Below the pieces are notes generated by a model. That model was not told the DNA's origin. It was given only the letters and a program-made list of their open reading frames with translations, and searched no databases. 64,000 nucleotides of DNA, taken from NCBI RefSeq assembly GCF_019880225.1, contig NZ_CP082284.1, positions 1,736,001 to 1,800,000 of the forward strand, in the 5' to 3' direction. Positions within the stretch are counted from its first letter, which is position 1, and every line of letters starts with the position of its first letter. Both the position numbers and the translations under genes were made by a program. This DNA comes from Halobaculum rubrum. Lineage in GTDB: Archaea > Halobacteriota > Halobacteria > Halobacteriales > Haloferacaceae. This document shows positions 1 to 64,000 of this stretch, piece by piece.

Positions 1-588
1 GGCACGGATCTCCGACACGTCGGGGGTCTCGCCGCGGCCGACGTGGTGGATGTCCTTCACGACGTCCACGTCAGCCGGCCCCAGTTTGTCGAGGGACATA
101 CCCGTGAGGACGTTGTACCGCGATTTGATCAGCAGATCGGGGCTCCAGTCGTCGACATCGGAGAGGCGCCGGGTCTCGGGCACCGGGACGCCGGCCGCCT
201 CCGCGGCCGCCGCGAGCTGGAGGCGGTCGAAGACGCGCTCCAACTGCGGCATCGACGGAACGACCAGTGAGACGTGCTCGGCGAACGACGCCTCGTACCG
301 CGACAGCAGGTACGTGTCCTCCGGCCGGACCGGGATGATCGTCCGCACGTCCTCGCGTTCGGCCAGCGCCATGAGCGCGTCCCGATACGTCAGCAGGTCC
401 GCTCGCGGTGGCGGGAGCGTGACCGACTCGTCGCAGTAGCGCGACGCGGCCGCCGGGACGTCCGGCTTCTCCGATGCGACGATCGTGCCCACTCCCTGCC
501 GTGCGAGCGACCGGACGCACGCACACGTCGCTCCGTCGTACCCTGTCGGGATCAGCGCGCGCTCGCGCCTCTCGTTCGCGGAGTCCAT
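1..588 (-). CDS. ATP-grasp superfamily ligase, N-terminal part (runs off the window)
   Basis: The reverse strand from the ATG at 586-588 gives 196 codons without a stop and leaves the window. The N-terminal third has a pre-ATP-grasp Rossmann look (IPTGYDGATCACVRSLARQG, then TIVASEKP). It is followed by PVRPEDTYLLSRY and a lid-like segment ending in DLLIKSRYNVLTG, as in carboxylate-amine ligase / carbamoyl-phosphate-synthase-like ATP-grasp proteins. The catalytic C-terminal half is not visible, so the substrate cannot be inferred. A TATA-like TACTAATC about 30 nt upstream suggests a leaderless transcript from this ATG. A complete member of the same superfamily lies at 51412-52665. Confidence 0.72.
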   Translation of the reverse strand, partial: MDSANERRERALIPTGYDGATCACVRSLARQGVGTIVASEKPDVPAAASRYCDESVTLPPPRADLLTYRDALMALAEREDVRTIIPVRPEDTYLLSRYEASFAEHVSLVVPSMPQLERVFDRLQLAAAAEAAGVPVPETRRLSDVDDWSPDLLIKSRYNVLTGMSLDKLGPADVDVVKDIHHVGRGETPDVSEIRA

Positions 589-711
589 TCGTTCCGCTAC
601 GTTGGGCGGTATCCGCGATTAGTATGTGGCGCTGATCCCCGAGTACGGTGCTGATAACCGGCCGATCGCCCGCATCATCGGTTGACACGCCGGCGTCGGA
701 CCCGGTGTCGA

Positions 712-2460
712 CTACGGCAGCGTCGACGATACGGTCCGGTCGGACTCGATCGTGTGAGCGTCGGGGCCGCGGGGCGTCGCAGCAGGTTCCGTCTCCGGTG
801 CGGGACGGACGCTCACGTCGTGGACGAGCGCCGGGCCGGTCCGCCGCTCACGCTCCTGTTCGCGGTCGCCCGTCGACTCGCTTGTGTCCGACCCGGTGGC
901 ATTCGAGTTGTTCACGTCCGACTCCTGAACCACGTAGCGCTGGCCGACCATCGGATCCAGGAGGCTGTCGACGGGAGCCCGGTCGTCGCGCAGGACGGGC
1001 ACGTCGTCCGTCGGCGGCGCGGCGGCGTACGTCCGGATCTCCGCGTCGAGGTCGATGCCGATGTCGCGCCGCTCGTTGCGTGCGAGCAGCCGTTCCTCCG
1101 AGATCCGACTGTCGTTCTTCGTGGCGACCAGTTCGATGTTCTGGACGACGCCGCCGCCGGTGGTCGGGAAGCTGTACACCTGCGGGAACACCCGCGACAT
1201 GGTCCGGTACTCCGCGCGGTAGAACTTCGAGGCCGGGCCGCTGGCCGCCGAAATGAGGTTCGCGAAGAGGATCCCGTCCTCGTCGAGTCGACTGCTCGCC
1301 AGCGACATGAACTCCCGCGTCGTCAGCTCGAACGGTACCTTGTCCTTCTGATAGGCGTCGAGGACGATCAGGTCGTACGTGTGGTTCGTCTCCCGGAGGA
1401 ACTGGCGGCCACCCTCGTTGTGGATGTTCAGCCGCTCGGATTCCTCGACGCGGAAGTACTCCTTCGACGCCGCGATCACCGCGGGGTCGATCTCGGCGAC
1501 GTCGACGGTCACGTCGTCGTACTCGTGGACGAACCGCTTCGGGCCGGTGAACCCGCCGCCGCCGATGAACAGCACGCGGTCGATCTCGTCGGGGTCGTTG
1601 GCGAAGAGATACGGGAGATGGAAGTAGCGCGTGTACTCGAACACGTGTCGGTTCGGTTCGTTCAGATCCATCGCGCTGTGCCGCTGGCCACCGAGATAGA
1701 GGGTTCGGGTGTCGCCGAGGTCGACGACCCGGAGGCTCTGGTACGGCGTCTGCGTCTCGTGGACGACCTGCCCCTCGACTGTGTAGCCCGCCGCCCCGGT
1801 CGCGGCCGACGCGACGAGCAGCAGCGCGACGAAGCCGGTGACGGTCGCGCGCTCGCGGTCGATCGGCCGACTGATCGCGACTGCCGCCGCGATCGAGAGC
1901 GCCCCGAACGTCAACGCGATCTGGTCGATCCCGAGCGACGGGATCAGGAGGTAGGTGGTCGCGAACGCCCCGACGATGCTGCCGACGGTGCCGAGCATGT
2001 ACACGTGTCCCGACGCCTCGCCCAGCCCCTCTTTCGCGGACAGCTCGGCGGCGTACGGGCTGACGTAGCCGAGAAGGTACGTCGGCGGTCCGAACAGCAG
2101 CGTCACCGCCGGTAGCGACGCGACCCGGCTCGGGAGGGGAAACCCCGACGTGGCGCGTAGGAGCACGTCGCCGACGAGGATCAGCCCCGCGACGTAGGCG
2201 GCCGTCAGCAGGAACACGCGGGCCATCCGGCCGTTCGTCGCGCGTTCTGCGGCCTGCTTGCCGCCGCGGTGGTAGCCGTAGCTGAGCGCCGCGAGGAACA
2301 CGCCGATGATGGTTCCCCAGGTGTAGATGCTGCTACCGAACTGCGGGGCGATCATCCGCCCGGCGAGGATCTCCAGGCCCATACTCGCGACCCCGGAGAC
2401 GAACACGGCGATCTCCGGCCTGCTCAGTCGGAGGGCGTCGAGGCGGCGGGTCGTACCCAT
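712..2460 (-). CDS. Membrane-embedded spermidine-synthase-like protein
   Basis: The protein is about 582 aa. The first ~230 residues form six or seven hydrophobic helices. A soluble Rossmann methyltransferase/aminopropyltransferase domain follows, with a glycine-rich SAM-binding loop (FIGGGGFTGPKRF), the acidic residue after beta-2 (DVAEIDPAV) and the motif IVLDAYQKDKVPFELTT. This is the MFS-like membrane plus spermidine-synthase fusion common in haloarchaea. Whether it makes polyamines or modifies another substrate is unknown. The C-terminal ~50 residues are a low-complexity polar tail. I chose the ATG at 2460 because a TATA-like AGTTATGA sits about 28 nt upstream; an in-frame ATG at 2487 overlaps that element. 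Confidence 0.78.
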   Translation of the reverse strand: MGTTRRLDALRLSRPEIAVFVSGVASMGLEILAGRMIAPQFGSSIYTWGTIIGVFLAALSYGYHRGGKQAAERATNGRMARVFLLTAAYVAGLILVGDVLLRATSGFPLPSRVASLPAVTLLFGPPTYLLGYVSPYAAELSAKEGLGEASGHVYMLGTVGSIVGAFATTYLLIPSLGIDQIALTFGALSIAAAVAISRPIDRERATVTGFVALLLVASAATGAAGYTVEGQVVHETQTPYQSLRVVDLGDTRTLYLGGQRHSAMDLNEPNRHVFEYTRYFHLPYLFANDPDEIDRVLFIGGGGFTGPKRFVHEYDDVTVDVAEIDPAVIAASKEYFRVEESERLNIHNEGGRQFLRETNHTYDLIVLDAYQKDKVPFELTTREFMSLASSRLDEDGILFANLISAASGPASKFYRAEYRTMSRVFPQVYSFPTTGGGVVQNIELVATKNDSRISEERLLARNERRDIGIDLDAEIRTYAAAPPTDDVPVLRDDRAPVDSLLDPMVGQRYVVQESDVNNSNATGSDTSESTGDREQERERRTGPALVHDVSVRPAPETEPAATPRGPDAHTIESDRTVSSTLP

Positions 2461-3219
2461 TATCGGTGCCACGGGTCCGAGCGTCATAACTGTTCGACGG
2501 GCTGGTGTCCCACCGGGTCCGGCCTCCCGGTCGGCAGGAGAAACGCACTTGCGTCGCGGCGAGGAAGGGGCGAGTGGCCGATGACGAGGCGACCGCTCCG
2601 AGCCCGGGTGGCTCCGGCGCGACGACGAGCCCTATGAGTGCCGAGGCCAGCGTTCTATCCATACATTCGCGAGGAGAAGTGCACGAACGTCAGAGAATCG
2701 CGTCGAGTGCCGAACCGCTGGTCGACTCGGGCGGTGACGGAGCGCTACACCCGGCTATTCCCGCTCCCGCGCCGACCGTTAGCAGTCCGAACGAAGTGAC
2801 GACTGAACCACTGATCCATCGATCTGATAAAACACCTCTTGGTACAAAAATGATAGACTGGCGCTGTTGAAAACTGCGCAGTCGATACGAACGGCCTGCG
2901 GAGTGCAAAGGATGTAGTCAACACGGCATCGACGAAGTCACGAGTCCCGGTCGTGGAGACGTGGCTGGGGACAGCGGATCTGTTGCGCGTGCAAGGGTAC
3001 AATACGAAGATGGCAGGGGTTGGTGTCGCGAGTAGAGACTCGTCTGTAGACGACTCAGTCGGCGTTGCGACGTTGCTTACTGACTTCGTAGAGCCAGCCG
3101 CGGTCAAGAAGTCGATCAACGACGTGTACTGCATCCCCGTGTCTCTCGACTTGCTCAGCTCTTGATAGAAGGGCCGCATGTGTCTCAGCGCGAGTCGTGA
3201 TCTAGCGGGCGTGCATACC
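2461..3219. other. Long non-coding or decayed stretch
   Basis: About 760 bp hold no gene I recognise. Positions 2638-2704 are the first copy of the repeat described separately. From 2857 to 3165 the plus strand has an open frame of 102 codons with no ATG start near its beginning; it reads like protein (for example VPVVETWLGTADLLRVQGYN and VATLLTDFVEPAAVKKS) but matches no family I know. The opposite strand is also open there (2745-3179), so either may be a gene remnant. AT content rises around 2815-2870 (TGATAAAACACC, GGTACAAAAATGATAG), unlike the GC-rich neighbours. Confidence 0.5.
2638..2704 (+). repeat. Direct repeat, copy 1 (67 bp)
   Basis: It begins GTGCCGAGGCCAGCGTTCTA, identical over 20 nt to the copy at 6366. 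Over the whole 67-68 bp the two copies match at roughly four positions in five with a 1-nt length difference (shared later blocks: TCGCG, ACGAACGTCA, CGCGTC). A shorter copy lies at 5247. All three are in the same orientation, and between them lie the two segments of the accessory patch. Confidence 0.75.
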
Positions 3220-4743
3220 TCATGCTACGGCTGAAGACTTCGTGGTAGCCCTCACTACGTTCACGGCAGTGACCTCGAACCTTGCACCACCGCTCGGGCC
3301 GTTCGTCGCTGAAGTTTCCCAGCCGTGTGCCACGGCAATGCGTCTGACGATGGCCAGTCCGAGTCCAGTCCCATCCTCGCTGGTGGTATATCCCGACTCG
3401 AAGATCGAGTCCCGATCGTCGTCCGGGAGGCCCTGTCCAGTGTCTTCGACGAAGAACCCGTCGTCGAGATCTCCGACAGTCACACGCAGTTCGGGGTCGT
3501 CGCCCGCATCGCCGGTCGCGGACTGCCCGTCCGCAGTGCCGTGTTCGACTGCGTTCCGAAAGAGGTTCTCTATGAGCTGTTGGACGCGATGAGGGTCGCC
3601 CTCGATGGACAGCTCTGTCTCCACTGAGAGTTCCGCTCCGGCCGTCTCGACCTGTTTCCATGCGGCCTCGCTGACAGACCCGAGCGACACCGTCTGGGTT
3701 TCTCCAACTGCTTCGCCCTGACGCGCCAGCGCGAGCATGTCGTCGATGAGTCGCTCCATCCGTTCCAAGGCGTTGATTGCCGTATCCAGGTGGTCGCTAT
3801 CACGCTCGGCACGCTCAAGTTCAACTCGGCCGGACGCCACAGTCAGCGGATTCCGCAGGTCGTGAGAGACAACGCTCGCGAACTCGTCAAGTCGCTCGTT
3901 CTGGCGCTCGAGTTCCGCCTCGTATTCTTTTCGAGCGGTGATGTCCTTGTTTATGCCGATGAAGTGCTCTATCTCACCACCGTCGTCGAAAACCGGGGCG
4001 ATTGTCTGGTCGATGTGGTACGTCGTCCCGTCGCGATGCTCGTTGACGAGTTCGCCGTGCCAGACATCGCCGGCACGAATCGTTGACCACATCTCCTCGT
4101 AGAACGCCTCGTCCTGAACGCCCGAACGGAGGATTCCGGGATTGGCTCCCAGTGCTTGCTCCCTGTCGTACCCTGTCTGGGTCGCGAATTCGCCGTTGAC
4201 GTACTCAATGGTCCCGTCGGGGTCGGTCAGACAGATGCTGTGCCCGGCGTGTTCAACCACCTCTCGGAACACGCGCAATTCGTTCCGTCGGCGCTGATTC
4301 TTTGCGTCGTACCACCCGATAACGAAACCGCCGAGTCCGCCCGCAGTCGCGAAGTTCAAGATGACAAAGTGGAGGTGCAAGAGGTTCGCGCCCTTGAGAA
4401 GTTGATACGCGACCATCGCACCGGCGACGACGGTCATGCCCACCGTCCCAAGAACGAACCAGATCGCGGCACGCCGTACCTCGGGCGCGGAGAGCCCACA
4501 TCTCAAGCACCAGTAGCCCGCCACAGCGATAGCTACTGCGAGAGTGAGTGGGAAGGCCGCACCGGTGAGGAGGGTCAGCAGTCCCATCCCTCCGGCGACG
4601 TCCGCAACAAAGTGCGGGACGTGAAACACGGCAAACAGCACGCCAACGCTGCTGATAACGGCAGCATACAGTAGTCGCTGTCCGTCGTTCGTCCCCTGTT
4701 GCCCCTGTATCGGTATCTTGGTGCAAGAAGAGCGTACGGACAT
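3220..4743 (-). CDS. Membrane-bound PAS histidine kinase
   Basis: 507 aa from the ATG at 4743. Four predicted membrane helices lie near residues 25-48, 52-80, 92-116 and 121-145. A PAS domain with PAC follows (155-270; DPDGTIEYVNGEFATQTGYDR), then a short coiled coil, a HisKA domain with the phospho-acceptor in VVSHDLRNPL (His294), and a HATPase_c domain with an N box (ENLFRNAVEHG), DTGQGLPDDD and GTGLGLAIV. It is a membrane sensor kinase with no cognate receiver nearby. An upstream in-frame ATG (4857) is unlikely, because the TATA-like TATATAATTA at about 4830-4842 lies inside that extension. The PAS domain closely resembles PAS2 of the kinase at 6673. The heliorhodopsin gene lies divergently upstream, beyond the broken gene at 4862. 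Confidence 0.88.
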   Translation of the reverse strand: MSVRSSCTKIPIQGQQGTNDGQRLLYAAVISSVGVLFAVFHVPHFVADVAGGMGLLTLLTGAAFPLTLAVAIAVAGYWCLRCGLSAPEVRRAAIWFVLGTVGMTVVAGAMVAYQLLKGANLLHLHFVILNFATAGGLGGFVIGWYDAKNQRRRNELRVFREVVEHAGHSICLTDPDGTIEYVNGEFATQTGYDREQALGANPGILRSGVQDEAFYEEMWSTIRAGDVWHGELVNEHRDGTTYHIDQTIAPVFDDGGEIEHFIGINKDITARKEYEAELERQNERLDEFASVVSHDLRNPLTVASGRVELERAERDSDHLDTAINALERMERLIDDMLALARQGEAVGETQTVSLGSVSEAAWKQVETAGAELSVETELSIEGDPHRVQQLIENLFRNAVEHGTADGQSATGDAGDDPELRVTVGDLDDGFFVEDTGQGLPDDDRDSIFESGYTTSEDGTGLGLAIVRRIAVAHGWETSATNGPSGGARFEVTAVNVVRATTKSSAVA

Positions 4744-4861
4744 GTGTTCGGTCACTTCGTCTGTAACCGTAGCGACGCCATTACTAAAGGACGACAAGCA
4801 AAGTAGCCGGAGTAGCAGAACAGCCGAATAATTATATACTCGCTCTGGGGCGCCCACTACT

Positions 4862-5169
4862 ATTGGTACGTCTACGACTGTTACAACTCCCGAGACAGAC
4901 GAACTGTGTGCGTACTGTGACTCCCGTATTTTCGACCACGACCCGATCTGTTCCGTGGTTGTGACGACGACTGTGGCTCACCCGAATACTCCTGTAATTA
5001 TACGTTTCTCGGGTACATCGAAGAAAACAGCCTGACACCGGGTACTGCGTGTCCTTGGCACCCGATGAACCTGATCACTGAAGCAGCGCCCGTATCCTTC
5101 ATGATGGGTGTTTTCGCCAGAGCTGTGTCTTGCGACGTACCCATATTCTCTTTCCAACCAATCATCTAA
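4862..5169 (+). pseudogene. Frameshifted small Cys-rich (zinc-ribbon-like) protein
   Basis: The plus strand reads ELCAYCDSRIFDHDPIC in one frame up to about 4951. It then continues as RGCDDDCGSPEYSCNYTFLG, with ACPWHP further on, in a second frame that stops at 5169. Restoring one G after the TGT at 4950-4952 (TGTGTCCGTGGTTGT) joins the halves into a single CxxC...CxxxC...C protein, which resembles small haloarchaeal Cys-rich proteins I have seen with HDPxC and FCNYACL motifs. No normal start codon is present: an ATT stands where an ATG would be expected, and the frame opens only at 4832. I read it as a dead gene with a lost start and a 1-nt deletion. It shares the AT-rich TATA region near 4830 with the divergent kinase. 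Confidence 0.55.
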
Positions 5170-5246
5170 CGACACCTCTTCGCATCTCCACATCAACACA
5201 ATAATTATCAATTTTTTATAATTAGCACTGACCGCAGCTTCCGCGA

Positions 5247-5268
5247 GTGCCGGGGCCAGCGTTCTATC
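5247..5268 (+). repeat. Direct repeat, copy 2 (short, 22 bp)
   Basis: GTGCCGGGGCCAGCGTTCTATC differs from copies 1 and 3 by a single A-to-G change over the 20-nt core. Homology beyond the core is not evident. It lies between the kinase/broken-gene segment and the heliorhodopsin segment. Confidence 0.65.
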
Positions 5269-5470
5269 GATAACCCTTTTTCGACGGCGCCGTCCAAGTT
5301 CCGGACCCGCCTGACGTCGAGGGTGTCGAGACAGACACGCCGAGGGACATGGCCGATAGGGGTGATGTCCGCTACAGTCGGCAGTACATTAGAAAGCGTT
5401 GTCGAGTGGTTCCAGATCACGCCAGCATCTCGGAACCCGTCTCTACCGACCGTCACGACCATCCACAGAA

Positions 5471-5480
5471 CTATATCAAT
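5471..5480 (+). promoter_or_regulatory. TATA box of the heliorhodopsin gene
   Basis: CTATATCAAT lies about 23 nt before the ATG at 5498, the distance expected for a haloarchaeal leaderless transcript. The surroundings are AT-rich (GATAAGTTAAATAAC directly before the start codon). Confidence 0.5.
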
Positions 5481-5497
5481 GTGATAAGTTAAATAAC

Positions 5498-6310
5498 ATG
5501 ATGTCTACAACGAACACAGTGGCGTCCGAAGTCGACCAGCGGAGGTCTGCCCGGGACACGCAACTCCGACTATGGAATGCCGTCATGGCTGTCCTGCACT
5601 TTCTACAGGGAGTGGCGATGGTCGTCCTGGCCGACCAGGTTCTGTGGCCGATCACACGTACCAGATACGGCTTCAACCCCGAAACCGAGACAATCTTCCC
5701 GGAAGCAGTTTCCTTCATCGACGCGAATCTCCCGCTGCTCGTAGCGGGCTTCCTCTTCGTTTCCGCCCTCGCCCACACCGCTATCGCGACCGTGTTGTAC
5801 GAACGGTACGTCGAGTATCTCGACAGGGGAATGAACCCCTACCGCTGGTACGAGTACGCCGTGAGTGCCTCGCTGATGATCGTCGTCATCGCCATGCTGG
5901 CCGGCATCTGGGACCTGGGGACGCTCGTAGGGCTGTTCGGACTCGTCGCCGTGATGAACCTCACTGGATTGCTGATGGAGCGACGCAACGAGTCGATCGA
6001 CGAAACCGACTGGACGCCGTACTGGGTCGGTGTCGTCGCCGGTCTCGTGCCCTGGATCGTCATCGCGATCACGTTCGTCGGCACGGTGACCGCTAGCGGC
6101 GGGGAGTTTCCCGAGTTCGTCATCTACATCTACATCTCGATTTTCGTCTTCTTCAACCTCTTCGCGCTAAACATGGCCCTACAGTACCGGGAGGTATCAC
6201 GGTGGAAAGACTACCTTTTCGGCGAGAAAACGTACGTCCTGCTGAGTCTGGTTGCCAAATCCCTGTTGGCCTGGCAGGTGTACTTCGGGACGCTGAACTC
6301 CCCGATCTGA
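5498..6310 (+). CDS. Heliorhodopsin
   Basis: 270 aa from the first of two adjacent ATGs (5498 and 5501; residue numbers below count from the second). Seven hydrophobic helices are visible. The last carries the retinal-binding lysine in SLVAKSLLAWQVYFGTL (Lys253, with Ser249 one turn before). Helix 3 carries RWYEYAVSASLMIV, where Glu118 matches the heliorhodopsin Schiff-base counterion (E107 in the type protein 48C12). His33 (LHFLQG) and His92 (SALAHTA) correspond to the conserved helix-1 and helix-2 histidines. WTPYWVGVVAG, IFVFFNLFALNM and GEKTYVLLSLVAKS are also family signatures. Type-1 rhodopsin DTD/DTE pump triads are absent. Family members have a slow photocycle and inverted membrane topology and are generally regarded as light sensors rather than pumps. 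It lies between two histidine kinases and is bracketed by repeat copies 2 and 3. Confidence 0.93.
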   Translation: MMSTTNTVASEVDQRRSARDTQLRLWNAVMAVLHFLQGVAMVVLADQVLWPITRTRYGFNPETETIFPEAVSFIDANLPLLVAGFLFVSALAHTAIATVLYERYVEYLDRGMNPYRWYEYAVSASLMIVVIAMLAGIWDLGTLVGLFGLVAVMNLTGLLMERRNESIDETDWTPYWVGVVAGLVPWIVIAITFVGTVTASGGEFPEFVIYIYISIFVFFNLFALNMALQYREVSRWKDYLFGEKTYVLLSLVAKSLLAWQVYFGTLNSPI

Positions 6311-6331
6311 ACGAATTCGAGAGGCCCACCA

Positions 6332-6361
6332 GACTCAGTCACGATGGATCGATCGTGAGTC
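6332..6361 (+). terminator. Possible stem-loop after heliorhodopsin
   Basis: An imperfect inverted repeat 22 nt after the stop codon pairs TCACGAT with ATCGTGA, extended by GACTC with GAGTC across a 2-nt bulge. No T-run follows, so its role in termination is uncertain. Confidence 0.35.
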
Positions 6362-6365
6362 GTGC

Positions 6366-6433
6366 GTGCCGAGGCCAGCGTTCTACCCCTACCGTCGCGG
6401 GGGAAAACGGAACGAACGTCACAGAACCGCGTC
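6366..6433 (+). repeat. Direct repeat, copy 3 (68 bp)
   Basis: It shares its first 20 nt exactly with copy 1 at 2638 and resembles it across the full 68 bp with one 1-nt indel. It starts just after the stem-loop that follows heliorhodopsin. Read in reverse complement, copies 2 and 3 (and part of copy 1) encode a similar peptide around IERWPRHS, so the repeat could be the shared end of a decayed coding element rather than a regulatory site. Confidence 0.7.
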
Positions 6434-6637
6434 TACTTATTTGAGACAGTGGCAGTGGACTCCGATCTATTACTCTCTCGTTAGGGGTCCTCGTTGGATT
6501 CGTGATCGCCCGCTTCAGTATCTCACGTAAGGCTCACCTGCGGAGTGCCCACCGCGCGAACTACACGATGAGCGGAAAACTGGAACAAAATAGCGGTTTC
6601 AACCCCGATACGGCCAATTCGATCGACTAAACAGCAC
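6434..6637 (+). other. Non-coding stretch with a possible membrane-protein remnant
   Basis: From 6445 to 6630 there are 62 in-frame codons ending in TAA but no convincing start. The peptide contains a hydrophobic run (SITLSLGVLVGFVIARFSI) followed by basic residues, like the C-terminal anchor of a membrane protein. I cannot assign it. It fits the view that this patch holds several decayed genes. Confidence 0.35.
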
Positions 6638-6645
6638 TTATATAT
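6638..6645 (+). promoter_or_regulatory. TATA box of the GAF-PAS-PAS kinase
   Basis: TTATATAT, in the context CACTTATATATCCCC, lies about 31 nt before the ATG at 6673. Confidence 0.6.
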
Positions 6646-6672
6646 CCCCTATTCCGCTATTCTAACAAGTTG

Positions 6673-8994
6673 ATGGGTAGAAGACGGATCCTTCTGGCAG
6701 GCTGTGTACTCCCACAGGAAACGAACAGTATATTCGGAAACCACTCTCTGGACGTAATCACACGACGGGAGTATGATGAGGAGGAGGCGGCACTTGAATC
6801 TGCCCGAATCGACTGTGCACTCGTTCGTGATACCTCCACCGATGACGGCCGTTCTACACTTGCGACAGTCGTAGAGGCTGAGCCAGAAGTCCCCGTTATT
6901 CTCTGTGTCGAAGACGGCTCTCCACGGAATACTGAATCGCTCCCGGACAACGTCGTTGATTATGTTCGCAAAGAGGAACTCGAAACGAGTCCCGAACTCG
7001 TTGCTCGGCGGATCAAGACTGCCGCCGGCACAGGCGAACGAAGCGTGGAAACTGCGCTGTCAGAGCAAATCGAGACGCAGGTCACGCTCGCCGAGGCCAC
7101 GTTCACGGATGTCTCTGATGTCATGGCCGATGTCCGCCGTGACGTCGAGGCGAAAATCGAACAAGTCCTCGAGATCGGCTGTCAGCAGTTCGGCTACCCC
7201 CTTGGATTTGTCACTCGAGTCGACTCGGACAGTCAGGAAGTCATCGCGGCGGTGGGCGACCACGAGATCATCCAGTCAGGGACGACGGATACACTGAGCA
7301 ACACGTATTGCCGACGGACGATCGAGGCCGACGAGCCGGTCGTTATCGACGATCCGTCCGAGGAAGGACCTGAAGAGGATCCGGCATTCGATCGGTTCGG
7401 GCTGCAGTGCTGCATCGGTGCGGAAATCGCCTTTGATGACGAGGTGTATGGCACGCTCTGTTTCGCCGACAATCGTCCGCAAGACCGTCTCATTGGAGAA
7501 CTCCAGCAATCCATTGTCAAGACTATTGCACGTTGGATCGGCTACGAACTCGAACGCCGCCAACACGAAGCAGAACTGGAACGCCAACAACAGAACCTCA
7601 GACGGTTCAAGCAAGCTGCCGAGAACGCTGGCCATGCCGTCTATATCACCGACACAGACGGCACTATCGAGTACGTGAACCCAGCCTTTGAGGAAATCAC
7701 CGGTTACGATCGCGAGGACGCGCTCGGGGAGAACCCTCGGATTCTCAAGTCCGGTGTGCACGACGAGAGCTATTACGATGCACTCTGGACGACGATACTC
7801 GCCGGGGACGTCTGGGAAGAAGAGATAATCAACAACCGGGCGGATGGCGAGCAGTATACGGGATTCCAGACGATCGCCCCCGTGTTCGACGACAGCGGAG
7901 AGATCGAGCGGTTCGTTGCAATCCAGAGCGACCTCTCAGTACAAAAACAGCGGGAACGCGAGTTCAGGAGCTTCAAACAAGCCATCGAGTCTTCGGGCCA
8001 CTCGATCGTTATCACCGATACGAACGGGGTGATCGAATACGTCAATCCCGCATTCGAGGAGATCACGGGGTACTCGAGAGACGAGGCTATCGGAGCGACT
8101 CCACGAGTTCTCAAATCGGGTGAGCACGACGAAGCGTTCTACGCCGACCTCTGGTCGACGATTCTCAACGGGGACGTTTGGGAGGCCGAACTCGTCAACG
8201 AACGGGCCGACGGCGAACGGTTCGTCGTCGATCAAACGATCGCACCGGTGTTCGATGACGACGGTGATATCGAACGGTTCGTGGCGGTCAACCGCGACAT
8301 CACCGAGCGAAAAGCGTACGAACAAACGCTGGAACAACAACGGGACAACCTCGAAGTGCTCAATCAAGCCGTTCGCCACGATATTCGCAACGATCTACAG
8401 CTCGTGTTGGCCTATGCGGAGGCGGTCCAGTCTCACGTCGAGGAAGACGGCGAGGAGTACATCGAACAGGTACTTGAAGCAGCCCGTGACGCAGTCGATA
8501 TCACAACGACGGCGCGAGACGTAACTGAGATGATGATCCAGTCTGATGCGGAGTGTCGTCCGATCGGGCTCCGCCCCGTTCTGGAACGAGAACTCGAGGA
8601 TATCGCTGCGAACCACGATCACGCACTTGTTCAAATCGACGGCTCCGTTCCGGCAGTCGAGGTACTCGCCGATGAGATGTTGGAGTCCGTGTTCCGGAAC
8701 GTACTCACGAACGCGGTTCAGCACAACGACAAAGAAGTCCCTGAAGTGACCGTCTCAGCGACCAGAGACGACGAAACTGTGGTGATCCGTGTCGCCGACA
8801 ACGGTCCCGGAATCTCCGACGCTCGCAAGAGTGCGATCTTTGACCAGGGTGAAATGGGTCTCGATAGCGAGGGGACGGGACTTGGACTCTATCTCGTCGA
8901 AACACTCGTCGCACGCTACGGCGGTGATGTCCAGGTCGAGGACAACGATCCTGAAGGCACTGTGTTCGTCGTTCGGCTCCAGATCTCTCAGTGA
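6673..8994 (+). CDS. Soluble histidine kinase: receiver-like, GAF, two PAS, HisKA, HATPase
   Basis: 773 aa from the ATG at 6673, which directly follows a TTG. Residues 1-120 resemble a degenerate receiver (RRILLAGCVL, PVILCVEDG, DYVRKEEL). A GAF domain spans about 150-295 (CQQFGYPLGFVTRVD, GTLCFADN). PAS1 covers 310-425 and PAS2 430-550; they are near copies of each other (TIEYVNPAFEEITGYDRED and VIEYVNPAFEEITGYSRDE). The HisKA phospho-acceptor lies in NQAVRHDIRNDLQLV (His569). The C-terminal ATPase has FRNVLTNAVQHN, DNGPGIS and GTGLGLYLVE. No membrane segment is evident, so it is probably cytoplasmic. PAS2 also resembles the PAS domain of the kinase at 3220 across its whole length, including DQTIAPVFDD. 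Confidence 0.9.
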   Translation: MGRRRILLAGCVLPQETNSIFGNHSLDVITRREYDEEEAALESARIDCALVRDTSTDDGRSTLATVVEAEPEVPVILCVEDGSPRNTESLPDNVVDYVRKEELETSPELVARRIKTAAGTGERSVETALSEQIETQVTLAEATFTDVSDVMADVRRDVEAKIEQVLEIGCQQFGYPLGFVTRVDSDSQEVIAAVGDHEIIQSGTTDTLSNTYCRRTIEADEPVVIDDPSEEGPEEDPAFDRFGLQCCIGAEIAFDDEVYGTLCFADNRPQDRLIGELQQSIVKTIARWIGYELERRQHEAELERQQQNLRRFKQAAENAGHAVYITDTDGTIEYVNPAFEEITGYDREDALGENPRILKSGVHDESYYDALWTTILAGDVWEEEIINNRADGEQYTGFQTIAPVFDDSGEIERFVAIQSDLSVQKQREREFRSFKQAIESSGHSIVITDTNGVIEYVNPAFEEITGYSRDEAIGATPRVLKSGEHDEAFYADLWSTILNGDVWEAELVNERADGERFVVDQTIAPVFDDDGDIERFVAVNRDITERKAYEQTLEQQRDNLEVLNQAVRHDIRNDLQLVLAYAEAVQSHVEEDGEEYIEQVLEAARDAVDITTTARDVTEMMIQSDAECRPIGLRPVLERELEDIAANHDHALVQIDGSVPAVEVLADEMLESVFRNVLTNAVQHNDKEVPEVTVSATRDDETVVIRVADNGPGISDARKSAIFDQGEMGLDSEGTGLGLYLVETLVARYGGDVQVEDNDPEGTVFVVRLQISQ

Positions 8995-9165
8995 ACTACC
9001 TCGTCCTACTCGTCGATTCGGGTCGACGAGCATCGGTGTTCGCTGTGCGCTGCTTCGATCGACGAGAAGCACCCAAAGTGCAGGGCCTTGGACTTCGATG
9101 AGGCTGCTGTCTCCGGGGGCATCCTGCCGACGGCTGGGGAGGCAGCGCCCCCGTCAGTTCCGGAC

Positions 9166-9984
9166 TCACTCCCCGGGCCACTCGTCGGCCGAGAGCGGTT
9201 CGCCCGAGAGGAACGCCTCGATCCCTTCGTTGGCGTCCGCAGTCGTACAGAGTCCGGCGAACTGCTCGTTGGAGTACTCCAGCGCCTCGTGGTAGGGCAT
9301 GTCCTCCATCTCGTAGTACGCCTGCTTCCCCATCTGCACGGCCGCGGGACTCTTCGAGGCCATGGTTTCCGCGAGTTCGACGGCGCCGTCGACGTGGTCG
9401 CCCTCGGGGGTGACTCGGTTGATGACCCCCCACTCCAGGGCGGTCTCCGCGTCGATCAGTTCACCGGTGAGCACCATCTCCAGACATCGCTTGCGCGTGA
9501 GCGTCTTCATCAGCGGGACCGACGGTCCCATGCAGAACAGTCCGACCTTCGGCGCGGTCGCCCCGAACATCGTCCCCTCGGCGGCAACGGCGAGGTCACA
9601 CGCCGCCACCAGCCCCAGCCCGTTCGCGGCCGCGTGGCCGTGTGCCGCGGCGACGACGGGCGTGTGCATCTCCGTGAGCGTGTGAAACGGGTCCTCCATC
9701 CGTGCGACCCACTCCTCGTACTCGGCTTTCGTGTCGTAGTCGCCGTGCTCGGAGACGTCGATGCCCGCGGAGAACGCGTCGCCCGCACCGTCGATGACGA
9801 CCGCCCGCACGTCGTCGCGCTCGTCGAGTTCGTGCAGCGCGTCGTCGAGGTCGACAGCCAACCCGGTGCTGAACGTGTTCATCGCCTCCGGGCGATCAAG
9901 AGTGATACGACCGACATAGCCGTCGTGGCCGACGTCGACAGTGTCGTACGCTCCGCCCTCGAGTGGATCGGTCTCTGATCCCAT
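9166..9984 (-). CDS. Enoyl-CoA hydratase/isomerase family protein
   Basis: 272 aa from the ATG at 9984. This crotonase-fold protein starts its core with YVGRITLDRPEAMNTFS. The first oxyanion-hole strand is DAFSAGIDVSEHGDY, and the second glycine loop is HGHAAANGLGLVAACDLAVAA. The glutamates of the classical hydratase are not clearly placed: PSVPLMKTLTRKRCLEMVLTG follows the oxyanion hole. Substrate and exact reaction are therefore open. Likely roles are beta-oxidation or CoA-thioester degradation. The next gene upstream (cold-shock protein) is divergent across 340 bp. Confidence 0.82.
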   Translation of the reverse strand: MGSETDPLEGGAYDTVDVGHDGYVGRITLDRPEAMNTFSTGLAVDLDDALHELDERDDVRAVVIDGAGDAFSAGIDVSEHGDYDTKAEYEEWVARMEDPFHTLTEMHTPVVAAAHGHAAANGLGLVAACDLAVAAEGTMFGATAPKVGLFCMGPSVPLMKTLTRKRCLEMVLTGELIDAETALEWGVINRVTPEGDHVDGAVELAETMASKSPAAVQMGKQAYYEMEDMPYHEALEYSNEQFAGLCTTADANEGIEAFLSGEPLSADEWPGE

Positions 9985-10289
9985 GGGTGGCGATCCGTGA
10001 GCGACACCATAGTAGTTCGCTCCCGCCGTCCCGCGTCGCCGTGAGCCCCCGAACCGCGGGCTTACGGGCCACGTTCCCGAGGCCGAAGCGGTGTGCTGTG
10101 AATGCACGTGACGGGAACAAGCGGTACATACGGGGCGGTGCCTCCGAACTCCGAGGATCGCCGCCTCGTTGTGATGATCGGGCGCCGGATTCCCACGTGA
10201 CCGACGATACGTGGCCAAATGGCCACTGCACCGAACCATCGCTGAATGCTTGTCGGGAACGAGTTCGGTTCGGAACACGGATACGGAAC
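9985..10289. other. Divergent intergenic region between enoyl-CoA hydratase and cold-shock gene
   Basis: No open frame looks real here. It contains two CACGTGAC octamers (10105 and 10194) and a 16-nt perfect palindrome at 10211-10226, listed separately. Otherwise I see nothing recognisable. Confidence 0.5.
10211..10226. promoter_or_regulatory. Palindrome GTGGCCA-AA-TGGCCAC
   Basis: A perfect inverted repeat of 7-nt arms with a 2-nt spacer lies between two divergent genes, about 65 nt upstream of the cold-shock TATA box. The symmetry suggests a dimeric regulator site, but which gene it would serve is unclear. Confidence 0.35.
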
Positions 10290-10297
10290 CCTTATAC
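10290..10297 (+). promoter_or_regulatory. TATA box of the cold-shock gene
   Basis: CCTTATAC lies about 30 nt upstream of the ATG at 10324, consistent with a leaderless or very short-leader transcript. Confidence 0.55.
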
Positions 10298-10323
10298 GAT
10301 CGACGGGTATTCGTTCAGTTGCA

Positions 10324-10518
10324 ATGGCAAACGGTACGGTCGATTTCTTCAACGACACTGGCGGCTACGGTTTCATCGCGACTGAGGACTCCGACGACGA
10401 CGTGTTCTTCCACATGGAGGATGTCGGCGGCGAGGATCTGACGGAAGGAACCGAGATCGAGTTCGACATCGAACAGGCCCCCAAGGGCCCGCGCGCGACG
10501 AACGTCGTCCGCGCATAA
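10324..10518 (+). CDS. cspA: Cold-shock domain protein (CspA family)
   Basis: 64 aa, one OB-fold cold-shock domain. RNP-1-like GGYGFIATED and RNP-2-like DVFFHMEDVGG are both present, and the start MANGTVDFFNDTGGYG is typical of haloarchaeal Csp proteins. Such proteins bind single-stranded nucleic acid and act as RNA chaperones. The ATG was chosen because it gives the standard domain length and has a TATA box at the right distance; longer upstream frames have no support. Confidence 0.95.
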   Translation: MANGTVDFFNDTGGYGFIATEDSDDDVFFHMEDVGGEDLTEGTEIEFDIEQAPKGPRATNVVRA

Positions 10519-10724
10519 CTCCGGATCACACCGTCGCCCGACGGCGACAGCACCGTGATTCCGTTTCTTCACCGACGCAACTGATCGACAGCGACGCTCC
10601 CGTTCCGGCGAGATATCGGAAAACGGGGCGTCCGAGAGCGACCGATCCGCGGCGTTCGACCCGCGCCGCGGTCACGCTCGGTCGTCCCGACGTGAGGCGC
10701 CGAGCGCCGCGAACGGCTCGTGAC

Positions 10725-11651
10725 TTACGCCGGCGATTCGGTCTCGGTCGCCGACGCCCCCGTCTCGGTTTCGTTCGCCGACTCCGTGTCCTCCGGCAGC
10801 TCGGTGCTCATCGGCGTCTCGGTTTCGTTCGCGGGCATCTCGGTTTCGTTGCCGCCGTCAGCGTCGCTCGGGAGCGTCACCGACGTGGTCGCGTCCTCCG
10901 CGAGCGAGAGCTGGAAGCCCGGTCCGCTGGCGTTCTCCGCGTCGAGATACCCGACCGCGTACGCGGTGTACGCCGAGCCGTTCTCTAGCGACACGTCGAC
11001 GGTGGTGACCACGCTTCCGTTGTTGTCCGCGGTCGCCTCGCGGATCTCGAGCGTGTACTCGCCCGCGGGAACCGTCATGTAGTCGGACACGCCGGCGTAG
11101 GAGACGTTGTCGGCGATGACCGTGTCAGTTCCTTCGACGGTGACGTCGACGGTCGGCGCGTCCGGCGAGAAGTGCGCGACGGCGACGGCCGCTTCACCCT
11201 CCGCGGGCTGGAGCGCGTCGTCGCGGATGAACAGCGGCGCGAACGACTGGCTCGCGTTCTCGCTCACCTCGCCGCTGGCGGCGATCGTCGTCACCGACCG
11301 CGGCTCGACGCTGACGTTCGCGTCGTACACGACGTCGCCGGAGTCGGCGGCGGTGATCGTCAGCCTGTGCTCCCCGGCGGCGACCTCGAGGTAGTCGGAC
11401 GCCTCGCCGAGCTCGACGCCGCTCAGGATCGTCTCGTTATCGAGCGCGACGTCGACGGCGGGCGCGTCGGCCGACGCGTGGACGACGCGGAGGTACGAGG
11501 TCTCCTGCGTCGACGGCCCGTCGGTCGCTTGTTGCATGGCTGCCGGTGCCGCCCCGGCCAGCCCGCCGAGGGCCGCCCCGCTGACGACCACGCTCCCGGC
11601 GAGGATCATCACGAACGCTACCGCGAGTGTCTTGATTGGTGGATCGCGCAT
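10725..11651 (-). CDS. Secreted DUF4397 protein with two repeats
   Basis: 308 aa. An N-terminal hydrophobic signal (TLAVAFVMILAGSVVVSGAALGG) precedes two DUF4397-type domains, recognised by VVHASADAPAVDVALDN with SDYLEVAAGEH, and again by VAHFSPDAPTVDVTVEG with SDYMTVPAGEY. The tail is rich in Asn-Glu-Thr, as in haloarchaeal exported proteins. Function is unknown; the family is extracellular. I prefer the ATG at 11651 over the one at 11675: the sequence TTTGTTATG (CATAACAAA on the coding strand) lies 33-34 nt upstream, the same spacing as in the paralogue at 11915-12991. Confidence 0.8.
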   Translation of the reverse strand: MRDPPIKTLAVAFVMILAGSVVVSGAALGGLAGAAPAAMQQATDGPSTQETSYLRVVHASADAPAVDVALDNETILSGVELGEASDYLEVAAGEHRLTITAADSGDVVYDANVSVEPRSVTTIAASGEVSENASQSFAPLFIRDDALQPAEGEAAVAVAHFSPDAPTVDVTVEGTDTVIADNVSYAGVSDYMTVPAGEYTLEIREATADNNGSVVTTVDVSLENGSAYTAYAVGYLDAENASGPGFQLSLAEDATTSVTLPSDADGGNETEMPANETETPMSTELPEDTESANETETGASATETESPA

Positions 11652-11680
11652 CGCGTTCGGATGCCACGTCTGCATGGTGG

Positions 11681-11689
11681 TTTGTTATG
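11681..11689 (-). promoter_or_regulatory. CATAACAAA promoter element of the DUF4397 gene
   Basis: The same 9-mer occurs upstream of the neighbouring DUF4397 lipoprotein gene (13020-13028). Its spacing to the start codon matches within a nucleotide or two, as expected for a shared TATA-type core promoter. Confidence 0.5.
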
Positions 11690-11914
11690 GACCGACCGCA
11701 CGAGGAGGCTGTCTCGACAGGATTCGCGGTCGGCGCGTAGCGTCGTCGTACGCTCGCTGGTGGAACAGCCGGACCGCGGTCGACGGAACCGCCGACGGCC
11801 GCGGGTACGTTCGTCGTTCGTGTCGGTACGGTCGCCGTTCGCACGGAGATGAATCGGTTCGGCGCTCGGCGCCGGCGTCGACCCCGTCGGGCCGCCGGGC
11901 CGGTGCTCCCGGGA

Positions 11915-12991
11915 TCAGGCGGATCCTTCGGTGCCCGTTCCGGTGTCGGTTCCGCTCTCCGTTCCGTTCTCCGCCTCGTCTGGCGTCCCGGTCCCCGTCG
12001 CGGCGGCGCCGGCGTCGACCGTGAGCAGTAGCTCGAACGGGATGTCGGCCGCCTCACCGTCCGGAGTGAGATACCCGGTCGCGAACGCCGACGACACCGT
12101 CCCGCCGGCCAGCGAGACGTCGACGGTCGCGACGGGTCCGGAGTCGCCCGGCGTGACGGTGGCTGTGGATCCTGTCCCGGTGCTCGCGGCCGTGCCGGTC
12201 GCGGTACCGTTCTCGGTGCCCGTCGCAGTGCCGTTCTCGGTCCCCGCCTCGGTACCGGTCTCGGTCCCCGCCTCGGCTTCCTCGGCGGCGGCGATCTCGA
12301 GGGAGTACGATCCCGCGGGTACCTCCGCGTAGTCGCTGGCTTCGCCGAACGCGACGCCCTCGAAGAGCGTGTCCCCGTCCGCAACGCCGACGGTGACCGG
12401 CGGCGCGTCCGGCGAGGCGTGCACCACGCGCACCGCGGCGGTGTCGTCGGCGGGCGGCTCGACCCGGTCCTCCAGCGAGGTCACCGAGAACTCCCGGTTC
12501 TGGCCGGACACCTCCCCGAAGGCGCCCACGGTGACCGCGCCGTTGTCGAACTGGATCTCCTCCTCGAACACCGCCTCGTCCTCGCCGGCGGCGGTCACGG
12601 TCACCGCGTACGTGCTCGGCTCCAGGACGTAGTAGTCGCTCACCGTCCCGAAGGTGACGTCCGTGAGTATCTCCGTGCCGCCGACGGACACGTCGACGTT
12701 CGGCGCGTCCGGCGCGAGGTGCGCGATGCGGGTGACCGCCATGCCGTCGGCGACTGCGGCCGCCGGTTCGTCGGTCGTTTCCGGCGGTTCCGGTGTTCCG
12801 GTCATCCCTTCGGTCTCGGCCTCCGTTTCCCCCGGCGTCCCCTCGTCGGTCACCGCCTCGACCGTGCCGACCGGTTCGTCGGTCGCGTTGGTGCTGTTGT
12901 TCGTCGCCCCGCCACAGCCGGCGAGGCCGACGCCGACCGCCGCGCCGAGCGCCGCTGTGAGTTGTCGTCGTGATAGCGTTCGTCGGGTCAT
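11915..12991 (-). CDS. DUF4397 lipoprotein with Tat signal
   Basis: 358 aa. The N-terminus has twin arginines (MTRRTLSRRQLTAAL) and a lipobox (LAGC), so the mature protein should be lipid-anchored outside the membrane. A Thr/Glu/Pro-rich linker leads to two DUF4397-type domains (LAPDAPNVDVSVGG with SDYYVLEPSTY; VVHASPDAPPVTVGVADG with SDYAEVPAGSY). The second domain is interrupted by a run of Gly-Thr-Glu repeats (about 12170-12290), and the C-terminus ends in another Gly-Thr-Glu tail. It is paralogous to the gene directly downstream on the same strand; 263 bp separate the two reading frames. Confidence 0.83.
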   Translation of the reverse strand: MTRRTLSRRQLTAALGAAVGVGLAGCGGATNNSTNATDEPVGTVEAVTDEGTPGETEAETEGMTGTPEPPETTDEPAAAVADGMAVTRIAHLAPDAPNVDVSVGGTEILTDVTFGTVSDYYVLEPSTYAVTVTAAGEDEAVFEEEIQFDNGAVTVGAFGEVSGQNREFSVTSLEDRVEPPADDTAAVRVVHASPDAPPVTVGVADGDTLFEGVAFGEASDYAEVPAGSYSLEIAAAEEAEAGTETGTEAGTENGTATGTENGTATGTAASTGTGSTATVTPGDSGPVATVDVSLAGGTVSSAFATGYLTPDGEAADIPFELLLTVDAGAAATGTGTPDEAENGTESGTDTGTGTEGSA

Positions 12992-13019
12992 GCAAGTCTC
13001 CCCGTCCGAGAGCTGTCGC

Positions 13020-13028
13020 TTTGTTATG
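13020..13028 (-). promoter_or_regulatory. CATAACAAA promoter element of the DUF4397 lipoprotein gene
   Basis: Identical to the element at 11681-11689 and centred about 33 nt before the ATG at 12991. Confidence 0.5.
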
Positions 13029-13189
13029 CGTCGGCGGGACGATCACACGGACAGGTTACGTCGGAGCGGAGACGGCCGACTGTACCGATCGAACGGTCCC
13101 GACCTCGGCAACTCGGCCGCGCCGTGCGTAGGGTCGGCCAATCGAGGCCGTGGTGTGTAAGTCGCCCGTACGTCCGATCGAGGGCGAGC

Positions 13190-14389
13190 CTACCCGGTCG
13201 TGATGACCTCGACCACGTCGCGATGGTCGAGGACGGTGTCGGCGCCCACCTGCCTGCCGCTCCGACAGTCGATCCCGTGGAGGAAGCCGTCGCCGATGTC
13301 CGAGTGCAGCGTGTACGCGAAGTCCTCGGCGGTGGCGTAGCCGGGGAGCACGAAACAGTCCCGGAACGGGCCCTTGCTCCAGGTGCCGCTCGCGCTCCCG
13401 GGGAAGACGGCCTTCGCGTCGAGCTCGTCGAACAGCGCCGCCTCGATCACCGACTGGACACCCGTGCCGCCGTACTCGGTCACGAACTCGCGGATGGTCT
13501 CCAGCCCCTGCGCCTGCTCGTCGCTCACGTCGCCGACGATCTCGAAGTCCGCGTCGCCCTGGGTGTAGTCGACGACGCCGGCCCTGTCCGCCTTTTTCAG
13601 CGATCCCTCGGCGTGAGCGCTGGCGGGAACGACGGTGAGGTGCTCGTACTCGGGATCGGTCGTGATCTCGTCGTAGTTCTCGCGGGCCGCCGGCGTGTCC
13701 ATCTTGTTCGCCGCGATCACCATCGGCTTCGTGCGCTTGCGGATCTCCCGGGCGAGGTCGAAGCGGTCCCCGTCGTCCCACGTCTCGGGGTCCAGTTCCA
13801 GATCCAGCGAGAGGACGACCTGCTTGATCTCGTCTTTGTTCGTGCGGAACGCGCTCAGCTGCTCGGCGAGGACTTCCTCGAGACCGACCTCGTCGCCGGG
13901 GTTCGGTCCCTGATACATCGACTCGAACTTCTCGATGCCCTTCTCCAGGATGTCGAGGTACCACTGGTCGAGTTCGTTCTCGAGGAAGTCGATGTCCTCG
14001 CGTGGATCGTGGCCCTCGGTGGGCTCGCCCTCGATGTCCGTCTCGCCGGAGAAGTCGACGACGTGGACGAGCACGTCCGCCTCGTTCAGATCCGAGAGGA
14101 ACTGGTTGCCGAGGCCGTTCCCCTCGTGTGCGCCCGGGATGAGTCCGGCCACGTCGACCAGCTTGACGGGGACGAACCGGGTGTCGTCGCGACAGAAGCC
14201 GTGGTTGGGCTCGCACGTCTCCTTGAACTCGGGAGCCGGACAGTCGACGCCGACGTACGCCTCGCCGACGCTGGGGTCGATCGTCGTGAAGGGATATGCG
14301 CCCTCGGGTACGTCGTTCATCGTCGCGGCGTTGAAGAAGCTCGATTTCCCGACGGACGGCTTCCCGACGAGACCGATCGTGTAGCTCAT
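13190..14389 (-). CDS. ychF: YchF/OLA1-type redox-regulated P-loop ATPase
   Basis: 399 aa from the ATG at 14389. The P-loop is LVGKPSVGKSSFFNA, switch-2 is KLVDVAGLIPGAHEG, and the nucleotide-specificity motif is ANKMD. The C-terminal TGS domain (LPGYATAEDFAYTLHSDIG through DTVLDHRDVVEVITTG) is complete. The family belongs to the Obg-type TRAFAC GTPases; bacterial and human members prefer ATP and associate with ribosomes. This is the longer archaeal form with an inserted acidic segment in the G domain. It stands alone, with aIF2-beta starting divergently 216 bp away. Confidence 0.93.
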   Translation of the reverse strand: MSYTIGLVGKPSVGKSSFFNAATMNDVPEGAYPFTTIDPSVGEAYVGVDCPAPEFKETCEPNHGFCRDDTRFVPVKLVDVAGLIPGAHEGNGLGNQFLSDLNEADVLVHVVDFSGETDIEGEPTEGHDPREDIDFLENELDQWYLDILEKGIEKFESMYQGPNPGDEVGLEEVLAEQLSAFRTNKDEIKQVVLSLDLELDPETWDDGDRFDLAREIRKRTKPMVIAANKMDTPAARENYDEITTDPEYEHLTVVPASAHAEGSLKKADRAGVVDYTQGDADFEIVGDVSDEQAQGLETIREFVTEYGGTGVQSVIEAALFDELDAKAVFPGSASGTWSKGPFRDCFVLPGYATAEDFAYTLHSDIGDGFLHGIDCRSGRQVGADTVLDHRDVVEVITTG

Positions 14390-14605
14390 TACCTCCGCTG
14401 GGCCGTCGCGACTGAAACGCGTTTCTACCGCACGGTTCCTGTGTCGTCCGTTCACACGGGTCCCGGACGGGACCGCTTCGACTGGAACCGACGATCCGGA
14501 CGGCCGGTCGCTCCGCCGCCGCCCCGTTGCTGTCGCCCGATCACGCGGGACCCACGGTAGGAACTCTCTCGGAAGCCCTATACGTGAAACTGCCCTCCTT
14601 TACCT

Positions 14606-15220
14606 ATGAACTACGCCGACGCGCTCGACAGAGCCTACGACGAGTTGCCGGACACGCCCGCCGACGCGGGCGAGCGCCTCCAGGTTCCCGACCCCGAGGG
14701 ACAGACCGACGGGGCGTTCACCCGCCTGACGAACCTCTCGGACATCGCCGACGCGCTCTCGCGCGACGCCGAGCACCTCCACAGCGCCATCCAGCGCCAG
14801 CTCGGGACCAACGGGCAGTTCGAGGACGGCGTCGCCCGGTACAACGGCTCGTTCTCCATCGCCGACTTCGACGCCGCCATCGACGAGTACGTCGCCGAGT
14901 TCGTCACCTGCTCGGAGTGCGGGCTCCCCGACACCGTCCTCAAGACCGAGGACGGCGTCCGGATGCTGCGCTGTCAGGCGTGCGGGGCGTTCCGCCCGGT
15001 TCAGAAGCGCTCGTCGGCCGCCAGCCAGCGCTCGCAGGCCCCCGACATCGAGGAGGGCAAGACGTACGAGCTGGAGATCACCGGCACCGGCCGCAAGGGC
15101 GACGGCGTCGCGGAAAAAGGGGAGTTCACCATCTTCGTCTCCGGCGCGCAGGAGGGCCAGACGGTTCAGGCGTACGTCCACAACATCTCGGGCAACCTCG
15201 CGTTCGCCCGCCCGACGTAA
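14606..15220 (+). CDS. eif2b: Translation initiation factor aIF2 subunit beta with C-terminal TRAM domain
   Basis: 204 aa. The aIF2-beta core has the winged segment around LSDIADALSRDAEHLHSAIQ and a C4 zinc ribbon (CSECGLPD, then LRCQACGA). After a short linker comes a TRAM domain (EEGKTYELEITGTGRKGDGV through TVQAYVHNISGNLAFA), the haloarchaeal architecture. The factor is the non-catalytic beta subunit of the heterotrimer that delivers initiator Met-tRNA. CTATACG about 25-30 nt upstream of the ATG is a plausible TATA box. Confidence 0.93.
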   Translation: MNYADALDRAYDELPDTPADAGERLQVPDPEGQTDGAFTRLTNLSDIADALSRDAEHLHSAIQRQLGTNGQFEDGVARYNGSFSIADFDAAIDEYVAEFVTCSECGLPDTVLKTEDGVRMLRCQACGAFRPVQKRSSAASQRSQAPDIEEGKTYELEITGTGRKGDGVAEKGEFTIFVSGAQEGQTVQAYVHNISGNLAFARPT

Positions 15221-15368
15221 GCGACGCCCCACGGACGCCACCGATGGCGCCGTCCCCGGCGCGTCGTCGGCTCGGTTCTCGCGTTCTTCGCGGTTCGGTC
15301 CGTCGCGGCGGTTTCAGCGCTGACAGCCGGGGCGCAACCTACTTTCCTCGCGGCGACGCCCCCGCGAT

Positions 15369-15614
15369 ATGGCGCGCCTCGACGTCTCCGACGGCTTCGA
15401 CGTACACGACTATCGGAGCAAGCTGAAGCTCATTCGACAGGACGCCGGATCCATGTCGCTGACGAACCGCGAGGGACTCGGCTGTCCCGCCTGCGGCGAC
15501 CCGTTCGAGCGGCTGTTCGTCAGCGACGACGAGACGGTGACGTTCGCCTCGGCGCCGGACGGCCCCATCTGTCTCGCTCGCACCGACGACCGGCTGCTCG
15601 TCATGACGCACTGA
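15369..15614 (+). CDS. Small haloarchaeal Cys-containing protein (DUF7385-like)
   Basis: 81 aa with DVHDYRSKLKLIRQDAG, then a CPAC motif, then PICLARTDDRLLVMTH. I recognise this pattern from a small haloarchaeal family that some annotations call a flagella cluster protein; that name is positional and not a demonstrated function. Three cysteines (CPAC plus one later) could bind metal. There is no motility gene nearby. Confidence 0.75.
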   Translation: MARLDVSDGFDVHDYRSKLKLIRQDAGSMSLTNREGLGCPACGDPFERLFVSDDETVTFASAPDGPICLARTDDRLLVMTH

Positions 15615-15682
15615 GGGCTCTCCCTCATGACGACCTGAGCCGCCGTGGCCGCCCGCGGCGACGCCCCCGCACCCTCGCTCCC

Positions 15683-16654
15683 TCACACCACCCGGTTTCG
15701 CATCCCCTCCGGGTCGCCCTCGGCGAGGCGTCGGTGATTCTCCACGATGATCTCGGTCCACCGCTCGGCCTTGTGCGGGGTGCTCCCGGCCATGTGCGGC
15801 GTCACGACGACGTTCGAGAGGTCCCACAGCCGTGAGTCGGCCGGCAGCGGCTCCTCCTCGAACACGTCGAGGGCGGCGCCGCGGATCAGGTGCGAGCGTA
15901 GCGCCCCGACGAGCGCCTCCTGATTGCAGACCTCGCCGCGGGCGACGTTGACGAGCACGCCCTCGTCGCCGAGGAGGCGCAGCTCGTCGCCGCCGATCAG
16001 CCCCTCGGTCTCGTCGGTGAGCGGACACGCGAGCACGAGGTAGTCGGCGGCCAGACACATCTCGTGGAGGGCGTCGGGCGACCGCGGTTCGTCGACCACG
16101 TCGGGCATCGAGTCGAGGTCGCGCTTCACGCCCCACACGTCCATCCCGAACGCGCTCGCGAGTTCGGCCACACGGGTACCGATGGCGCCGACGCCGACGA
16201 TCCCGATGGTCCTGCCGCGCAACTCGCCGCCCTCGCGGCGCTCCCAGCGCGAGTCGGCCTGCTGGCGCGCGAGCGCGTGGAGGCCGCGCTCGAAGCTCAG
16301 CAGGTAGCCGAGCACCTGTTCGCCGATCGGTTCGGCGTGGACGCCCGCGGAGTTCGTGAGCGCGATCCCGCTGTCGGCGAGTTCGTCGACCGGGAGGTAG
16401 TCGACGCCCGAAGAGAGCGCCTGCACCCACCGCAGGGAGTCGGCGCGGTCGAGCAGGTTCTCGGGGAGTCGACCGACGACGACCCCGTCGGCGTCGGCGG
16501 CGTGCTCGTCGGTCTCGGCGGGCGTCGCCGCGGCGACGACGCGGTCGGCCGGGATCCCGGCGTCGACGAGGCGGTCGCGGAGGTCGGCGCCGCGGTCGGG
16601 GCCGACGGTGTGGGCAAGCAGGAGCGTCGGCGAGTCGATGGACTCGTCGGTCAT
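15683..16654 (-). CDS. D-2-hydroxyacid dehydrogenase (NAD(P)-dependent)
   Basis: 323 aa. The NAD-binding Rossmann loop is GIVGVGAIGTRVAEL. The catalytic triad residues are in place: Arg in VNVARGEV, Glu in FEEEPLP and His in VVTPHMAG. The N-terminal substrate domain includes LRWVQALSSGVDYLPVDEL. It should interconvert a 2-ketoacid and a D-2-hydroxyacid; haloarchaeal homologues act on branched or aromatic ketoacids, but the substrate cannot be read from sequence. It is followed on the same strand, further upstream, by msrB and an aldo/keto reductase. Confidence 0.88.
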   Translation of the reverse strand: MTDESIDSPTLLLAHTVGPDRGADLRDRLVDAGIPADRVVAAATPAETDEHAADADGVVVGRLPENLLDRADSLRWVQALSSGVDYLPVDELADSGIALTNSAGVHAEPIGEQVLGYLLSFERGLHALARQQADSRWERREGGELRGRTIGIVGVGAIGTRVAELASAFGMDVWGVKRDLDSMPDVVDEPRSPDALHEMCLAADYLVLACPLTDETEGLIGGDELRLLGDEGVLVNVARGEVCNQEALVGALRSHLIRGAALDVFEEEPLPADSRLWDLSNVVVTPHMAGSTPHKAERWTEIIVENHRRLAEGDPEGMRNRVV

Positions 16655-16702
16655 ATCGACCGCCTCTCCCGGTCGCGAGAAAAGGTCCGCGGTGACGTCC
16701 GC

Positions 16703-17125
16703 CTACTCCTCGGGCTCGAAGTCGAGCGCGACGGAGTTGATACAGAAGCGCTCGCCCGTCGGCTCCGGTCCGTCCTGGAAGACGTGGCCCAAGTGGCCGT
16801 CGCAGGTGGCGCACTTCACCTCGACGCGGGACATCCCGTGGCGGGTGTCGTCCTCCAGCGTCACCCGCTCCTCGTCGGCGGCGTAGAAGCTGGGCCACCC
16901 GCAGCCGGAGTCGTACTTCGTCTCGGACTCGAAGATCACGGTGCCACAGCCCGCGCACTTGTAGACGCCGTCGTCGTTCCGGTCGACGTGCTCGCCGGAG
17001 AAGCGCGCCTCCGTGCCGCGCTCGCGGAGGATCTCGTACTCCTCCTCGGTGAGTCGCTCGCGCCACTCCTCGTCGCTGTCGGGGACTTCCTCGGGCTCGG
17101 GGGTCGCGTCGGCTGAGTCGCTCAT
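16703..17125 (-). CDS. msrB: Peptide-methionine (R)-S-oxide reductase MsrB
   Basis: 140 aa from the ATG at 17125. The SelR fold is complete: ERLTEEEYEILRERGTE, the zinc ligands CAGC and CATC, the substrate pocket GCGWPSFYAA, GHLGHVFQDGP, and the resolving/catalytic RFCINSVAL. It reduces methionine-R-sulfoxide in proteins. The acidic N-terminal extension is a halophilic trait. It lies 40 bp downstream of the aldo/keto reductase gene and probably shares its transcript. Confidence 0.93.
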   Translation of the reverse strand: MSDSADATPEPEEVPDSDEEWRERLTEEEYEILRERGTEARFSGEHVDRNDDGVYKCAGCGTVIFESETKYDSGCGWPSFYAADEERVTLEDDTRHGMSRVEVKCATCDGHLGHVFQDGPEPTGERFCINSVALDFEPEE

Positions 17126-17165
17126 ACCGGAGGAAGGGCGTCGAGACCCATGAACCCACGGTCGA

Positions 17166-17963
17166 CTACTCCGGGAACAGCTCCTCCTCGCGCTCGATCC
17201 CGTCGATCCGCTCGTGGTCCTCGGCATCGAGGTCGAGATCCGTCGCCGCGAGGTTCGCGCGCAGGTGACGCTCGCTCGATGCCTTCGGGATCGTGACGAC
17301 GCCCTCCTTGTGAGTGAGCCAGGCGATGCTCACCGCTTCCGGCGTCGCGTCGTGTTTCTCGGCGACCGCGCGCACCGCCTCGATCTCCCGGACGCGACCG
17401 CCGGCGAGCGGCGAGTACGCGACCAGCGGGTAGCCGTGATCGACCGCGTGCTCGCGGAGCGCGGGACGCCAAAACAGGGGGTGATACTCGGTCTGGTGGG
17501 CCGCGAGCGGGGCGTCGAGCAGGTCGATCGCCGCGTCGAGATCGTCGCGTTCGAAGTTCGAGACGCCGACGTGGCCGACGCGACCGTCGTCGACCAGTTC
17601 GTCGAACGCCGCCAGCGTGCCGGCGGCTTCGTACCCACCTCTCGGTCGGTGAACGTACAGGAGGTCCACCGCGTCGAGGCCGAGCCGGTCCAGACTGACC
17701 TCCGTCGAGGGACGAACGTTCTCGGGCGCGAGGCGGTCGATCCACGTCTTCGTCGCGACGGTCACGTCCTCGCGGGCGACGACGCCCGCCTCGACGGCCG
17801 CGGCGAGCCCTGCGCCGACGGTCGATTCGTTCTCGTACACCTGTGCGGTGTCGAGATGCCGGTACCCCACGTCGAGCGCCGTCCGGACCGCGGCGGCGCC
17901 CTCGTCGCCGTCGAGGCCCATCGTCCCGAGGCCGACGGGCGGGAGATCGAGATCCGTGTTCAC
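17166..17963 (-). CDS. Aldo/keto reductase
   Basis: 265 aa TIM-barrel oxidoreductase. Markers are GYRHLDTAQVYENE (catalytic Asp and Tyr), VATKTWID (Lys), LLYVHRPRGG (His) and the NADPH-binding TIPKASSERHLRANL. It belongs to the AKR5-like branch of general 2,5-diketogluconate/aldehyde reductases. A paralogue lies at 48883-49689. With the adjacent msrB it may serve reactive aldehydes and oxidative damage, which is inference from context. Confidence 0.88.
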   Translation of the reverse strand: MNTDLDLPPVGLGTMGLDGDEGAAAVRTALDVGYRHLDTAQVYENESTVGAGLAAAVEAGVVAREDVTVATKTWIDRLAPENVRPSTEVSLDRLGLDAVDLLYVHRPRGGYEAAGTLAAFDELVDDGRVGHVGVSNFERDDLDAAIDLLDAPLAAHQTEYHPLFWRPALREHAVDHGYPLVAYSPLAGGRVREIEAVRAVAEKHDATPEAVSIAWLTHKEGVVTIPKASSERHLRANLAATDLDLDAEDHERIDGIEREEELFPE

Positions 17964-18020
17964 ACGCGACGATCGAGGGGCGGCGGGAAAGCGCCGACGG
18001 TTAGGGGAAGGCGTCGACGA

Positions 18021-18674
18021 TCAGGTACAGATCGCCTGGAGGTCCGCGAGCCCGTCGATGTCGTACGTCGGTGTCACCGAGAGGGTCCAATCCTTGCGGT
18101 GTGGGCGACGGATGAACGCCGAGTCGATGCCGGCGTTGTCGGCCGCCTCGATGTCGGACTCGTTGTCGCCGACGAACAGCGCCGTCTCGGCGTCCAGATC
18201 CGCGAGCGCGCGGTCGATGTAGTGGCTGTTGGGCTTCTTGCGCCGGAGGCTCTCGACGGTCGGCTCGCGACCGTAGGCGGTGTCGAAGAGGTCGGCGACC
18301 CCGAAGTGATCGAGCAGGAACTCCACCGTCTCGTGTTGGTTCGAGGAGACGATGCCCATCGGCGTCGAGAGGTCACGTAACACGTCGATGTCGTCGTACA
18401 GGCGCTTGTTGCCCTCGCGGACCTCGCGCCGCTGGGCCTCGAACGCCGTCCGGTCGCGCATCGCCCAGAACTCCCGCGGCGTGAGGTCGTAGGTGTCGCA
18501 CACCTCCTCGACCTGCCCGGGCGAGACGCCGACGACCATCGACTCGACGTGTTCGGGGTCGGGATCGGCCACCGAGAGCGCCTCGAATGCGTCCCAGGCG
18601 GCCTCGTGGAGCACGTCGTAGTGGGTGCGCCCCACGAGCACCCCGTCGTTGTCGAAGACGATCGCGTCGTACAT
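18021..18674 (-). CDS. HAD superfamily hydrolase
   Basis: 217 aa. Motif I is IVFDNDGVLVG (nucleophile Asp in DxD), motif II is MGIVSSNQHET, and motif III/IV is FVGDNESDIEAADNAGID. The helical cap after motif I (about residues 18-85) is of the phosphoglycolate-phosphatase/beta-phosphoglucomutase type. The substrate is unknown. Confidence 0.85.
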   Translation of the reverse strand: MYDAIVFDNDGVLVGRTHYDVLHEAAWDAFEALSVADPDPEHVESMVVGVSPGQVEEVCDTYDLTPREFWAMRDRTAFEAQRREVREGNKRLYDDIDVLRDLSTPMGIVSSNQHETVEFLLDHFGVADLFDTAYGREPTVESLRRKKPNSHYIDRALADLDAETALFVGDNESDIEAADNAGIDSAFIRRPHRKDWTLSVTPTYDIDGLADLQAICT

Positions 18675-18833
18675 GGCGGTACTGGCGCGCCATCCCGCAT
18701 AAGGGTTTCACCCGGTGGCCGGACGCGGATCCGACGAGTTCATCGCTCGTCGAACCGGGTACCGACGCTCGCCGACCCGGTCGTTCCCCGACCGCCCGCA
18801 AGCGATACGGAGCCGGCGTCCCTGAACACAGTG

Positions 18834-19946
18834 ATGGCACATCTCGGCATCGTCGGCGCCGGCCTCGCGGGCGCCGGCGCGGCGTACGCGCTTCGGTCGA
18901 CCGATCACGACGTGACGATCCTGGAGAAGTCCCGCGGCGTCGGCGGACGGGCGGCGACGCGGCGGCGCGACGGCTGTCGGTACGACCACGGCGCCAACTA
19001 CGTGAAACTCCCCGACGAACGAACTGGCGACCTGATCCGCGATCTCGGGGAGGACGGCCTCGTCGACATCGAGGAGCCGGTGTGGACGTTCGGCGCCGAC
19101 GGCGAGATCACCCCCGGCGACGGCGACGACGAGCACAAGTACATCTGGGAGACGGGGATCACCCAGTTCGCCAAGCGGCTGCTCGCCGAGACCGACACCG
19201 AGGTGCGCAAGACGACGCGCGCGGAGTCGATCGTCCGGGACGGGGGCGCCGCCGGGCGCGACGGGGGCGGCGGCTCGGACGGGACTGTCGAGACGGACGG
19301 CGATGCCGGGAGCACCTGGACGGTCACGGACACCGACGGCGACGATCACGGCCCGTTCGACGCGCTGTTGCTCACCCCGCCGGCCCCCCAGACCGCCGAC
19401 CTGCTCGCGGCGACGGAGTGGTCGGACGACGGCGGCACGCTGGCGGACCTGCACGCGGCCGTCGCGGCGACCGAGTTCCGCACGGTGCGGACGCTCGTGT
19501 TGCACTACCCGTTCGAACTCGACGTGCCGTGGTACGGGCTCGTCGACGTGGACAAGGCCCACGATGTCGGCTGGCTCTCGCGCGAGGAGTGTAAGCGCGG
19601 GCACGTCCCCGACGGCGAGGGCCTGCTGATCGTACAGATGAGCCCGGAGTGGTCGAGCGAGCACTACGACGACCCGCTCGAGGAGGCGGCCGACGCGGCA
19701 GCGGCGCTCGCGGCCGATCTCGTCGGCGACGACCGGCTCACGGAGCCGGATTGGGTCGACGATCAGGGCTGGCGCTACGCGCTCCCGAACGAGGAACTCG
19801 ACGGCGACGGCGCCGCCGAGGCGGTCGCCGCCGCCGAGGACGCGGGGTTGTTCCTCGCCGGCGACTGGGTCGCCGGCCGCGGCCGCGTCGCCGAGGCGCT
19901 GTGGAACGGGGTCGGCGCCGGCGAGTCGATCGCCGAGCGACTGTAA
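18834..19946 (+). CDS. FAD-dependent amine-oxidase-like oxidoreductase (renalase-type)
   Basis: 370 aa from the ATG at 18834. The dinucleotide-binding motif opens the protein: GIVGAGLAGAGAAYAL, then ILEKSRGVGGRAATRR, the GG-RAATRR signature of renalase-like flavoproteins. CRYDHGANYVKL follows, and the C-terminal FAD loop is LFLAGDWVAGRGRVAEALWNG. A poly-Gly/Asp insert lies near residues 140-165. It is a predicted flavoprotein oxidase or dehydrogenase with an unknown small-molecule substrate. The gene diverges from the HAD hydrolase. Confidence 0.85.
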   Translation: MAHLGIVGAGLAGAGAAYALRSTDHDVTILEKSRGVGGRAATRRRDGCRYDHGANYVKLPDERTGDLIRDLGEDGLVDIEEPVWTFGADGEITPGDGDDEHKYIWETGITQFAKRLLAETDTEVRKTTRAESIVRDGGAAGRDGGGGSDGTVETDGDAGSTWTVTDTDGDDHGPFDALLLTPPAPQTADLLAATEWSDDGGTLADLHAAVAATEFRTVRTLVLHYPFELDVPWYGLVDVDKAHDVGWLSREECKRGHVPDGEGLLIVQMSPEWSSEHYDDPLEEAADAAAALAADLVGDDRLTEPDWVDDQGWRYALPNEELDGDGAAEAVAAAEDAGLFLAGDWVAGRGRVAEALWNGVGAGESIAERL

Positions 19947-20057
19947 GGAGCTCCGGCCTGTGTCGATCGCGGGCCACCCGCTATCGAGGACAGCGTCCGT
20001 ATTGTCCGCTGTCGAAACCGACACGTCGTCGTCGGCCGAATCGCGATCAGAGACCCG

Positions 20058-21080
20058 ATGTCGGACGACGCCACTCCCGAGCGTTCGGATCGTGACCCCT
20101 CCGTCACGGTCGAGTCCGGTGCACGCCTGCACTTCGGCTTCGCTAACCTCTCGCTGGCGCACGAGCGGCTCTACGGCGCTGTCGGCGTCGCCCTCGACGC
20201 GCCCCGTGTGCGGCTGCGCGTCGCGCCCGCCGACGCCGTCGAGACGGACCACGATGCCGTCCGCGGCTACGCCGAACGGGCGTGCGACCTCCTCTGCGTC
20301 GACGGCGCCCGTGTCGCCGTCGAGGCGGAGCTCCCGCGTCACATGGGGCTGGGAAGCGGAACCCAGCTCGCGCTCGCGACGCTCGCAGGCGTCGCCGGAG
20401 CGCACGGGCGCGACCCGGCGGTGCGCGAACGCGCGCCCGCGCTTGGACGGGGCGGTCGCTCGGGGGTGGGCGTCGCGACGTTCGAGGACGGCGGCTTCGT
20501 CCTCGACGCCGGTCACCCGACCGGTCGGTTCACCACCGACCGTCCCGCCGACGGCGACTGGCACGTTCCCGCGGTCGCGGCGCGTCACCGGGTGCCCGAC
20601 GACTGGCGCTTCCTCCTCGTCGTCCCCGACGCCGACCCCGGCCGCGCCGGCGACGCCGAGGACTCCGCCATCCGACGCGCGGTCGAGGACGCCGACCCCG
20701 CCGTCGCCGACCGCGTCGCCGGCGCGATCCAGCGCCGCCTGCTCCCCGCGATCGCGGAGGGATCGGCCGAGCGCTTCGGCGCCGCCGTCGAGGAGATCGG
20801 CCGACTCAACGGCGCGTGGTTCGCCGACGAGCAGGGCGGCGTCTACCGCCCGCCGGTGGGCGACATCGTGGCCGAGGTGGGCGACGACCCGGCCGTCTAC
20901 GGCGCCGGCCAGTCTTCCTGGGGCCCGGCTGTCTACGGCGTCACCGACGCCGACCGCGCCGACGCCGCACACGAGGCCGGGGTCGACGCGCTCGCAGCTG
21001 CCGGCGTCGACGGGGACGTTCGGGTCGTGGGGCCGCGGAATCGCGGCGCCGGGCTCGGCGCCGAGCGGCACAACGCCTAA
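20058..21080 (+). CDS. Beta-ribofuranosylaminobenzene 5'-phosphate synthase-like GHMP protein
   Basis: 340 aa. The start ARLHFGFANLSLAHERLYGAVG matches the RFAP synthase family, and the GHMP glycine loop is PRHMGLGSGTQLALATLAG. RSGVGVATFEDGGFVLDAGH and a late Gly-rich YGAGQSSWGPAVYG are also typical. In methanogens this enzyme condenses PRPP with p-hydroxybenzoate-type acids in (methano)pterin biosynthesis. Haloarchaea use folate-like C1 carriers, so its product here is uncertain. A 24-bp gap separates it from the RAD55-like gene, so the two are probably co-transcribed. Confidence 0.82.
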   Translation: MSDDATPERSDRDPSVTVESGARLHFGFANLSLAHERLYGAVGVALDAPRVRLRVAPADAVETDHDAVRGYAERACDLLCVDGARVAVEAELPRHMGLGSGTQLALATLAGVAGAHGRDPAVRERAPALGRGGRSGVGVATFEDGGFVLDAGHPTGRFTTDRPADGDWHVPAVAARHRVPDDWRFLLVVPDADPGRAGDAEDSAIRRAVEDADPAVADRVAGAIQRRLLPAIAEGSAERFGAAVEEIGRLNGAWFADEQGGVYRPPVGDIVAEVGDDPAVYGAGQSSWGPAVYGVTDADRADAAHEAGVDALAAAGVDGDVRVVGPRNRGAGLGAERHNA

Positions 21081-21104
21081 GCGCGCGCCCGAGCGAGAGG
21101 AGGC

Positions 21105-21944
21105 ATGGACCGGATCCCGTTCGGCGTCGCCCAGCTCGACTCGGTGCTGGGCGGCGGCGCCCCCGAGGGCAGCGTCGTGCTCATCGCCGGGGAGTCCGGC
21201 GCCGGCGCCCGGGAGTTCATCTACACGAGCGCCGCGATGAACGCGCTCTCCCGTGTCGACGAGGAGACGTTCGACCTCTACTACGGCGACCTCGACGACG
21301 CGGCGACGGTTCCGCCGGAGGTCCACTACCTCTCGTTCACCACCGACGCCGACTACCTCGAGCGCGAACTGCGCTACACGATGGCCGACGAGATCGTCGA
21401 CGCCGCCGTCGACGGGATCGACTTCGTCGACCTCTCGCCGGAGTACTTCCAGCTGTCGTCCATCCCCCGCGAGTGGTACATGGGCGCCACCAGCACCATC
21501 CACGATCTGGGGAGGGGGGCCGGCAACCGCGACGGCGTCCTCTCGGCGTTCGGCGAGTACCTGACGGACAACGCCGCCGACAGCCTCGTCGTGATCGACT
21601 CGATCACCGACCTCATCGGCGCCTCCGGCGGCGAGGTCGAGTGGGAGGACGTGTCGATGCTCGTTCGCGGGCTCGCGAAGGCGGTCCACTCGTGGGGCGG
21701 GCTGCTGCTCGCGCTCGTCAACACCGACACGATCACCGACCGACAGCTCGGCCAGCTCGTCGACGGCAGCAGCGGGACGCTTCAGTTCAGCTGGGAGTCC
21801 GGCGGCTCGAAGCGCGCGCGGACGATGGTCGTCCGGGAGTTCCGGGGCGTGCTCTCCCAACTCGAATCGGAGAACATCGTCCGGTTCGAGACGGAGATCC
21901 ACGACGGCGGGCTCGACATCAGCGACGTGCGGAAGATCCGCTGA
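21105..21944 (+). CDS. RAD55/KaiC-like RecA-superfamily protein with a degenerate Walker A
   Basis: 279 aa. FGVAQLDSVLGGGAPEGSVVLI and a Walker-B-like SLVVIDSITDLIGA place it in the KaiC/RAD55/GvpD-like family. The expected P-loop GxxGxGKT reads AGESGAGAREF: the catalytic Lys and Ser/Thr are missing, so ATP hydrolysis is doubtful. The C-terminal RARTMVVREFRGVLSQLE and ENIVRFETEIHDGGLDISDVRKIR are characteristic of haloarchaeal members. A signalling or scaffold role is possible; none is shown. Confidence 0.8.
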   Translation: MDRIPFGVAQLDSVLGGGAPEGSVVLIAGESGAGAREFIYTSAAMNALSRVDEETFDLYYGDLDDAATVPPEVHYLSFTTDADYLERELRYTMADEIVDAAVDGIDFVDLSPEYFQLSSIPREWYMGATSTIHDLGRGAGNRDGVLSAFGEYLTDNAADSLVVIDSITDLIGASGGEVEWEDVSMLVRGLAKAVHSWGGLLLALVNTDTITDRQLGQLVDGSSGTLQFSWESGGSKRARTMVVREFRGVLSQLESENIVRFETEIHDGGLDISDVRKIR

Positions 21945-22058
21945 TCGGAACCGGACTCTGCACGGCGGCCATCCCCGAAACTCGAGAGTCCTGACCCGGT
22001 ACCACCCGCGATAGCCGGGCCGGTACTATTTAGCTACACACTGACTACATGGTGGTAG

Positions 22059-22886
22059 ATGGATGGAGAGCAGATCGAGGAGCTGCCGGAGGTCCTCCGC
22101 GACTGGGTGGCGGCCCGCGCCGAGGAGACGGGCCGATCGCGCGAGGATGTGCTGGCTCGGGCGGTCACGCTCGCGCGGCTGCTCGACGAGCACGGCGACG
22201 ACCTGCCGGACCCGGCCTCTGTCGGTTCGGAGGCGACCGATCGCGAGGATATCGCCGCCCGGGTCGCCGACCTGAACGCCCGCGTCGACGAACTGGACGG
22301 GGAGCTCGACGAGAAGATCGAGGACGTCCGCCAGCGGGTGGTTCAGGTCAAACGCGAGACCGACGCGAAGGCCGACGCCGACCACGATCACCCGACGATC
22401 CGCGAGGCGGCCGAGTCGGTCGAGGACCTGACCGCGGACGTCGACGCGCTTCGCGCGGACCTCTCCGAGCTGGAGGAGACGTTCGAAACCGGGTTCGCGA
22501 ACTACGAGGAGGTGCTGGAGTACCTCACGGACACCGCCGACGAACACGACGAGAAGCTCTCCCGGGTCGCGGCCGTACTCTCCGACGTCCGATCCCGCGT
22601 CTCGACGCTCGAATCCCGCGAGGCGCGCCGGCTCGCGGCCGCCGACCTCAAGCGGGAGGCCAACCGACTCGGGATCGCGACGGCCGACTGCGACGGCTGC
22701 GGCGGGACGGTTCGGCTCGGGCTGTTGCCGAGCCCGGAGTGCCCCCACTGCGGGAGCACGTTCGAGACGGTCGAGCCCAGCTCGGGCTTCTTCGGGTCGC
22801 CGTCGCTCACGGTCGGCTCGCGTCCCGCGCTGGAAGGCGAAACGATCGACGAACGGGAGTCGCAGGCGATCTTCGAGGAGGAGTAG
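22059..22886 (+). CDS. Coiled-coil protein with C-terminal zinc ribbon
   Basis: 275 aa. Residues 5-45 (ELPEVLRDWVAARAEETG, VLARAVTLARLL) look like a ribbon-helix-helix or short helical head. A long heptad-rich coiled coil follows to about residue 195, and then a CxxC...CxxC zinc ribbon (CDGCGGTV, CPHCGSTF). I do not recognise a named family. The stop codon directly abuts the ATG of the next gene, so the two are translationally linked. TACTATTTAGC upstream is a plausible TATA box. Confidence 0.78.
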   Translation: MDGEQIEELPEVLRDWVAARAEETGRSREDVLARAVTLARLLDEHGDDLPDPASVGSEATDREDIAARVADLNARVDELDGELDEKIEDVRQRVVQVKRETDAKADADHDHPTIREAAESVEDLTADVDALRADLSELEETFETGFANYEEVLEYLTDTADEHDEKLSRVAAVLSDVRSRVSTLESREARRLAAADLKREANRLGIATADCDGCGGTVRLGLLPSPECPHCGSTFETVEPSSGFFGSPSLTVGSRPALEGETIDERESQAIFEEE

Positions 22887-23618
22887 ATGGCCGACGATCC
22901 CGACGCCGACGGCGACGCTTCCGACGGGACGGACGCCGACACGGCTGAGTCGCCGCGCGTGCGGAATCCGTTCTCCCGGACCGACACGACGGACGACGAT
23001 CGGGACTTGGCCGACGGCCGCGAGGCGGGCGACGCAAGCGAGATGGCCGACGTGGGCGACGCGGACGACGAGGCCGCCGACCGTCCCGGCGACGCCCCGC
23101 TGGGCGATCTCGCCGGGCGTGTCGGCGAGCGCGTCCGGGATCGCGACATGCGCGACGACCACGACCCGTTCGAGGAGGTCGACGTCGGCGACATCGACAC
23201 CGATAAACTGTGGGAATCGCTCGGCGCCGGGGAGGCCGACCCGTCGGAGGCGGACGGCATCGGACAGTACGACCCGCCCGAGGCCGCGGCCCGGCGCGTC
23301 GAGGAGCCCGAATCACGCGATACCCGTTCCGAACACGTGATCGACAAGCGGGAGTACTGCCAGCGCTGTCCGTACCTCTCGGCGCCGCCGGACGTGGCGT
23401 GCGGCCACGAGGACACCGACATCCTCGAGGTGGTCGACGCCCAGCGCTTCCGCGTCCGCGGGTGCCCGATCGTAACCGCCGACGGCAAGCCGAACTTCGC
23501 CGCCGGCGACGACCCGAACTCGGACACTGCGGCGGCCGGGACGGCAGTGTCGACTGAAACGGCCGAGGCTCCCGAGCCGACCGGGTCCCCCGCGGATTCG
23601 TCGACCGACGACGCGTAA
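22887..23618 (+). CDS. Haloarchaeal acidic protein with a Cys/His cluster
   Basis: 243 aa, starting on the base after the preceding stop codon. The first ~135 residues are a highly acidic, low-complexity segment. The conserved part is REYCQRCPYLSAPPDVACGH followed by FRVRGCPIV, a C-x2-C...C-x-H...C pattern suggesting a bound metal. The tail is again disordered (Thr/Ala/Glu/Pro). The name is not known to me. Pairing with the zinc-ribbon coiled-coil gene suggests the two proteins work together. Confidence 0.72.
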   Translation: MADDPDADGDASDGTDADTAESPRVRNPFSRTDTTDDDRDLADGREAGDASEMADVGDADDEAADRPGDAPLGDLAGRVGERVRDRDMRDDHDPFEEVDVGDIDTDKLWESLGAGEADPSEADGIGQYDPPEAAARRVEEPESRDTRSEHVIDKREYCQRCPYLSAPPDVACGHEDTDILEVVDAQRFRVRGCPIVTADGKPNFAAGDDPNSDTAAAGTAVSTETAEAPEPTGSPADSSTDDA

Positions 23619-23650
23619 GCCATACCGGTGCGGACCGGGTACGATCGGCC

Positions 23651-23974
23651 ATGCAGTTTTGCGACGAGTGCGGTTCGATGATGCGCACCGATGACGGCGT
23701 GATGGTGTGTTCCGGCTGCGGCGCCACCGCCGACCGCGACGAGGAGCGCGCCGCCGAGTTCGTCTCCACCGAGGCCCAGACTCACGACGACGTGATCGAA
23801 ACCGAGGAGGGCGCGAACTTCGAGGGGAAGCCCACCTCCGACGACGTGATCTGCGACGAGTGCGGCCACACCGTCGCGTGGTACACGATCAAACAGACCG
23901 GCGCCGCCGACGAGCCGCCGACGCGCTTCTTCAAGTGCACGGAGTGCGGCTACCGCTGGCGGGAGTACAACTGA
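23651..23974 (+). CDS. tfs: Transcription factor S (TFIIS-like RNA polymerase cleavage factor)
   Basis: 107 aa. There are two zinc ribbons: an N-terminal RPB9-like one (C4, C7, C20, C23) and a C-terminal TFIIS-like one (C68, C71, C96, C99). The TFIIS acidic hairpin Asp87-Glu88 (AADEPPTRFFKC) is intact, so this should be a cleavage-competent TFS that rescues backtracked RNA polymerase, not one of the inactive paralogues. A perfect hairpin begins at its stop codon. Confidence 0.95.
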   Translation: MQFCDECGSMMRTDDGVMVCSGCGATADRDEERAAEFVSTEAQTHDDVIETEEGANFEGKPTSDDVICDECGHTVAWYTIKQTGAADEPPTRFFKCTECGYRWREYN

Positions 23975-23997
23975 CGACGGGCTTTTGTCGCCGTCGT
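23974..23997 (+). terminator. Stem-loop terminator after tfs
   Basis: ACGACGG (23974-23980) pairs perfectly with CCGTCGT (23991-23997) around a 10-nt loop that contains TTTT. The stem overlaps the last base of the tfs stop codon. A second inverted repeat, AGAGCC/GGCTCT (24001-24027), follows before the convergent hydrolase gene. Confidence 0.5.
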
Positions 23998-24092
23998 GAG
24001 AGAGCCGGATACATCGGATATGGCTCTCCGCGGTCGTCGTCAACGTCGCCGTCGGCTACCCTGAGGGCGATGTCGCCCCCGACACGGACGGG

Positions 24093-24704
24093 TCACAGCG
24101 TGTCGAGTAGCCACTCTCCCACGGCGTCGCCCACCTTCCCCGCCTGTCCGACGAAGAAGTGGTCGGCGGAGAACTCCCGGAGGTCGATGTCGAGTTCCCG
24201 CGCGCGCTCGACCACCGGTTCCCAGTCGGCGGTGTCGTCGCGGGTCGCGTACACCACCTGCGCGGGACAGTCGATGTCGTCCATCGCCGCCACGGCGTCG
24301 AGGTCGGACGCGAGCCGTGCGGTCGGCGCCAGCGCCGAGACGGCGTCGGCGTCGCCCTCCGCTCCGACCAGAAGCGCCAGACACCCGCCGAAGCTGAATC
24401 CGAACAGGCCGACGCGGCCGTAGCGCTCGCGCGCCCACGCGACAGCGTTGCGCGCGTCGGCGCGCTCGCCGTACCCCTCGTCCCAGTCGCCGTAGTCGAA
24501 GCGGAGGCAGTCGACGCCGCCGGCGGTCAGGACCGCCGAGACCGCCCGGAGGCGCTCGTCGCCGCGGTGGCCGCGGTGCTGCGGGTGGGGCGGGCACGCG
24601 ACGACGCAGGCGTCGGCCCGGGCGTGGCTGGGATCCCCCGTATCGCCCGCGCGGTCGAGCGAGCCCCGAACGTCGCGGCCGCCGGGAACGAGTACGTCGG
24701 TCAC
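24093..24704 (-). CDS. Alpha/beta hydrolase (dienelactone-hydrolase/esterase-like)
   Basis: 203 aa. The nucleophile elbow is LFGFSFGGCLALLVGAEG (Gly-Phe-Ser-Phe-Gly), the early oxyanion loop is VACPPHPQHRGHRGDERLR, and the likely catalytic His is in FSADHFFVGQAGKVG. The acid residue is probably the Asp in VVYATRDDTADW. This subgroup is often annotated as CocE/NonD or YfhR-like hydrolases. The substrate is unknown. It is convergent with tfs and divergent from pspA. Confidence 0.82.
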   Translation of the reverse strand: MTDVLVPGGRDVRGSLDRAGDTGDPSHARADACVVACPPHPQHRGHRGDERLRAVSAVLTAGGVDCLRFDYGDWDEGYGERADARNAVAWARERYGRVGLFGFSFGGCLALLVGAEGDADAVSALAPTARLASDLDAVAAMDDIDCPAQVVYATRDDTADWEPVVERARELDIDLREFSADHFFVGQAGKVGDAVGEWLLDTL

Positions 24705-24795
24705 GCGGTCGACTCCGGTCGCTCGGCTGAAAACGGTAGCGGGTGGACTGCTCGCGCGGGTGAGATTTATACGGCCAGTTCACTTACTTCGGGCC

Positions 24796-25629
24796 ATGGG
24801 AATCCTCTCTCGCGCCTCCTACGTCGTCCGCTCGAAGCTCAACTCGATCCTCAACCGGGCGGAGGACCCCTCGGAGTCGCTCGACTACAGCTACGAGCAG
24901 ATGCGCGACGAGCTTCAGGACGTGAAACAGGGCATCGCGGACCTCACCACCCAGAAGAAGCGCCTGGAGATCCAGAAGCGCCGGCTGGAGGAGAACGTCG
25001 AAAAGCACAACGAACAGGCGCGGGAGGCGGTCCAGCAGGACCGCGACGACCTCGCGCGCAAGGCGCTGGAGAAGAAGAAGTCGAAGATGACCCAGATCGA
25101 GGACCTGGAGACGCAGATCGCCGAGCTCCAGAACACCCAGGACCAACTCGTCGACAAGAAGGACGAGCTCCAGGGGCGCATCGAGGAGTTCCGTACGAAG
25201 AAGGAGACGATGAAGGCGCGCTACGAGGCCGCGGAGGCCTCGACCCGCGTCTCGGAGGCGATGTCGGGCGTCGGCGACGAGATGGGCGACGTGGCTCGCT
25301 CGATCGAGCGGGCCGAGGAGCGTACCGAGGAGATGGAGGCGCGCTCGCAGGCGATGGACGAACTGCAGGACACCGGCGCGTTCGACGACGCGCTCTCCGA
25401 CGAGGACGAGATCGATCGGGAGCTCAGCTCCGGCCGCACGGACCGCGAGGTCGACGCCGAACTGGAGACGCTGCGGGCGGAAATGGGGAAGGGCTCGGCC
25501 GACGACGGCGGCGACGTCGACGCCGACGCGGCCGACGCCGCGACGGAGTCCGACGACCTCGTCGACGAGGAGGTCGAAGCCGAGCTGGAGGAGCTCCAAC
25601 AGGAGGACGACGCCGACGCCTCGAATTGA
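24796..25629 (+). CDS. pspA: PspA/IM30 (Vipp1-like) membrane-repair protein
   Basis: 277 aa from the ATG at 24796. The N-terminal helix (MGILSRASYVVRSKLNSILN) and the long predicted coiled coil (about residues 25-190, with LTTQKKRLEIQKRRLEENV) are diagnostic for the ESCRT-III-related PspA/Vipp1 family, which assembles on stressed membranes. The last ~70 residues are acidic and low-complexity. The start was chosen because the family helix begins at this Met and TTTATACG lies about 28 nt upstream. The stop codon lies within the TTGACATCC that begins the IS-like end described next, so the extreme C-terminus could have been altered by that insertion. Confidence 0.93.
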   Translation: MGILSRASYVVRSKLNSILNRAEDPSESLDYSYEQMRDELQDVKQGIADLTTQKKRLEIQKRRLEENVEKHNEQAREAVQQDRDDLARKALEKKKSKMTQIEDLETQIAELQNTQDQLVDKKDELQGRIEEFRTKKETMKARYEAAEASTRVSEAMSGVGDEMGDVARSIERAEERTEEMEARSQAMDELQDTGAFDDALSDEDEIDRELSSGRTDREVDAELETLRAEMGKGSADDGGDVDADAADAATESDDLVDEEVEAELEELQQEDDADASN

Positions 25630-25655
25630 CATCCTCCCCGCGCTGACGGGCGAGG
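25627..25655 (+). mobile_element. Isolated IS200/IS605-type end (remnant)
   Basis: TGACATCC followed by the bulged hairpin CCTCCCCG-cgctga-CGGGcGAGG (25633-25655) and then TTCTCG is the arrangement found at the 3' end of IS200/IS605 (IS1341/TnpB) elements in haloarchaea. No tnpA or tnpB frame is nearby, so this would be a solo end left by deletion. It could also simply be the pspA terminator. Confidence 0.45.
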
Positions 25656-25874
25656 CGTTCTCGTTGAACTTCCGTCCCGACGGTCGTTCCCCCGCCGCAC
25701 CTTCGTTCTAGCCCCGTTCTCGCCGTTCACTCCAGCCGGCGTCGACACGCTGTCCATGGCTCCGTTCATCCTCCGGGAAGGGACGAGTGTCGGAGGTCGA
25801 GCGGGACGACTGAGCCGCCGACGCGGGCGGCCCGGCACCGACAGACGAAAGTCACCCCGGGCGGAAGGGCCGGT

Positions 25875-26216
25875 ATGAGCGATCTCGACGCGGAGGTACA
25901 GACAGCCAGCGACGTCGGCGGCGACGGGCCGCCGGTGGAGGAGAAGCCGTACAAGATAATTTTCGAGGCTAACGCCTGTTTCGGCGCGGGCAAGTGCGCG
26001 GAGGTCGCGGACAACTGGGAGATGGACATCACCAGCGGCATGGCGAAGCCGAAGTCGTACTACGTCGGCGACGACGAACTCGAGGAGAACCTTCGCGCGG
26101 CGGCGGTGTGTCCCGCGAAGAAGGACGTCGGCTGTATCCACGTCGTCGACCGCCGCACCGACGAGGAACTGGCGCCGGATCCGCACGGCGACGGAACGCT
26201 GAGCGTCGACTGGTGA
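25875..26216 (+). CDS. Single-cluster ferredoxin
   Basis: 113 aa. The spacing is Cys35-x5-Cys41 (ACFGAGKC), then ~38 residues to Cys79-Pro, with a further Cys87 in DVGCIHVVD. This is the layout of [3Fe-4S]/[4Fe-4S] single-cluster ferredoxins, not of the plant-type 2Fe-2S ferredoxin used for most haloarchaeal electron transfer. The N-terminal ~22 residues are an acidic halophilic extension. Its redox partner is not evident; the downstream gene is convergent. Confidence 0.82.
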   Translation: MSDLDAEVQTASDVGGDGPPVEEKPYKIIFEANACFGAGKCAEVADNWEMDITSGMAKPKSYYVGDDELEENLRAAAVCPAKKDVGCIHVVDRRTDEELAPDPHGDGTLSVDW

Positions 26217-26222
26217 GGACGC

Positions 26223-27869
26223 TCAGTCGTTCAGGCTGACGGTTTCCTGCCCGGCCAGTCGCGGGTTGATCCCGGAGACTGTGTGGGGACGGAAGCCCTC
26301 GACGGTGTCCCGAACGCCGAAGCTGTTCTTGAGGTTGTACGCGGGCAGGTGAGCCCGGTCCTCCAGTATCGTCGTCGTCGCCTCGGTGTACAGCCGCTTG
26401 CGTTCCTCACGGTCGGCCGACTGCCGGGCTTGCGTCAGCTTGTCGGCGACCTCCTCGTTGCGGTAGTAACAGCCGTTGGTCTCGCTTTCCACCTCGGGGT
26501 GGAACATGTAGTAGAGGTAGCCGTCGGGGTCGAACTCGTCGACCCAGCCGAGCGTGTACATGTTGTAGTCGTCCTCGTTACCGGTGGCGTACTTGTCGAG
26601 GAACGCCCCCCAGTCCAGCCGCTGGACCTCGACGTTGCTCCAGCCGGCCTCCTGAAGGCCGTTACCGACCGAGATGCCGATCTGTTCGCGCTTGTCGTCC
26701 GGCGGGACGATGATCTTCCAGGAGTAATCTTTGGAGACGCCGGCCTCCTCCAACAGCTGTGCGGCCATGTCGACGTCCTTGTCGTGGGAGATATCCGCCC
26801 AGTCGTCGGTCGGGAACTCCCAGGCGTCGGTGACCGTCTCGGGCATCGGCGCGGTCAGGCGCGTGCCAGCCGGCTCGATGTAGTTCTGGACGGCCTGGTC
26901 CATCGAGACCGCGTAGTCGATCGCCTCTCGGACCTTCGGGTCCGAGGTGGGGCCCTCGTTGCAGTTGAACGCGAGGTAGTAGTAGCCCAGTCCCTGCCGT
27001 TCTGCCACGGAGGAGCCCTCCTGGCTCTTCACGGTCGAGTACAGCTTCGGCGGCACCGTCTGGACGATGTCGAACTCGCCGTTCTTCAGCGTCGTGACCC
27101 GCGTCGTCGGCTCCTCGACGGGGCTGAAGACCGCGCCCTCGAGGCTCGGCGCGTCCCCGTGGTACTCCTCCCAGCGCTCCATGACGACCTCGTCGCCCTC
27201 GGTGGCCGACTCCAGCGTGAACGGTCCGGAGCCGACGGGGTCCCGGTTGAACGACTCCTTATTCTCCTCGCGGTACGCCTTCGGCACCGGCGCCCACGCG
27301 AGCTTGTGGCGGAACGGCCCGAAGGGGAACTTCAGGTCGAACTGGACCGTCCGGTCGTCGACGACGGTGATGGAGTCGATCATCGTGAACTCCGACCCGT
27401 TGTTGGTCTCCTCGCGTCCCGGCGCGAGGAAGGAGTACTTCACGTCCTCGGCGGTGATCGGCTCGCCGTTGTGGAACGCGATATCCTCGCGGAGTTCGAC
27501 GACGTACCGCGTCGCGTCGTCGTTGACTTCCGGCTCGCCGGCGGCGAGCTGCGGAACGAGCTCGGTCCCCTCGCCGTACGTGTAGAGGTTGTCGAAGACC
27601 TGTCCGACGACCTGCAGCGAGGGAACGTCGTTGGCCTTCAGCGGGTCGAAGTCCAGCGGCGACTTCGTCTGCGCGAAGTTGAGCGTCCCGCCGGCGGTCG
27701 TCGCGGTGGTCGATTCACCGTCGCTCGTCTCGCCCGTGTCCGTTTCGGACTCGTCGCCTCCCGACCCGCCAGTGCAGCCGGCGAGGCCGACCGCGCTCGC
27801 GGTGCCGGCGCCGGCGAGGACTCGGCGTCGTGTGATCGCGTCCAGCGTTTCGTCTGTGTTGTCGCTCAC
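26223..27869 (-). CDS. ABC transporter peptide/nickel-type substrate-binding lipoprotein
   Basis: 548 aa from a GTG at 27869. The N-terminus has the Tat motif TRRRVLAGAG and a lipobox in VGLAGC, then an acidic Ser/Thr linker. The SBP_bac_5 fold is complete: LDFDPLKANDVPSLQVVGQVFDNL, FTMIDSITVVDDRTVQFDLK, GYYYLAFNCN, and WVDEFDPDGYLYYMFHPE near the C-terminus. It should bind oligopeptides or similar ligands outside the cell. No permease or ATPase gene is adjacent, which is unusual. The GTG is preferred because a TATA box (27894-27903) lies about 29 nt upstream and overlaps the earlier in-frame ATG at 27905. Confidence 0.87.
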   Translation of the reverse strand: MSDNTDETLDAITRRRVLAGAGTASAVGLAGCTGGSGGDESETDTGETSDGESTTATTAGGTLNFAQTKSPLDFDPLKANDVPSLQVVGQVFDNLYTYGEGTELVPQLAAGEPEVNDDATRYVVELREDIAFHNGEPITAEDVKYSFLAPGREETNNGSEFTMIDSITVVDDRTVQFDLKFPFGPFRHKLAWAPVPKAYREENKESFNRDPVGSGPFTLESATEGDEVVMERWEEYHGDAPSLEGAVFSPVEEPTTRVTTLKNGEFDIVQTVPPKLYSTVKSQEGSSVAERQGLGYYYLAFNCNEGPTSDPKVREAIDYAVSMDQAVQNYIEPAGTRLTAPMPETVTDAWEFPTDDWADISHDKDVDMAAQLLEEAGVSKDYSWKIIVPPDDKREQIGISVGNGLQEAGWSNVEVQRLDWGAFLDKYATGNEDDYNMYTLGWVDEFDPDGYLYYMFHPEVESETNGCYYRNEEVADKLTQARQSADREERKRLYTEATTTILEDRAHLPAYNLKNSFGVRDTVEGFRPHTVSGINPRLAGQETVSLND

Positions 27870-27893
27870 GACGACAAGAGCGTCTCTGAACAC

Positions 27894-27903
27894 GTATTTA
27901 TCC
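27894..27903 (-). promoter_or_regulatory. TATA box of the substrate-binding protein gene
   Basis: Read on the minus strand this is GGATAAATAC, a strong haloarchaeal TATA box. Its distance to the GTG at 27869 implies a leaderless mRNA and decides the start codon. Confidence 0.65.
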
Positions 27904-28001
27904 ATCGTTTGACGAAAATGTGACTTCTACTTTGGAAGTGGCTGTAACGTCTCTCGGGCGACCGAAATCCACTTCCACCGCCCGGCGAAACGACGACTCG
28001 C

Positions 28002-28086
28002 GCGAGGGTGGCTGAGCTTGGCCAAAGGCGGCGGACTTAAGATCCGCTCCCTCAGGGGTTCGAGGGTTCAAATCCCTTCCCTCGCA
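28002..28086 (+). tRNA. tRNA-Leu (anticodon UAA)
   Basis: 85 nt, a class II tRNA with a long variable arm. Acceptor strands GCGAGGG (28002-28008) and CCCTCGC (28079-28085) pair perfectly, with discriminator A at 28086. The anticodon arm is GCGGA-CTTAAGA-TCCGC, which gives TAA at 28038-28040. The T loop is TTCAAAT. CCA is not encoded. No intron is present. Confidence 0.97.
28065..28086 (+). repeat. tRNA-Leu 3' end, att-like copy 1
   Basis: The last 22 nt of the tRNA (GGTTCAAATCCC through CCTCGCA) recur identically at 28172-28193. The T-loop-to-acceptor part of tRNA genes is the usual attachment site for archaeal integrases. Confidence 0.7.
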
Positions 28087-28171
28087 TGAGTGGGGCCGAA
28101 GGCCCCCGAACCGTTCCGGAAGGGTTTGAAGTAGACCGGTCGCGCGCAGCGCAGCGAGCACGTCCGGACGT

Positions 28172-28193
28172 GGTTCAAATCCCTTCCCTCGCA
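28172..28193 (+). repeat. tRNA-Leu 3' end, att-like copy 2
   Basis: An exact 22-bp direct repeat of the tRNA 3' end, 107 bp downstream of copy 1. No integrase frame lies between the copies or nearby, so this may be the scar of an excised or decayed element. Confidence 0.7.
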
Positions 28194-28394
28194 GTCGCGA
28201 GAAGCACAGCGACGAGTGACGAGAATGGGTCCGTGACGGCCGTCGCAAGCCCGTCCGTCTCGCCGGCCGTCGGTTCGGCGTCCGTGTCGAACTGGCGGTG
28301 TAGCACGTCCGGATCCCCCTCGGCTCTCCTCTCTTCTTCCAGCGACCGCGGAACGACCCCAAGCGGTTTCCGTTTCTAATGAGATATAATTACC

Positions 28395-28583
28395 ATGATC
28401 CCGGCGGACAGGCTGTCGCGTCCGGACGCGATCCTCGCGGTCATCGGCGTGAGTCTGTTCACGGCCGTACTCGCGACGACCGCGTTCGGCGTGCCGTTTC
28501 GGGTGACAGCGCTCGCGGCTTCGGTGGTCGGCGGCCTCGCCATCGCCGACGGCGTGTTCCGCGATCCGCCGACCGACGGGTGA
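28395..28583 (+). CDS. Small membrane protein
   Basis: 62 aa with two hydrophobic helices (AILAVIGVSLFTAVLATTAFG and VTALAASVVGGLAIADGVF). The ATG is preceded within 15 nt by GATATAATTAC, an AT-rich element that could be the TATA box of a short-leader transcript, although it is closer than usual. Many haloarchaea carry small two-helix proteins of this kind next to tRNA genes; I do not know a function. Confidence 0.55.
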   Translation: MIPADRLSRPDAILAVIGVSLFTAVLATTAFGVPFRVTALAASVVGGLAIADGVFRDPPTDG

Positions 28584-28905
28584 CTACCTGCACTGACGGT
28601 CGCGGTGGTGAGCCGACAGCCCTCGAGCGCGACACCGGTTCGCAGTCACACAGCGGCCGCTCGAAGGTGTGAAACGTGGGAGGAACGCGCGCCGGTGAAA
28701 AGAGCGGCGCGCGTTCCGCCCTGAATTGGTCCCCGCTGACGCTTCGGCCCTCCAGACGAAGCGTCACCTGGGTCAAGCAGGTGCGAGTACTTAACCATGT
28801 TGGCGACGGCTGTACCGTCCCTAACCGAAAGCGGTGAGCGTGCGGCGCGTACGCCCCAGCGCCGACGGCCTCGATCGTTTCTCCCAGCGTACGATCCAAT
28901 TCAGC
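28584..28905. other. Non-coding stretch with clustered inverted repeats
   Basis: No credible gene is present. The middle part (28682-28783) is the hairpin cluster listed separately. TACTTAACC at 28789-28797 reads on the opposite strand as GGTTAAGTA, a plausible TATA box pointing leftward into the hairpins. Confidence 0.5.
28682..28783 (-). ncRNA. Candidate structured RNA: three consecutive hairpins
   Basis: Three perfect stems stand almost end to end. They are 12 bp (GGAACGCGCGCC with GGCGCGCGTTCC, 28682-28717), 10 bp (TGACGCTTCG with CGAAGCGTCA, 28737-28766) and 6 bp (CACCTG with CAGGTG, 28765-28783). That is much more structure than a terminator needs. A TATA-like sequence on the minus strand just to the right favours leftward transcription; the strand remains a guess. 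The sequence does not contain motifs of SRP RNA or RNase P RNA that I can recognise. Confidence 0.35.
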
Positions 28906-30258
28906 TCACTGCCGTGCGGGATGTGACGGGGCGAGCCGTGACCCGCCGCCGAGGAGTCGTTCGCGGAGGGTCTCTCCCGCCGTCGGCTCCGCGAGGAGAT
29001 CTCGCGCGCGCAGCTCCGGCACGAGGAGATCGACCACGTCGTCGAGGCTCCCGGTGCGAAGCACCTCCTTCACGTTGAACCCGTCGACGCCCACCTCCTC
29101 GTGCCAGTACTGCAGTTCGTCGGTCACCTGTTCGGGCGTGCCGACCACGACCGGGGAAGTGGTTCCGAGGCCGGAGAACTGCGCGACCTCGCGGACGGTC
29201 CACTCCCGATCCGGGTCGGACTTGGTAAAGGCGTTCATCGTCCCCTGGATCGCGTCGGTCTCGATGTGCTCGATCCGCTGATCCGGATCGAGCTCGGAGA
29301 GGTCCATGTCGAGGAAGCCCGACAACAGCGCGAGCGTCGCCTCCACGTCGACGGTCTCCAGCAGGCGCTCGTACTTCGCTTCGGCGGCCTCCTCCGTCTC
29401 GGCGACGACCGGCACGACCCCCGGGAAGAACGCGAGGTCGTCGGGATCCCTGCCGAGGTCGGCGGCCCGCTCGCGCAGGTCGTCCATGTACTCACGGACG
29501 CCGTGCTCGGTGGGCTGCGAGCAGAACACCGCCTCGGCGTTGGCGGCGGCGAAGTCGCGTCCGCGGTCGGAGGAGCCCGCTTGGAAGATCACCGGCGAAC
29601 GCTGCGGCGACGGCTCGCAGCCGTGCGGGCCGGGCACGTCGAAGAACTCTCCCTCGTGGTCGATCTCGTGGACCTTCGCCGGGTCGCTGAAGACGCCCGA
29701 CTCCCGGTCGCGGACGACGGCGTCGTCCTCCCACGAGTCCTCCCATAGCGCGTAGCAGACGTTCATGAACTCGTCGGCGCGGTCGTACCGTGTCCCCTTG
29801 TCCATGCGCTCGTCGAGGCCGAGGTTCGCCGCCGCCGACTCCAGATACGAGGTGACGACGTTGAACGCGACGCGGCCGTCGGTGAGGTGATCGAGCGTGG
29901 AGAACTCCCGCGCGAGCTGGTACGGGTGGGTGTAGGTGGTCGACTTCGTGACCGCGAACCCGAGCGAGTCGGTCACCTCGGCCATCGCGGGCACGAGGTA
30001 GCCGGGGTCGTTCGAGGGGGTCTGGACGGCGTGCTCGATGGCCGTCTCGCGGTCGCCGCCGTACACGTCGTAGATGCCGCGCACGTCGGCGAAGAAGACT
30101 GCCGCGAAGCCGCCCCGTTCGGCGGTTCTCGCTACGTCGGTCCAGTACTCCCTGTCTTTGTACTCGCCGGAGCGGTCCGCCGGGTGGGTCCACGACCCGG
30201 GGGAGACGTGCTCCACGGAGTTCATCGTGAAGAGGTTGAGATGGATGCCGTCGCTCAT
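28906..30258 (-). CDS. LLM-class FMN-dependent monooxygenase (NtaA/SnaA/DmoA family)
   Basis: 450 aa from the ATG at 30258. The bacterial-luciferase-like barrel has LNLFTMNSVEHVSPGSWTHP at the start, FAAVFFADVRGIYDVYGG, the family signature FNVVTSYLESAAANLG, and SPVIFQAGSSDRGRDFAA for FMN phosphate binding. Relatives oxidise nitrilotriacetate, EDTA, dibenzothiophene sulfone or dimethyl sulfide with FMNH2 from a separate reductase. Which compound is used here is unknown, and no flavin reductase is adjacent. GTTTACCACC about 30 nt upstream may be the TATA box. Confidence 0.9.
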   Translation of the reverse strand: MSDGIHLNLFTMNSVEHVSPGSWTHPADRSGEYKDREYWTDVARTAERGGFAAVFFADVRGIYDVYGGDRETAIEHAVQTPSNDPGYLVPAMAEVTDSLGFAVTKSTTYTHPYQLAREFSTLDHLTDGRVAFNVVTSYLESAAANLGLDERMDKGTRYDRADEFMNVCYALWEDSWEDDAVVRDRESGVFSDPAKVHEIDHEGEFFDVPGPHGCEPSPQRSPVIFQAGSSDRGRDFAAANAEAVFCSQPTEHGVREYMDDLRERAADLGRDPDDLAFFPGVVPVVAETEEAAEAKYERLLETVDVEATLALLSGFLDMDLSELDPDQRIEHIETDAIQGTMNAFTKSDPDREWTVREVAQFSGLGTTSPVVVGTPEQVTDELQYWHEEVGVDGFNVKEVLRTGSLDDVVDLLVPELRARDLLAEPTAGETLRERLLGGGSRLAPSHPARQ

Positions 30259-30844
30259 TGATCTGCGTGTGTGGTCGTGGGGTGGTAAACGGGGTGGAGT
30301 CGGCCGAGTGTGCCTGTATTCGGATCGTTCAGTGGTGGTGGGGGTCTGGTCGTTGTTGTTGTGGGTGTGGTATAGCGGATGGTCCAGCAGTGGATACGAC
30401 CGCGAAAGCACCCTTTCAGTCCCGCCCACCGCAACCGCGACCTCACCCTCCCCAGCCGACTCACTCAGGCTTCGGAAGACTCGCTTCGCTCGTCTTCCGT
30501 GTTCTCGTTCGCTCCGCTCACGAGAACTTCGCCCTCGTTCGTCCCTCGCACGCGTCCGGCGGACACGGAGGTCCGCCGGCGCGCGCCACCACGTTTCGCG
30601 CGCACCGGGCAAACGATCCCGATGCTCAGTCTGTCCGACCGCAGGTGGGACTGAAAGGGGCCGGGCGGCTGCGGGAAGGCGCGGCGGGCGCACCGACCGC
30701 AGCCGCTCGAGGGATTTCGCGGCCGCCACCACGCCTGTGGCCGCCGCTGTCCCGTTCTCTGCGAGGGATACGACGCATCCACAGAATCCGGCCGATCCGA
30801 CCGCGTGGGTCCGATTTATCACCCGCGGTCGCACATCTGCGTTC
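30259..30844. other. 586-bp divergent intergenic region with hairpins and an inverted 13-mer
   Basis: No gene is supported. Two adjacent stem-loops have related loops: GGAAGAC/GTCTTCC (30474-30498, loop TCGCTTCGCTC) and GTTCTCGT/ACGAGAAC (30501-30527, loop TCGCTCCGCTC). The 13-mer CCCTTTCAGTCCC (30411-30423) returns inverted as GGGACTGAAAGGG (30647-30659). Positions 30300-30390 are a G/T-rich run (GTTGTTGTTGTGGGTGTGG). GATTTATCAC at about 30816 is the likely TATA box of the next gene. Confidence 0.55.
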
Positions 30845-31867
30845 ATGTACGACCGCGTCGCTGTCCTCGCTCACGAGAAGTTTCCGGACCGCTCGAAGAC
30901 CGCCAACGGGATCATCCGCTACGCCGACTACGAGGTCGCCGGGGTCCTCGACCGCGACCGCGCCGGCGAGCACGTCGCCGATCACCTGCCGGACGTGCCC
31001 GATGCACCGATCGTCGAGTCGTTCGCCGACGTGCCCGGCGACGTGGACGCGCTGATCGTCGGAATCGCGCCCATCGGCGGCGGCTTCGACGAGTCGTGGC
31101 GTCCGGACGTGCGCGCGGCCATCGAGGCCGGCTGCGACGTGATATCGGGCCTTCACTACTTCCTCAACGACGACGACGAGTTCGCCGAACTCGCGGCCGA
31201 ACACGGCGTCGACCTCCGGGACGTCCGGAGGCCCCACGACGACCTCACCGTCGCAGGGGGACGCTCTGACGAGGTGAGCGCGGACGTGGTCCTGACCGTC
31301 GGGACCGACTGCTCGGTCGGCAAGATGACCGCGACGATGGAGATCGTCGAGGCCGCCCGCGAGGCCGGGATCGACGCCTGTGCGATCCCGACCGGCCAGA
31401 CCGGGATCATGATCGAGGGGTGGGGCAACCCCGTCGATCGCGTCGTCTCGGACTTCACCGCCGGCGCCGTCGAGGAGATGATCCTCGAGAAGGGCGACGA
31501 GCACGACTTGCTCGTCGTCGAGGGCCAGGGAAGCATCGTCCACCCCGCCTACTCGGCGGTCACCTGCGGCATCCTCCACGGCGCGATGGCCGACGAACTG
31601 GTTCTGTGTCACGCCGCCGGGCGCGAGGCGATCCACGGCTACGAGGACACTGCACTCCCGCCGATCGAGGAGTACGTCGACCTCTACGAGTCGCTTTCGG
31701 CGCCCGTCCACGAAAGCGAGGTCGTCGCCGGCGCGCTCAACACCGCCGACCTCGCGGACGATACCGCCGCCCGGGACGCGGTCGACGAGTTCGCCGACGC
31801 GATCGACGCGCCCGCGACGGACCTCATCCGGTTCGGCGCCGAGGCGGTCGTGGAGGCGATCCGATGA
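30845..31867 (+). CDS. dgcN: DUF1611 P-loop protein, probable D-glutamate N-acetyltransferase DgcN
   Basis: 340 aa. The N-terminal domain (KTANGIIRYADYEVAGVLDR) precedes a P-loop domain with VGTDCSVGKMTATMEI and IPTGQTGIMIEGWG, followed by LLVVEGQGSIVHPAYSAVT: the DUF1611 architecture. The family was characterised in marine bacteria as DgcN, which N-acetylates D-glutamate. The assignment rests on this family together with the dipeptide-epimerase-like gene that overlaps its stop codon by 4 nt (ATGA), the dgcN-dgcA arrangement. The substrate was not deduced from active-site residues. Confidence 0.75.
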   Translation: MYDRVAVLAHEKFPDRSKTANGIIRYADYEVAGVLDRDRAGEHVADHLPDVPDAPIVESFADVPGDVDALIVGIAPIGGGFDESWRPDVRAAIEAGCDVISGLHYFLNDDDEFAELAAEHGVDLRDVRRPHDDLTVAGGRSDEVSADVVLTVGTDCSVGKMTATMEIVEAAREAGIDACAIPTGQTGIMIEGWGNPVDRVVSDFTAGAVEEMILEKGDEHDLLVVEGQGSIVHPAYSAVTCGILHGAMADELVLCHAAGREAIHGYEDTALPPIEEYVDLYESLSAPVHESEVVAGALNTADLADDTAARDAVDEFADAIDAPATDLIRFGAEAVVEAIR

Positions 31868-32919
31868 CGTCGTCCCCCTCGCTCTCTGCCTCCTTCGAGC
31901 GCGTCTCGCTCCCGCTGGAACACGACTTCACCATCTCCCGGGGGACCACCACCGCAGCCGAGAACGTGCTCGTCCGCATCGAGGACGAGGATGGCATGAT
32001 CGGCGTCGGCGCGGCCGCCCCCTCGGCCCACTACGGCGAGACCGCGGACACGGTCGTCGCGGTGCTGCCGGACCTGCTCGCCGAGGTCGAGACCGTCGGC
32101 GACCCCCACGCCATCGCGGAGATCGAGGAGCGCATGGAGGCGGTCGTCGCCGACAACCCCGCCGCCAGGTGTGCGGTGAGCATCGCGCTCCACGATCTGG
32201 CGGCGAAACGGCTCGGCGCTCCACTGTACCGTCTGTGGGGGCTGAACTCGGCGGACACGCCGGACACGTCCTACACCATCGGGATCGACGACACCGACGT
32301 GATGCGCGAGAAGACGGCGACCGCCGTCGAGACGGGCCACTCGACGCTCAAGCTAAAACTCGGCACCGACCGCGACCGCGAAGTCGTGGAGGCGGTCCGT
32401 GAGGAGGCGCCCGACGCGACCCTCCGCGTCGACGCCAACGAGGCGTGGACGCCCCGCGAGACCGCCCGCAAGAGCGAGTGGCTCGCGGATCTGGGCGTCG
32501 AGTTCATCGAGCAGCCGATCCCCGCGAGCGACCCGGCGGGGCTGAAGGACGCCTTCGAGCGCTCGGTCCTCCCGATCGCCGCGGATGAGTCGTGCGTCAC
32601 GCTCGCGGACATCCCGCAGATCGCGGACCGGTGCGACATCGCGAACCTGAAGCTGATGAAATGTGGCGGCCTGCTGGAGGCCAAACGGATGATCCACGCG
32701 GCCCGTGCGCACGGGCTCGAAGTCATGCTCGGCTGCATGGTCGAGTCGAACGCCGCCATCGCCGCCGGCTGTCACCTCGGGCCGTTGCTCGACTACGCCG
32801 ACCTCGACGGGAGTCTGTTGCTCGCGGACGGCGCGGACCCGTTCGATGGCGTGCCGATGCCGGAGGGGCGGATCGATCTGGCGGCGGTCGACCGGCCCGG
32901 GACGGGTGCGGTCGAATGA
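31864..32919 (+). CDS. dgcA: Enolase-superfamily racemase, probable N-acetyl-D-glutamate racemase DgcA
   Basis: 351 aa, overlapping dgcN by ATGA. The enolase-fold ligands are in order: the KLKLGTDRDR lysines, Asp in LRVDANEAW, Glu in FIEQPIP, Asp in IAADESCVT, and Lys in NLKLMKCGG. The N-terminal cap includes FTISRGTTTAAENVLVRIE. This is the dipeptide-epimerase (muconate-lactonizing) subgroup. Next to DgcN the likely reaction is racemisation of N-acetyl-D-glutamate to the L form, feeding L-glutamate pools. L-Ala-D/L-Glu epimerase is the main alternative. Confidence 0.75.
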   Translation: MTSSPSLSASFERVSLPLEHDFTISRGTTTAAENVLVRIEDEDGMIGVGAAAPSAHYGETADTVVAVLPDLLAEVETVGDPHAIAEIEERMEAVVADNPAARCAVSIALHDLAAKRLGAPLYRLWGLNSADTPDTSYTIGIDDTDVMREKTATAVETGHSTLKLKLGTDRDREVVEAVREEAPDATLRVDANEAWTPRETARKSEWLADLGVEFIEQPIPASDPAGLKDAFERSVLPIAADESCVTLADIPQIADRCDIANLKLMKCGGLLEAKRMIHAARAHGLEVMLGCMVESNAAIAAGCHLGPLLDYADLDGSLLLADGADPFDGVPMPEGRIDLAAVDRPGTGAVE

Positions 32920-33030
32920 GTGAGCGCCCGACGGGAGCGAAGCGAGAGCGAGCGATCGAACTGACTGGCTCCGTGTAGCGCAGTCGCGTGCCGGCCGAAG
33001 GCTGATACTATTTGCTGGGAGACTTCCCGT

Positions 33031-33801
33031 ATGACCGACCCGCGGCGGGAGAACCGCCGGTTGTGGGACGAGTGGAGCGACACCTTCCAGTCGTACTGGA
33101 ACGCGAACGCCGCCGAGGGGGAGTTGCCGCCCGCGCCGTCGCCGTTCGACACCGACCGGCCGGGCGGGATGCGTCCCGACCCGCTCGATTCGGTCGAGGA
33201 AACGGACTACGTCGAACTCGGTTGTGGCGGCGGCCAAGGGAGCGTCGGCACCGCCCGACTCGGCGCCGACACGGTCGTTGGTGTCGACTTCTCCCGCGAG
33301 CAACTCCGGCACGCCCGGCGCCTGCGCGACTTCTACGGCGTCGACGCCCGGTTCGTGCAGGGCGACGTGACCGACCTCCCGCTGCCGGACGACGCCTTCG
33401 ATCTGGCCTCCTCGGAGGCGGCGTTCCAGATGGTGCCGGACCTCGACCGGGCGCTCGCCGAGGTCCGTCGCGTCCTCCGCGACGGCGGCGTGTTCGTGCT
33501 CGGCCTCCCGCATCCGCTGTACGAGGCGCTCGACGCGGAGTCGCGGACGCTGGAGGGGAACTACCTCGACCCCGGGCCGCGCGAGGTCACGGTCGACGAG
33601 GGGTACGAGTCGACGCTGGTCGTGTTCGACCGCACGGTCGCCGACGTGTACAACGCGCTCCGCGACGCCGGGTTCGAGGTCACACGGATGCTGGAACACG
33701 TGAACGACCCGGTCGCGGACACCGATCCCGCGGAGAGCGACCGCCCCGACGTGCTGTGGGAAGTGCCGCGCAGCGTGCGGTTCCGGGCGGTCGCACGCTG
33801 A
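33031..33801 (+). CDS. SAM-dependent methyltransferase (class I)
   Basis: 256 aa. Motif I is YVELGCGGGQGSVGTARLGA with VVGVDFSREQL, and motif post-I/II includes VQGDVTDLPLPDDAFDLASSE. The C-terminal part has DYE-free VFVLGLPHPLYEAL and a late VTRMLEHVNDP. It resembles UbiE/Methyltransf_11 proteins of unknown target. TACTATTTGC about 25 nt upstream of the ATG may be a TATA box. Confidence 0.82.
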   Translation: MTDPRRENRRLWDEWSDTFQSYWNANAAEGELPPAPSPFDTDRPGGMRPDPLDSVEETDYVELGCGGGQGSVGTARLGADTVVGVDFSREQLRHARRLRDFYGVDARFVQGDVTDLPLPDDAFDLASSEAAFQMVPDLDRALAEVRRVLRDGGVFVLGLPHPLYEALDAESRTLEGNYLDPGPREVTVDEGYESTLVVFDRTVADVYNALRDAGFEVTRMLEHVNDPVADTDPAESDRPDVLWEVPRSVRFRAVAR

Positions 33802-33860
33802 CCCGCACGGCCACCGTCGCCGTGGCCGTGAGAGATAGCGGCTATGAGGGCCCTCGAAAC

Positions 33861-34931
33861 CTACGCCCCGTCGCCGACCAGTTCCTCGTACTGCGCGCCG
33901 GTCTGCTTCAGCGTCGCCGTCGAGTAGAGCCGCTCGTGGTCGAACGGGAGGTGGTCGGCGGCGAGTTCGTCGATCTTGGCGTCGACGGCGTCGGCCTCGC
34001 GGCCGTGGACCATGGTGAAGAGGTTGTACTCCCAGTCCCGCTCGGGCCGGCGCGGCCGATGGTAACACAGCGTCACGTACGGGAGTTCGCCCACGGACTC
34101 CCCCAGTTCGTCCAGCCGGTCGTCCGGCACGTTCCACACGACCATGCAGTTGTTCCGGAAGCCGGTGACGATATGGTTGACGACGCAGCCGACGCGCTTG
34201 ATGCAGCCGTCCGCCAGCAGGCGCTCGATCGCCGCGAGCACGTCCGACACGTCGGCGTCGACCGCCTCCGCCACGGCGCGGTACGGCGTCGCCGACAGCG
34301 GGAACCCGTCCTGGATCTCGACGAGCAGTGCCCGGTCCAACTCCGAGAGGTCGCCGGTCGCGTTCTCGGAGATCCGGGTCGCCCCGGCGTCCGTCGACTC
34401 CAGCGATTCTCTCGCGAACGCGTCGTCGTTCCAGACGGGAAACTCCAGGTCGATGTAGTAGTCCGTCAGCATCGGGAGGTTCAGCACCTCGCGGCCGGTT
34501 CGATCCTCGATCTCCGCGAGGATCCGGTCGCGCGTCTCCCGGCTGGCGGCGGTGACGACGAACCACTGGTTCCACTCGTGGTCGCGGCGGTAGTTGTGGT
34601 TCACCTGGCGGTAGCCGTTGATCGTCTCCGCGACCTCCTCGAAGCGGTCCTCGGGCGCCGAGACGGCCGCCAGCGTCGACGAGCCGATCACCGGCGGGTT
34701 GAGCACCGCGCCGAACCGCCGGAACACGCCGCGCTCGCGGAGCCGTTTCACCCGATCGAGCGCCTCCTCTTCGTCGATCCCGAGTTCCTCGCCGACGATC
34801 CGGAACGGCCGCTCGGCGACGGGGAAGCCGCTCTGGTAGTCGTCGATCAGTCGCGCGTCGACGTCGTCGAGACCGGCGCGCCAGTCGTCGGCCGGGTCCG
34901 CCTCCGCGCCATCGCCCTCGGCGCCACTCAT
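33861..34931 (-). CDS. ahbAB: Fused siroheme decarboxylase AhbA-AhbB
   Basis: 356 aa from the ATG at 34931. It consists of two Lrp/AsnC-like halves. Each has a winged helix (LIDDYQSGFPVAERPFRIVGEELG; LLVEIQDGFPLSATPYRAVAEAV) and a ligand domain (INGYRQVNHNYRRDHEWNQWF; LPYVTLCYHRPRRPERDWEYN). The repeated QxGFP and H-N-Y-x-R-x-(H/E)-W-x(E)-x-N motifs are those of siroheme decarboxylase, which converts siroheme to didecarboxysiroheme in the alternative heme pathway. Databases often mislabel such proteins as Lrp regulators. AhbA and AhbB are usually separate subunits; here they form one chain. Confidence 0.85.
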   Translation of the reverse strand: MSGAEGDGAEADPADDWRAGLDDVDARLIDDYQSGFPVAERPFRIVGEELGIDEEEALDRVKRLRERGVFRRFGAVLNPPVIGSSTLAAVSAPEDRFEEVAETINGYRQVNHNYRRDHEWNQWFVVTAASRETRDRILAEIEDRTGREVLNLPMLTDYYIDLEFPVWNDDAFARESLESTDAGATRISENATGDLSELDRALLVEIQDGFPLSATPYRAVAEAVDADVSDVLAAIERLLADGCIKRVGCVVNHIVTGFRNNCMVVWNVPDDRLDELGESVGELPYVTLCYHRPRRPERDWEYNLFTMVHGREADAVDAKIDELAADHLPFDHERLYSTATLKQTGAQYEELVGDGA

Positions 34932-35037
34932 TGGCCGTCGTAGGGACCGGCGGCACCTACCGGTTTCGCTCGCGGCCGTCCCGTGCGGCCTTCGAGCAAC
35001 CGGGTGGTTTTTGCGCCGAACGCCCGTGTGTTCGGAC

Positions 35038-36147
35038 ATGGCGAAGGCGACCACCGAGGAGGACGAGACGTTCGGCGAGTGGCCGCTCAAGCGGCTCATG
35101 ACCGAGGTCTGTGGCTCCGGCCCGAAGTCGGCCGACGACATGACCCGCGCGCAGGCGACCGAGGCCATGCGCCGGATCTTCGCGGGCGAACCCGACCACA
35201 CGACGCTGGGGGCTTTCTGGCTGGCGAACCGCTGGAAGCGCAACAACCCCGAGGAACTGGCCGCGTACGTCGACGAGATGTGCTCGCGCGTCGAGTACGT
35301 CGAACCCGACGCCGACCCCGTCGACTGCGGCGCAAACTACGACGGGAAAGGCGAGACGGCGATCCTCGGCGCCGCCGCGGGCATCGTGGCCGCCGGCGCC
35401 GGCACGCCCGTGGTGGTCCACTCGGGCGACCGTGTGCCCACCCAGAAGCAGGACGCCTACAAGCACGTCCTCGACGAACTCGGCGTTCGGACGGCGATCG
35501 ACCTCGCGGAGTCCGCCGAGATGGTCGACGAGACCGGGTTCGGGTTCTACTATCAGCCGGCGTTCAACCCCGCGATCGACGACCTGTGGGAGCGCCGCGA
35601 CATGATGGGCGTCCGGTCGTTCGTCAACACGATCGAGACGCTCGCCAACCCCGCGGGCGCCTCGACGCACCTCGGCTCCTTTTACCACCTCGCGTTCGCG
35701 AAGAAGGTGGTCGACACCTTCGCCGAGAGCGAGTTCCACGACCTCGACCGCGTCATCATGTTCCAGGGGATGGAGGGGTACGACGACATCCGCCCCGGCT
35801 ACACCAAAGTGGCTGAATGGAACGCAGGGAGCGATGCCACCGGCGAAGACGGGAGCGAGAGCGACTCGTTCACCGACTACGAGATCGAGACGCCCGAGTA
35901 CGGCATGGACTTCGAGGAGGCGGACCTGGAGGTCGACGACGTCGCCGTCGACTCGGCAGCGCTCACCGAGGAGGTCGTCACGGGCGAGCGCGACGATCAC
36001 TGGCGCGACGCGGTCGCGCTCAACGCGGCGTTCCGGATCTACGCGCGCGACGACGTCGACAGCATCGAGGAGGGGCTGGAGGCGGCCCGGGCCGCCATCG
36101 ACGACGGTTCCGCGGCGGCGGTGCTCGACGATATCCGCGCGTTCTGA
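35038..36147 (+). CDS. TrpD2-like protein (anthranilate phosphoribosyltransferase homologue)
   Basis: 369 aa from the ATG at 35038. The N-terminal helical bundle (WPLKRLMTEVCGSGPKSADDMT) and the phosphate loop VDCGANYDGKGETAILGAAA correspond to nucleoside-phosphorylase-like class III transferases. Later motifs include GDRVPTQKQDAYKHVLDELG and NPAGASTHLGSFYHLAFAKKV. The true trpD of this window is at 43150-44148, so this copy is probably a YbiB/TrpD2-type protein with a different (perhaps nucleic-acid-related) role. An acidic insert lies near residues 262-285. Confidence 0.75.
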   Translation: MAKATTEEDETFGEWPLKRLMTEVCGSGPKSADDMTRAQATEAMRRIFAGEPDHTTLGAFWLANRWKRNNPEELAAYVDEMCSRVEYVEPDADPVDCGANYDGKGETAILGAAAGIVAAGAGTPVVVHSGDRVPTQKQDAYKHVLDELGVRTAIDLAESAEMVDETGFGFYYQPAFNPAIDDLWERRDMMGVRSFVNTIETLANPAGASTHLGSFYHLAFAKKVVDTFAESEFHDLDRVIMFQGMEGYDDIRPGYTKVAEWNAGSDATGEDGSESDSFTDYEIETPEYGMDFEEADLEVDDVAVDSAALTEEVVTGERDDHWRDAVALNAAFRIYARDDVDSIEEGLEAARAAIDDGSAAAVLDDIRAF

Positions 36148-36160
36148 GGCGCGCGGTTGC

Positions 36161-36330
36161 GCGAGCGAAGCGAGCGCAACCGCGGAAGAACGGCGGAGCG
36201 GTCTTCGTGCCGCTCCGCCCACGAACAGTGTGCGGTCGAGCGAGCGAAGCGAGCGCAACCGCGGAAGAACGGCGGAGCGGTCTTCGTGCCGCTCCGCCCA
36301 CGAACAGTGCGGTCGAGCGAGCGAAACCGC
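36161..36330. repeat. Tandem repeat, period about 78 bp, with internal hairpin
   Basis: A unit starting GCGAGCGAAGCGAGCGCAACC begins at 36161 and again at 36240, with a third partial unit at 36317. Each complete unit carries a perfect 10-bp stem (GGCGGAGCGG with CCGCTCCGCC). The two full copies are almost identical, so the duplication is recent. It lies just after the stop codon of the TrpD2-like gene. Confidence 0.85.
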
Positions 36331-36416
36331 CCGCCGCCGAGCGTCGCTCATCGGTTCTCACGGCTGAGACGCGGCGGGACACGCTTTTGTACCGCGCCCG
36401 CACCCGTCCACGCAGT

Positions 36417-36941
36417 ATGGCGGTGGGACCGGCGAGCCTGTACCAGCTGTTTTTCCTCGCGGCCAGCGCCGTGGTCGTCCTGCTCGCGCTCTCGACGTAC
36501 GTCCTCGGACGGCTGATCGGCCACGACCGTGCGCTCGGTGCGATGCTCGCGCTCGTCGCCGTCTTCACCGGCGTCGGCGCGGGCTTCGGCCTGCCGCCGG
36601 AGGCAGCCACGCTCCCGCTCGCGCTCGGGTTCGCGTTCCTGTACGTCCCGGTGGGCGTCGGCGGTCTGCTCGCGAAGGGAGCCTCCGTGGCGTCGTGGCG
36701 GGAGGTGTGTCGCCTCCTCATCGGCGGCTGGATGGCCGCGCTCGTCGTCGCGCTCGTCACCCAGGCCGCCGGCGCGTCGCTGCCGGCGCTCATCGGCTGG
36801 ACGCCCGGGGTGCTGGGCGTGGAGTGGTACGTCGGCTTCCTCGGCTACATGACGCTGCTCGGCGTCGCCGCCGGCGGCTTCACGCTCGTTCTGTTGAAGC
36901 GGGGGGACGGCGAGGCGTCGGGCGTCGCCGTCGGCGGGTGA
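36417..36941 (+). CDS. Membrane protein with about five helices
   Basis: 174 aa. Hydrophobic helices are at residues 8-30, 38-58, 66-85, 100-122 and 140-160 (for example LFFLAASAVVVLLALSTYVLG and VGFLGYMTLLGVAAGGFTLVL). No catalytic or binding motif is recognised. The ATG is the first after the tandem repeat and is preceded by CTTTTGTACC, a possible TATA-like element. Confidence 0.72.
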   Translation: MAVGPASLYQLFFLAASAVVVLLALSTYVLGRLIGHDRALGAMLALVAVFTGVGAGFGLPPEAATLPLALGFAFLYVPVGVGGLLAKGASVASWREVCRLLIGGWMAALVVALVTQAAGASLPALIGWTPGVLGVEWYVGFLGYMTLLGVAAGGFTLVLLKRGDGEASGVAVGG

Positions 36942-36964
36942 GAACTCCGACCGCCGGCCACGCC

Positions 36965-38014
36965 TCACTCGATCTCCCGCTCCTCGTCGTCGAGCCTGAT
37001 GGCGATGCCGACGAGCGTCTGGCCCGCGGTGACGGTCGCCTCGCGGGCGACCGAGTAGACGACGCCCGAGCGGTCGGCGGTCGCCTCCTGCAACACCTCG
37101 TAGGTCGTCGGGTCGTACACCTCGCCGACGTACTTCCCCTCGACGACCTCGTCGCCGACGGCGAGGTCGGCGGCCGCGCGGAACAGCCCGGACGCGTCCG
37201 CGGTCACCCGCCCGAGGTGGTTGCGTGCGCGGGTACCGTCCCACGCCGGACCGTCCTCCCCTCCGTCGGATCGGTCCGACGAGCCTCGACTCGCTTCGCT
37301 CGCCTCCGCGTCGTCGAGGACGCCGGCGTGGCGGAGCGCGCGCTTCGTGCCGTCGACGCCGGTCTCGATCGCGTCGTCGACGAGCTCCTTGTTGTGCGCG
37401 AGTTCGGGGGTAATGCTCGGGATCCCCTCCCGCGTCGCGGCGACGCGGAGCTTCCCCCCGAAGTTTCGGCTCGCCCACTCCTCGTCGGCGTCCTCGCCTG
37501 CGGTCTCCGCGAGCAGGAGATCCGTGCCGAACGCCTCCGCGAGGGCACGACACTCCGCATCGCCCCGGAGGTACACCGTGTGGGTGAGCATGTCTCGGCT
37601 CCCAGTGTGCAGGTCGACGATGAAGTCGGCGTCGCCGGCATACGCCCACAGCGTCGCGGCCATGCGTTCGTGGAGGCTGCCGTCGGGATCGCCGGGCCAA
37701 CAGCGGTTCATGTTCGGGTTCACCGAGTCGTACGCCTCCGGCGTGGTGTAGGAGACGGTGTCGAACGTGAGCGGGTCCGCGACCGGAACGACGTGGACGG
37801 CCCCCGAGAGGTCGGCGTCGACGAGTTCGTCGTGGAGCCGGCGACACACCGCGGCGCCGTTGATCTCGCGGCCGTGCTGGGCCGCCTGCACGTAGACGGT
37901 CGGGGCGTCGTCGCCGGGCTCGTCCTCGGGTGCGTACGTGTGGACGGTCGTTTCGATGGCGACGCCCGAGGGGAGGCGCGCGAGCGTGACGCGCTCGGCT
38001 TCGTGGTCGGCCAT
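36965..38014 (-). CDS. Succinylglutamate desuccinylase/aspartoacylase-family zinc hydrolase
   Basis: 349 aa. The M14-like metal site is visible: VQAAQHGREINGAAV (His and Glu ligands) and FIVDLHTGSRDML (third His). The fold continues with NMNRCWPGDPDGSLHERMAA and the C-terminal beta-rich domain (GVVYSVAREATVTAGQTLVGIA). An acidic insert (SEASRGSSDRSDGGEDG) is encoded by DNA containing the TCGCTTCGCTCG mini-element at 37291. It probably cleaves an N-acyl amino acid or a related amide; the exact substrate is unknown. Confidence 0.85.
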   Translation of the reverse strand: MADHEAERVTLARLPSGVAIETTVHTYAPEDEPGDDAPTVYVQAAQHGREINGAAVCRRLHDELVDADLSGAVHVVPVADPLTFDTVSYTTPEAYDSVNPNMNRCWPGDPDGSLHERMAATLWAYAGDADFIVDLHTGSRDMLTHTVYLRGDAECRALAEAFGTDLLLAETAGEDADEEWASRNFGGKLRVAATREGIPSITPELAHNKELVDDAIETGVDGTKRALRHAGVLDDAEASEASRGSSDRSDGGEDGPAWDGTRARNHLGRVTADASGLFRAAADLAVGDEVVEGKYVGEVYDPTTYEVLQEATADRSGVVYSVAREATVTAGQTLVGIAIRLDDEEREIE

Positions 38015-38160
38015 GGCGGGACTTCCGCGGCCGGCGGCTTGTAGCTGTGGCTCGCCGGCCCGTGAACGCCGATCGAACGGCGATCCGTCGAACGGACGCC
38101 GATCCGACCGCCGACGCCGAAGTCGAACGACTTTCCCCCCTCGGCGGTTTGAGAGGTAGT

Positions 38161-38712
38161 ATGAGCGACGACCTGCCGCACGTCACGCTGCACACGAACC
38201 ACGGCGACATCGAGATCGAACTGTACGCCGACCGCGCGCCCCGGACGGTCGAGAACTTCCTCAACCTCGCGGAGCACGACCCCGCCGCCGGCGAGGAGCC
38301 GGCCGTCGGGACGACGACGTGGGAGGACCCCGAGTCGGGCGAGATCCGCGGCGACTCGCTGTTCGAGGGCGTCGTCTTCCACCGGATCATCTCCGACTTC
38401 ATGATCCAGGGCGGCGACCCGACCGGCACGGGCCGCGGCGGCCCCGGCTACGAGTTCGACGACGAGTTCCACGACGACCTCACCCACGACGGCCCCGGCG
38501 TTCTCTCGATGGCCAATTCGGGCCCGAACACGAACGGCTCGCAGTTCTTCATCACGCTGGCGGCCCAGCCCCACCTCGACGGCAAGCACGCCGTCTTCGG
38601 CGAGGTCGTCGACGGGATGGACGTGGTCGAGGAGATCGGCTCGCTGCCGACCGGGCGCAACGACGAGCCCCGCGAGGACGTGACGATCGAGGGCGTCACG
38701 ATCGACCGGTAG
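38161..38712 (+). CDS. ppiA: Cyclophilin-type peptidyl-prolyl cis-trans isomerase
   Basis: 183 aa. The active-site stretch VVFHRIISDFMIQGGDPTGTG and the later LSMANSGPNTNGSQFFITL and HAVFGEVVDGMDVV are textbook cyclophilin. An insert between NFLNLAEHD and SLFEGVVF is common in haloarchaeal forms. It is cytoplasmic (no signal peptide). The ATG was chosen by alignment with the family start. Confidence 0.95.
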   Translation: MSDDLPHVTLHTNHGDIEIELYADRAPRTVENFLNLAEHDPAAGEEPAVGTTTWEDPESGEIRGDSLFEGVVFHRIISDFMIQGGDPTGTGRGGPGYEFDDEFHDDLTHDGPGVLSMANSGPNTNGSQFFITLAAQPHLDGKHAVFGEVVDGMDVVEEIGSLPTGRNDEPREDVTIEGVTIDR

Positions 38713-38732
38713 GACGGCCCCGACCACGCGAC

Positions 38733-40034
38733 TCACTTCGCGGCGACGAACCGCTCGTACACCTGCGGATACTCCTTGAGTTTCATCCGACCGATCAGCG
38801 CGTAGCAGTAGGCGTCGACGCGGTCGCGCCAGATCGGCCGCTCGTAGCTTCCCGAAAAACCGACCTCTGCCACGTCGATGTCCTCGCCGGCCCGTTCGGT
38901 CAGGATCGACAGCAACGGTGAGGGAGACTCCCCGACGACGCGTCGGAACCGCTTCATCGCCGCGCGCTTCTCGCGGACGACGTGGCCCGAGTCGAACGAC
39001 CGGGGGCCGCCGGGGTCCATTACGAGCGCGTCGACCGCGCGGTCGTGGGCGCGCCGCTGTGCGAGCGCCTGTCCGGCCGCGACGGCGTTCACAAGACCGA
39101 GGTCCTCGTCCCAGTCGGCGACGAGGTAGTCGGCGTCGTAACACCACATCGCGAGCTTCCAGCGGGCGGTGTAGTACGGACCGGGCCCGTGTTCGTCCTC
39201 GATCGCTTCGATCTCCGCGCGCAGATCACCCCGGCTCGGGAACTCGTCGATCGCCGCGCGGAACCGCCCGTCGAGCCGCTCGATCCGGTCCGCCCAGGAG
39301 GTACCGTCGCCGCCGTCGTCGCCGACGAGCGCCTCCAGCCGATCGCGGTAGTGTTTGGCGTCGCGGACGCGCTGGGCGGCCTGCCGGTTGCCGGCGTGGA
39401 TCGACCCGATATCGCGGGCGTCGTACGCCCGGTCGCGGTCCGGATCGCGCTCGTGGGCGTCCAGCCGAACGAGCCGGATCCGCCGCTCGATCTCGTGGTA
39501 CCAGCCGAGGTCGCGGCCGGGGTCGACGACGCGATACCCGTCGATCCCGTCGAGGAGCCGCTCCGCGCGCTCGCGGATCGACTCGCCGCGCTCGGCGAGG
39601 TGTTCGGGGTCGCCGCCGGGCCGGTCGAGTCGGTGGAGCGCGATACCGACCTCCTCGGCCGCGAACTGCATCCCGCCGGTGGCGTAGAACGTCGCCTCGC
39701 GGTACTCGTCCGCTCGGAGCGACTCGCGGGCGCTCTCCAGCCAGCCGCCGGCGCCGCCGAACCGCTCGTCGGTGTCCAGTTCGTCCCACAGGTCGCGGCC
39801 GCGCTCGACCTCGGCGGCCAGTCGCTCGACGGCGTCGCGGGCGTGCGCCTCGCTCACCGGCGGGTGCCAGCGGTGGTCGGTCGGGTCCGGCAGCCACTTC
39901 GACGCCTGGTCGGTCACGGGATCGGGCAGGGCGGTCGGCTCGATCGCACCGACGCCGACGGTGGCGCCGGCGAGCGCGACGCCGGTGCCCGCGAGGAGGG
40001 CGCGTCTGCTCGGAGAGGGGAGGTCGGGGACCAT
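38733..40034 (-). CDS. Tat-exported helical protein of unknown function
   Basis: 433 aa. The signal SRRALLAGTGVALAGATVGV lacks a lipobox cysteine, so the protein is either released or retained as an anchor. The mature part is largely alpha-helical and Arg/Asp/Glu-rich, with an aromatic motif GPYYTARWKLAMWCYDADYLV and the C-terminal RMKLKEYPQVYERFVAAK. I do not recognise a family. It lies between cyclophilin (convergent) and trpG. Confidence 0.72.
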   Translation of the reverse strand: MVPDLPSPSRRALLAGTGVALAGATVGVGAIEPTALPDPVTDQASKWLPDPTDHRWHPPVSEAHARDAVERLAAEVERGRDLWDELDTDERFGGAGGWLESARESLRADEYREATFYATGGMQFAAEEVGIALHRLDRPGGDPEHLAERGESIRERAERLLDGIDGYRVVDPGRDLGWYHEIERRIRLVRLDAHERDPDRDRAYDARDIGSIHAGNRQAAQRVRDAKHYRDRLEALVGDDGGDGTSWADRIERLDGRFRAAIDEFPSRGDLRAEIEAIEDEHGPGPYYTARWKLAMWCYDADYLVADWDEDLGLVNAVAAGQALAQRRAHDRAVDALVMDPGGPRSFDSGHVVREKRAAMKRFRRVVGESPSPLLSILTERAGEDIDVAEVGFSGSYERPIWRDRVDAYCYALIGRMKLKEYPQVYERFVAAK

Positions 40035-40089
40035 ACCGCGTAGTGCCCACCGTCAGCTGAAAGGTTTTGTCGTGTCGGACGCGCTCGGC

Positions 40090-40683
40090 CTACACGCCGC
40101 GCAGGAAGTTCTCGATCACGTCGTGGCCGACCGCAGTCAGCACCGACTCCGGGTGGAACTGCACCGCCTCGATCGGATGCTCGCGGTGGCGCACACCCAT
40201 CACCAGCTCCTCGCCCTCGTGGTCGGTCGTCGCCGTCACGACGAAGCAATCGGGCACCTCGGTGGCGATCAGCGAGTGGTAGCGACCCGCCCGGAAGCCC
40301 TGCTCCAGGCCGGCGAACACGCCCTCGCCGTCGTGATCGATGGGGAACGCCTTCCCGTGGATCGGCTCGGGCGCGTGGCCGACGGCGCCGCCGTACTCGT
40401 AAACGGCCGCTTCCAGGCCGAGGCAGACGCCGAGGGTGGGAACCTCGGGAGACAGTTCCCGGAGCACGGCCATCGTCACACCCACGTCGCGGTCGTTCTT
40501 CGGGTGGCCCGGTCCCGGCGAGATGAGGAGCGCGTCGGGGTCGGTGTCGCGCACTTCCGCAAGCGTCGCGGCGTTCTTCAGCACCGTGATGTCCGGCGAC
40601 TCGCCGTCGATCCGGAGGTCCGAGACGTACTCCACGAGGTTGTACGTGAACGAGTCGTAGTTGTCGACGACGGTGACGTTCAC
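40090..40683 (-). CDS. trpG: Anthranilate synthase component II (glutamine amidotransferase)
   Basis: 197 aa from a GTG at 40683. Class-I amidotransferase motifs are complete: DNYDSFTYNLVEYV, LISPGPGHPKND, the nucleophile Cys in GVCLGLEAAVYEYGG, and the His/Glu of VQFHPESVLT. It supplies ammonia to TrpE. The GTG overlaps the trpE stop codon in GTGA, which fixes the start and indicates translational coupling. Confidence 0.95.
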   Translation of the reverse strand: MNVTVVDNYDSFTYNLVEYVSDLRIDGESPDITVLKNAATLAEVRDTDPDALLISPGPGHPKNDRDVGVTMAVLRELSPEVPTLGVCLGLEAAVYEYGGAVGHAPEPIHGKAFPIDHDGEGVFAGLEQGFRAGRYHSLIATEVPDCFVVTATTDHEGEELVMGVRHREHPIEAVQFHPESVLTAVGHDVIENFLRGV

Positions 40684-42494
40684 CTCTCCACCTCCGGCGT
40701 ATCGGGGGTGTCCGAGTCGTCCGGGCCACCCGGGTCGTCCGGGCCGGCCGAGTCGTCCGTGGTGGCCTCCGTGTCGATCCGTATCCGGTCGACGGCGTCG
40801 AGCACGCCCGCCATCTTCTGTTCGGTCTCCTCGTACTCGCTGGCGGGGTCGGAGTCGGCGACGACGCCGGCGCCGGCGCGGACGGTGAGCGAATCCGTGT
40901 CGCCGTGTTCCACCGTCGCCGTCCGGATCACGATGGCGAAGTCGGCGTCGTCGGTCCACGAGTAGTAGCCGACGCCGCCGCCGTACACGCCCCGCGGCTC
41001 CAGTTCCAGATCGTCGATGAGCTCCATCGCGCGCACCTTCGGCGCGCCCGTCAGCGTGCCCGCGGGGAACGTCGCCCGCGTCGCGTCGAAGGCGTCCGCG
41101 TCGCTCGCGAGCGTGCCGGTCACGGTCGACTCGATGTGCTGGACGTGGCTGTACTTCAGGACGTTCATGAACTCCTCGACGCGGACGCTCCCGGCCTCGC
41201 TCACCCGGCGCACGTCGTTGCGCGCCAGGTCGACGAGCATGGTGTGCTCGGCGCGTTCCTTCCCGTCCGCGAGCAGTTCGCCCGCGAGCCGTCGGTCCTC
41301 GACGGGCGAGCCGCCCCGGCGGATCGTGCCCGCGATCGGGTTGGAGACGACGCGGTCGCCGTCGACGGAGACGAGCGTCTCCGGGGAGGCGCCGATCACC
41401 GAGCGGTCGCCGTGGCGCAGCAGGTACATGTACGGCGAGGGGTTCACCGCCCGAAGCGACGCGTACAGGCCGAGGTCGTCGACCTCGCCCTCCAGCGTCC
41501 GCGTCCGGGAGACGACGCCCTGGTACACCTCGCCGTCGAGGACGGCCTCCTTCGTCCCGCTGACGGCGTCCTCGTACTCCTCGCGCGGACCGGCGGTCTC
41601 GCGGTCGACGCGGACGCCGTCCGCCTCGGGCGGGTCGGCGTCGCGCAGCGTCGCCGCCACGTCGGCGGCCTCGGCGGCGAGACGGTCGTACACCGCGCCG
41701 GCGTCGTCGTCGGGACCGACGATCGGAGTGAACACCAGCGAGACGCTCCCCTCGCGGTCGTCGAACGCGAGCGTCCGCGTCGTGAGCACGAACTCCGCGT
41801 CCGGTACCACGGGGTCGGGGCGGTCGACGCCGACCTCCGCCAGCCACAGGTCGTACACCGCGTCGTACGCGAGAAAGCCCACGAGTCCTCCGTCGAGCGT
41901 CTGCCGGTCGTTGTCGGGGAACCCCACGCGTTCCACGTCCGGGAGGGCCGCGCGCACGCGGTCGACGGCGTCGCCGGCGTCGGGACCGCAAACGTCGACG
42001 TAGTCGGCGGCCGGCCCCAACCGCTCCAGGTCGGTTCCGTCCGGGCCGACCGCGATCACCGCCTCGGGGTCGTAGCCGACGAACGAGTAGCGCGCGTGGC
42101 GATCGGCGGTGCCGTCGGCGCCGCGGTCGCTTCTCGTGTCCGAGCCGTGACTTCGGGTGGCGCCGCGGCCGCGCGAGCTCGGCGCGAACGCGCCGTCGGG
42201 GTCGCTGGAGGCGACCTTCTCGGCGCTCTCCAGCAGGAACGAGTGGTCCGACCGGTCCGCGAGCGCGGCGTACGCGGTCAGCGGCTCCACGTCGGTATCC
42301 AGTTCGGCGGTCGCGTGGACCACGCACGGCCCGTCGACGCCGTCGACGAGGTCGACGAACGCATCGCGCGAGCGCGAGAGCGGGGAGCCGCCGCGCTCGC
42401 GGGTCGCTCCACCGTCTCGCGGGTCGCCCTGCTCACGCGTCGCGTCGCGCCCCGTTCGCGTCGAGGGCTCACTCCGTTCGCCCTCGCGAGTCAC
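40680..42494 (-). CDS. trpE: Anthranilate synthase component I
   Basis: 604 aa from a GTG at 42494, longer than most TrpE (~500) because of an N-terminal low-complexity extension of ~45 residues and an acidic C-terminal tail. The catalytic chorismate-binding region is intact (NPSPYMYLLRHGDRSVIGASPE, NPIAGTIRRG, HTMLVDLARND, PAGTLTGAPKVRAMELID, GGGVGYYSW). The tryptophan feedback motif LLES occurs in SFLLESAEK, supporting TrpE over PabB. The start overlaps the trpF stop codon (GTGA). Confidence 0.93.
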   Translation of the reverse strand: MTREGERSEPSTRTGRDATREQGDPRDGGATRERGGSPLSRSRDAFVDLVDGVDGPCVVHATAELDTDVEPLTAYAALADRSDHSFLLESAEKVASSDPDGAFAPSSRGRGATRSHGSDTRSDRGADGTADRHARYSFVGYDPEAVIAVGPDGTDLERLGPAADYVDVCGPDAGDAVDRVRAALPDVERVGFPDNDRQTLDGGLVGFLAYDAVYDLWLAEVGVDRPDPVVPDAEFVLTTRTLAFDDREGSVSLVFTPIVGPDDDAGAVYDRLAAEAADVAATLRDADPPEADGVRVDRETAGPREEYEDAVSGTKEAVLDGEVYQGVVSRTRTLEGEVDDLGLYASLRAVNPSPYMYLLRHGDRSVIGASPETLVSVDGDRVVSNPIAGTIRRGGSPVEDRRLAGELLADGKERAEHTMLVDLARNDVRRVSEAGSVRVEEFMNVLKYSHVQHIESTVTGTLASDADAFDATRATFPAGTLTGAPKVRAMELIDDLELEPRGVYGGGVGYYSWTDDADFAIVIRTATVEHGDTDSLTVRAGAGVVADSDPASEYEETEQKMAGVLDAVDRIRIDTEATTDDSAGPDDPGGPDDSDTPDTPEVER

Positions 42495-43150
42495 TCGTAC
42501 ACCTCCTCGGCCTCGCCGAGCGCGCGCCCGGCGTTGCGGACGAACCGGGAGACCGCGGCGTGGTCCTTCGCTCCGGGGGAACGCTCGACGCCGCTGGCAA
42601 CGTCGACGGCGAACGGCTCGACCGTCGCGGCCGCGTCGGCGACGTTCTCGGGGGTGAGCCCTCCCGCGAGCACGACCGGGGAGACGAGTTCGCGGCGCAG
42701 TTCCGCGGCCGCCTCCCAGTCGCCCGTCTCCCCGGTGCCGCCGCCGCCGTCGTCGCCGGTGGAGTCGACAAGCAGCGCGTCGGCGGCCTCGTCCAGTTCC
42801 CGCGCCCGTTCGGGCTCGTCGTAGTCGACGACTGGGGTCACCTTCGCCTCGGTTTCGGCGCGGATGTAGCCGATCTCGTCGGGCGAGAACTCCCCGTGGA
42901 GCTGGACCACGTCCGGCGTCACCGTGCGAACCGCGTCGACGGCGTCCTCGGGCGTCTCGGGCATCGTCACGAGCACCGTCGTGAGGAACGGCGGCGCCGT
43001 CGAGGTCAGCTCCGCCGCCTGCGCGAGGTCGACCTCGCGGGGCGTGTCGACGGACACCTCCGAGATGACGCCGACCGCGTCGGCGCCGGCGTCGGCGACC
43101 GCGCGGAGGTCGGCGCCGTTGGTCACGCCGCAGATCTTCACGCGGACCAT
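42491..43150 (-). CDS. trpF: Phosphoribosylanthranilate isomerase
   Basis: 219 aa TIM barrel. VRVKICGVTNGADLRAVADAGADAVGV has the catalytic Cys, PDVVQLHGEFSPDEI is the barrel middle, the second catalytic residue lies in LLVDSTGD, and VVLAGGLTPENV with AVDVASGVERSPGAKD binds phosphate. It catalyses the Amadori rearrangement in tryptophan synthesis. Its ATG shares one base with the trpD stop codon (TGATG). Confidence 0.95.
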   Translation of the reverse strand: MVRVKICGVTNGADLRAVADAGADAVGVISEVSVDTPREVDLAQAAELTSTAPPFLTTVLVTMPETPEDAVDAVRTVTPDVVQLHGEFSPDEIGYIRAETEAKVTPVVDYDEPERARELDEAADALLVDSTGDDGGGGTGETGDWEAAAELRRELVSPVVLAGGLTPENVADAAATVEPFAVDVASGVERSPGAKDHAAVSRFVRNAGRALGEAEEVYE

Positions 43151-44148
43151 CAGCTCCGCAGCGCCTCGAAGGTCTCGGCGGCGTCGCCCTCGTCGATCGC
43201 GTTCGCGGCGACGGCGACGCCCTCCTCGATCGACTCGGCGAGGCCGGCGACGTAGATCGCGGCGCCCGCGTTCGCGAGGATCACGTCGCGCTTCGGGCCG
43301 GTCACGTCGCCGCGGACGATCCCCGTCAGGTCCTCGGCGTTCTTCTCGGGCGTGCCGCCGGCGATGTCGGCCACGGGAGCGCGGTCGAGGCCGAGGTCGT
43401 CGGGGGTGAGGGTGAACTCGGTGACCTCGTCGCCGTCGACCTCGGCGACCGTCGTCGGCCCGTGGAGGGCGATCTCGTCCATGCCGTCGCCGTGGACGAC
43501 GAGCGCGCGCTCGACGTCCATGTGGGTGAGCGACTCGGCGATCACGGGCACGAGGTCGTCACTGTAGACGCCGAGCACCTGCGCGTCCGCGCCCGCCGGG
43601 TTCGTCAGCGGTCCGAGGACGTTGAATATCGTGCGCATTCCCAGTTCCTTGCGGGGACCGATGACCGCCTTCATCGCGGGGTGGAACACCGTCGCGAGCA
43701 TGAAGCCGATCCCGTCGCGCTCGATGGCCGCCTCGACGGCCGGCGGCTCGGCGTCGACCTCGACGCCCGCCACCTCCAGCACGTCCGCGGAGCCCGACGA
43801 CGACGACACCGAGTAGTTGCCGTGTTTGGCGACGGTGACGCCCGCGCCGGCGGCGACGATCGCCGACGTGGTCGAGACGTTGATCGTGTCGTGGTCGTCG
43901 CCGCCGGTGCCGCAGGTGTCGACGAGCGGCTCCCGGTCGGGGTCGATCGTCCGGGCGGCCTCGCGCATCCCCTGCGCGAACCCGGCGATCTCCGCCTCCG
44001 TCTCGCCTTTCGCGCGAAGCGCCGCCAGCAACGCGCCGATCTGCGCCTCGGTCGCTCCCTCGAACACCGCCGTCGACGCCGCACGCGCCTCCTCGACGGT
44101 CAGGTCTCCCCCCTCGGTCACGCGTTCGATGTGGTCCTGTATACTCAT
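43150..44148 (-). CDS. trpD: Anthranilate phosphoribosyltransferase
   Basis: 332 aa. The PRPP loop DTCGTGGDDHDTINVSTTSA and the metal/diphosphate segment KHGNYSVSSSSGSADVLEV are canonical, as is FMLATVFHPAMKAVIGPRKELG for anthranilate binding. It is the first gene of the compact trpD-trpF-trpE-trpG operon, which converts chorismate to carboxyphenylaminodeoxyribulose-phosphate; trpC, trpA and trpB are not in the window. Confidence 0.96.
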   Translation of the reverse strand: MSIQDHIERVTEGGDLTVEEARAASTAVFEGATEAQIGALLAALRAKGETEAEIAGFAQGMREAARTIDPDREPLVDTCGTGGDDHDTINVSTTSAIVAAGAGVTVAKHGNYSVSSSSGSADVLEVAGVEVDAEPPAVEAAIERDGIGFMLATVFHPAMKAVIGPRKELGMRTIFNVLGPLTNPAGADAQVLGVYSDDLVPVIAESLTHMDVERALVVHGDGMDEIALHGPTTVAEVDGDEVTEFTLTPDDLGLDRAPVADIAGGTPEKNAEDLTGIVRGDVTGPKRDVILANAGAAIYVAGLAESIEEGVAVAANAIDEGDAAETFEALRS

Positions 44149-44173
44149 TGTATATCACCGGTGTCGGTGTTGG

Positions 44174-44188
44174 TCGTACGATGTACGA
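44174..44188. promoter_or_regulatory. Palindrome TCGTAC-GAT-GTACGA at the trp operon promoter
   Basis: A perfect 6+3+6 inverted repeat about 26-40 nt before the trpD ATG. A possible TATA box (CTTATTG on the coding strand, about 44201-44208) lies 15-30 nt upstream of it, which places the palindrome around the transcription start, a position suited to a repressor. In Methanothermobacter the regulator TrpY binds TGTACA-type TRP boxes with the same GTAC core; no trpY gene is seen here, so any link is inference. Confidence 0.45.
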
Positions 44189-44301
44189 AAGTGTGCATCG
44201 CAATAAGGCTGTCGCGGGCGACGCTGCCGGGGGACCGACGTGGCGGTCGCTCTCTGCCGTGGTGCTCCGGGGAGCGTCGGGGCGTCGGCGCCGCGGCCGC
44301 G

Positions 44302-44688
44302 CTACTCGTCGGCGTCCGGTCGGTCCGTCGGAAGGGTCTCGACCTCGCCGGCCAGTCTGGCGGCGTCGGCGGCGACGACCTCGTAGTCGACGCCCGCCTC
44401 GTCGGCGACGGTGCGGAGGTGTGACGCCAGCAGCGTCAGCGTCTCCAGGCCCGCCCGGTCGCCCTCGCTACGGCGGGCGGCCGTCGAGTTCACCTGATCG
44501 CCGCGGACCACGCCGACGTGGATCGCGGTGATATCGTCGCCGTCGGCGTCGTCGAGCAGCGCCCGCGCCCCGGTCAGCTCCCGCTCGAACGCGGAGTCAC
44601 CGTTCGTCACGTCTCCCGTGTGCGGACCGTCCGTCGTCGCGTCGCTCCCGTCGTCGCGGTCGGTCGGCTCGTCGCTGTCCTCGCTCAC
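44302..44688 (-). CDS. Unrecognised haloarchaeal protein
   Basis: 128 aa from a GTG at 44688. An acidic N-terminus precedes a compact domain with GDDITAIHVGVVRGDQVNST and LETLTLLASHLRTVADEAGVDYEVVAADA. No named family is recognised and no cysteines are conserved. TTTTTCGG about 30 nt before this GTG could be its TATA box; the longer frame starting at a GTG at 44754 is less likely. It lies between trpD and the Rieske gene, all on the minus strand. Confidence 0.6.
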   Translation of the reverse strand: MSEDSDEPTDRDDGSDATTDGPHTGDVTNGDSAFERELTGARALLDDADGDDITAIHVGVVRGDQVNSTAARRSEGDRAGLETLTLLASHLRTVADEAGVDYEVVAADAARLAGEVETLPTDRPDADE

Positions 44689-44799
44689 GACTGTCGAGTC
44701 GGGGAGCGGACCGAAAAACCGTCGGGTGTACCCGGCGGCATGAGCTGCGGTCACGAACGCGGATCGAGGACCGTCGATTCGAGGAGGAGCCGCCGGCAG

Positions 44800-45690
44800 C
44801 TATCCGTCCGGCCGCGGGCGCGCGGTGAACAGCGTCGGGACGATGCTGAACGGCTCGTAGACGGACTGGTGACACGGACAGTACACCTCGTTGGCCGCGT
44901 TGAACTTCGCGCCGCCCTCCGCCTTGAAGCCGGGGACGCAACAGAAGTGCGTACACTTGTTGAGCCAGGCCATCACGCCCTGGGAGGTCGACGCCTGAAG
45001 CCACGTCTGCACGTCGTCCGTGACCGTGTACGGCTCGTCCTGGTCGGGGGCCTGCGCCTCGCCGTTGGCGGCGAGCTCCTCGATGACCGGCGAACGGAGG
45101 ACGTTCACCGGGATCGTGTCCTCGGTGTCCTGCGAGCGCCAGTTCCCGGTCCCGGGCTTGCCGAGGCCGTCGACGCCGACACCGTTGCCCCACGTCTCGT
45201 AGTCCTCGAACATGTCGACGTTCATGGCCGTGCCCGCATCGAACTCGTTCTGCCACTCGAAGCCGGGCGAACCGCCGATGTAGAACACGTTGTCCGACTC
45301 GTAGTTCGGCTGGATGCCCTCGTAGGTCTCGACCCCGCAGAACTGGTACCACTCCGAGGAGTACGTCTTGCCGCCGAGTTCCATCTCGGCGACGTCGATG
45401 GTTCGCCCCTGCACCGTCTGCTGGGACACCTCCGGCCAGACCCCCTTGATCGTCCCGTCGTTTTGGATCTCGACGGGGACCTGCGGCATGCCGCGCGGCG
45501 CCGGCCCCGCGGTGTTCTCGATCGCCATCGCCTGGGTAGTACCCCCACCAGCCCCCGGGGAGGTAGTGAGGCTGTTGACGGCAGCCGACCCGGTGGCCCC
45601 GACGCCCGCGAGGGCCGCTCCGCCAACGACGCCCTTGACGAACCGGCGACGGCCGGACTCGCCGGGGTACTTGTCGTCGTCTGCGCTCAT
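44800..45690 (-). CDS. Rieske iron-sulfur protein of a bc-type complex
   Basis: 296 aa from the ATG at 45690. A Tat-like N-terminus (ESGRRRFVKGVVGGAALAGVG) acts as signal and anchor. The [2Fe-2S] cluster motifs are CTHFCC and CPCHQS (Cys and His in each), closer to each other than usual for plant-type proteins. Together with haloarchaeal cytochrome b subunits such a protein would pass electrons from menaquinol to halocyanin or a terminal oxidase; no such partner gene is within the window. The segment between signal and cluster domain is longer than in bacterial Rieske proteins. Confidence 0.87.
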   Translation of the reverse strand: MSADDDKYPGESGRRRFVKGVVGGAALAGVGATGSAAVNSLTTSPGAGGGTTQAMAIENTAGPAPRGMPQVPVEIQNDGTIKGVWPEVSQQTVQGRTIDVAEMELGGKTYSSEWYQFCGVETYEGIQPNYESDNVFYIGGSPGFEWQNEFDAGTAMNVDMFEDYETWGNGVGVDGLGKPGTGNWRSQDTEDTIPVNVLRSPVIEELAANGEAQAPDQDEPYTVTDDVQTWLQASTSQGVMAWLNKCTHFCCVPGFKAEGGAKFNAANEVYCPCHQSVYEPFSIVPTLFTARPRPDG

Positions 45691-46117
45691 GACGTTCCCT
45701 CGGTAGCCACCACGCAAAAGCCTGACGAAAGGGTAAATCCGGCCGTCTTCCGTCGATTCTCGTCGCACGTCGCTGGAAGCGGTCACCCCCGTCGACTCGC
45801 CGCAACCCCGCAACCGCGGCCACGCTCCGACACTGACGGGTACGGACCACTCGGGAGCGCTCCATACCGATCATAGCGAGGTTCTTGCCCCGGCGGATGC
45901 ACCGACTCGACGGCGACCGCGTCGCGCCGACTCGGGTCGCCGGTTCCGTGTCCACACTCCTCCGGGCGAGACAGCCACCCGGGGGGCCTTCGAATCGCTC
46001 GCCGTCAAGCGAAGCGTCGGCCGAGTCGACTCCAGTGATTTACTCGATCGTGAAGGAAACTCTCGCAATATTACCCCTATCGGGAGGGTTGTTCCGTCTC
46101 CCCGTCCATGTGAGTGT
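45691..46117. other. Divergent promoter region between the Rieske gene and ppc
   Basis: 427 bp without a supported gene. GCAATATTACCCC (about 46065-46077) is a plausible TATA region for ppc, about 45 nt before its ATG. On the other strand TTTACCCTTTCG (about 45725-45736) is a candidate for the Rieske gene. Nothing else stands out. Confidence 0.45.
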
Positions 46118-48820
46118 ATGTCATTCGATGCGCGGGATGTCGGTCGCGACATCCGCGAGCTGGCCGCGCTGCTCGGCGAGGTGCTCGAGCGGCAGACGTC
46201 GAGGGACGCGTTCGACGCCGTCGAGGAGGTTCGCCGCGCCTCGATCGACTACCGCCGCGGCGCCGCGCCGTCGCGTGGTCCGGTCCGCGAGCGGCTCTCC
46301 GGGTTGGACCCGGAGACGACACGCACCGTCGCACGGGCGTACGCGGCGTACTTCGAACTGGTCAACGTCGCCGAGGAGCGCGAGCGGGTCCGCGCGATCC
46401 GCCGGGGCCGCGCGGAGGGCGACCTGGGCGACGGGCTCGACCGCACCGCCGAGGCACTCGCCGACGTCGACGCCGACACCGCCCAACAGGTACTGGAGGA
46501 CGTCCGCGTCGTGCCGACGTTCACCGCCCACCCGACGGAGGCGCGCCGCAAGACGGTCAAGGCGAAGCTCCGCCGGGTCGCGGAGATCCTTCGCGACCTG
46601 GACGAGCGGCGCCTCACGGACGCCGAGCTCGACCAACACGATCGCGATCTGGAGTCGGAGGTCGAGACCTTGTGGTCGACGCGACAGGTCCGCCCGCGGC
46701 GACCCACGCCGACCGACGAGGCGCGCGACGTGCGCTGGTACCTGGAGAACACCCTGTTCGACGTGGCCGCCGAGGCCGAGGCCGCGCTGACCGACCGCGT
46801 GGTCGAGGCGCACCCGGATCTGGACGCGAGCGACACGGCCGACGCGGCGGGTACCCTCGACTTCCGGTCGTGGGCGGGCTCCGACCGCGACGGCAACCCC
46901 TTCGTCACGCCGGAGGTGACGAGCGAGACGCTGGAGGCGCAGCGCGAGGCCGTACTCGACCGCTACGTCGACGCCTTGACCGACGTGCGGGGCGCGCTCA
47001 GCCACGAGGGCGAGCGGCTCGATCACATCGACGAGTTCGAGGCGCGCGTCGCCGCCGACCGCGAGGCGGTGCCGGTGGTCGCCGGCGACGCCGACGAGCG
47101 GTACCCCGAGGAGCCGTACCGCCGCGCGGTGACGGCGATCCGTGCCCGCGTCGAGCGGGTCGACGATCTTCGCCCCGGCGGCTACGACGACCCCGACGAG
47201 CTCGTCGCCTCGCTGCGGGCGCTCGCGGCCGACCTCCGCGCGAACGGCCACGGGACGACCGCCGCAGAGCGGGTGGACCCGCTGGTACGACGCGTCGAGA
47301 CGTTCGGTTTCTCGCTTGCGGCGCTGGACCTGCGCGATCACCGCGAGAACCACACCGAGGCGGTCGCGGACGTGCTCGCGCGCGAGGGCCTCGAGTACGA
47401 GGCGATGGACGAGGACGAGCGCGTCGCCGTCCTCACGGAGTCGGTCGTCGACGACTCCATCGGCAGTCTCGACGCCACCGACGAGCTCTCGGAGACGAGC
47501 GAGCGAGTCTGCCGCCGGTTCCGCGCGCTGGCCGACTGGCACCGCGAGTACGGCGAGGAGGCGATCGACGCCTACTGCATCTCGATGACCGAGGAGCCGT
47601 CGCACGTCCTCGAAGTGCTGTACCTCGCCGACCTGTCGGGGGTCGTCGATCTCCCGGACCACTGCGGGCTCGACGTGGTGCCGCTGCTGGAGACGGCGTC
47701 GGCGCTGGCGAACGCCCGGGACATCTTCGACACGCTCGTGCACAACGACGCATACGGCGCGGCGCTCGACGTTCGCGGCAACCTCCAGGAGGTGATGCTC
47801 GGCTACTCCGACTCCAACAAGGAGAACGGCCCGCTGGCGGCCGCGTGGGACCTCCACCGGAACGCCCGCCGCCTCGCGGAGGTCGCCGACGATCTGGGCG
47901 TCGAGCTTCGCCTGTTCCACGGCCGCGGCGGCTCCATCTCTCGCGGCGGCGGCCCGATGAACGAGGCGATGCTCGCGCTGCCGCCCGAGACGGCGACCGG
48001 CGAGATCAAGTTCACCGAGCAGGGCGAGGCGATCGCCGAGAAGTTCGCCAACCCCCGCGTCGCCGAGCGCGAACTGGAACAGATGCTCGACGCGCAGGTC
48101 CGTGCCCGCCTCCGGGCGCTTCAGGGGAACGCACAGGCGGTCCACGAGGAATGGGAGGCGGCGATGGACGCCGCCGGCGAGGGCGCCCGCGAGGCGTATC
48201 AGGACCTGCTTGAGACCGACGGCTTCGTCGAGTTCTTCGAGACGGCGACGCCGATCACCGTCATCGAGGACCTCAACATGGGCTCGCGGCCGGCCTCCCG
48301 GTCGGGCGAGCGCACCGTCGAGGACCTGCGCGCGATCCCGTGGGTGTTCTCGTGGACCCAGAGCCGCGCCATCCTCCCCGGCTGGTTCTCGTCGGCCTCG
48401 GGGCTGGACGCGTATCTGGACGCCGGCGGCGACATCGACACGCTCCGGGAGATGTACGAGGAGTGGCCGTTCTTCCGGACGACGATCGACCACATCGCGC
48501 TGTCGCTGGCGCGCACGGAGCTGGAGATCGCCGCCGAGTACGCCGACCTCGCGCCCGAGCACCTCCGCGAGGAGTTCTTCCCGCGGATCGAAGACGAGTA
48601 CGAGCGCGCGGTCGAACTGGTCCGGGAGATAACCGGCCACGACGAGTTGGTCCGTCGCGAGTGGCTCTCCGAGAGTCTCCAGCGTCGCAACCCCTACGTC
48701 GACCCGCTGAATCTCCTGCAGGTGGACCTGCTCTCGCGGACCCACCTGACCGAGGCCGAGGAACGCACGCTGCGACTCACGGTGAAAGGCATCGCGGCCG
48801 GGATGAAGAACACGGGGTAG
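46118..48820 (+). CDS. ppc: Phosphoenolpyruvate carboxylase (bacterial type)
   Basis: 900 aa, the full length of the bacterial/plant enzyme rather than the short archaeal PpcA. Catalytic His138 lies in FTAHPTEARRKTVKAKL (the same number as in E. coli). GYSDSNKENGPLAAAW carries the essential Lys, and FHGRGGSISRGGGPMNEAML the flexible Gly loop with Arg. The C-terminus ends MKNTG, the conserved tail. It fixes bicarbonate onto PEP to give oxaloacetate, an anaplerotic reaction. A single uninterrupted frame supports the start at 46118. Confidence 0.96.
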   Translation: MSFDARDVGRDIRELAALLGEVLERQTSRDAFDAVEEVRRASIDYRRGAAPSRGPVRERLSGLDPETTRTVARAYAAYFELVNVAEERERVRAIRRGRAEGDLGDGLDRTAEALADVDADTAQQVLEDVRVVPTFTAHPTEARRKTVKAKLRRVAEILRDLDERRLTDAELDQHDRDLESEVETLWSTRQVRPRRPTPTDEARDVRWYLENTLFDVAAEAEAALTDRVVEAHPDLDASDTADAAGTLDFRSWAGSDRDGNPFVTPEVTSETLEAQREAVLDRYVDALTDVRGALSHEGERLDHIDEFEARVAADREAVPVVAGDADERYPEEPYRRAVTAIRARVERVDDLRPGGYDDPDELVASLRALAADLRANGHGTTAAERVDPLVRRVETFGFSLAALDLRDHRENHTEAVADVLAREGLEYEAMDEDERVAVLTESVVDDSIGSLDATDELSETSERVCRRFRALADWHREYGEEAIDAYCISMTEEPSHVLEVLYLADLSGVVDLPDHCGLDVVPLLETASALANARDIFDTLVHNDAYGAALDVRGNLQEVMLGYSDSNKENGPLAAAWDLHRNARRLAEVADDLGVELRLFHGRGGSISRGGGPMNEAMLALPPETATGEIKFTEQGEAIAEKFANPRVAERELEQMLDAQVRARLRALQGNAQAVHEEWEAAMDAAGEGAREAYQDLLETDGFVEFFETATPITVIEDLNMGSRPASRSGERTVEDLRAIPWVFSWTQSRAILPGWFSSASGLDAYLDAGGDIDTLREMYEEWPFFRTTIDHIALSLARTELEIAAEYADLAPEHLREEFFPRIEDEYERAVELVREITGHDELVRREWLSESLQRRNPYVDPLNLLQVDLLSRTHLTEAEERTLRLTVKGIAAGMKNTG

Positions 48821-48882
48821 GGGAAGCACCGACTGCGGATGTCGGCAGGGGTGGATCGACGGAGGACGGTCGTATCAACCGC

Positions 48883-49689
48883 TCAGGCGTCGACCTGGTT
48901 CCAGGGCGCCTCCTCGAAGTCGACGATGCGGTGCTCCTCGTCGAGGTCGTCGATGGTCGCGACCTCCTCCTCGGTCAGCTCCAGTTCCGTCGCCGCGAGG
49001 TTGTCGCGGATGTGGTCCTCGCCGGTCGCCTTCGGGATGGCCGCGAGCTCGTCGTGGGCGAGCAGCCACGCGATCGACACCTGCGCGGGCGTGGCGTCGT
49101 GGGCCTCGGCGATCTCGACGATCCCGTCGATCTCGGCGACCTGATTGCGCGCGATAGGACAGTAGGCGACGAGCCAGTGGCCGTCCTCGCGGGCGTACTC
49201 GCGGAGTTCGTCCTGCTGGAGCATCGGGTGGCACTCGACCTGGTGAGCGAAGATGTCCACGTCGAGGTGCTCGCGCGCCTCGTCCAGTTGGTCGGGGCGG
49301 AAGTTCGAGAGACCGACGCGGTCGACGGTGCCCTCGGCGACGAGGTCGTTCAGCGCGCGGGCCGTCTCGGGGGCGTCGTAGCTGTTGATCGGCCAGTGGA
49401 CGTACAGCAGGTCGATGGAGTCGACGCCGAGGCGCGCGGCGGACTCGTGGGCGGTGTCGTAGGCGTCGTCGTAGCTCAGGTTGTCCGTCGTGAGCTTCGT
49501 GGCGACGAACAGCTCCTCGGGGTCGCGGCCGGCGGCCTCGATCCCCGCTCGGACGAGCGCCTCGTTCTGGTAGCCCTGCGCGGTGTCGATCGCGTCGTAG
49601 CCCGCCTCGACGGCGGTCGCGACGCTCTCGACGCACTGCGGGCCGGTGAGCTGGTACGTTCCGAGACCGAACCGCTGGAAGTCGGACAT
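48883..49689 (-). CDS. Aldo/keto reductase (second copy)
   Basis: 268 aa. GYDAIDTAQGYQNEALV (Asp/Tyr), FVATKLTTDNLSYDDA (Lys), LLYVHWPINSYD (His) and AIPKATGEDHIRDNLAATEL (NADPH) give the complete active site. It resembles the reductase at 17166-17963 throughout but is not adjacent to msrB. The substrate is unknown. It is convergent with ppc. Confidence 0.9.
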   Translation of the reverse strand: MSDFQRFGLGTYQLTGPQCVESVATAVEAGYDAIDTAQGYQNEALVRAGIEAAGRDPEELFVATKLTTDNLSYDDAYDTAHESAARLGVDSIDLLYVHWPINSYDAPETARALNDLVAEGTVDRVGLSNFRPDQLDEAREHLDVDIFAHQVECHPMLQQDELREYAREDGHWLVAYCPIARNQVAEIDGIVEIAEAHDATPAQVSIAWLLAHDELAAIPKATGEDHIRDNLAATELELTEEEVATIDDLDEEHRIVDFEEAPWNQVDA

Positions 49690-49876
49690 ATCCGACAGTT
49701 CGGACCGGCGTCCCTCAAGGCGTCGGTGGCGGCACGCGCCGCCGGCTCGCGGGCGGCGGACCGCGCCTCCATCCTGACCCGCCGATGTTCGACCGCCGAG
49801 GATCGGGGCCGCTCGGAATGTGGTCCGACTTAATGGTTCGTGCTAACGCTTAACATGATAGGCGGACGCGTAGCTG

Positions 49877-50260
49877 ATGTACCGCATGTTCGAACGGTTC
49901 TCACACGGCTACTACCTGGGCGAACTGTACGTGCAGCCCAGCGGAAGCGACGGCGCGGCGGCGATCAAACGGGCGGATCACGAGCACGTGAACGAACAGC
50001 TGTACGGCGACGAGGAGGGGATCACCCGACTCGATAACCCGCTCGTGATGAAGGTCGGGACCACGCACTTCCCGGTCGTCGGGGACGAGGACGTCCCCTC
50101 CGGAACGCTCGCGCTGCCCGAGGACGCGGTGCCGGAGGACCTCGAGTTCCGGCTGCCGGGCCGCAGCGAGGTGTTCCTCGCCAACGCCGAGCGCGCCCGC
50201 GACCTGATCCGGTTCACCGGCTGGGAGGGCGACACCGGCGACCCCGCGGAGTACGCCTGA
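49877..50260 (+). CDS. Haloarchaeal DUF5802-like protein
   Basis: 127 aa. The start MYRMFERFSHGYYLGELYV, then ADHEHVNEQLYGDEEGITRLDNPLVMKVGTTHFPV, is a pattern I associate with DUF5802, a conserved haloarchaeal family of unknown function. There is no signal, membrane helix or metal motif. The upstream CTTAATGG and GCTTAACATG (about 49828-49857) are TATA-like. Confidence 0.78.
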   Translation: MYRMFERFSHGYYLGELYVQPSGSDGAAAIKRADHEHVNEQLYGDEEGITRLDNPLVMKVGTTHFPVVGDEDVPSGTLALPEDAVPEDLEFRLPGRSEVFLANAERARDLIRFTGWEGDTGDPAEYA

Positions 50261-50388
50261 GCGCTAACGCCTGAGCGGCGAGTCGCGCGCAGCGGCGGCG
50301 TCCGGCGAGGATGCAGCAACGCTCCTCGTCACCAGCGTCGCCGGCCGATCCCCGCACCGTTTTTGCCCCGGAGTGCGCCGTCTCGCGT

Positions 50389-51294
50389 ATGATCGATCGA
50401 CTCCTCGGCAGGAGGCGCCTGAAGGAGCGCATCGCCGAGTTGGAGGGGGAGCGCGACGACGCGGTCGCGCGCATGGAGGCCGAGGAGCGGCGCCGCGGCG
50501 AGGCCGCACGCAAGCGGCAGGCGGCCGAGAAGCGCGTCAACGAGCTGGAGACGCGGGTGACGGAGCTGGAGGACCGGCTGGAGCGCGCGGCCGCGGAGGA
50601 CGCCGAGCGGTCCGTCGACTTCCGCCGCGTCGAGACGCTTCGCCCCGGCCGCCGCGACGAGGTGCTCTCGCGGCTTCGAAGCCTCGAAACCGAGCCGGAG
50701 GGCGCGCTCTCGGCGTTCGTCGCCGACGACGGCGACGTGCCCGACCCGGTCGCGGCGGCGCTCGGCGACCGCGCGTCGCTCGTGCGCCGGGCCGCGCCGA
50801 CGCTCGTGTACGCGGACGACGCGGGGGTGGTATCGTGCGCGCTCGCGCCGGCGCTCGACCCCGAGCCGTTCTGCGAGTGGACGGACGGCTTCCGTGTCGA
50901 TGACGCGTGGTTCCGCCCGACGGGACGGTTCGCGTTCGGGCTCGTCCGCTCGGACACGTTCGGGCTCGGGGTGTACGAGGGCGACGAGCGCGTCGACCTG
51001 CGGACGGTCCGGACGGACGTGATGGACGAGCACGACAAGGGTGGCTTCTCGCAGGCGCGCTACGAGCGGCTCCGCGAGGAGCAGATCGACGAGCACCTCG
51101 ACGAGTGTCGGGAGGCGCTTGCGGAACTGCCCGCGGATCTGGATCGGGTGGTGTTGGTGGGCGATCGCGGCGTGGTGAACCGGCTGGAGGGGAACGCCGA
51201 CCGGACGGCGTCGAGCGACGCGACCGGGAAGCCGGAGGCGGCGCTGGAGGAGGCGTTCGCGGAGTTCTGGACGGTTCGGCTGCGGCTGATCTGA
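50389..51294 (+). CDS. Vms1/Ankzf1-type (VLRF1-domain) peptidyl-tRNA hydrolase-like protein
   Basis: 301 aa from the ATG at 50389. The first ~70 residues are a coiled coil (LKERIAELEGERDDAVARM). The C-terminal half has the eRF1/VLRF1 fold; its catalytic-loop region reads DEHDKGGFSQARYERLREEQ, with a Gln in the GGxSQ position where Vms1-like proteins cleave nascent-chain tRNA. Relatives act in ribosome-associated quality control. TTTTTGCC about 25-30 nt before the ATG is TATA-like. The function in archaea is inferred from the family only. Confidence 0.75.
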   Translation: MIDRLLGRRRLKERIAELEGERDDAVARMEAEERRRGEAARKRQAAEKRVNELETRVTELEDRLERAAAEDAERSVDFRRVETLRPGRRDEVLSRLRSLETEPEGALSAFVADDGDVPDPVAAALGDRASLVRRAAPTLVYADDAGVVSCALAPALDPEPFCEWTDGFRVDDAWFRPTGRFAFGLVRSDTFGLGVYEGDERVDLRTVRTDVMDEHDKGGFSQARYERLREEQIDEHLDECREALAELPADLDRVVLVGDRGVVNRLEGNADRTASSDATGKPEAALEEAFAEFWTVRLRLI

Positions 51295-51411
51295 GTCGGG
51301 CAGATCGGTCGGGTTCGTGGTCGGTGCCGTCGTAGTCGGATCGGAGACGGGGTTCCTGACTGACGTGGAGACCGCCGCGGAAGCCCCTGCGGACGTTCTG
51401 ATCTCGCCGAC

Positions 51412-52665
51412 TCAACAGGAACAGTAGTACTCTCGATCGGTGAACTCCCCGGTGAGGTACTTCACCGCGGGCGCCGGGTCGCTCGGGCGGTACAGCCCGG
51501 TCGTCAGCTCCCCCTCGCGCTCGAACTCGCCGGAGAACAGGCTCGCCCAGTCGTCGTCGGAGAGCACGTCCCAGAACGCCTCGTCGGTGAGGCACCGCTG
51601 TATGTAGTCCGGGAGGTACGTCCAGCGCGCGTCCTGCGGGCCGTCGACCGCCGTCTCGGCCTCGTACTCCGCGTCGTCGACGGCGTCGGCGTAGGCGGCC
51701 ATCGGGAGGTTCGCCCCGGCGGCGACGGGCATGGAGATCCACTTCCACGGCCGCGTGTTCACGTCGAGCAGCACGTACTCCTCGCGGTCGGCGTCGTACA
51801 CGAACTCCGACTCGCTGATGCCGTGGTACCCCGTCTCCTCCAGCACCGCGAGGGCGTGCTCGCGGACGGCGGGCTCCTCGATACGCTCGACCAGACAGGA
51901 GGTCCCGAACGCGGGGAACCGGACGGCGGCGTTGCCGACGACCGCGACCGGGTCGCGGTCGGCGGACTCCGGCGGCATGTAGCTCGCGAGCGAGGTGTCC
52001 CGCCCCACCTCGACGTTCACCTTCTCCTGCGCGAGCACCGTCGCGTCGTACTCTTCGGCCTCGGCGACCACGTCCGCGAACTCCCCGCGGTCGGCCACCT
52101 CGATGACGTTGGTTCCGAACGCCTCCTCGAACTTCCGCTTGTGCGCGGGCTTGACGACGAACGGGAACGAGAGCGCCTCGATGACCGCCTCAACTCCGTG
52201 CTCGCCCACCTCGTACGTCTCGGGGTACGGCACCCCGAGGTCCTCACACAGCGCGTAGAGGTTCGCCTTGTCGAGCACACGCTCGACGCCCGCGAGATCC
52301 GAGAACGGCAGGCGGACGCCCGCGGGCTCCGTCTCGGCGAACCCGCGAACCCACTCGTCCATGCAGGCGAACGCGACCGGGTCGTGATCGAGGGCGTCGG
52401 CGACCCGCTCGACGTCCGCGCGGAAGCCGTCGGCGTCGTCCAGCGGGTAGGTGACCTGCCCGGCGTGGTCCACCGCCTCGGAGGGCGGCGCGAGTCCGGT
52501 GTCGGTGCGATCCAGCGCGATCACGGGCACGTCGTGTGCCGAGAGCGCGCGGGCGACGCTCACCCCGGTGATGTGCGCGTTGGCAACCAGCGCCGGCGGG
52601 CGGTCGAAGTCGGCGTCCGCCAGCGCCGCGACGAGCGCGTCGGTGTCGTGAACGGTGTCGGCCAT
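51412..52665 (-). CDS. ATP-grasp carboxylate-amine ligase-like protein
   Basis: 417 aa from the ATG at 52665. A pre-ATP-grasp N-terminus (ALVANAHITGVSVARALSAHDV) is followed by LDKANLYALCEDLGVPYPETY, the ATP-binding FPFVVKPAHKRKFEEAFGTN, and the Mg-binding YVLLDVNTRPWKWISMPVAAG. The C-terminus ends YYCSC. It belongs to the same superfamily as the truncated gene at 1-588. Haloarchaeal relatives occur in surface-glycan loci, but the reaction is unknown. Confidence 0.83.
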   Translation of the reverse strand: MADTVHDTDALVAALADADFDRPPALVANAHITGVSVARALSAHDVPVIALDRTDTGLAPPSEAVDHAGQVTYPLDDADGFRADVERVADALDHDPVAFACMDEWVRGFAETEPAGVRLPFSDLAGVERVLDKANLYALCEDLGVPYPETYEVGEHGVEAVIEALSFPFVVKPAHKRKFEEAFGTNVIEVADRGEFADVVAEAEEYDATVLAQEKVNVEVGRDTSLASYMPPESADRDPVAVVGNAAVRFPAFGTSCLVERIEEPAVREHALAVLEETGYHGISESEFVYDADREEYVLLDVNTRPWKWISMPVAAGANLPMAAYADAVDDAEYEAETAVDGPQDARWTYLPDYIQRCLTDEAFWDVLSDDDWASLFSGEFEREGELTTGLYRPSDPAPAVKYLTGEFTDREYYCSC

Positions 52666-52824
52666 GCGCGGCCGTTCGAGCGAGCAGGCTAAAGGCCCCC
52701 GTTCGGCGGCGTCGACTGCCGGCGCCGGCGACGGTCCGTCGGTTCCACCGTCGTTCGGACGCGGCGACGCCGGTCCGGTGTCGCGAGCGCGCCGCTTATC
52801 CGAGCGCCGACCCTCCGAACGGGC

Positions 52825-53412
52825 ATGAGCGACACCGACGACGGGTCCCCGGCCGACGGCGACTCCGGAGGCGACGCCGATATCGACGACGACGGCACTG
52901 ACGACCCCGCCCTCTCCCGACGCGTCCGACGCGCCGCCCGCGATCACGACGCCGTCGACGACGACGGCCCGGACGGCACGCTCGCGGTCACCTCCACGCC
53001 GTTCGACGCCGTGCTCGCCGTCGCCGAGGCCGACGACGGCCGCGTCGAGTTCGACGTGACCGTCTCCGTGCCGACTCTCTCGGCCGTCGCCGAGGACGAG
53101 GTCGCCGACGTGGTCGAGGACGGCTGGCTCGACACCTTCGAGCGCCGGATCGTGTCCGTCGGCGACGTGACCGCCGCCGGCCACGATCTCGATCCGGCCG
53201 TCGAGCGCGACGGCGACGAGGTGACGGTTACGGAGTCGATCCGGGACGTGAACGAGCGCCGCGGCCTGAACGACGCGGTCGCGATCGTCGACTTCGTCGA
53301 GGGGACGTACGTCCAAGGCGTGATACCGGGGTACGAGTACGGCGAGCCCGTGACGGGGCTCATCAGCAGCGCGCGTGCGGCCGGCGGCGACGAGGGCGAC
53401 GGCGTGTTCTGA
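52825..53412 (+). CDS. Haloarchaeal DUF5813-like protein
   Basis: 195 aa. After an acidic disordered stretch of ~30 residues comes RRVRRAARDHDAVDDDGP, then a beta-rich domain (FDAVLAVAEADDGRVEFDVTV, TYVQGVIPGYEYGEPV). I associate this pattern with DUF5813, a conserved haloarchaeal family of unknown function. No catalytic signature is seen. Confidence 0.75.
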   Translation: MSDTDDGSPADGDSGGDADIDDDGTDDPALSRRVRRAARDHDAVDDDGPDGTLAVTSTPFDAVLAVAEADDGRVEFDVTVSVPTLSAVAEDEVADVVEDGWLDTFERRIVSVGDVTAAGHDLDPAVERDGDEVTVTESIRDVNERRGLNDAVAIVDFVEGTYVQGVIPGYEYGEPVTGLISSARAAGGDEGDGVF

Positions 53413-53451
53413 GGCGGTTCGGAAACGTTCTGCCGGTCCGGTTCCCGACCG

Positions 53452-53682
53452 TCACCCCATCGCGATGTACGTCTGTGTGGTCTCTACACCGGAGATCCCT
53501 TGGATCCCATCGGCGGCGACGAGCTTCACGTCGGCCGGCTCGTCCACGTCGACCTTGACGACGAAGTCCATGTCGCCGGCGACGATGTGCGCCTCGGCGA
53601 CGCCGTCGAGATCGAGGATGGACTCGCGGATGCGGTCGGCGTCGCCGGAGGCGGCCTTCACCATCACGTACGCGACGACCAT
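53452..53682 (-). CDS. Stand-alone Lrp/AsnC RAM (ligand-binding) domain protein
   Basis: 76 aa: only the alpha-beta-beta-alpha-beta RAM domain of Lrp/AsnC regulators (VVAYVMVKAASGDADRIRES, GVAEAHIVAGDMDFVVKVDV, GISGVETTQTYIAMG). There is no DNA-binding helix-turn-helix. It may oligomerise and sense an amino acid or similar ligand. The ATG is the base after the trkA stop codon, so the two are co-translated. A paralogue lies on the other side of trkA at 54470. Confidence 0.9.
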   Translation of the reverse strand: MVVAYVMVKAASGDADRIRESILDLDGVAEAHIVAGDMDFVVKVDVDEPADVKLVAADGIQGISGVETTQTYIAMG

Positions 53683-54387
53683 TCAGGCACCACCCCCCGC
53701 GCTCGCGGCCGAGGCGAGCGTCTCGCCGGCGTCGTCGCCGACCAACAGCCTCCGCACGTCGTCGAGCACGTCGAAGTCCGCGAGGACGGCGACGCGGTCA
53801 CCCGTCTCCAGCGAGTTGTCAGGCAGCGGGATCCCCATCGGCTCGTCGCGTTTGCCGAACGCCAGCAGCCGCGCGTTCGCGGGCAACTCGACCTCCGAGA
53901 GCGTGTATCCGCGCATCGGCGACTCCTCGGGGATCGTGAACAGCAGCACTTGGAGGTGTTCGGCGATGTCGGCGATCGCCTGGATGTTGCCGCCCAGCAA
54001 CGCGTTCTTCGCGCCGATGGCGCCCAGCCGCTCGGGGTAGATGATCTCGTCGACCTCGTCGGCGTACTTCCGGTAGATCTCCTCGCGGTAGTCCTCGTCG
54101 ATACGCATCACGGTGCGGCAGCCGTGGTGCTTCGCGATCATGCACGCCGCGAAGTTCGCGTTCAGGTCGCTCGTCAGCGCTCCGACGGCGTCCGCACGCT
54201 CGACGGCCGCCTTCGCCAGCACGTCCTCGCGCGAGCCGTCGCCCTCGACGACGCTGAAGCCGCCGGCGCGGGCTCGGTCCGCCCGATCGGCGTCGCGCTC
54301 GACGACCGTCACGTCGTGGCCCTCCTCGTGGAGCACCCGCGCCGTGCGCAGACCGACGCGGCCCCCTCCGATGACAATGAAACGCAT
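53683..54387 (-). CDS. trkA: TrkA-family potassium-channel regulatory protein
   Basis: 234 aa. An RCK_N NAD(H)-binding domain opens with FIVIGGGRVGLRTARVLHEEG, with VVERDADRA for the adenosine ribose. GNIQAIADIAEHLQVLLF leads to an RCK_C domain (ELPANARLLAFGKRDEPMGIPL). It is the cytoplasmic gating subunit of Trk/Ktr K+ transporters, which matter in halophiles that accumulate KCl. No TrkH membrane subunit is nearby. Confidence 0.92.
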   Translation of the reverse strand: MRFIVIGGGRVGLRTARVLHEEGHDVTVVERDADRADRARAGGFSVVEGDGSREDVLAKAAVERADAVGALTSDLNANFAACMIAKHHGCRTVMRIDEDYREEIYRKYADEVDEIIYPERLGAIGAKNALLGGNIQAIADIAEHLQVLLFTIPEESPMRGYTLSEVELPANARLLAFGKRDEPMGIPLPDNSLETGDRVAVLADFDVLDDVRRLLVGDDAGETLASAASAGGGA

Positions 54388-54469
54388 GTGCTATCAATTA
54401 CCACGGGGCAATATAACGCTACCTCCGGATCGCAGGAACGCTTTTTACTGTGGTACATGTTCACACACT

Positions 54470-54706
54470 ATGGTTCACGCGTTCGTGATGGTGAAGGTGA
54501 GCGGGGACGCGGACACGTCGGCCGTCGCCGACGCGATCTCCGGGGTCGAGACCGTGACGGAGGCGCACGTCGTCGCGGGCGACTTCGACGTGGTCGCGGA
54601 GGTCGACGCGCCCGACATGTACACCGTGCTCGACACCGTCGCCGACGCGGTCCGCGGCGTCGACGGTGTCATCGACACGCGGACGTACGTGTCGATGACG
54701 GAGTGA
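54470..54706 (+). CDS. Stand-alone Lrp/AsnC RAM domain protein (divergent copy)
   Basis: 78 aa from the ATG at 54470: VHAFVMVKVSGDADTSAVAD, TEAHVVAGDFDVVAEVDAP and IDTRTYVSMTE. It aligns end to end with the 76-aa protein at 53452 and also lacks a DNA-binding domain. It is divergent from trkA across 82 bp. CTTTTTACTG about 25-30 nt before the ATG is TATA-like, so trkA and this gene probably share a regulatory region. Confidence 0.9.
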   Translation: MVHAFVMVKVSGDADTSAVADAISGVETVTEAHVVAGDFDVVAEVDAPDMYTVLDTVADAVRGVDGVIDTRTYVSMTE

Positions 54707-54740
54707 GCGGCCGAACCTGGAGGAACCGAGCGGGCGTGGG

Positions 54741-55802
54741 CTATCGATCCAGCTCGTACGTCTCGGGGTGCTCGTCGGCGACCGCGCGGGCAGCCTCGCG
54801 CTGTCGACGCACGTCCGCGGGGAGATCCTCGGACAGCGAGTCGAACATGTCCTCCGGCTCCGGTCGCGGCACCGACTCGGCGGTCTCGACGGCCTCGCCG
54901 AGTTCGTCGTTCGCCGCGTCGGTGACTTCCTCGAGGAAGCCGTCGTCGACGATCCCCTGCTCGCGGCACCACTCGGCGAACCGGTCGAGCGGGTCGCGCA
55001 CGCGCCACGCCGGCAGGTCCGGGTCGCCGTCGCGGTACTGGCTCGGGTCGTCGGCGGTGGTGTGGGCGCCCCGTCGGTAGGTGAGCGCCTCCACGAGCAC
55101 CGGGTCGCCGTCGCGGGCGCGCTCCAGCGCGTTCTCGACGACCGCCCGCGTGGCGAGCGGGTCGTTGCCGTCGACCCGGACGCCCTCGATGCCGTAGGCG
55201 TCGGCCTTGACCGCGATCGACTCGCTGGCGGTCTGCCGCTCGCGGGGCAGCGAGATGGCCCAACCGTTGTTCTCACAGAAGAAGACGGTCGGGGCGTCGA
55301 ACACGCCCGCGAAGTTCAGCCCCTCGTGGAAGTCGCCCTCCGAGGTCGCGCCGTCGCCGAAGCAGACCAGACTCGCCCAGTCCTCGTCCGCGTAGGTCGC
55401 CGCCATCCCCGCGCCGGCGGCGTGCGGGATCTGGCTGGCGATGGGTACCGCCTGCGGGAAGACGGGGACGTCGTGGTCGGAGTGGTACTCGGGGAAGCCG
55501 CGCCGAAACAGCAGGATGTCGCTCATCGGGACGCCGCGGGCTATCTGGAGGGCGTTCGACCGGTAGGTGGGGAACAGGTGATCCTCGGGCGCCATCGCGT
55601 GGGCGGCGCCGACCTGCGCGGCCTCCTGGCCCTCGAACGGCGGGTAGCCGCTCATCCACCCGCGCCGCTGGAGGGCGAGCGCGCGCTCGTCGAACCGGCG
55701 GGTGCGGACGATGTCGCGCAGTGCCGCGCGGGCGTCCTCGGCGTCGAAGCGGGTTTCGTCGAGGTCGCGCGTCCCGACGATCCGCGTCACGTCGTCGCTC
55801 AT
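54741..55802 (-). CDS. 2-oxoacid dehydrogenase E1 component, alpha subunit
   Basis: 353 aa from the ATG at 55802. The thiamine-diphosphate motif is ASLVCFGDGATSEGDFHEGL through FFCENNGWAI (GDG...NN). YRSNALQIARGVPMSDIL and TYRRGAHTTADDP are conserved in pyruvate and branched-chain oxoacid E1-alpha. Haloarchaea have several such genes and generally make acetyl-CoA with ferredoxin oxidoreductases, so the substrate is uncertain. The E1-beta, E2 and E3 genes normally adjacent are absent here. Confidence 0.88.
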   Translation of the reverse strand: MSDDVTRIVGTRDLDETRFDAEDARAALRDIVRTRRFDERALALQRRGWMSGYPPFEGQEAAQVGAAHAMAPEDHLFPTYRSNALQIARGVPMSDILLFRRGFPEYHSDHDVPVFPQAVPIASQIPHAAGAGMAATYADEDWASLVCFGDGATSEGDFHEGLNFAGVFDAPTVFFCENNGWAISLPRERQTASESIAVKADAYGIEGVRVDGNDPLATRAVVENALERARDGDPVLVEALTYRRGAHTTADDPSQYRDGDPDLPAWRVRDPLDRFAEWCREQGIVDDGFLEEVTDAANDELGEAVETAESVPRPEPEDMFDSLSEDLPADVRRQREAARAVADEHPETYELDR

Positions 55803-55918
55803 GGCTCCACTTGTCGCGGCATCCGGCATAAATTGCGGCGGGACGGCGGCGTCTCGACCGCCAGGCGGCGACTCGCCGCCCCCGACAGGCCAAAGAGCGC
55901 CCGACCCCTAAGCGGGGT

Positions 55919-56233
55919 ATGGTCTCTGCGCTCGCGCTCGTGCTCACCGTCGTCGCGCTCGCGGTGAACACGCTCGTCGTCGCGGTGCTCTCGCGCTTCT
56001 TCCGGATCCGGCTGAAGACGCAGTGGGGGTGGGTGACGTACACGATGCTCGTCTCGCCGGTCGTCCTGGTCGTGCTCGGACTCGTACAGGGGTCGGTGAT
56101 CCCGCCCCTGTTCGAGGGCGCTGCGGGGCTGTTCCTCGCGGTCTTCGTGGGGGTTCCGCTCGCGCTCGGCTTCACGATCGATCTGCTGTACGTTCCGCCG
56201 CCCGAGGAGTACGACCTCCCGGCGGCGGAGTAG
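55919..56233 (+). CDS. Small membrane protein with three helices (haloarchaeal)
   Basis: 104 aa. Helices are near residues 4-25, 40-60 and 66-92 (ALALVLTVVALAVNTLVVAVL, MLVSPVVLVVLGLVQG, FLAVFVGVPLALGFTIDLLYV), followed by a short acidic tail PPPEEYDLPAAE. A conserved RFFRIRLKTQWGWVTYT loop connects the first two. The family is of unknown function. Confidence 0.75.
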   Translation: MVSALALVLTVVALAVNTLVVAVLSRFFRIRLKTQWGWVTYTMLVSPVVLVVLGLVQGSVIPPLFEGAAGLFLAVFVGVPLALGFTIDLLYVPPPEEYDLPAAE

Positions 56234-56273
56234 CCGCCCGCTCTCCCCGCTCTCTCGCCGTTCCGGACTCGGC

Positions 56274-57137
56274 TCAGGGGGCGCTCTCGGTTTCCGCTTC
56301 CGTCTCCCCGTCCGCGCCCGCGTCGAGGGCTTCGTCGACCCACGCCGGCGGCCTCGCGTCGGTGTCGCCGGTCGTCACGCGGAAGCGCTCGACGACGGTC
56401 GCGGTGACCGAGTCGGTCCCGGTTCCGTACGTCGCGGTGTAGCGGAGCTCGTACCCGCGGACGATCCCGGCCTCGGTGACGTACGCCGTGGCGCTGAAGT
56501 TCTCAACCCGGACCCCGCTCCGGTTGAGCCGTTCGTGTTCGGCGGCGAGCACGAACAGTCGCTCGCCGGCGACGGCGACCGTGCCGGTGGGTCGAACGTC
56601 CGTTCCGTCGAACGCGGCGAGCACCTGTTCCTCCCCGCTGTCGTCGGTGTTGGCGATCGTCGGCGGCTCGCCCGGAACTCCCCGATAGCTGACCGCGCCG
56701 TCGTCGTCGACCGTTCGCAGCGCCGTGACGCTCCCGTTCGTCCAGAACGCGAACGCCCGGATCGGCGGCCCGTTCGCTCCCGGCAGGCTTCCGTTTCGGA
56801 CGTAGTCGCCTCCGAGTCGGCCGCCCGCCTGCTCGATGACGCTGTGGCGCGTCGACAGCGTCGTCCCGTTGGCCGCGACGACGGTCCGCCGGAACCGGAC
56901 GGTCGAGTTCACGTCACGGAGCGCCCGGTCGTGACTCGCTGCGAGCGTCGGTACGTCGACGGCGTCGGTCGCGACGCCGGGCGGGTAGCCCGGCTCGGGC
57001 GTCGGCGTCGGCGACGCGGTCGGCGTGGTCGCGAGCGCGGGATTCACCGTCCGGCCGCCGTCGCCGCCGCCCCCGGCGCCGCAGCCGGCGAGGAGGACGG
57101 CGAACGCGAGCGCGAGCGTGAGGACGGGGCGTCGCAT
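56274..57137 (-). CDS. Haloarchaeal lipoprotein (DUF7537-like)
   Basis: 287 aa. A Sec-type signal with lipobox (LALAFAVLLAGCGAG) is followed by a Gly/Thr/Pro linker. The body carries LAASHDRALRDVNSTVRFRR, TRHSVIEQAGGRLGGDY and ENFSATAYVTEAGIVRGYEL, a pattern common to a large haloarchaeal family of outer-surface lipoproteins. No function is known. Confidence 0.78.
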   Translation of the reverse strand: MRRPVLTLALAFAVLLAGCGAGGGGDGGRTVNPALATTPTASPTPTPEPGYPPGVATDAVDVPTLAASHDRALRDVNSTVRFRRTVVAANGTTLSTRHSVIEQAGGRLGGDYVRNGSLPGANGPPIRAFAFWTNGSVTALRTVDDDGAVSYRGVPGEPPTIANTDDSGEEQVLAAFDGTDVRPTGTVAVAGERLFVLAAEHERLNRSGVRVENFSATAYVTEAGIVRGYELRYTATYGTGTDSVTATVVERFRVTTGDTDARPPAWVDEALDAGADGETEAETESAP

Positions 57138-57218
57138 ACCTCCTACACGGGGCCGCGGCGAATAAGTGCCGACGGTGCCGGCGATCGGACCGGACCCGGG
57201 ATCGAGGACGGTCCCCGA

Positions 57219-57827
57219 TCAGCGCTCGGGTTGGTCGCCGTGTGCTTCGACGAGTCGCTCGACGGTGTCCTCGACGGCGTCGAGCACTTCCTCGGGCGAG
57301 CGGTCGGCGTCGACGCGGACGAACCGCTCGGGCTCGGCGTCGATCAGCCGCTCGTAGTTCGACTGCACCTCCGCGAGAAACGAGGCGCGCTCGTACTTGT
57401 CTGTCGCGCCGGCGCGCGCGGCCGCCGTCTCCGGGTCGACGTCTAGGTAGATCGTCGCGTCCGGCTCGCGCGTGAACGCGCCGTGGATGCCGCGGATGTA
57501 TTCGAGCGGACGCTGGAGGTCGGAGTCGGCCAGAGTGGCGGCCTGGTAGGCGTACCGCGAGTCGGTGTAGCGGTCGGAGACCACCAGATCGCCGTCGGAA
57601 AGCGCCGGGCGAACCACCCGCGAGAGGTGGTCCGCGTGGTCGGCGATGTAGAGGAACAGCTCGGCCAGCGGGTCGGCGTCGTCTCCGTCGATCGACCGGT
57701 AGACGGCGTCGCCGTACCACGAGTCGGTCGGCTCGCGAGTGAACGTGGCGTCGGGGTGGACGTGGCGGAGGGCCTCCCAGGCGGTGGTCTTCCCGCTCCC
57801 GTCGAGCCCTTCGAGCGTGAGGAGCAT
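57219..57827 (-). CDS. tmk: Thymidylate kinase
   Basis: 202 aa. The P-loop is [20 protein letters not shown], the DRY motif is [19 protein letters not shown], and the LID region follows [22 protein letters not shown]. It phosphorylates dTMP to dTDP. It belongs to the same nucleotide-supply theme as the nearby nrdJ gene, though on the opposite strand and 750 bp apart. Confidence 0.95.
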
Positions 57828-57904
57828 CTGTTGATCCGTGGTGCTCGCGCCGGGGGCTTACCGCTTGCGTGTCGCGTGTCCCAGTCGGAGAGCCATCCGA
57901 CGGC

Positions 57905-58123
57905 TCACACGAGGAACGTCGTCACGAAGAGGAACACTCCGACGGCGAGTGCCGCGATCAGGGCCAGCCGCCAAGCGAAGCTGAGGACGATCCGCCCGAC
58001 GAACAGGACGACCAGGAAGCCGACCAGCGCGAGGAAGACCGTTCCGAGCGTCGAATCGAGCGGTCCGGGCAGCTGGAGCAGTGCGGCAGCGGCGGCGAAC
58101 GCGAGGGTGTTCACGACGGTCAC
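57905..58123 (-). CDS. Small two- or three-helix membrane protein
   Basis: 72 aa, nearly all hydrophobic: NTLAFAAAAALLQLPGPLDS, TVFLALVGFLVVLFVGRIVL and LALIAALAVGVFLFVTTFLV. Haloarchaea often carry such a protein near tmk. Function is unknown. Confidence 0.7.
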   Translation of the reverse strand: MTVVNTLAFAAAAALLQLPGPLDSTLGTVFLALVGFLVVLFVGRIVLSFAWRLALIAALAVGVFLFVTTFLV

Positions 58124-58578
58124 GGTTCCGCCTACTCATCCGACCGTGGTATCCCTTTCCCCACGTGTCAGACGATCCTCCCACCTCCGAGCGACGAACC
58201 GAACGGTCGACGCCGGACTGCCGTCGCGCCGACTCTCGCTCACGAAGACACGACCGTGCACGGACACGATCGTGCCCGTTTGCGCCGTCCCCCGGTTCCC
58301 GCTCCGCTCCGATCGTTGATCACTTTCACTCCGCTCTGAACATCCTTATACCGCCGCTCGCACAACGTTCATACGGACCCGATCGACCGGGCTCAGGCTC
58401 ATATCGATAAGCCACGCCTACATCAAGCTCGTTTGAATTAGTACAAGCCTATCGGAATCCGCGCCGTTTATGAGCGTGGGTCCGGTACCGAACGTCCGTC
58501 CGAACCCACAATGCAACGCCACGCTATCCACACCGAACTCTGTCGATCTGTCGGCGAAAAGCGGGGGGTGCGCGACGA
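58124..58578. other. 455-bp region upstream of nrdJ
   Basis: No gene is supported. CATCCTTATACC (about 58341-58352) and TTTGAATTAGTAC (about 58432-58444) are TATA-like. An imperfect stem, GTGGGT with ACCCAC (58476-58509), lies about 70 nt before the nrdJ ATG. The long leader could hold a regulatory RNA, but I could not find the conserved motifs of a cobalamin riboswitch. Confidence 0.45.
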
Positions 58579-61500
58579 ATGAGTCGCGCCGACCTCGACG
58601 CCGACGAGCTCGAACTGCCGATCAAACGAACCGAGGGGGACACGCTGCAAGCGCGGCTCACGTCCAACGCCTACGACAACATCCTTCCCGCCCGCTACCT
58701 TCGCAAGGACGCGGACGGGAACCCCGACGAGACGCAGGAGGAGCTGTTCGAGCGCGTCGGTCACAACGTCGCGCTCGCGGAGGCCGTCTTCGGGGCCGAC
58801 GAGCCCGTCACGGTCACGCCCGACCAGATCAAGCCCGATCACCCGCGCCGCGACGAGCTCGCCGAGGAAGTATTCGGTGCCGGGGTCACGGCCGACGACG
58901 AGGACGCCGAGACCGAGCTGACCGTCTACAACGTCAACAAGTTCGCCTACGAGACGGTCGTCCCCGAGCTTCCCGAGGACGTCCGCCAGCACGTCGAGGA
59001 GACGGCCGACGAGTTCCAGGAGCTGATGGAGCGGCTCTCGTTCATGCCGAACTCGCCGACGCTGATGAACGCCGGCGACGAGCTCCAGCAGCTGTCGGCC
59101 TGCTTCGTCGACTCCCCCGCCGACGACATCGACGACATCCATCAGACGGCCAAGGAGGCCGCGCAGGTGTTCCAGTCCGGCGGCGGGATGGGGTACGCGT
59201 TCTGGAAGCTCCGGCCGTACGGCGACTCGGTCGGCTCGACCGGCGGCATCGCCTCCGGGCCGATCACGTTCATGCGGACGTTCGACCAGATGTGTGAGAC
59301 GATCGCGCAGGGCGGCGCGCGCCGCGGCGCCCAGATGGGCGTCATGCGCGTCTCGCACCCCGACGTGATCCAGTTCCTCCACGCGAAGAACAAGGACGTG
59401 AGCCTCGCGAACACGCTCCGGCTCAACGACCCCGACGACTTCACGCACACGTCGTTCGCGGACGCGCTGGAGGAGGCCCGCGAGCTCATCGACGACGACG
59501 GGAAGGTGCCCAAGCACCTCCGCAACGCCGTCGAGGGGCACCTCTCGAACTTCAACATCTCCGTCGGCGTCACCGACGACTTCATGGACGCGCTCGACGC
59601 CGGCGAGGAGTTCACGTTCACCAACCCCCGCACGGAGGAGCCCCACGTCGCCACCCCCGAGACGAAGGAGCTGTACGACATGTTCGGCCTCGGGGAGTAC
59701 GTCGAGGTCGGCGAGGTGCTGTCGGTGCCCGCCGCCGAGATCTGGGACCAGATCGTCGAGGGCGCCCACGAGAACGGCGAGCCGGGCGTCGTCTACCTCG
59801 AACGGATCAACAAGCTCCACAGCTTCGACGTGGAAGAAAATCCCGAGCATAGAATACTTGCAACAAACCCCTGCGGCGAGCAGCCGCTCGAGGAGTACGA
59901 GGCCTGTAACCTCGGCCATATCAACCTCTCCACGCTCGCGGATCTCGACGCGCCCGACTGGCGGGTCTGGCGCGAGGAGCACGCCGACGAGTACGACAGC
60001 GAGGAGGCCGCCGTCGAGGCGTTCCTCGAGGACGCCATCGACTGGGCGGAGTTCGACTACCGCATCGAGATGGGGACGCGCTTCCTCGAGAACGTCGTCA
60101 CCATGTCGGACTTCCCGGTCCCGAAGATCGAGGAGAAGGTCCGCGACATGCGCAAGATCGGCCTCGGCGTCATGGGGCTCGCGCAGCTGTACATCCAGCT
60201 GGGCGTCCGCTACGGCTCCGAAACGGGCAACCTGATCGCCGAGGAGCTGATGACCCACATCAACCACGGGTCGAAGGCCGCCAGCCACGACCTCGCCGAG
60301 GAGCGCGGCAGCTTCAACGACTGGGACGAGTCGAAGTACGCCGACCCCGTCCGCTACGCCGACTGGTTCGAGCAGTACGTCGGCGAGGACCCCGAGGACT
60401 GGGCAGACGGCTACCCGATCCGGAACCACAACACGACGACGATCGCGCCGACCGGCACCACCTCGATGGTGGGCAACACGACCGGCGGCTGCGAGCCCAT
60501 CTACAACGTCGCCTACTACAAGAACGTCTCCGACGACGTGCAGGGCGACGAGATGCTCGTCGAGTTCGACGACTACTTCCTGCGCACGCTGGAGGCGAAC
60601 GACATCGACGTCGACGCCGTGAAGGCGGAGGCACAAGAGCAGATGGCGACCAACGAGTTCGACGGCGTCGACGGGCTGGAGACGGTGCCGGACGCCATCG
60701 GCGAGCTGTTCGTCGTCACGGGCGACCTCACCGCGAAGGACCACGCGGGCGTGCAGGTCGCCTGCCAGACGGGCGTCGACTCGGCCATCTCGAAGACGGT
60801 CAACGCGCCCAACGACTCCACGCTCGAGGACGCCCAGGAGGTCTTCGAGTACATCTACGAGCACGGCGGCAAGGGTGTCACCTACTACCGCGACGGCACC
60901 CGCTCGAAGCAGGTGCTCACCACGCGCGCCGACAACGCCGAGTTCGCCGACGAGAGCGAGGCCGCGGAGGCGCTCGTCGCCCAGATCTCCGAGGTGTTCG
61001 GCGGCATCGAGGGGTTCCTCGAGAACGAGGACGTACAGGCCGCGCTCGACGAGGAGGTCGCGGACCTGCTTGAGTCGGCCGACGAGCGGACGGTCAACAT
61101 CGACTACACCGAGAAACGCGCCCGACCGGACTCGCTGCGCGGGGTCACTCAGCTCGTCGAGACCGGCTACGGGAAGATGTACATCACCATCAACGAGGAC
61201 CCCGAGTCGGGCGAGCCGTTCGAGGTGTTCGCCAACATCGGCCACTCCGGCGGCTTCACCAACTCCTTCACGGAGTCGCTGGCGAAGGTCATCTCGACGG
61301 CGTTGCGCTCGGGGGTCGACCCGCGCGAGATCGTCGACGAGCTGCAGGGGACCCGCTCGCCGAAGATCGCCTGGGACAAGGGCGAGCAGATCCAATCGAT
61401 CCCGGACGCGATCGGCACGGCGATGCGCCGCTACCTCGACGACGAGATCGAGAAGCGCTACCCCGAGCAGACGAGCCTCGACGAGGTCGGCGCGGGCGCC

Positions 61501-61746
61501 GACGTGACCGCCCCCGAGTCGGACGGCGGGACGGCCGTCGAGAGCGGGGTCTCCGACCCCGGGGAGCCCGTCGACGCGGGCGCGCCCGGACCGGAGGACG
61601 CCGGCGACGTCGGGGAGGCCACGGACGCCGTGGACGAACTCATCGCCAACGGCGAGTCGCCGGAGTGTCCCGACTGCGGGAGCATGACGCTGTACTACTC
61701 CGAGGGCTGCAAAACCTGCGAGAGTTGCGGCTGGTCCGAGTGCTGA
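58579..61746 (+). CDS. nrdJ: Adenosylcobalamin-dependent (class II) ribonucleoside-diphosphate reductase
   Basis: 1055 aa. Class II signatures are present: RYLRKDADGNPDET, FMPNSPTLMNAGDELQQLSACFV, GGGMGYAFWKLRPYGDSVG, and the catalytic loop ATNPCGEQPLEEYEACNLGHINLS (Cys432). IAPTGTTSMVGNTTGGCEPIYN is the phosphate-binding region. The C-terminus has a flexible acidic linker and a zinc-ribbon/redox tail (CPDCGSMTLYYSEGCKTCESCG). It makes deoxynucleotides without oxygen, using vitamin B12. Codons 419-429, immediately before NPCGEQ, are AT-rich and unlike the rest of the gene (AAT, CAT, AGA, ATA, CTT, GCA, ACA). Confidence 0.95.
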   Translation: MSRADLDADELELPIKRTEGDTLQARLTSNAYDNILPARYLRKDADGNPDETQEELFERVGHNVALAEAVFGADEPVTVTPDQIKPDHPRRDELAEEVFGAGVTADDEDAETELTVYNVNKFAYETVVPELPEDVRQHVEETADEFQELMERLSFMPNSPTLMNAGDELQQLSACFVDSPADDIDDIHQTAKEAAQVFQSGGGMGYAFWKLRPYGDSVGSTGGIASGPITFMRTFDQMCETIAQGGARRGAQMGVMRVSHPDVIQFLHAKNKDVSLANTLRLNDPDDFTHTSFADALEEARELIDDDGKVPKHLRNAVEGHLSNFNISVGVTDDFMDALDAGEEFTFTNPRTEEPHVATPETKELYDMFGLGEYVEVGEVLSVPAAEIWDQIVEGAHENGEPGVVYLERINKLHSFDVEENPEHRILATNPCGEQPLEEYEACNLGHINLSTLADLDAPDWRVWREEHADEYDSEEAAVEAFLEDAIDWAEFDYRIEMGTRFLENVVTMSDFPVPKIEEKVRDMRKIGLGVMGLAQLYIQLGVRYGSETGNLIAEELMTHINHGSKAASHDLAEERGSFNDWDESKYADPVRYADWFEQYVGEDPEDWADGYPIRNHNTTTIAPTGTTSMVGNTTGGCEPIYNVAYYKNVSDDVQGDEMLVEFDDYFLRTLEANDIDVDAVKAEAQEQMATNEFDGVDGLETVPDAIGELFVVTGDLTAKDHAGVQVACQTGVDSAISKTVNAPNDSTLEDAQEVFEYIYEHGGKGVTYYRDGTRSKQVLTTRADNAEFADESEAAEALVAQISEVFGGIEGFLENEDVQAALDEEVADLLESADERTVNIDYTEKRARPDSLRGVTQLVETGYGKMYITINEDPESGEPFEVFANIGHSGGFTNSFTESLAKVISTALRSGVDPREIVDELQGTRSPKIAWDKGEQIQSIPDAIGTAMRRYLDDEIEKRYPEQTSLDEVGAGADVTAPESDGGTAVESGVSDPGEPVDAGAPGPEDAGDVGEATDAVDELIANGESPECPDCGSMTLYYSEGCKTCESCGWSEC

Positions 61747-61860
61747 GCGAATACTGAGCGAATGCGAAGCCGGGACTGAGCCCCGACCGCTTCGATTCTC
61801 TTTCGCGCGCTACTGGAGACCGAGCAACTGCTACCCTCGCCCGGCGCGTACCGATCGGGC

Positions 61861-62735
61861 ATGGCCACCGTGGAATCGAACGGCGTCGAGACGCACTACG
61901 AGCGCCGCGGCGACGGTCCGCCCGTCGTGTTCGTCCACGGCGCGATCGTCGACCACACCCAGTGGGTGCCGCAACTCGACGCGTTCGCGGACGAGTACAC
62001 CGTCGTCGCCTACGACGTACGGGGCCACGGCCCGACGGGCGGCTCCGATCGGGAAACATACACCGTCGACCCGTTCGCGGAAGATCCGGCGGCGCTGGTC
62101 GACGCGCTCGATCTCGATCGTCCCGTCGTCTGCGGGCTGTCGATGGGCGGGTGCATCGCGATGAGGTACGCGGCGCGGTACCCCGACGGGCTCTCGGGGC
62201 TCGTGCTCGCGGACACGTTCGGTCCCGCGCCGCTCACGCTCGGGGAGCGCCTCCAGCGGGAGGCGTTGCGGCTGACGGTCCCGTCCGTCCGCGTTTTCGG
62301 CTCCCCTCGCGTCGAGCGGGCGACGGTGTGGATCCTGGGGCGGCTCTCGGACGAGAACGTCGCCGGCGACTACGATCGAACCGAGGCGATCCGCGAGACG
62401 GGACCGCCGATGTCGACCGCGGAGTTCGCGAAGGTGATCCGCGCGCTGGCGTCGTTCGACCGGGTGCACGTCGACCTCGCGACGATCGCGGCGCCGACGC
62501 TCGTGTTGCGCGGCGAGCACGACGCGGCGTTTGTCCGCCGGCAGTCGTCGGCGCTCGGGGCGCTGATTCCCGACGCCGACGTTCCGGAGGGCCCGGCGCG
62601 GGAGACGCGTCGACCCTCGACGAGGCCACGTTCGTCACCGCCGCGATCCGCCGCCTTCTGGAGCGTGTCGGCACGACGAACTCCGAGACTCGGTCCGAAA
62701 CTCCGGGCCCGGCGAGCGGCGTCGGCGACGCGTGA
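61861..62735 (+). pseudogene. Alpha/beta hydrolase with a 1-nt frameshift near its 3' end
   Basis: The frame from 61861 encodes a standard alpha/beta hydrolase: VVFVHGAIVDHTQWVPQLD, the nucleophile GLSMGGCIAMRYA, and APTLVLRGEHDAAF with the acid. After about 62590 it degenerates into Arg/Pro-rich sequence that runs to 62880. Adding one C to the CCC at 62592-62594 restores the expected end (GPGAGDASTLDEATFVTAAIRRLLERV) and a stop at 62733-62735, for about 291 aa. Even repaired, the position normally held by the catalytic His (GHAS) reads GDAS. It may be a genuine pseudogene or a sequencing error in a homopolymer. Confidence 0.7.
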
Positions 62736-62815
62736 GCACGACCGGCCCGTGGGCGGCCGGCACGCATCCGCACACGTTCGTGACCGGCGGGACGTCCGGA
62801 CGGGGGCCGACCCGC

Positions 62816-64000
62816 TCAGGCGGTCGGCTCCGCCGCCGCTGGAGCCGACTCCGTTTCCGCAAGCGGGAGGGTTACGGTGACGATCGTTCCGCCCCCGTCT
62901 CGGTCGGTCGCGTCGACGGAGCCGCCCGAGATCGTCGTTATCCGATTGATCAGCCACAGACCGAGTCCGTTCGCGTTCTCCAGCGACGGTTCGGTGCCGA
63001 CGAGCACCGCCCGATCGTCCGCCGGGATCCCGGGGCCTTCGTCTTCGATCCGGAGCTCGACCGTCGAGGTCGCCGGGTCGGCGTCGAGCCGCACGGCGAG
63101 CCGGGGCCGATCGTCGTCCGCGTGCTCGATCGCGTTCTCGATCAGGTTGTCGACCACCGAGGGGAACACCGCGACCGCGGAGACGGCGATCGCGTCGTCC
63201 GGAAGCGACGTCTCGAGTCGCACCTCGGGCTGTTCGGCGCGGACCTGCTCACAGCGCTCGCGGACCACGGTCGTCAGATCGAACCGCTTGAACTCGGGGC
63301 TGCCGTCGGCGAGCGTCTCGGCGAGCGCGGCCTGTTCGACCACCGAGAGCATCCCGTCGGTTCGCTTCGCCAGCACGTCCAGCGCCTCGCGCGCCGCGTC
63401 CGACCTCGAATCGGACAGCTCCTCCTCGAGGAGCGTCAGATAGCCGTCGATCACCGAGATATCGTTCCGGAGATCGTGTCGCAGTACGCGGTTGAGCACT
63501 TCCGCGCGGCGTTCGGCTGCCAGCCGCTCGGTGACGTCTCTGAACACGAGGACCGTCGCGTCCGTCCGGTCGAGCGACCCGACGGACACCTCGAAGGTCC
63601 GCGGGCGAGCCGTCGGTTCCCGGTCGTTCCGGCGCCGGCCGTCCGTCGCTCGGTCGGCGGCCGATCCCTGCCGACCGTTCTCTTCCCGTTGCTCCCCGTC
63701 GCCTTGTGCCGATTCGACCGTCGCGGTGACGGTGGTTGTCCCCGAGGACTGCCGCGTCCGGATCGATTCGACCAGCGCCGGCTGATCGTGAAACGTCTCG
63801 TCGATCGGTCGACCGATCGGGTCGTCCTCCTCGAACAGTCGGGTCGCCGCCTCGTTGGTCGCCCGGATCGCTTCGTCCCCGTCGACGACCACGACGGGGT
63901 CCGAGAGATGGGTGACGATGTGATCCTGTGCGACCGCGATCGAGTCGAGAAGCCGATACCGGGTGATCGCGACGCCGGTAATGACCGTCGTCACCGCGAA
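62816..64000 (-). CDS. Histidine kinase, C-terminal part (runs off the window)
   Basis: 395 codons visible; the N-terminus lies beyond 64000. The visible start (VTTVITGVAITRYRLLDSIAVAQD) is the last helix and exit of the 7TM histidine-kinase N-terminal domain. A PAS domain (DPVVVVDGDEAIRATNEAATRLFEE) contains a hydrophilic insert of ~40 residues. HisKA has RVLRHDLRNDISVIDGYLTLL, and the ATPase has VVDNLIENAIEHA, DEGPGIPADD and NANGLGLWLINR. It is a membrane sensor; the ligand is unknown. A GTG at 63994 could be mistaken for its start, but the frame continues upstream to the window edge. Confidence 0.85.
   Translation of the reverse strand, partial: FAVTTVITGVAITRYRLLDSIAVAQDHIVTHLSDPVVVVDGDEAIRATNEAATRLFEEDDPIGRPIDETFHDQPALVESIRTRQSSGTTTVTATVESAQGDGEQREENGRQGSAADRATDGRRRNDREPTARPRTFEVSVGSLDRTDATVLVFRDVTERLAAERRAEVLNRVLRHDLRNDISVIDGYLTLLEEELSDSRSDAAREALDVLAKRTDGMLSVVEQAALAETLADGSPEFKRFDLTTVVRERCEQVRAEQPEVRLETSLPDDAIAVSAVAVFPSVVDNLIENAIEHADDDRPRLAVRLDADPATSTVELRIEDEGPGIPADDRAVLVGTEPSLENANGLGLWLINRITTISGGSVDATDRDGGGTIVTVTLPLAETESAPAAAEPTA

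Follow-up and report, generated by a model that had tools for sequence, protein, structure and literature searches.

The structured unit at positions 28,671–28,768 of the window (the whole stretch of 64,000 nucleotides of Halobaculum rubrum DNA that was analysed) is almost certainly one RNA gene on the minus strand, with the two larger hairpins as its halves. The family to which it belongs is universal or nearly so in Halobacteria. The RNA gene is real on stronger grounds than in the preliminary description, which had named an unknown small RNA as one of its readings: the unit has its own promoter and terminator, is conserved throughout the class and is without an Rfam match. The transcript itself is inferred from comparative evidence, namely the conservation of the promoter, the two helices and the layout of the terminator. 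Its 5' end was placed by the spacing from the TATA box, and its 3' end by the hairpin and U tract. The features are as follows.

28,798–28,802, minus strand: BRE-like element 5' of the TATA box; here CAACA, without G
28,789–28,795, minus strand: TATA box, reading GTTAAGT where the family consensus has TTTAAGT; spacing to the core constant
28,671–28,768, minus strand: predicted RNA gene of about 97 nt (5' end at about 28,768–28,766, 3' end at about 28,671)
28,731–28,746 and 28,757–28,772: arms of hairpin 2, the 5' hairpin; 88% complementary
28,737–28,766, minus strand: 5' hairpin, stem UGACGCUUCG/CGAAGCGUCA of 10 bp, loop UCUGGAGGGC
28,728–28,754, minus strand: ultra-conserved 27-nt core TGGAGGGCCGAAGCGTCAGCGGGGACC
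28,722–28,736, minus strand: linker GCGGGGACCAAUUCA, joining the two hairpins; mostly unpaired in the centroid fold, with few pairs
28,678–28,694 and 28,705–28,721: arms of hairpin 1, the 3' hairpin; 94% complementary
28,678–28,721, minus strand: 3' hairpin, terminator-like, GC-rich, 16 pairs in the window copy
28,671–28,677, minus strand: short, U-containing tail ACGUUUC, directly 3' of the hairpin

Promoter and fold of the RNA gene

The promoter was analysed at 150 places, of which 140 are distinct (3 further places at locus ends were dropped), with +1 defined as the G of GACGC. Among the 140 distinct loci, positions −28 to −26 of the TATA box are T (98%), T (97%) and A (95%), and the BRE-like positions −36, −35 and −32 are C (95%), G (82%) and A (95%); the positions between the promoter elements and upstream of them are mostly variable. 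A TATA-like motif was found in 62 of the 79 genomes tested, and the promoter pattern is kept in loci with differing neighbours. The earlier observation of a TATA-like element that reads into the unit from the right was correct: it is GTTAAGT, at 28,795–28,789 on the minus strand, and the ACTTAA conserved on the plus strand to the right of the block is the minus-strand TTAAGT that points into it. The alignment of the best loci displays a near-constant block with a variable hairpin on its left.

Compared with shuffled sequences, folding of the unit gives z-scores of −6.3 on the plus strand and −5.1 on the minus strand, values equalled by none of 200 shuffles, and the fold energies rank 12 and 22 among 1278 stretches of the window. 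Since the window is GC-rich and these ranks are merely within the top 1–2%, structure alone is weak evidence; the decisive evidence is conservation. Two of the three consecutive hairpins described at the outset, the larger ones, are real, but the third, of 6 bp, is not conserved. It is present in the window sequence (CACCTG at 28,765–28,770 with CAGGTG at 28,778–28,783); however, its six Watson-Crick pairs occur in one of 168 distinct loci (six when G-U pairs are allowed), and it overlaps both the promoter spacer and the place where the RNA is predicted to begin. It was therefore taken as a chance pairing.

Distribution and helix variation in Halobacteria

The proposed search of haloarchaeal genomes with a covariance model (56 positions; match threshold E≤0.01, the E-values being rough) matched 387 of 391 Halobacteria genomes, including 375 of the 377 of high quality, and 83 of 86 genera. 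The window copy scores 81.7 bits at 28,767–28,712, a locus that belonged to the training set. Without the model, a raw 331-base sequence from the window matches 55 of 60 genomes, namely the window's own and those of its relatives. A phylum-wide draw of 392 genomes gave strong matches in 80 genomes of the class and weak ones in 14 outside it (best E 0.0048), the latter at about the level expected by chance for that many genomes. The 'Actinarchaeum' record was rejected as an outgroup, since the taxonomy places this name in Halocatena, inside Halobacteria. The genomes without a match are G043, G058 and G396 of family f9 and G045 of family f11; a higher-sensitivity search of these four, together with G036 and G052, did not find the RNA (best E 0.014, in G396). 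Plasmid records contain two matches, and the phage records searched contain none. The window's genome has a second copy at G000:C1:1880066–1880120, and two copies are found in all 15 Haloferax genomes.

The 27-nt core and the left arm GACGCTTCG are each exact in 79 of the 80 class genomes, a count that takes the best model match per genome, which favours the consensus, and that includes some loci on which the model was trained. Selecting copies by the exact 27-mer biases toward invariance, and the count by best match per genome removes most of that bias. After removal of near-duplicates, which reduced 148 loci to 61, the GCGGGGACC segment of the linker is present in all 61 rows of the alignment, as well as in 16 of 17 rows when divergent copies are included (the exception is L226); it is followed by AATTCAGGGCGG in 58 of the 80 class genomes. 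The loop of the 5' hairpin, with UGGAGGG within it, is CUUUGGAGGGC or similar in other members, and the tail is CUUUCCUUUUC or similar in many of them.

Compensatory changes, which had been suggested as a check, are found in both helices. In the 11 Halobaculum loci, five pairs of the 3' helix carry changes in both partners, a number reached in 0 of 500 shuffles, and pairing holds in 96% of cells; when the partners are slid, pairing over the whole structure falls from 97% to 31–44%. More widely, folding predicts a strong 3' hairpin for nearly all of the 61 dereplicated copies, with widely different arm sequences, the weakest being that of L147 at −16.4 kcal/mol. The 5' helix is constant at nine of its ten pairs in Halobaculum, and in the divergent copies two of its pairs (four cells) have changed on both sides; the count of cells was reached in 0 of 500 shuffles and that of pairs in 10 of 500. 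One of the five measures for the divergent 5' helix, 'further pair types', gave no excess over the shuffles (500 of 500). The predicted pairing of the 5' stem thus rests on two pairs in divergent copies, the main family being invariant. The divergent copies keep the loop UGGAGGG, and all except L226 keep CAGCGGGGACC.

Neighbouring genes, divergent copies and published sRNAs

Neighbouring genes were counted where 1.2 kb of sequence flanked each side, which holds for 149 of the 182 distinct loci. In 89 of them a PadR-family gene (PF03551) follows the RNA on its strand, with a median start at +421 nt, and in two it lies upstream. In 23 loci, the group to which the window belongs, an NtaA/DmoA-type FMN monooxygenase gene is found upstream, always on the same strand. 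The RNA has a C7 gene as neighbour in 19 loci and a TrkA gene in 17, and none of the genes looked for is beside it in nine. The ancestral locus probably adjoined a RosR-like PadR regulator gene; the window copy is a second copy, and its place beside the FMN monooxygenase gene is shared by Halobaculum, Halorubrum and some of their relatives. The unit, previously placed upstream of the monooxygenase stop codon, is in fact downstream (3') of it, as the gene is on the minus strand with its stop at 28,906. The monooxygenase frame itself (28,906–30,846, minus strand, 646 aa) is probably over-long; a Halorubrum relative begins with MSDHLHLNLFTM, which corresponds to MSDGIHLNLFTM inside the window frame. 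Also, 23 of the 149 loci have a gene for a small amphi-Trp protein on the opposite strand, downstream of the RNA.

The linked PadR protein resembles hsRosR (E 1.5e-24). Seven of eight RNA-bearing genomes tested (the exception is G064) have an orthologue that is 84–93% identical to the family consensus. A close orthologue was found in none of six RNA-less genomes, where the best match is at 45–54% identity (four genomes) or absent (two); two of these six have a completeness of 70–78%, and of the remaining four, three come from one family. These data point to co-inheritance of the RNA and PadR, in a sample that is small and not independent. G103 carries the RNA at C1:1044418 without a close PadR neighbour. 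In the window's genome, the PadR gene at G000:C1:1879133–1879405, by the second RNA copy, is 93% identical to the family consensus, and the orthologues in six other genomes are 84–90% identical to it; among haloarchaeal regulators these are high values. The idea that the RNA promoter contains a RosR operator was considered and rejected, as the motif TCGnCGACGAGnTCGnCGAC, given in the accessible text of its publication (PMC4287449), is unlike the promoter consensus.

Divergent, plasmid-type copies, with CCC after GGGGA, occur at six places in four of the 391 genomes, representing two genera. Two of these places are on the Halorubrum lacusprofundi plasmid pHLAC01 and another is on a Halohasta litorea contig (L115, identical with L240). 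Five weak model matches (L227–L231, E 1e-6 to 0.007) are unlikely members and were excluded from the alignment of divergent copies. In L241, L243 and L244, the last two being nearly identical regions from two species, a TRAM-domain gene (PF01938) begins at a distance of about 365 nt on the downstream side of the RNA; such a gene is located 1.9 kb upstream in L236 (identical with L242) and 3.2 kb upstream in L115; it is absent within the flanks of L239 (at most 1.5 kb). Stand-alone archaeal TRAM proteins are described as RNA chaperones in the accessible text of two papers (PMC5572242, PMC6705878), and the proximity of the gene is a clue to a protein partner rather than a demonstration of one. 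Overall, the divergent copies of Halorubrum lacusprofundi and Halohasta noted near TRAM-domain genes are L236, L237, L241, L243, L244 and L115, and both copies on pHLAC01 also adjoin an uncharacterised gene of about 325 aa.

The Haloferax volcanii sRNA hts10 (HVO_2213s) is quite probably a member of the RNA family, an assignment made by inferred position and not by sequence. The accessible part of its description (PMC3956466) places hts10 at 2078656–2078816 on the forward strand of the chromosome, on the basis of sequencing and prediction, reports its conservation in 18 other haloarchaeal genomes and lists a deletion mutant. Conservation across haloarchaea is thus common to hts10 (those 18 genomes) and the family (387 of 391); in that text, however, hts10 is one of 27 single sRNAs, and a class-wide family is not claimed. 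Relatives agree in position, strand and type of neighbour between hts10 and the second Haloferax copy. The chemoreceptor Htr36 is HVO_RS15355, according to the accessible text of PMC5892119. In three Haloferax genomes, the distance from the C copy to the A copy in the direction of transcription is 605, 732 and 626 kb (the last spans the origin, with the contig taken as circular), and the C copy adjoins a chemoreceptor (MCP) gene. The chemoreceptor beside the C copy fits Htr36, whose HVO number is an interpolated one. Interpolated from gene numbers, hts10 is about 660 kb from HVO_2908s, itself at about 2.74 Mb; since the C–A spacings match this interpolated distance, hts10 and HVO_2908s fit the Haloferax pair of copies. 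H225.2R was rejected as a Haloferax member, its spacing being worse than that of hts10 with HVO_2908s. HVO_2908s is an sRNA predicted in H. volcanii vesicles, and Halobacterium salinarum has a similar one (PMC10927574, accessible part); it is intergenic and conserved between the two genera. Its place would be plausible for the PadR-linked copy, the match to the family being purely by gene-number interpolation.

From conserved intergenic regions, Babski 2011 predicted 31 and 94 H. volcanii sRNAs, as stated in the accessible text of PMC3432209, and the RNA family may be among these candidates. Searches of the open-licence literature returned no account of the family as such; Heyer 2012 and Babski 2011, where it is likely to be listed, lie outside that scope. 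A literature search with the letters of the RNA itself returned a plant paper as its sole match. The accessible text of PMC7002113 reports 22 conserved Halobacteria ncRNAs without function, and in the accessible parts of PMC7002113, PMC12482152, PMC13286277 and PMC3432209 the RNA is neither named nor excluded. The sRNA genes of H. volcanii evolve fast, with 22 of 27 restricted to that species (PMC3956466, accessible part). The RNA family is a sharp exception, consistent with the few conserved sRNAs in the accessible text of that paper, and its core is conserved class-wide yet belongs to no Rfam family.

Possible function and alternative explanations

With slightly more confidence than doubt, we read the unit as a free-standing, non-coding minus-strand RNA gene whose product would act in trans as a regulatory or housekeeping RNA, its 5' module being read by a protein. 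In this preferred, unproven mechanism, an RNA of about 97 nt would be made from its own TATA promoter and end at its own hairpin terminator. The active part would be the 5' hairpin with the UGGAGGG loop, together with the adjoining GCGGGGACC strand, and a protein would recognise this module in an RNA–protein particle or with the RNA as a decoy; the PadR protein would be the best candidate for a transcriptional partner. A protein reader is favoured over one RNA target because both stem arms and both flanks keep their letters; a protein surface accounts more readily than a simple seed for the joint invariance of stem, loop and flank.

An RNA with a core so little changed across an archaeal class must have a job needed by nearly every member. 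A broader, speculative reading is that of a new lineage-wide class of housekeeping RNA, a counterpart of 6S and CsrB in role and not in descent, with one invariant GGA-loop hairpin, control to or from the co-inherited PadR and plasmid copies with TRAM partners. If so, the RNA would be a global regulator with that one hairpin at its centre, controlled by or controlling PadR, and the TRAM-domain RNA-chaperone genes that travel with it on plasmids may encode its partners. The covariance signature, the two copies in each Haloferax genome and the probable hts10 deletion strain make the function directly testable.

The main rival to reading by a protein is base pairing with C-rich mRNA sites. The RNA would then be an sRNA with the loop UGGAGGG and GCGGGGACC as seeds for sites, perhaps many, that read CCCUCCA or GGUCCCCGC. 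This alternative is possible, though we hold it with reserve: both segments are conserved and unpaired, and the order of 5' hairpin, single strand and terminator is the usual plan of an sRNA, but the stem arms vary no more than the loop does, beyond what seeds alone require, the PadR mRNA fails as a target by energy, and the targets considered, short of a genome-wide search, yielded no conserved one. As a cis target, the latter was rejected on complementarity to the RNA at 104 loci, where the mean z of +0.9 for the loop and −1.0 for the linker is not convincing. An RNA that binds the ribosome is improbable. Its loop GGAGG would pair with the anti-Shine-Dalgarno CCUCC at the 3' end of 16S rRNA, which is little used in haloarchaeal initiation, and the accessible text of PMC6104027 reports that H. 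volcanii does not use the Shine-Dalgarno mechanism. UGGAGG does form six of six pairs (−10.2 kcal/mol) with CCUCCA at the 16S end of the window's genome; however, in 20 other Halobacteria genomes (L245–L264) the 16S position that follows CCTCC is occupied by T in 12 cases and by A in 8, whereas the U of the RNA loop is constant (61 of 61), so that the pairing does not co-vary, and the G 3' of GGAGG is left unexplained. Pairing of the core with the rRNA operon was likewise rejected: the best run, of 13 nt, falls at position 220 of the 8-kb stretch examined, a long way upstream of where the rRNA genes begin, and is equalled by 5 of 100 shuffles, as expected by chance.

The remaining explanations dispense with a free-standing functional RNA. 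A palindromic protein-binding site in DNA, TGACGCTTCG...CGAAGCGTCA, is very unlikely; the palindrome is nearly invariant across the main family, but its arms change together in divergent copies, and a DNA site does not account for the one-sided conservation of loop and linker, the fixed spacing of the TATA box or the covarying terminator. It is highly improbable that the unit serves the monooxygenase mRNA as its 3' UTR or terminator, be it also a double-sided one shared with the small convergent gene. Where the monooxygenase gene is a neighbour, it precedes the RNA on its strand in all 23 loci, and the 3' hairpin is terminator-like, yet other copies adjoin unrelated genes (PadR, TrkA/MCP), the promoter sits between the stop codon and the RNA, and a terminator has no need of an invariant 5' module. 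The double-sided terminator of the preliminary description, and a double-sided intrinsic terminator in general, which would be variable in sequence and have U tracts on both sides, was rejected: only hairpin 1, with its variable sequence, covarying stem and U-containing tail, is terminator-like, and hairpin 2 with its adjoining strand is nearly invariant. A small protein gene is scarcely credible. Open frames exist on both strands (53 aa plus, 50 aa minus), but the loop (by 1–2 nt) and the hairpins vary in length by non-multiples of three, and a start codon 5' of the block is not conserved in relatives; because loop length varies by 1–2 nt between members, a shared reading frame is excluded.

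The housekeeping 6S, SRP and RNase P RNAs are near-universal in large clades and strongly conserved, and the present family is likewise clade-wide and conserved; it differs in being unmatched in Rfam and in being found in one class among the genomes searched. H/ACA guide RNAs, such as sR-h45, combine a hairpin that encloses a guide pocket with an ACA box on its 3' side; this class was rejected, as the 5' hairpin consists of ten continuous pairs without a pocket and GCGGGGACC comes next, without ACA. A C/D box sRNA, which would carry RUGAUGA and CUGA boxes, was also rejected, as RUGAUGA is absent from the window RNA and the consensus, and Rfam gives no C/D match for it. CsrB/RsmZ-type decoy RNAs of bacteria bind protein through GGA in exposed hairpin loops. 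The window RNA shares the exposed GGA loop, but has one conserved GGA hairpin where several are expected, and a CsrB-like decoy was rejected; CsrA is said to be absent from H. volcanii in the accessible text of PMC6104027.

At the gathering threshold, a search of the whole window against Rfam 15 matched only sR-tMet and tRNA, and at relaxed thresholds nothing overlaps the RNA except mir-9195, which scores 17.2 bits where the cut-off is 90.5. The sR-tMet match, a C/D-box RNA, is at 2,576–2,648 on the plus strand (67.7 bits). The last 22 bp of tRNA-Leu (GGTTCAAATCCCTTCCCTCGCA, 28,065–28,086) recur 107 bp downstream, at 28,172–28,193, an arrangement that resembles a mobile-element integration site.
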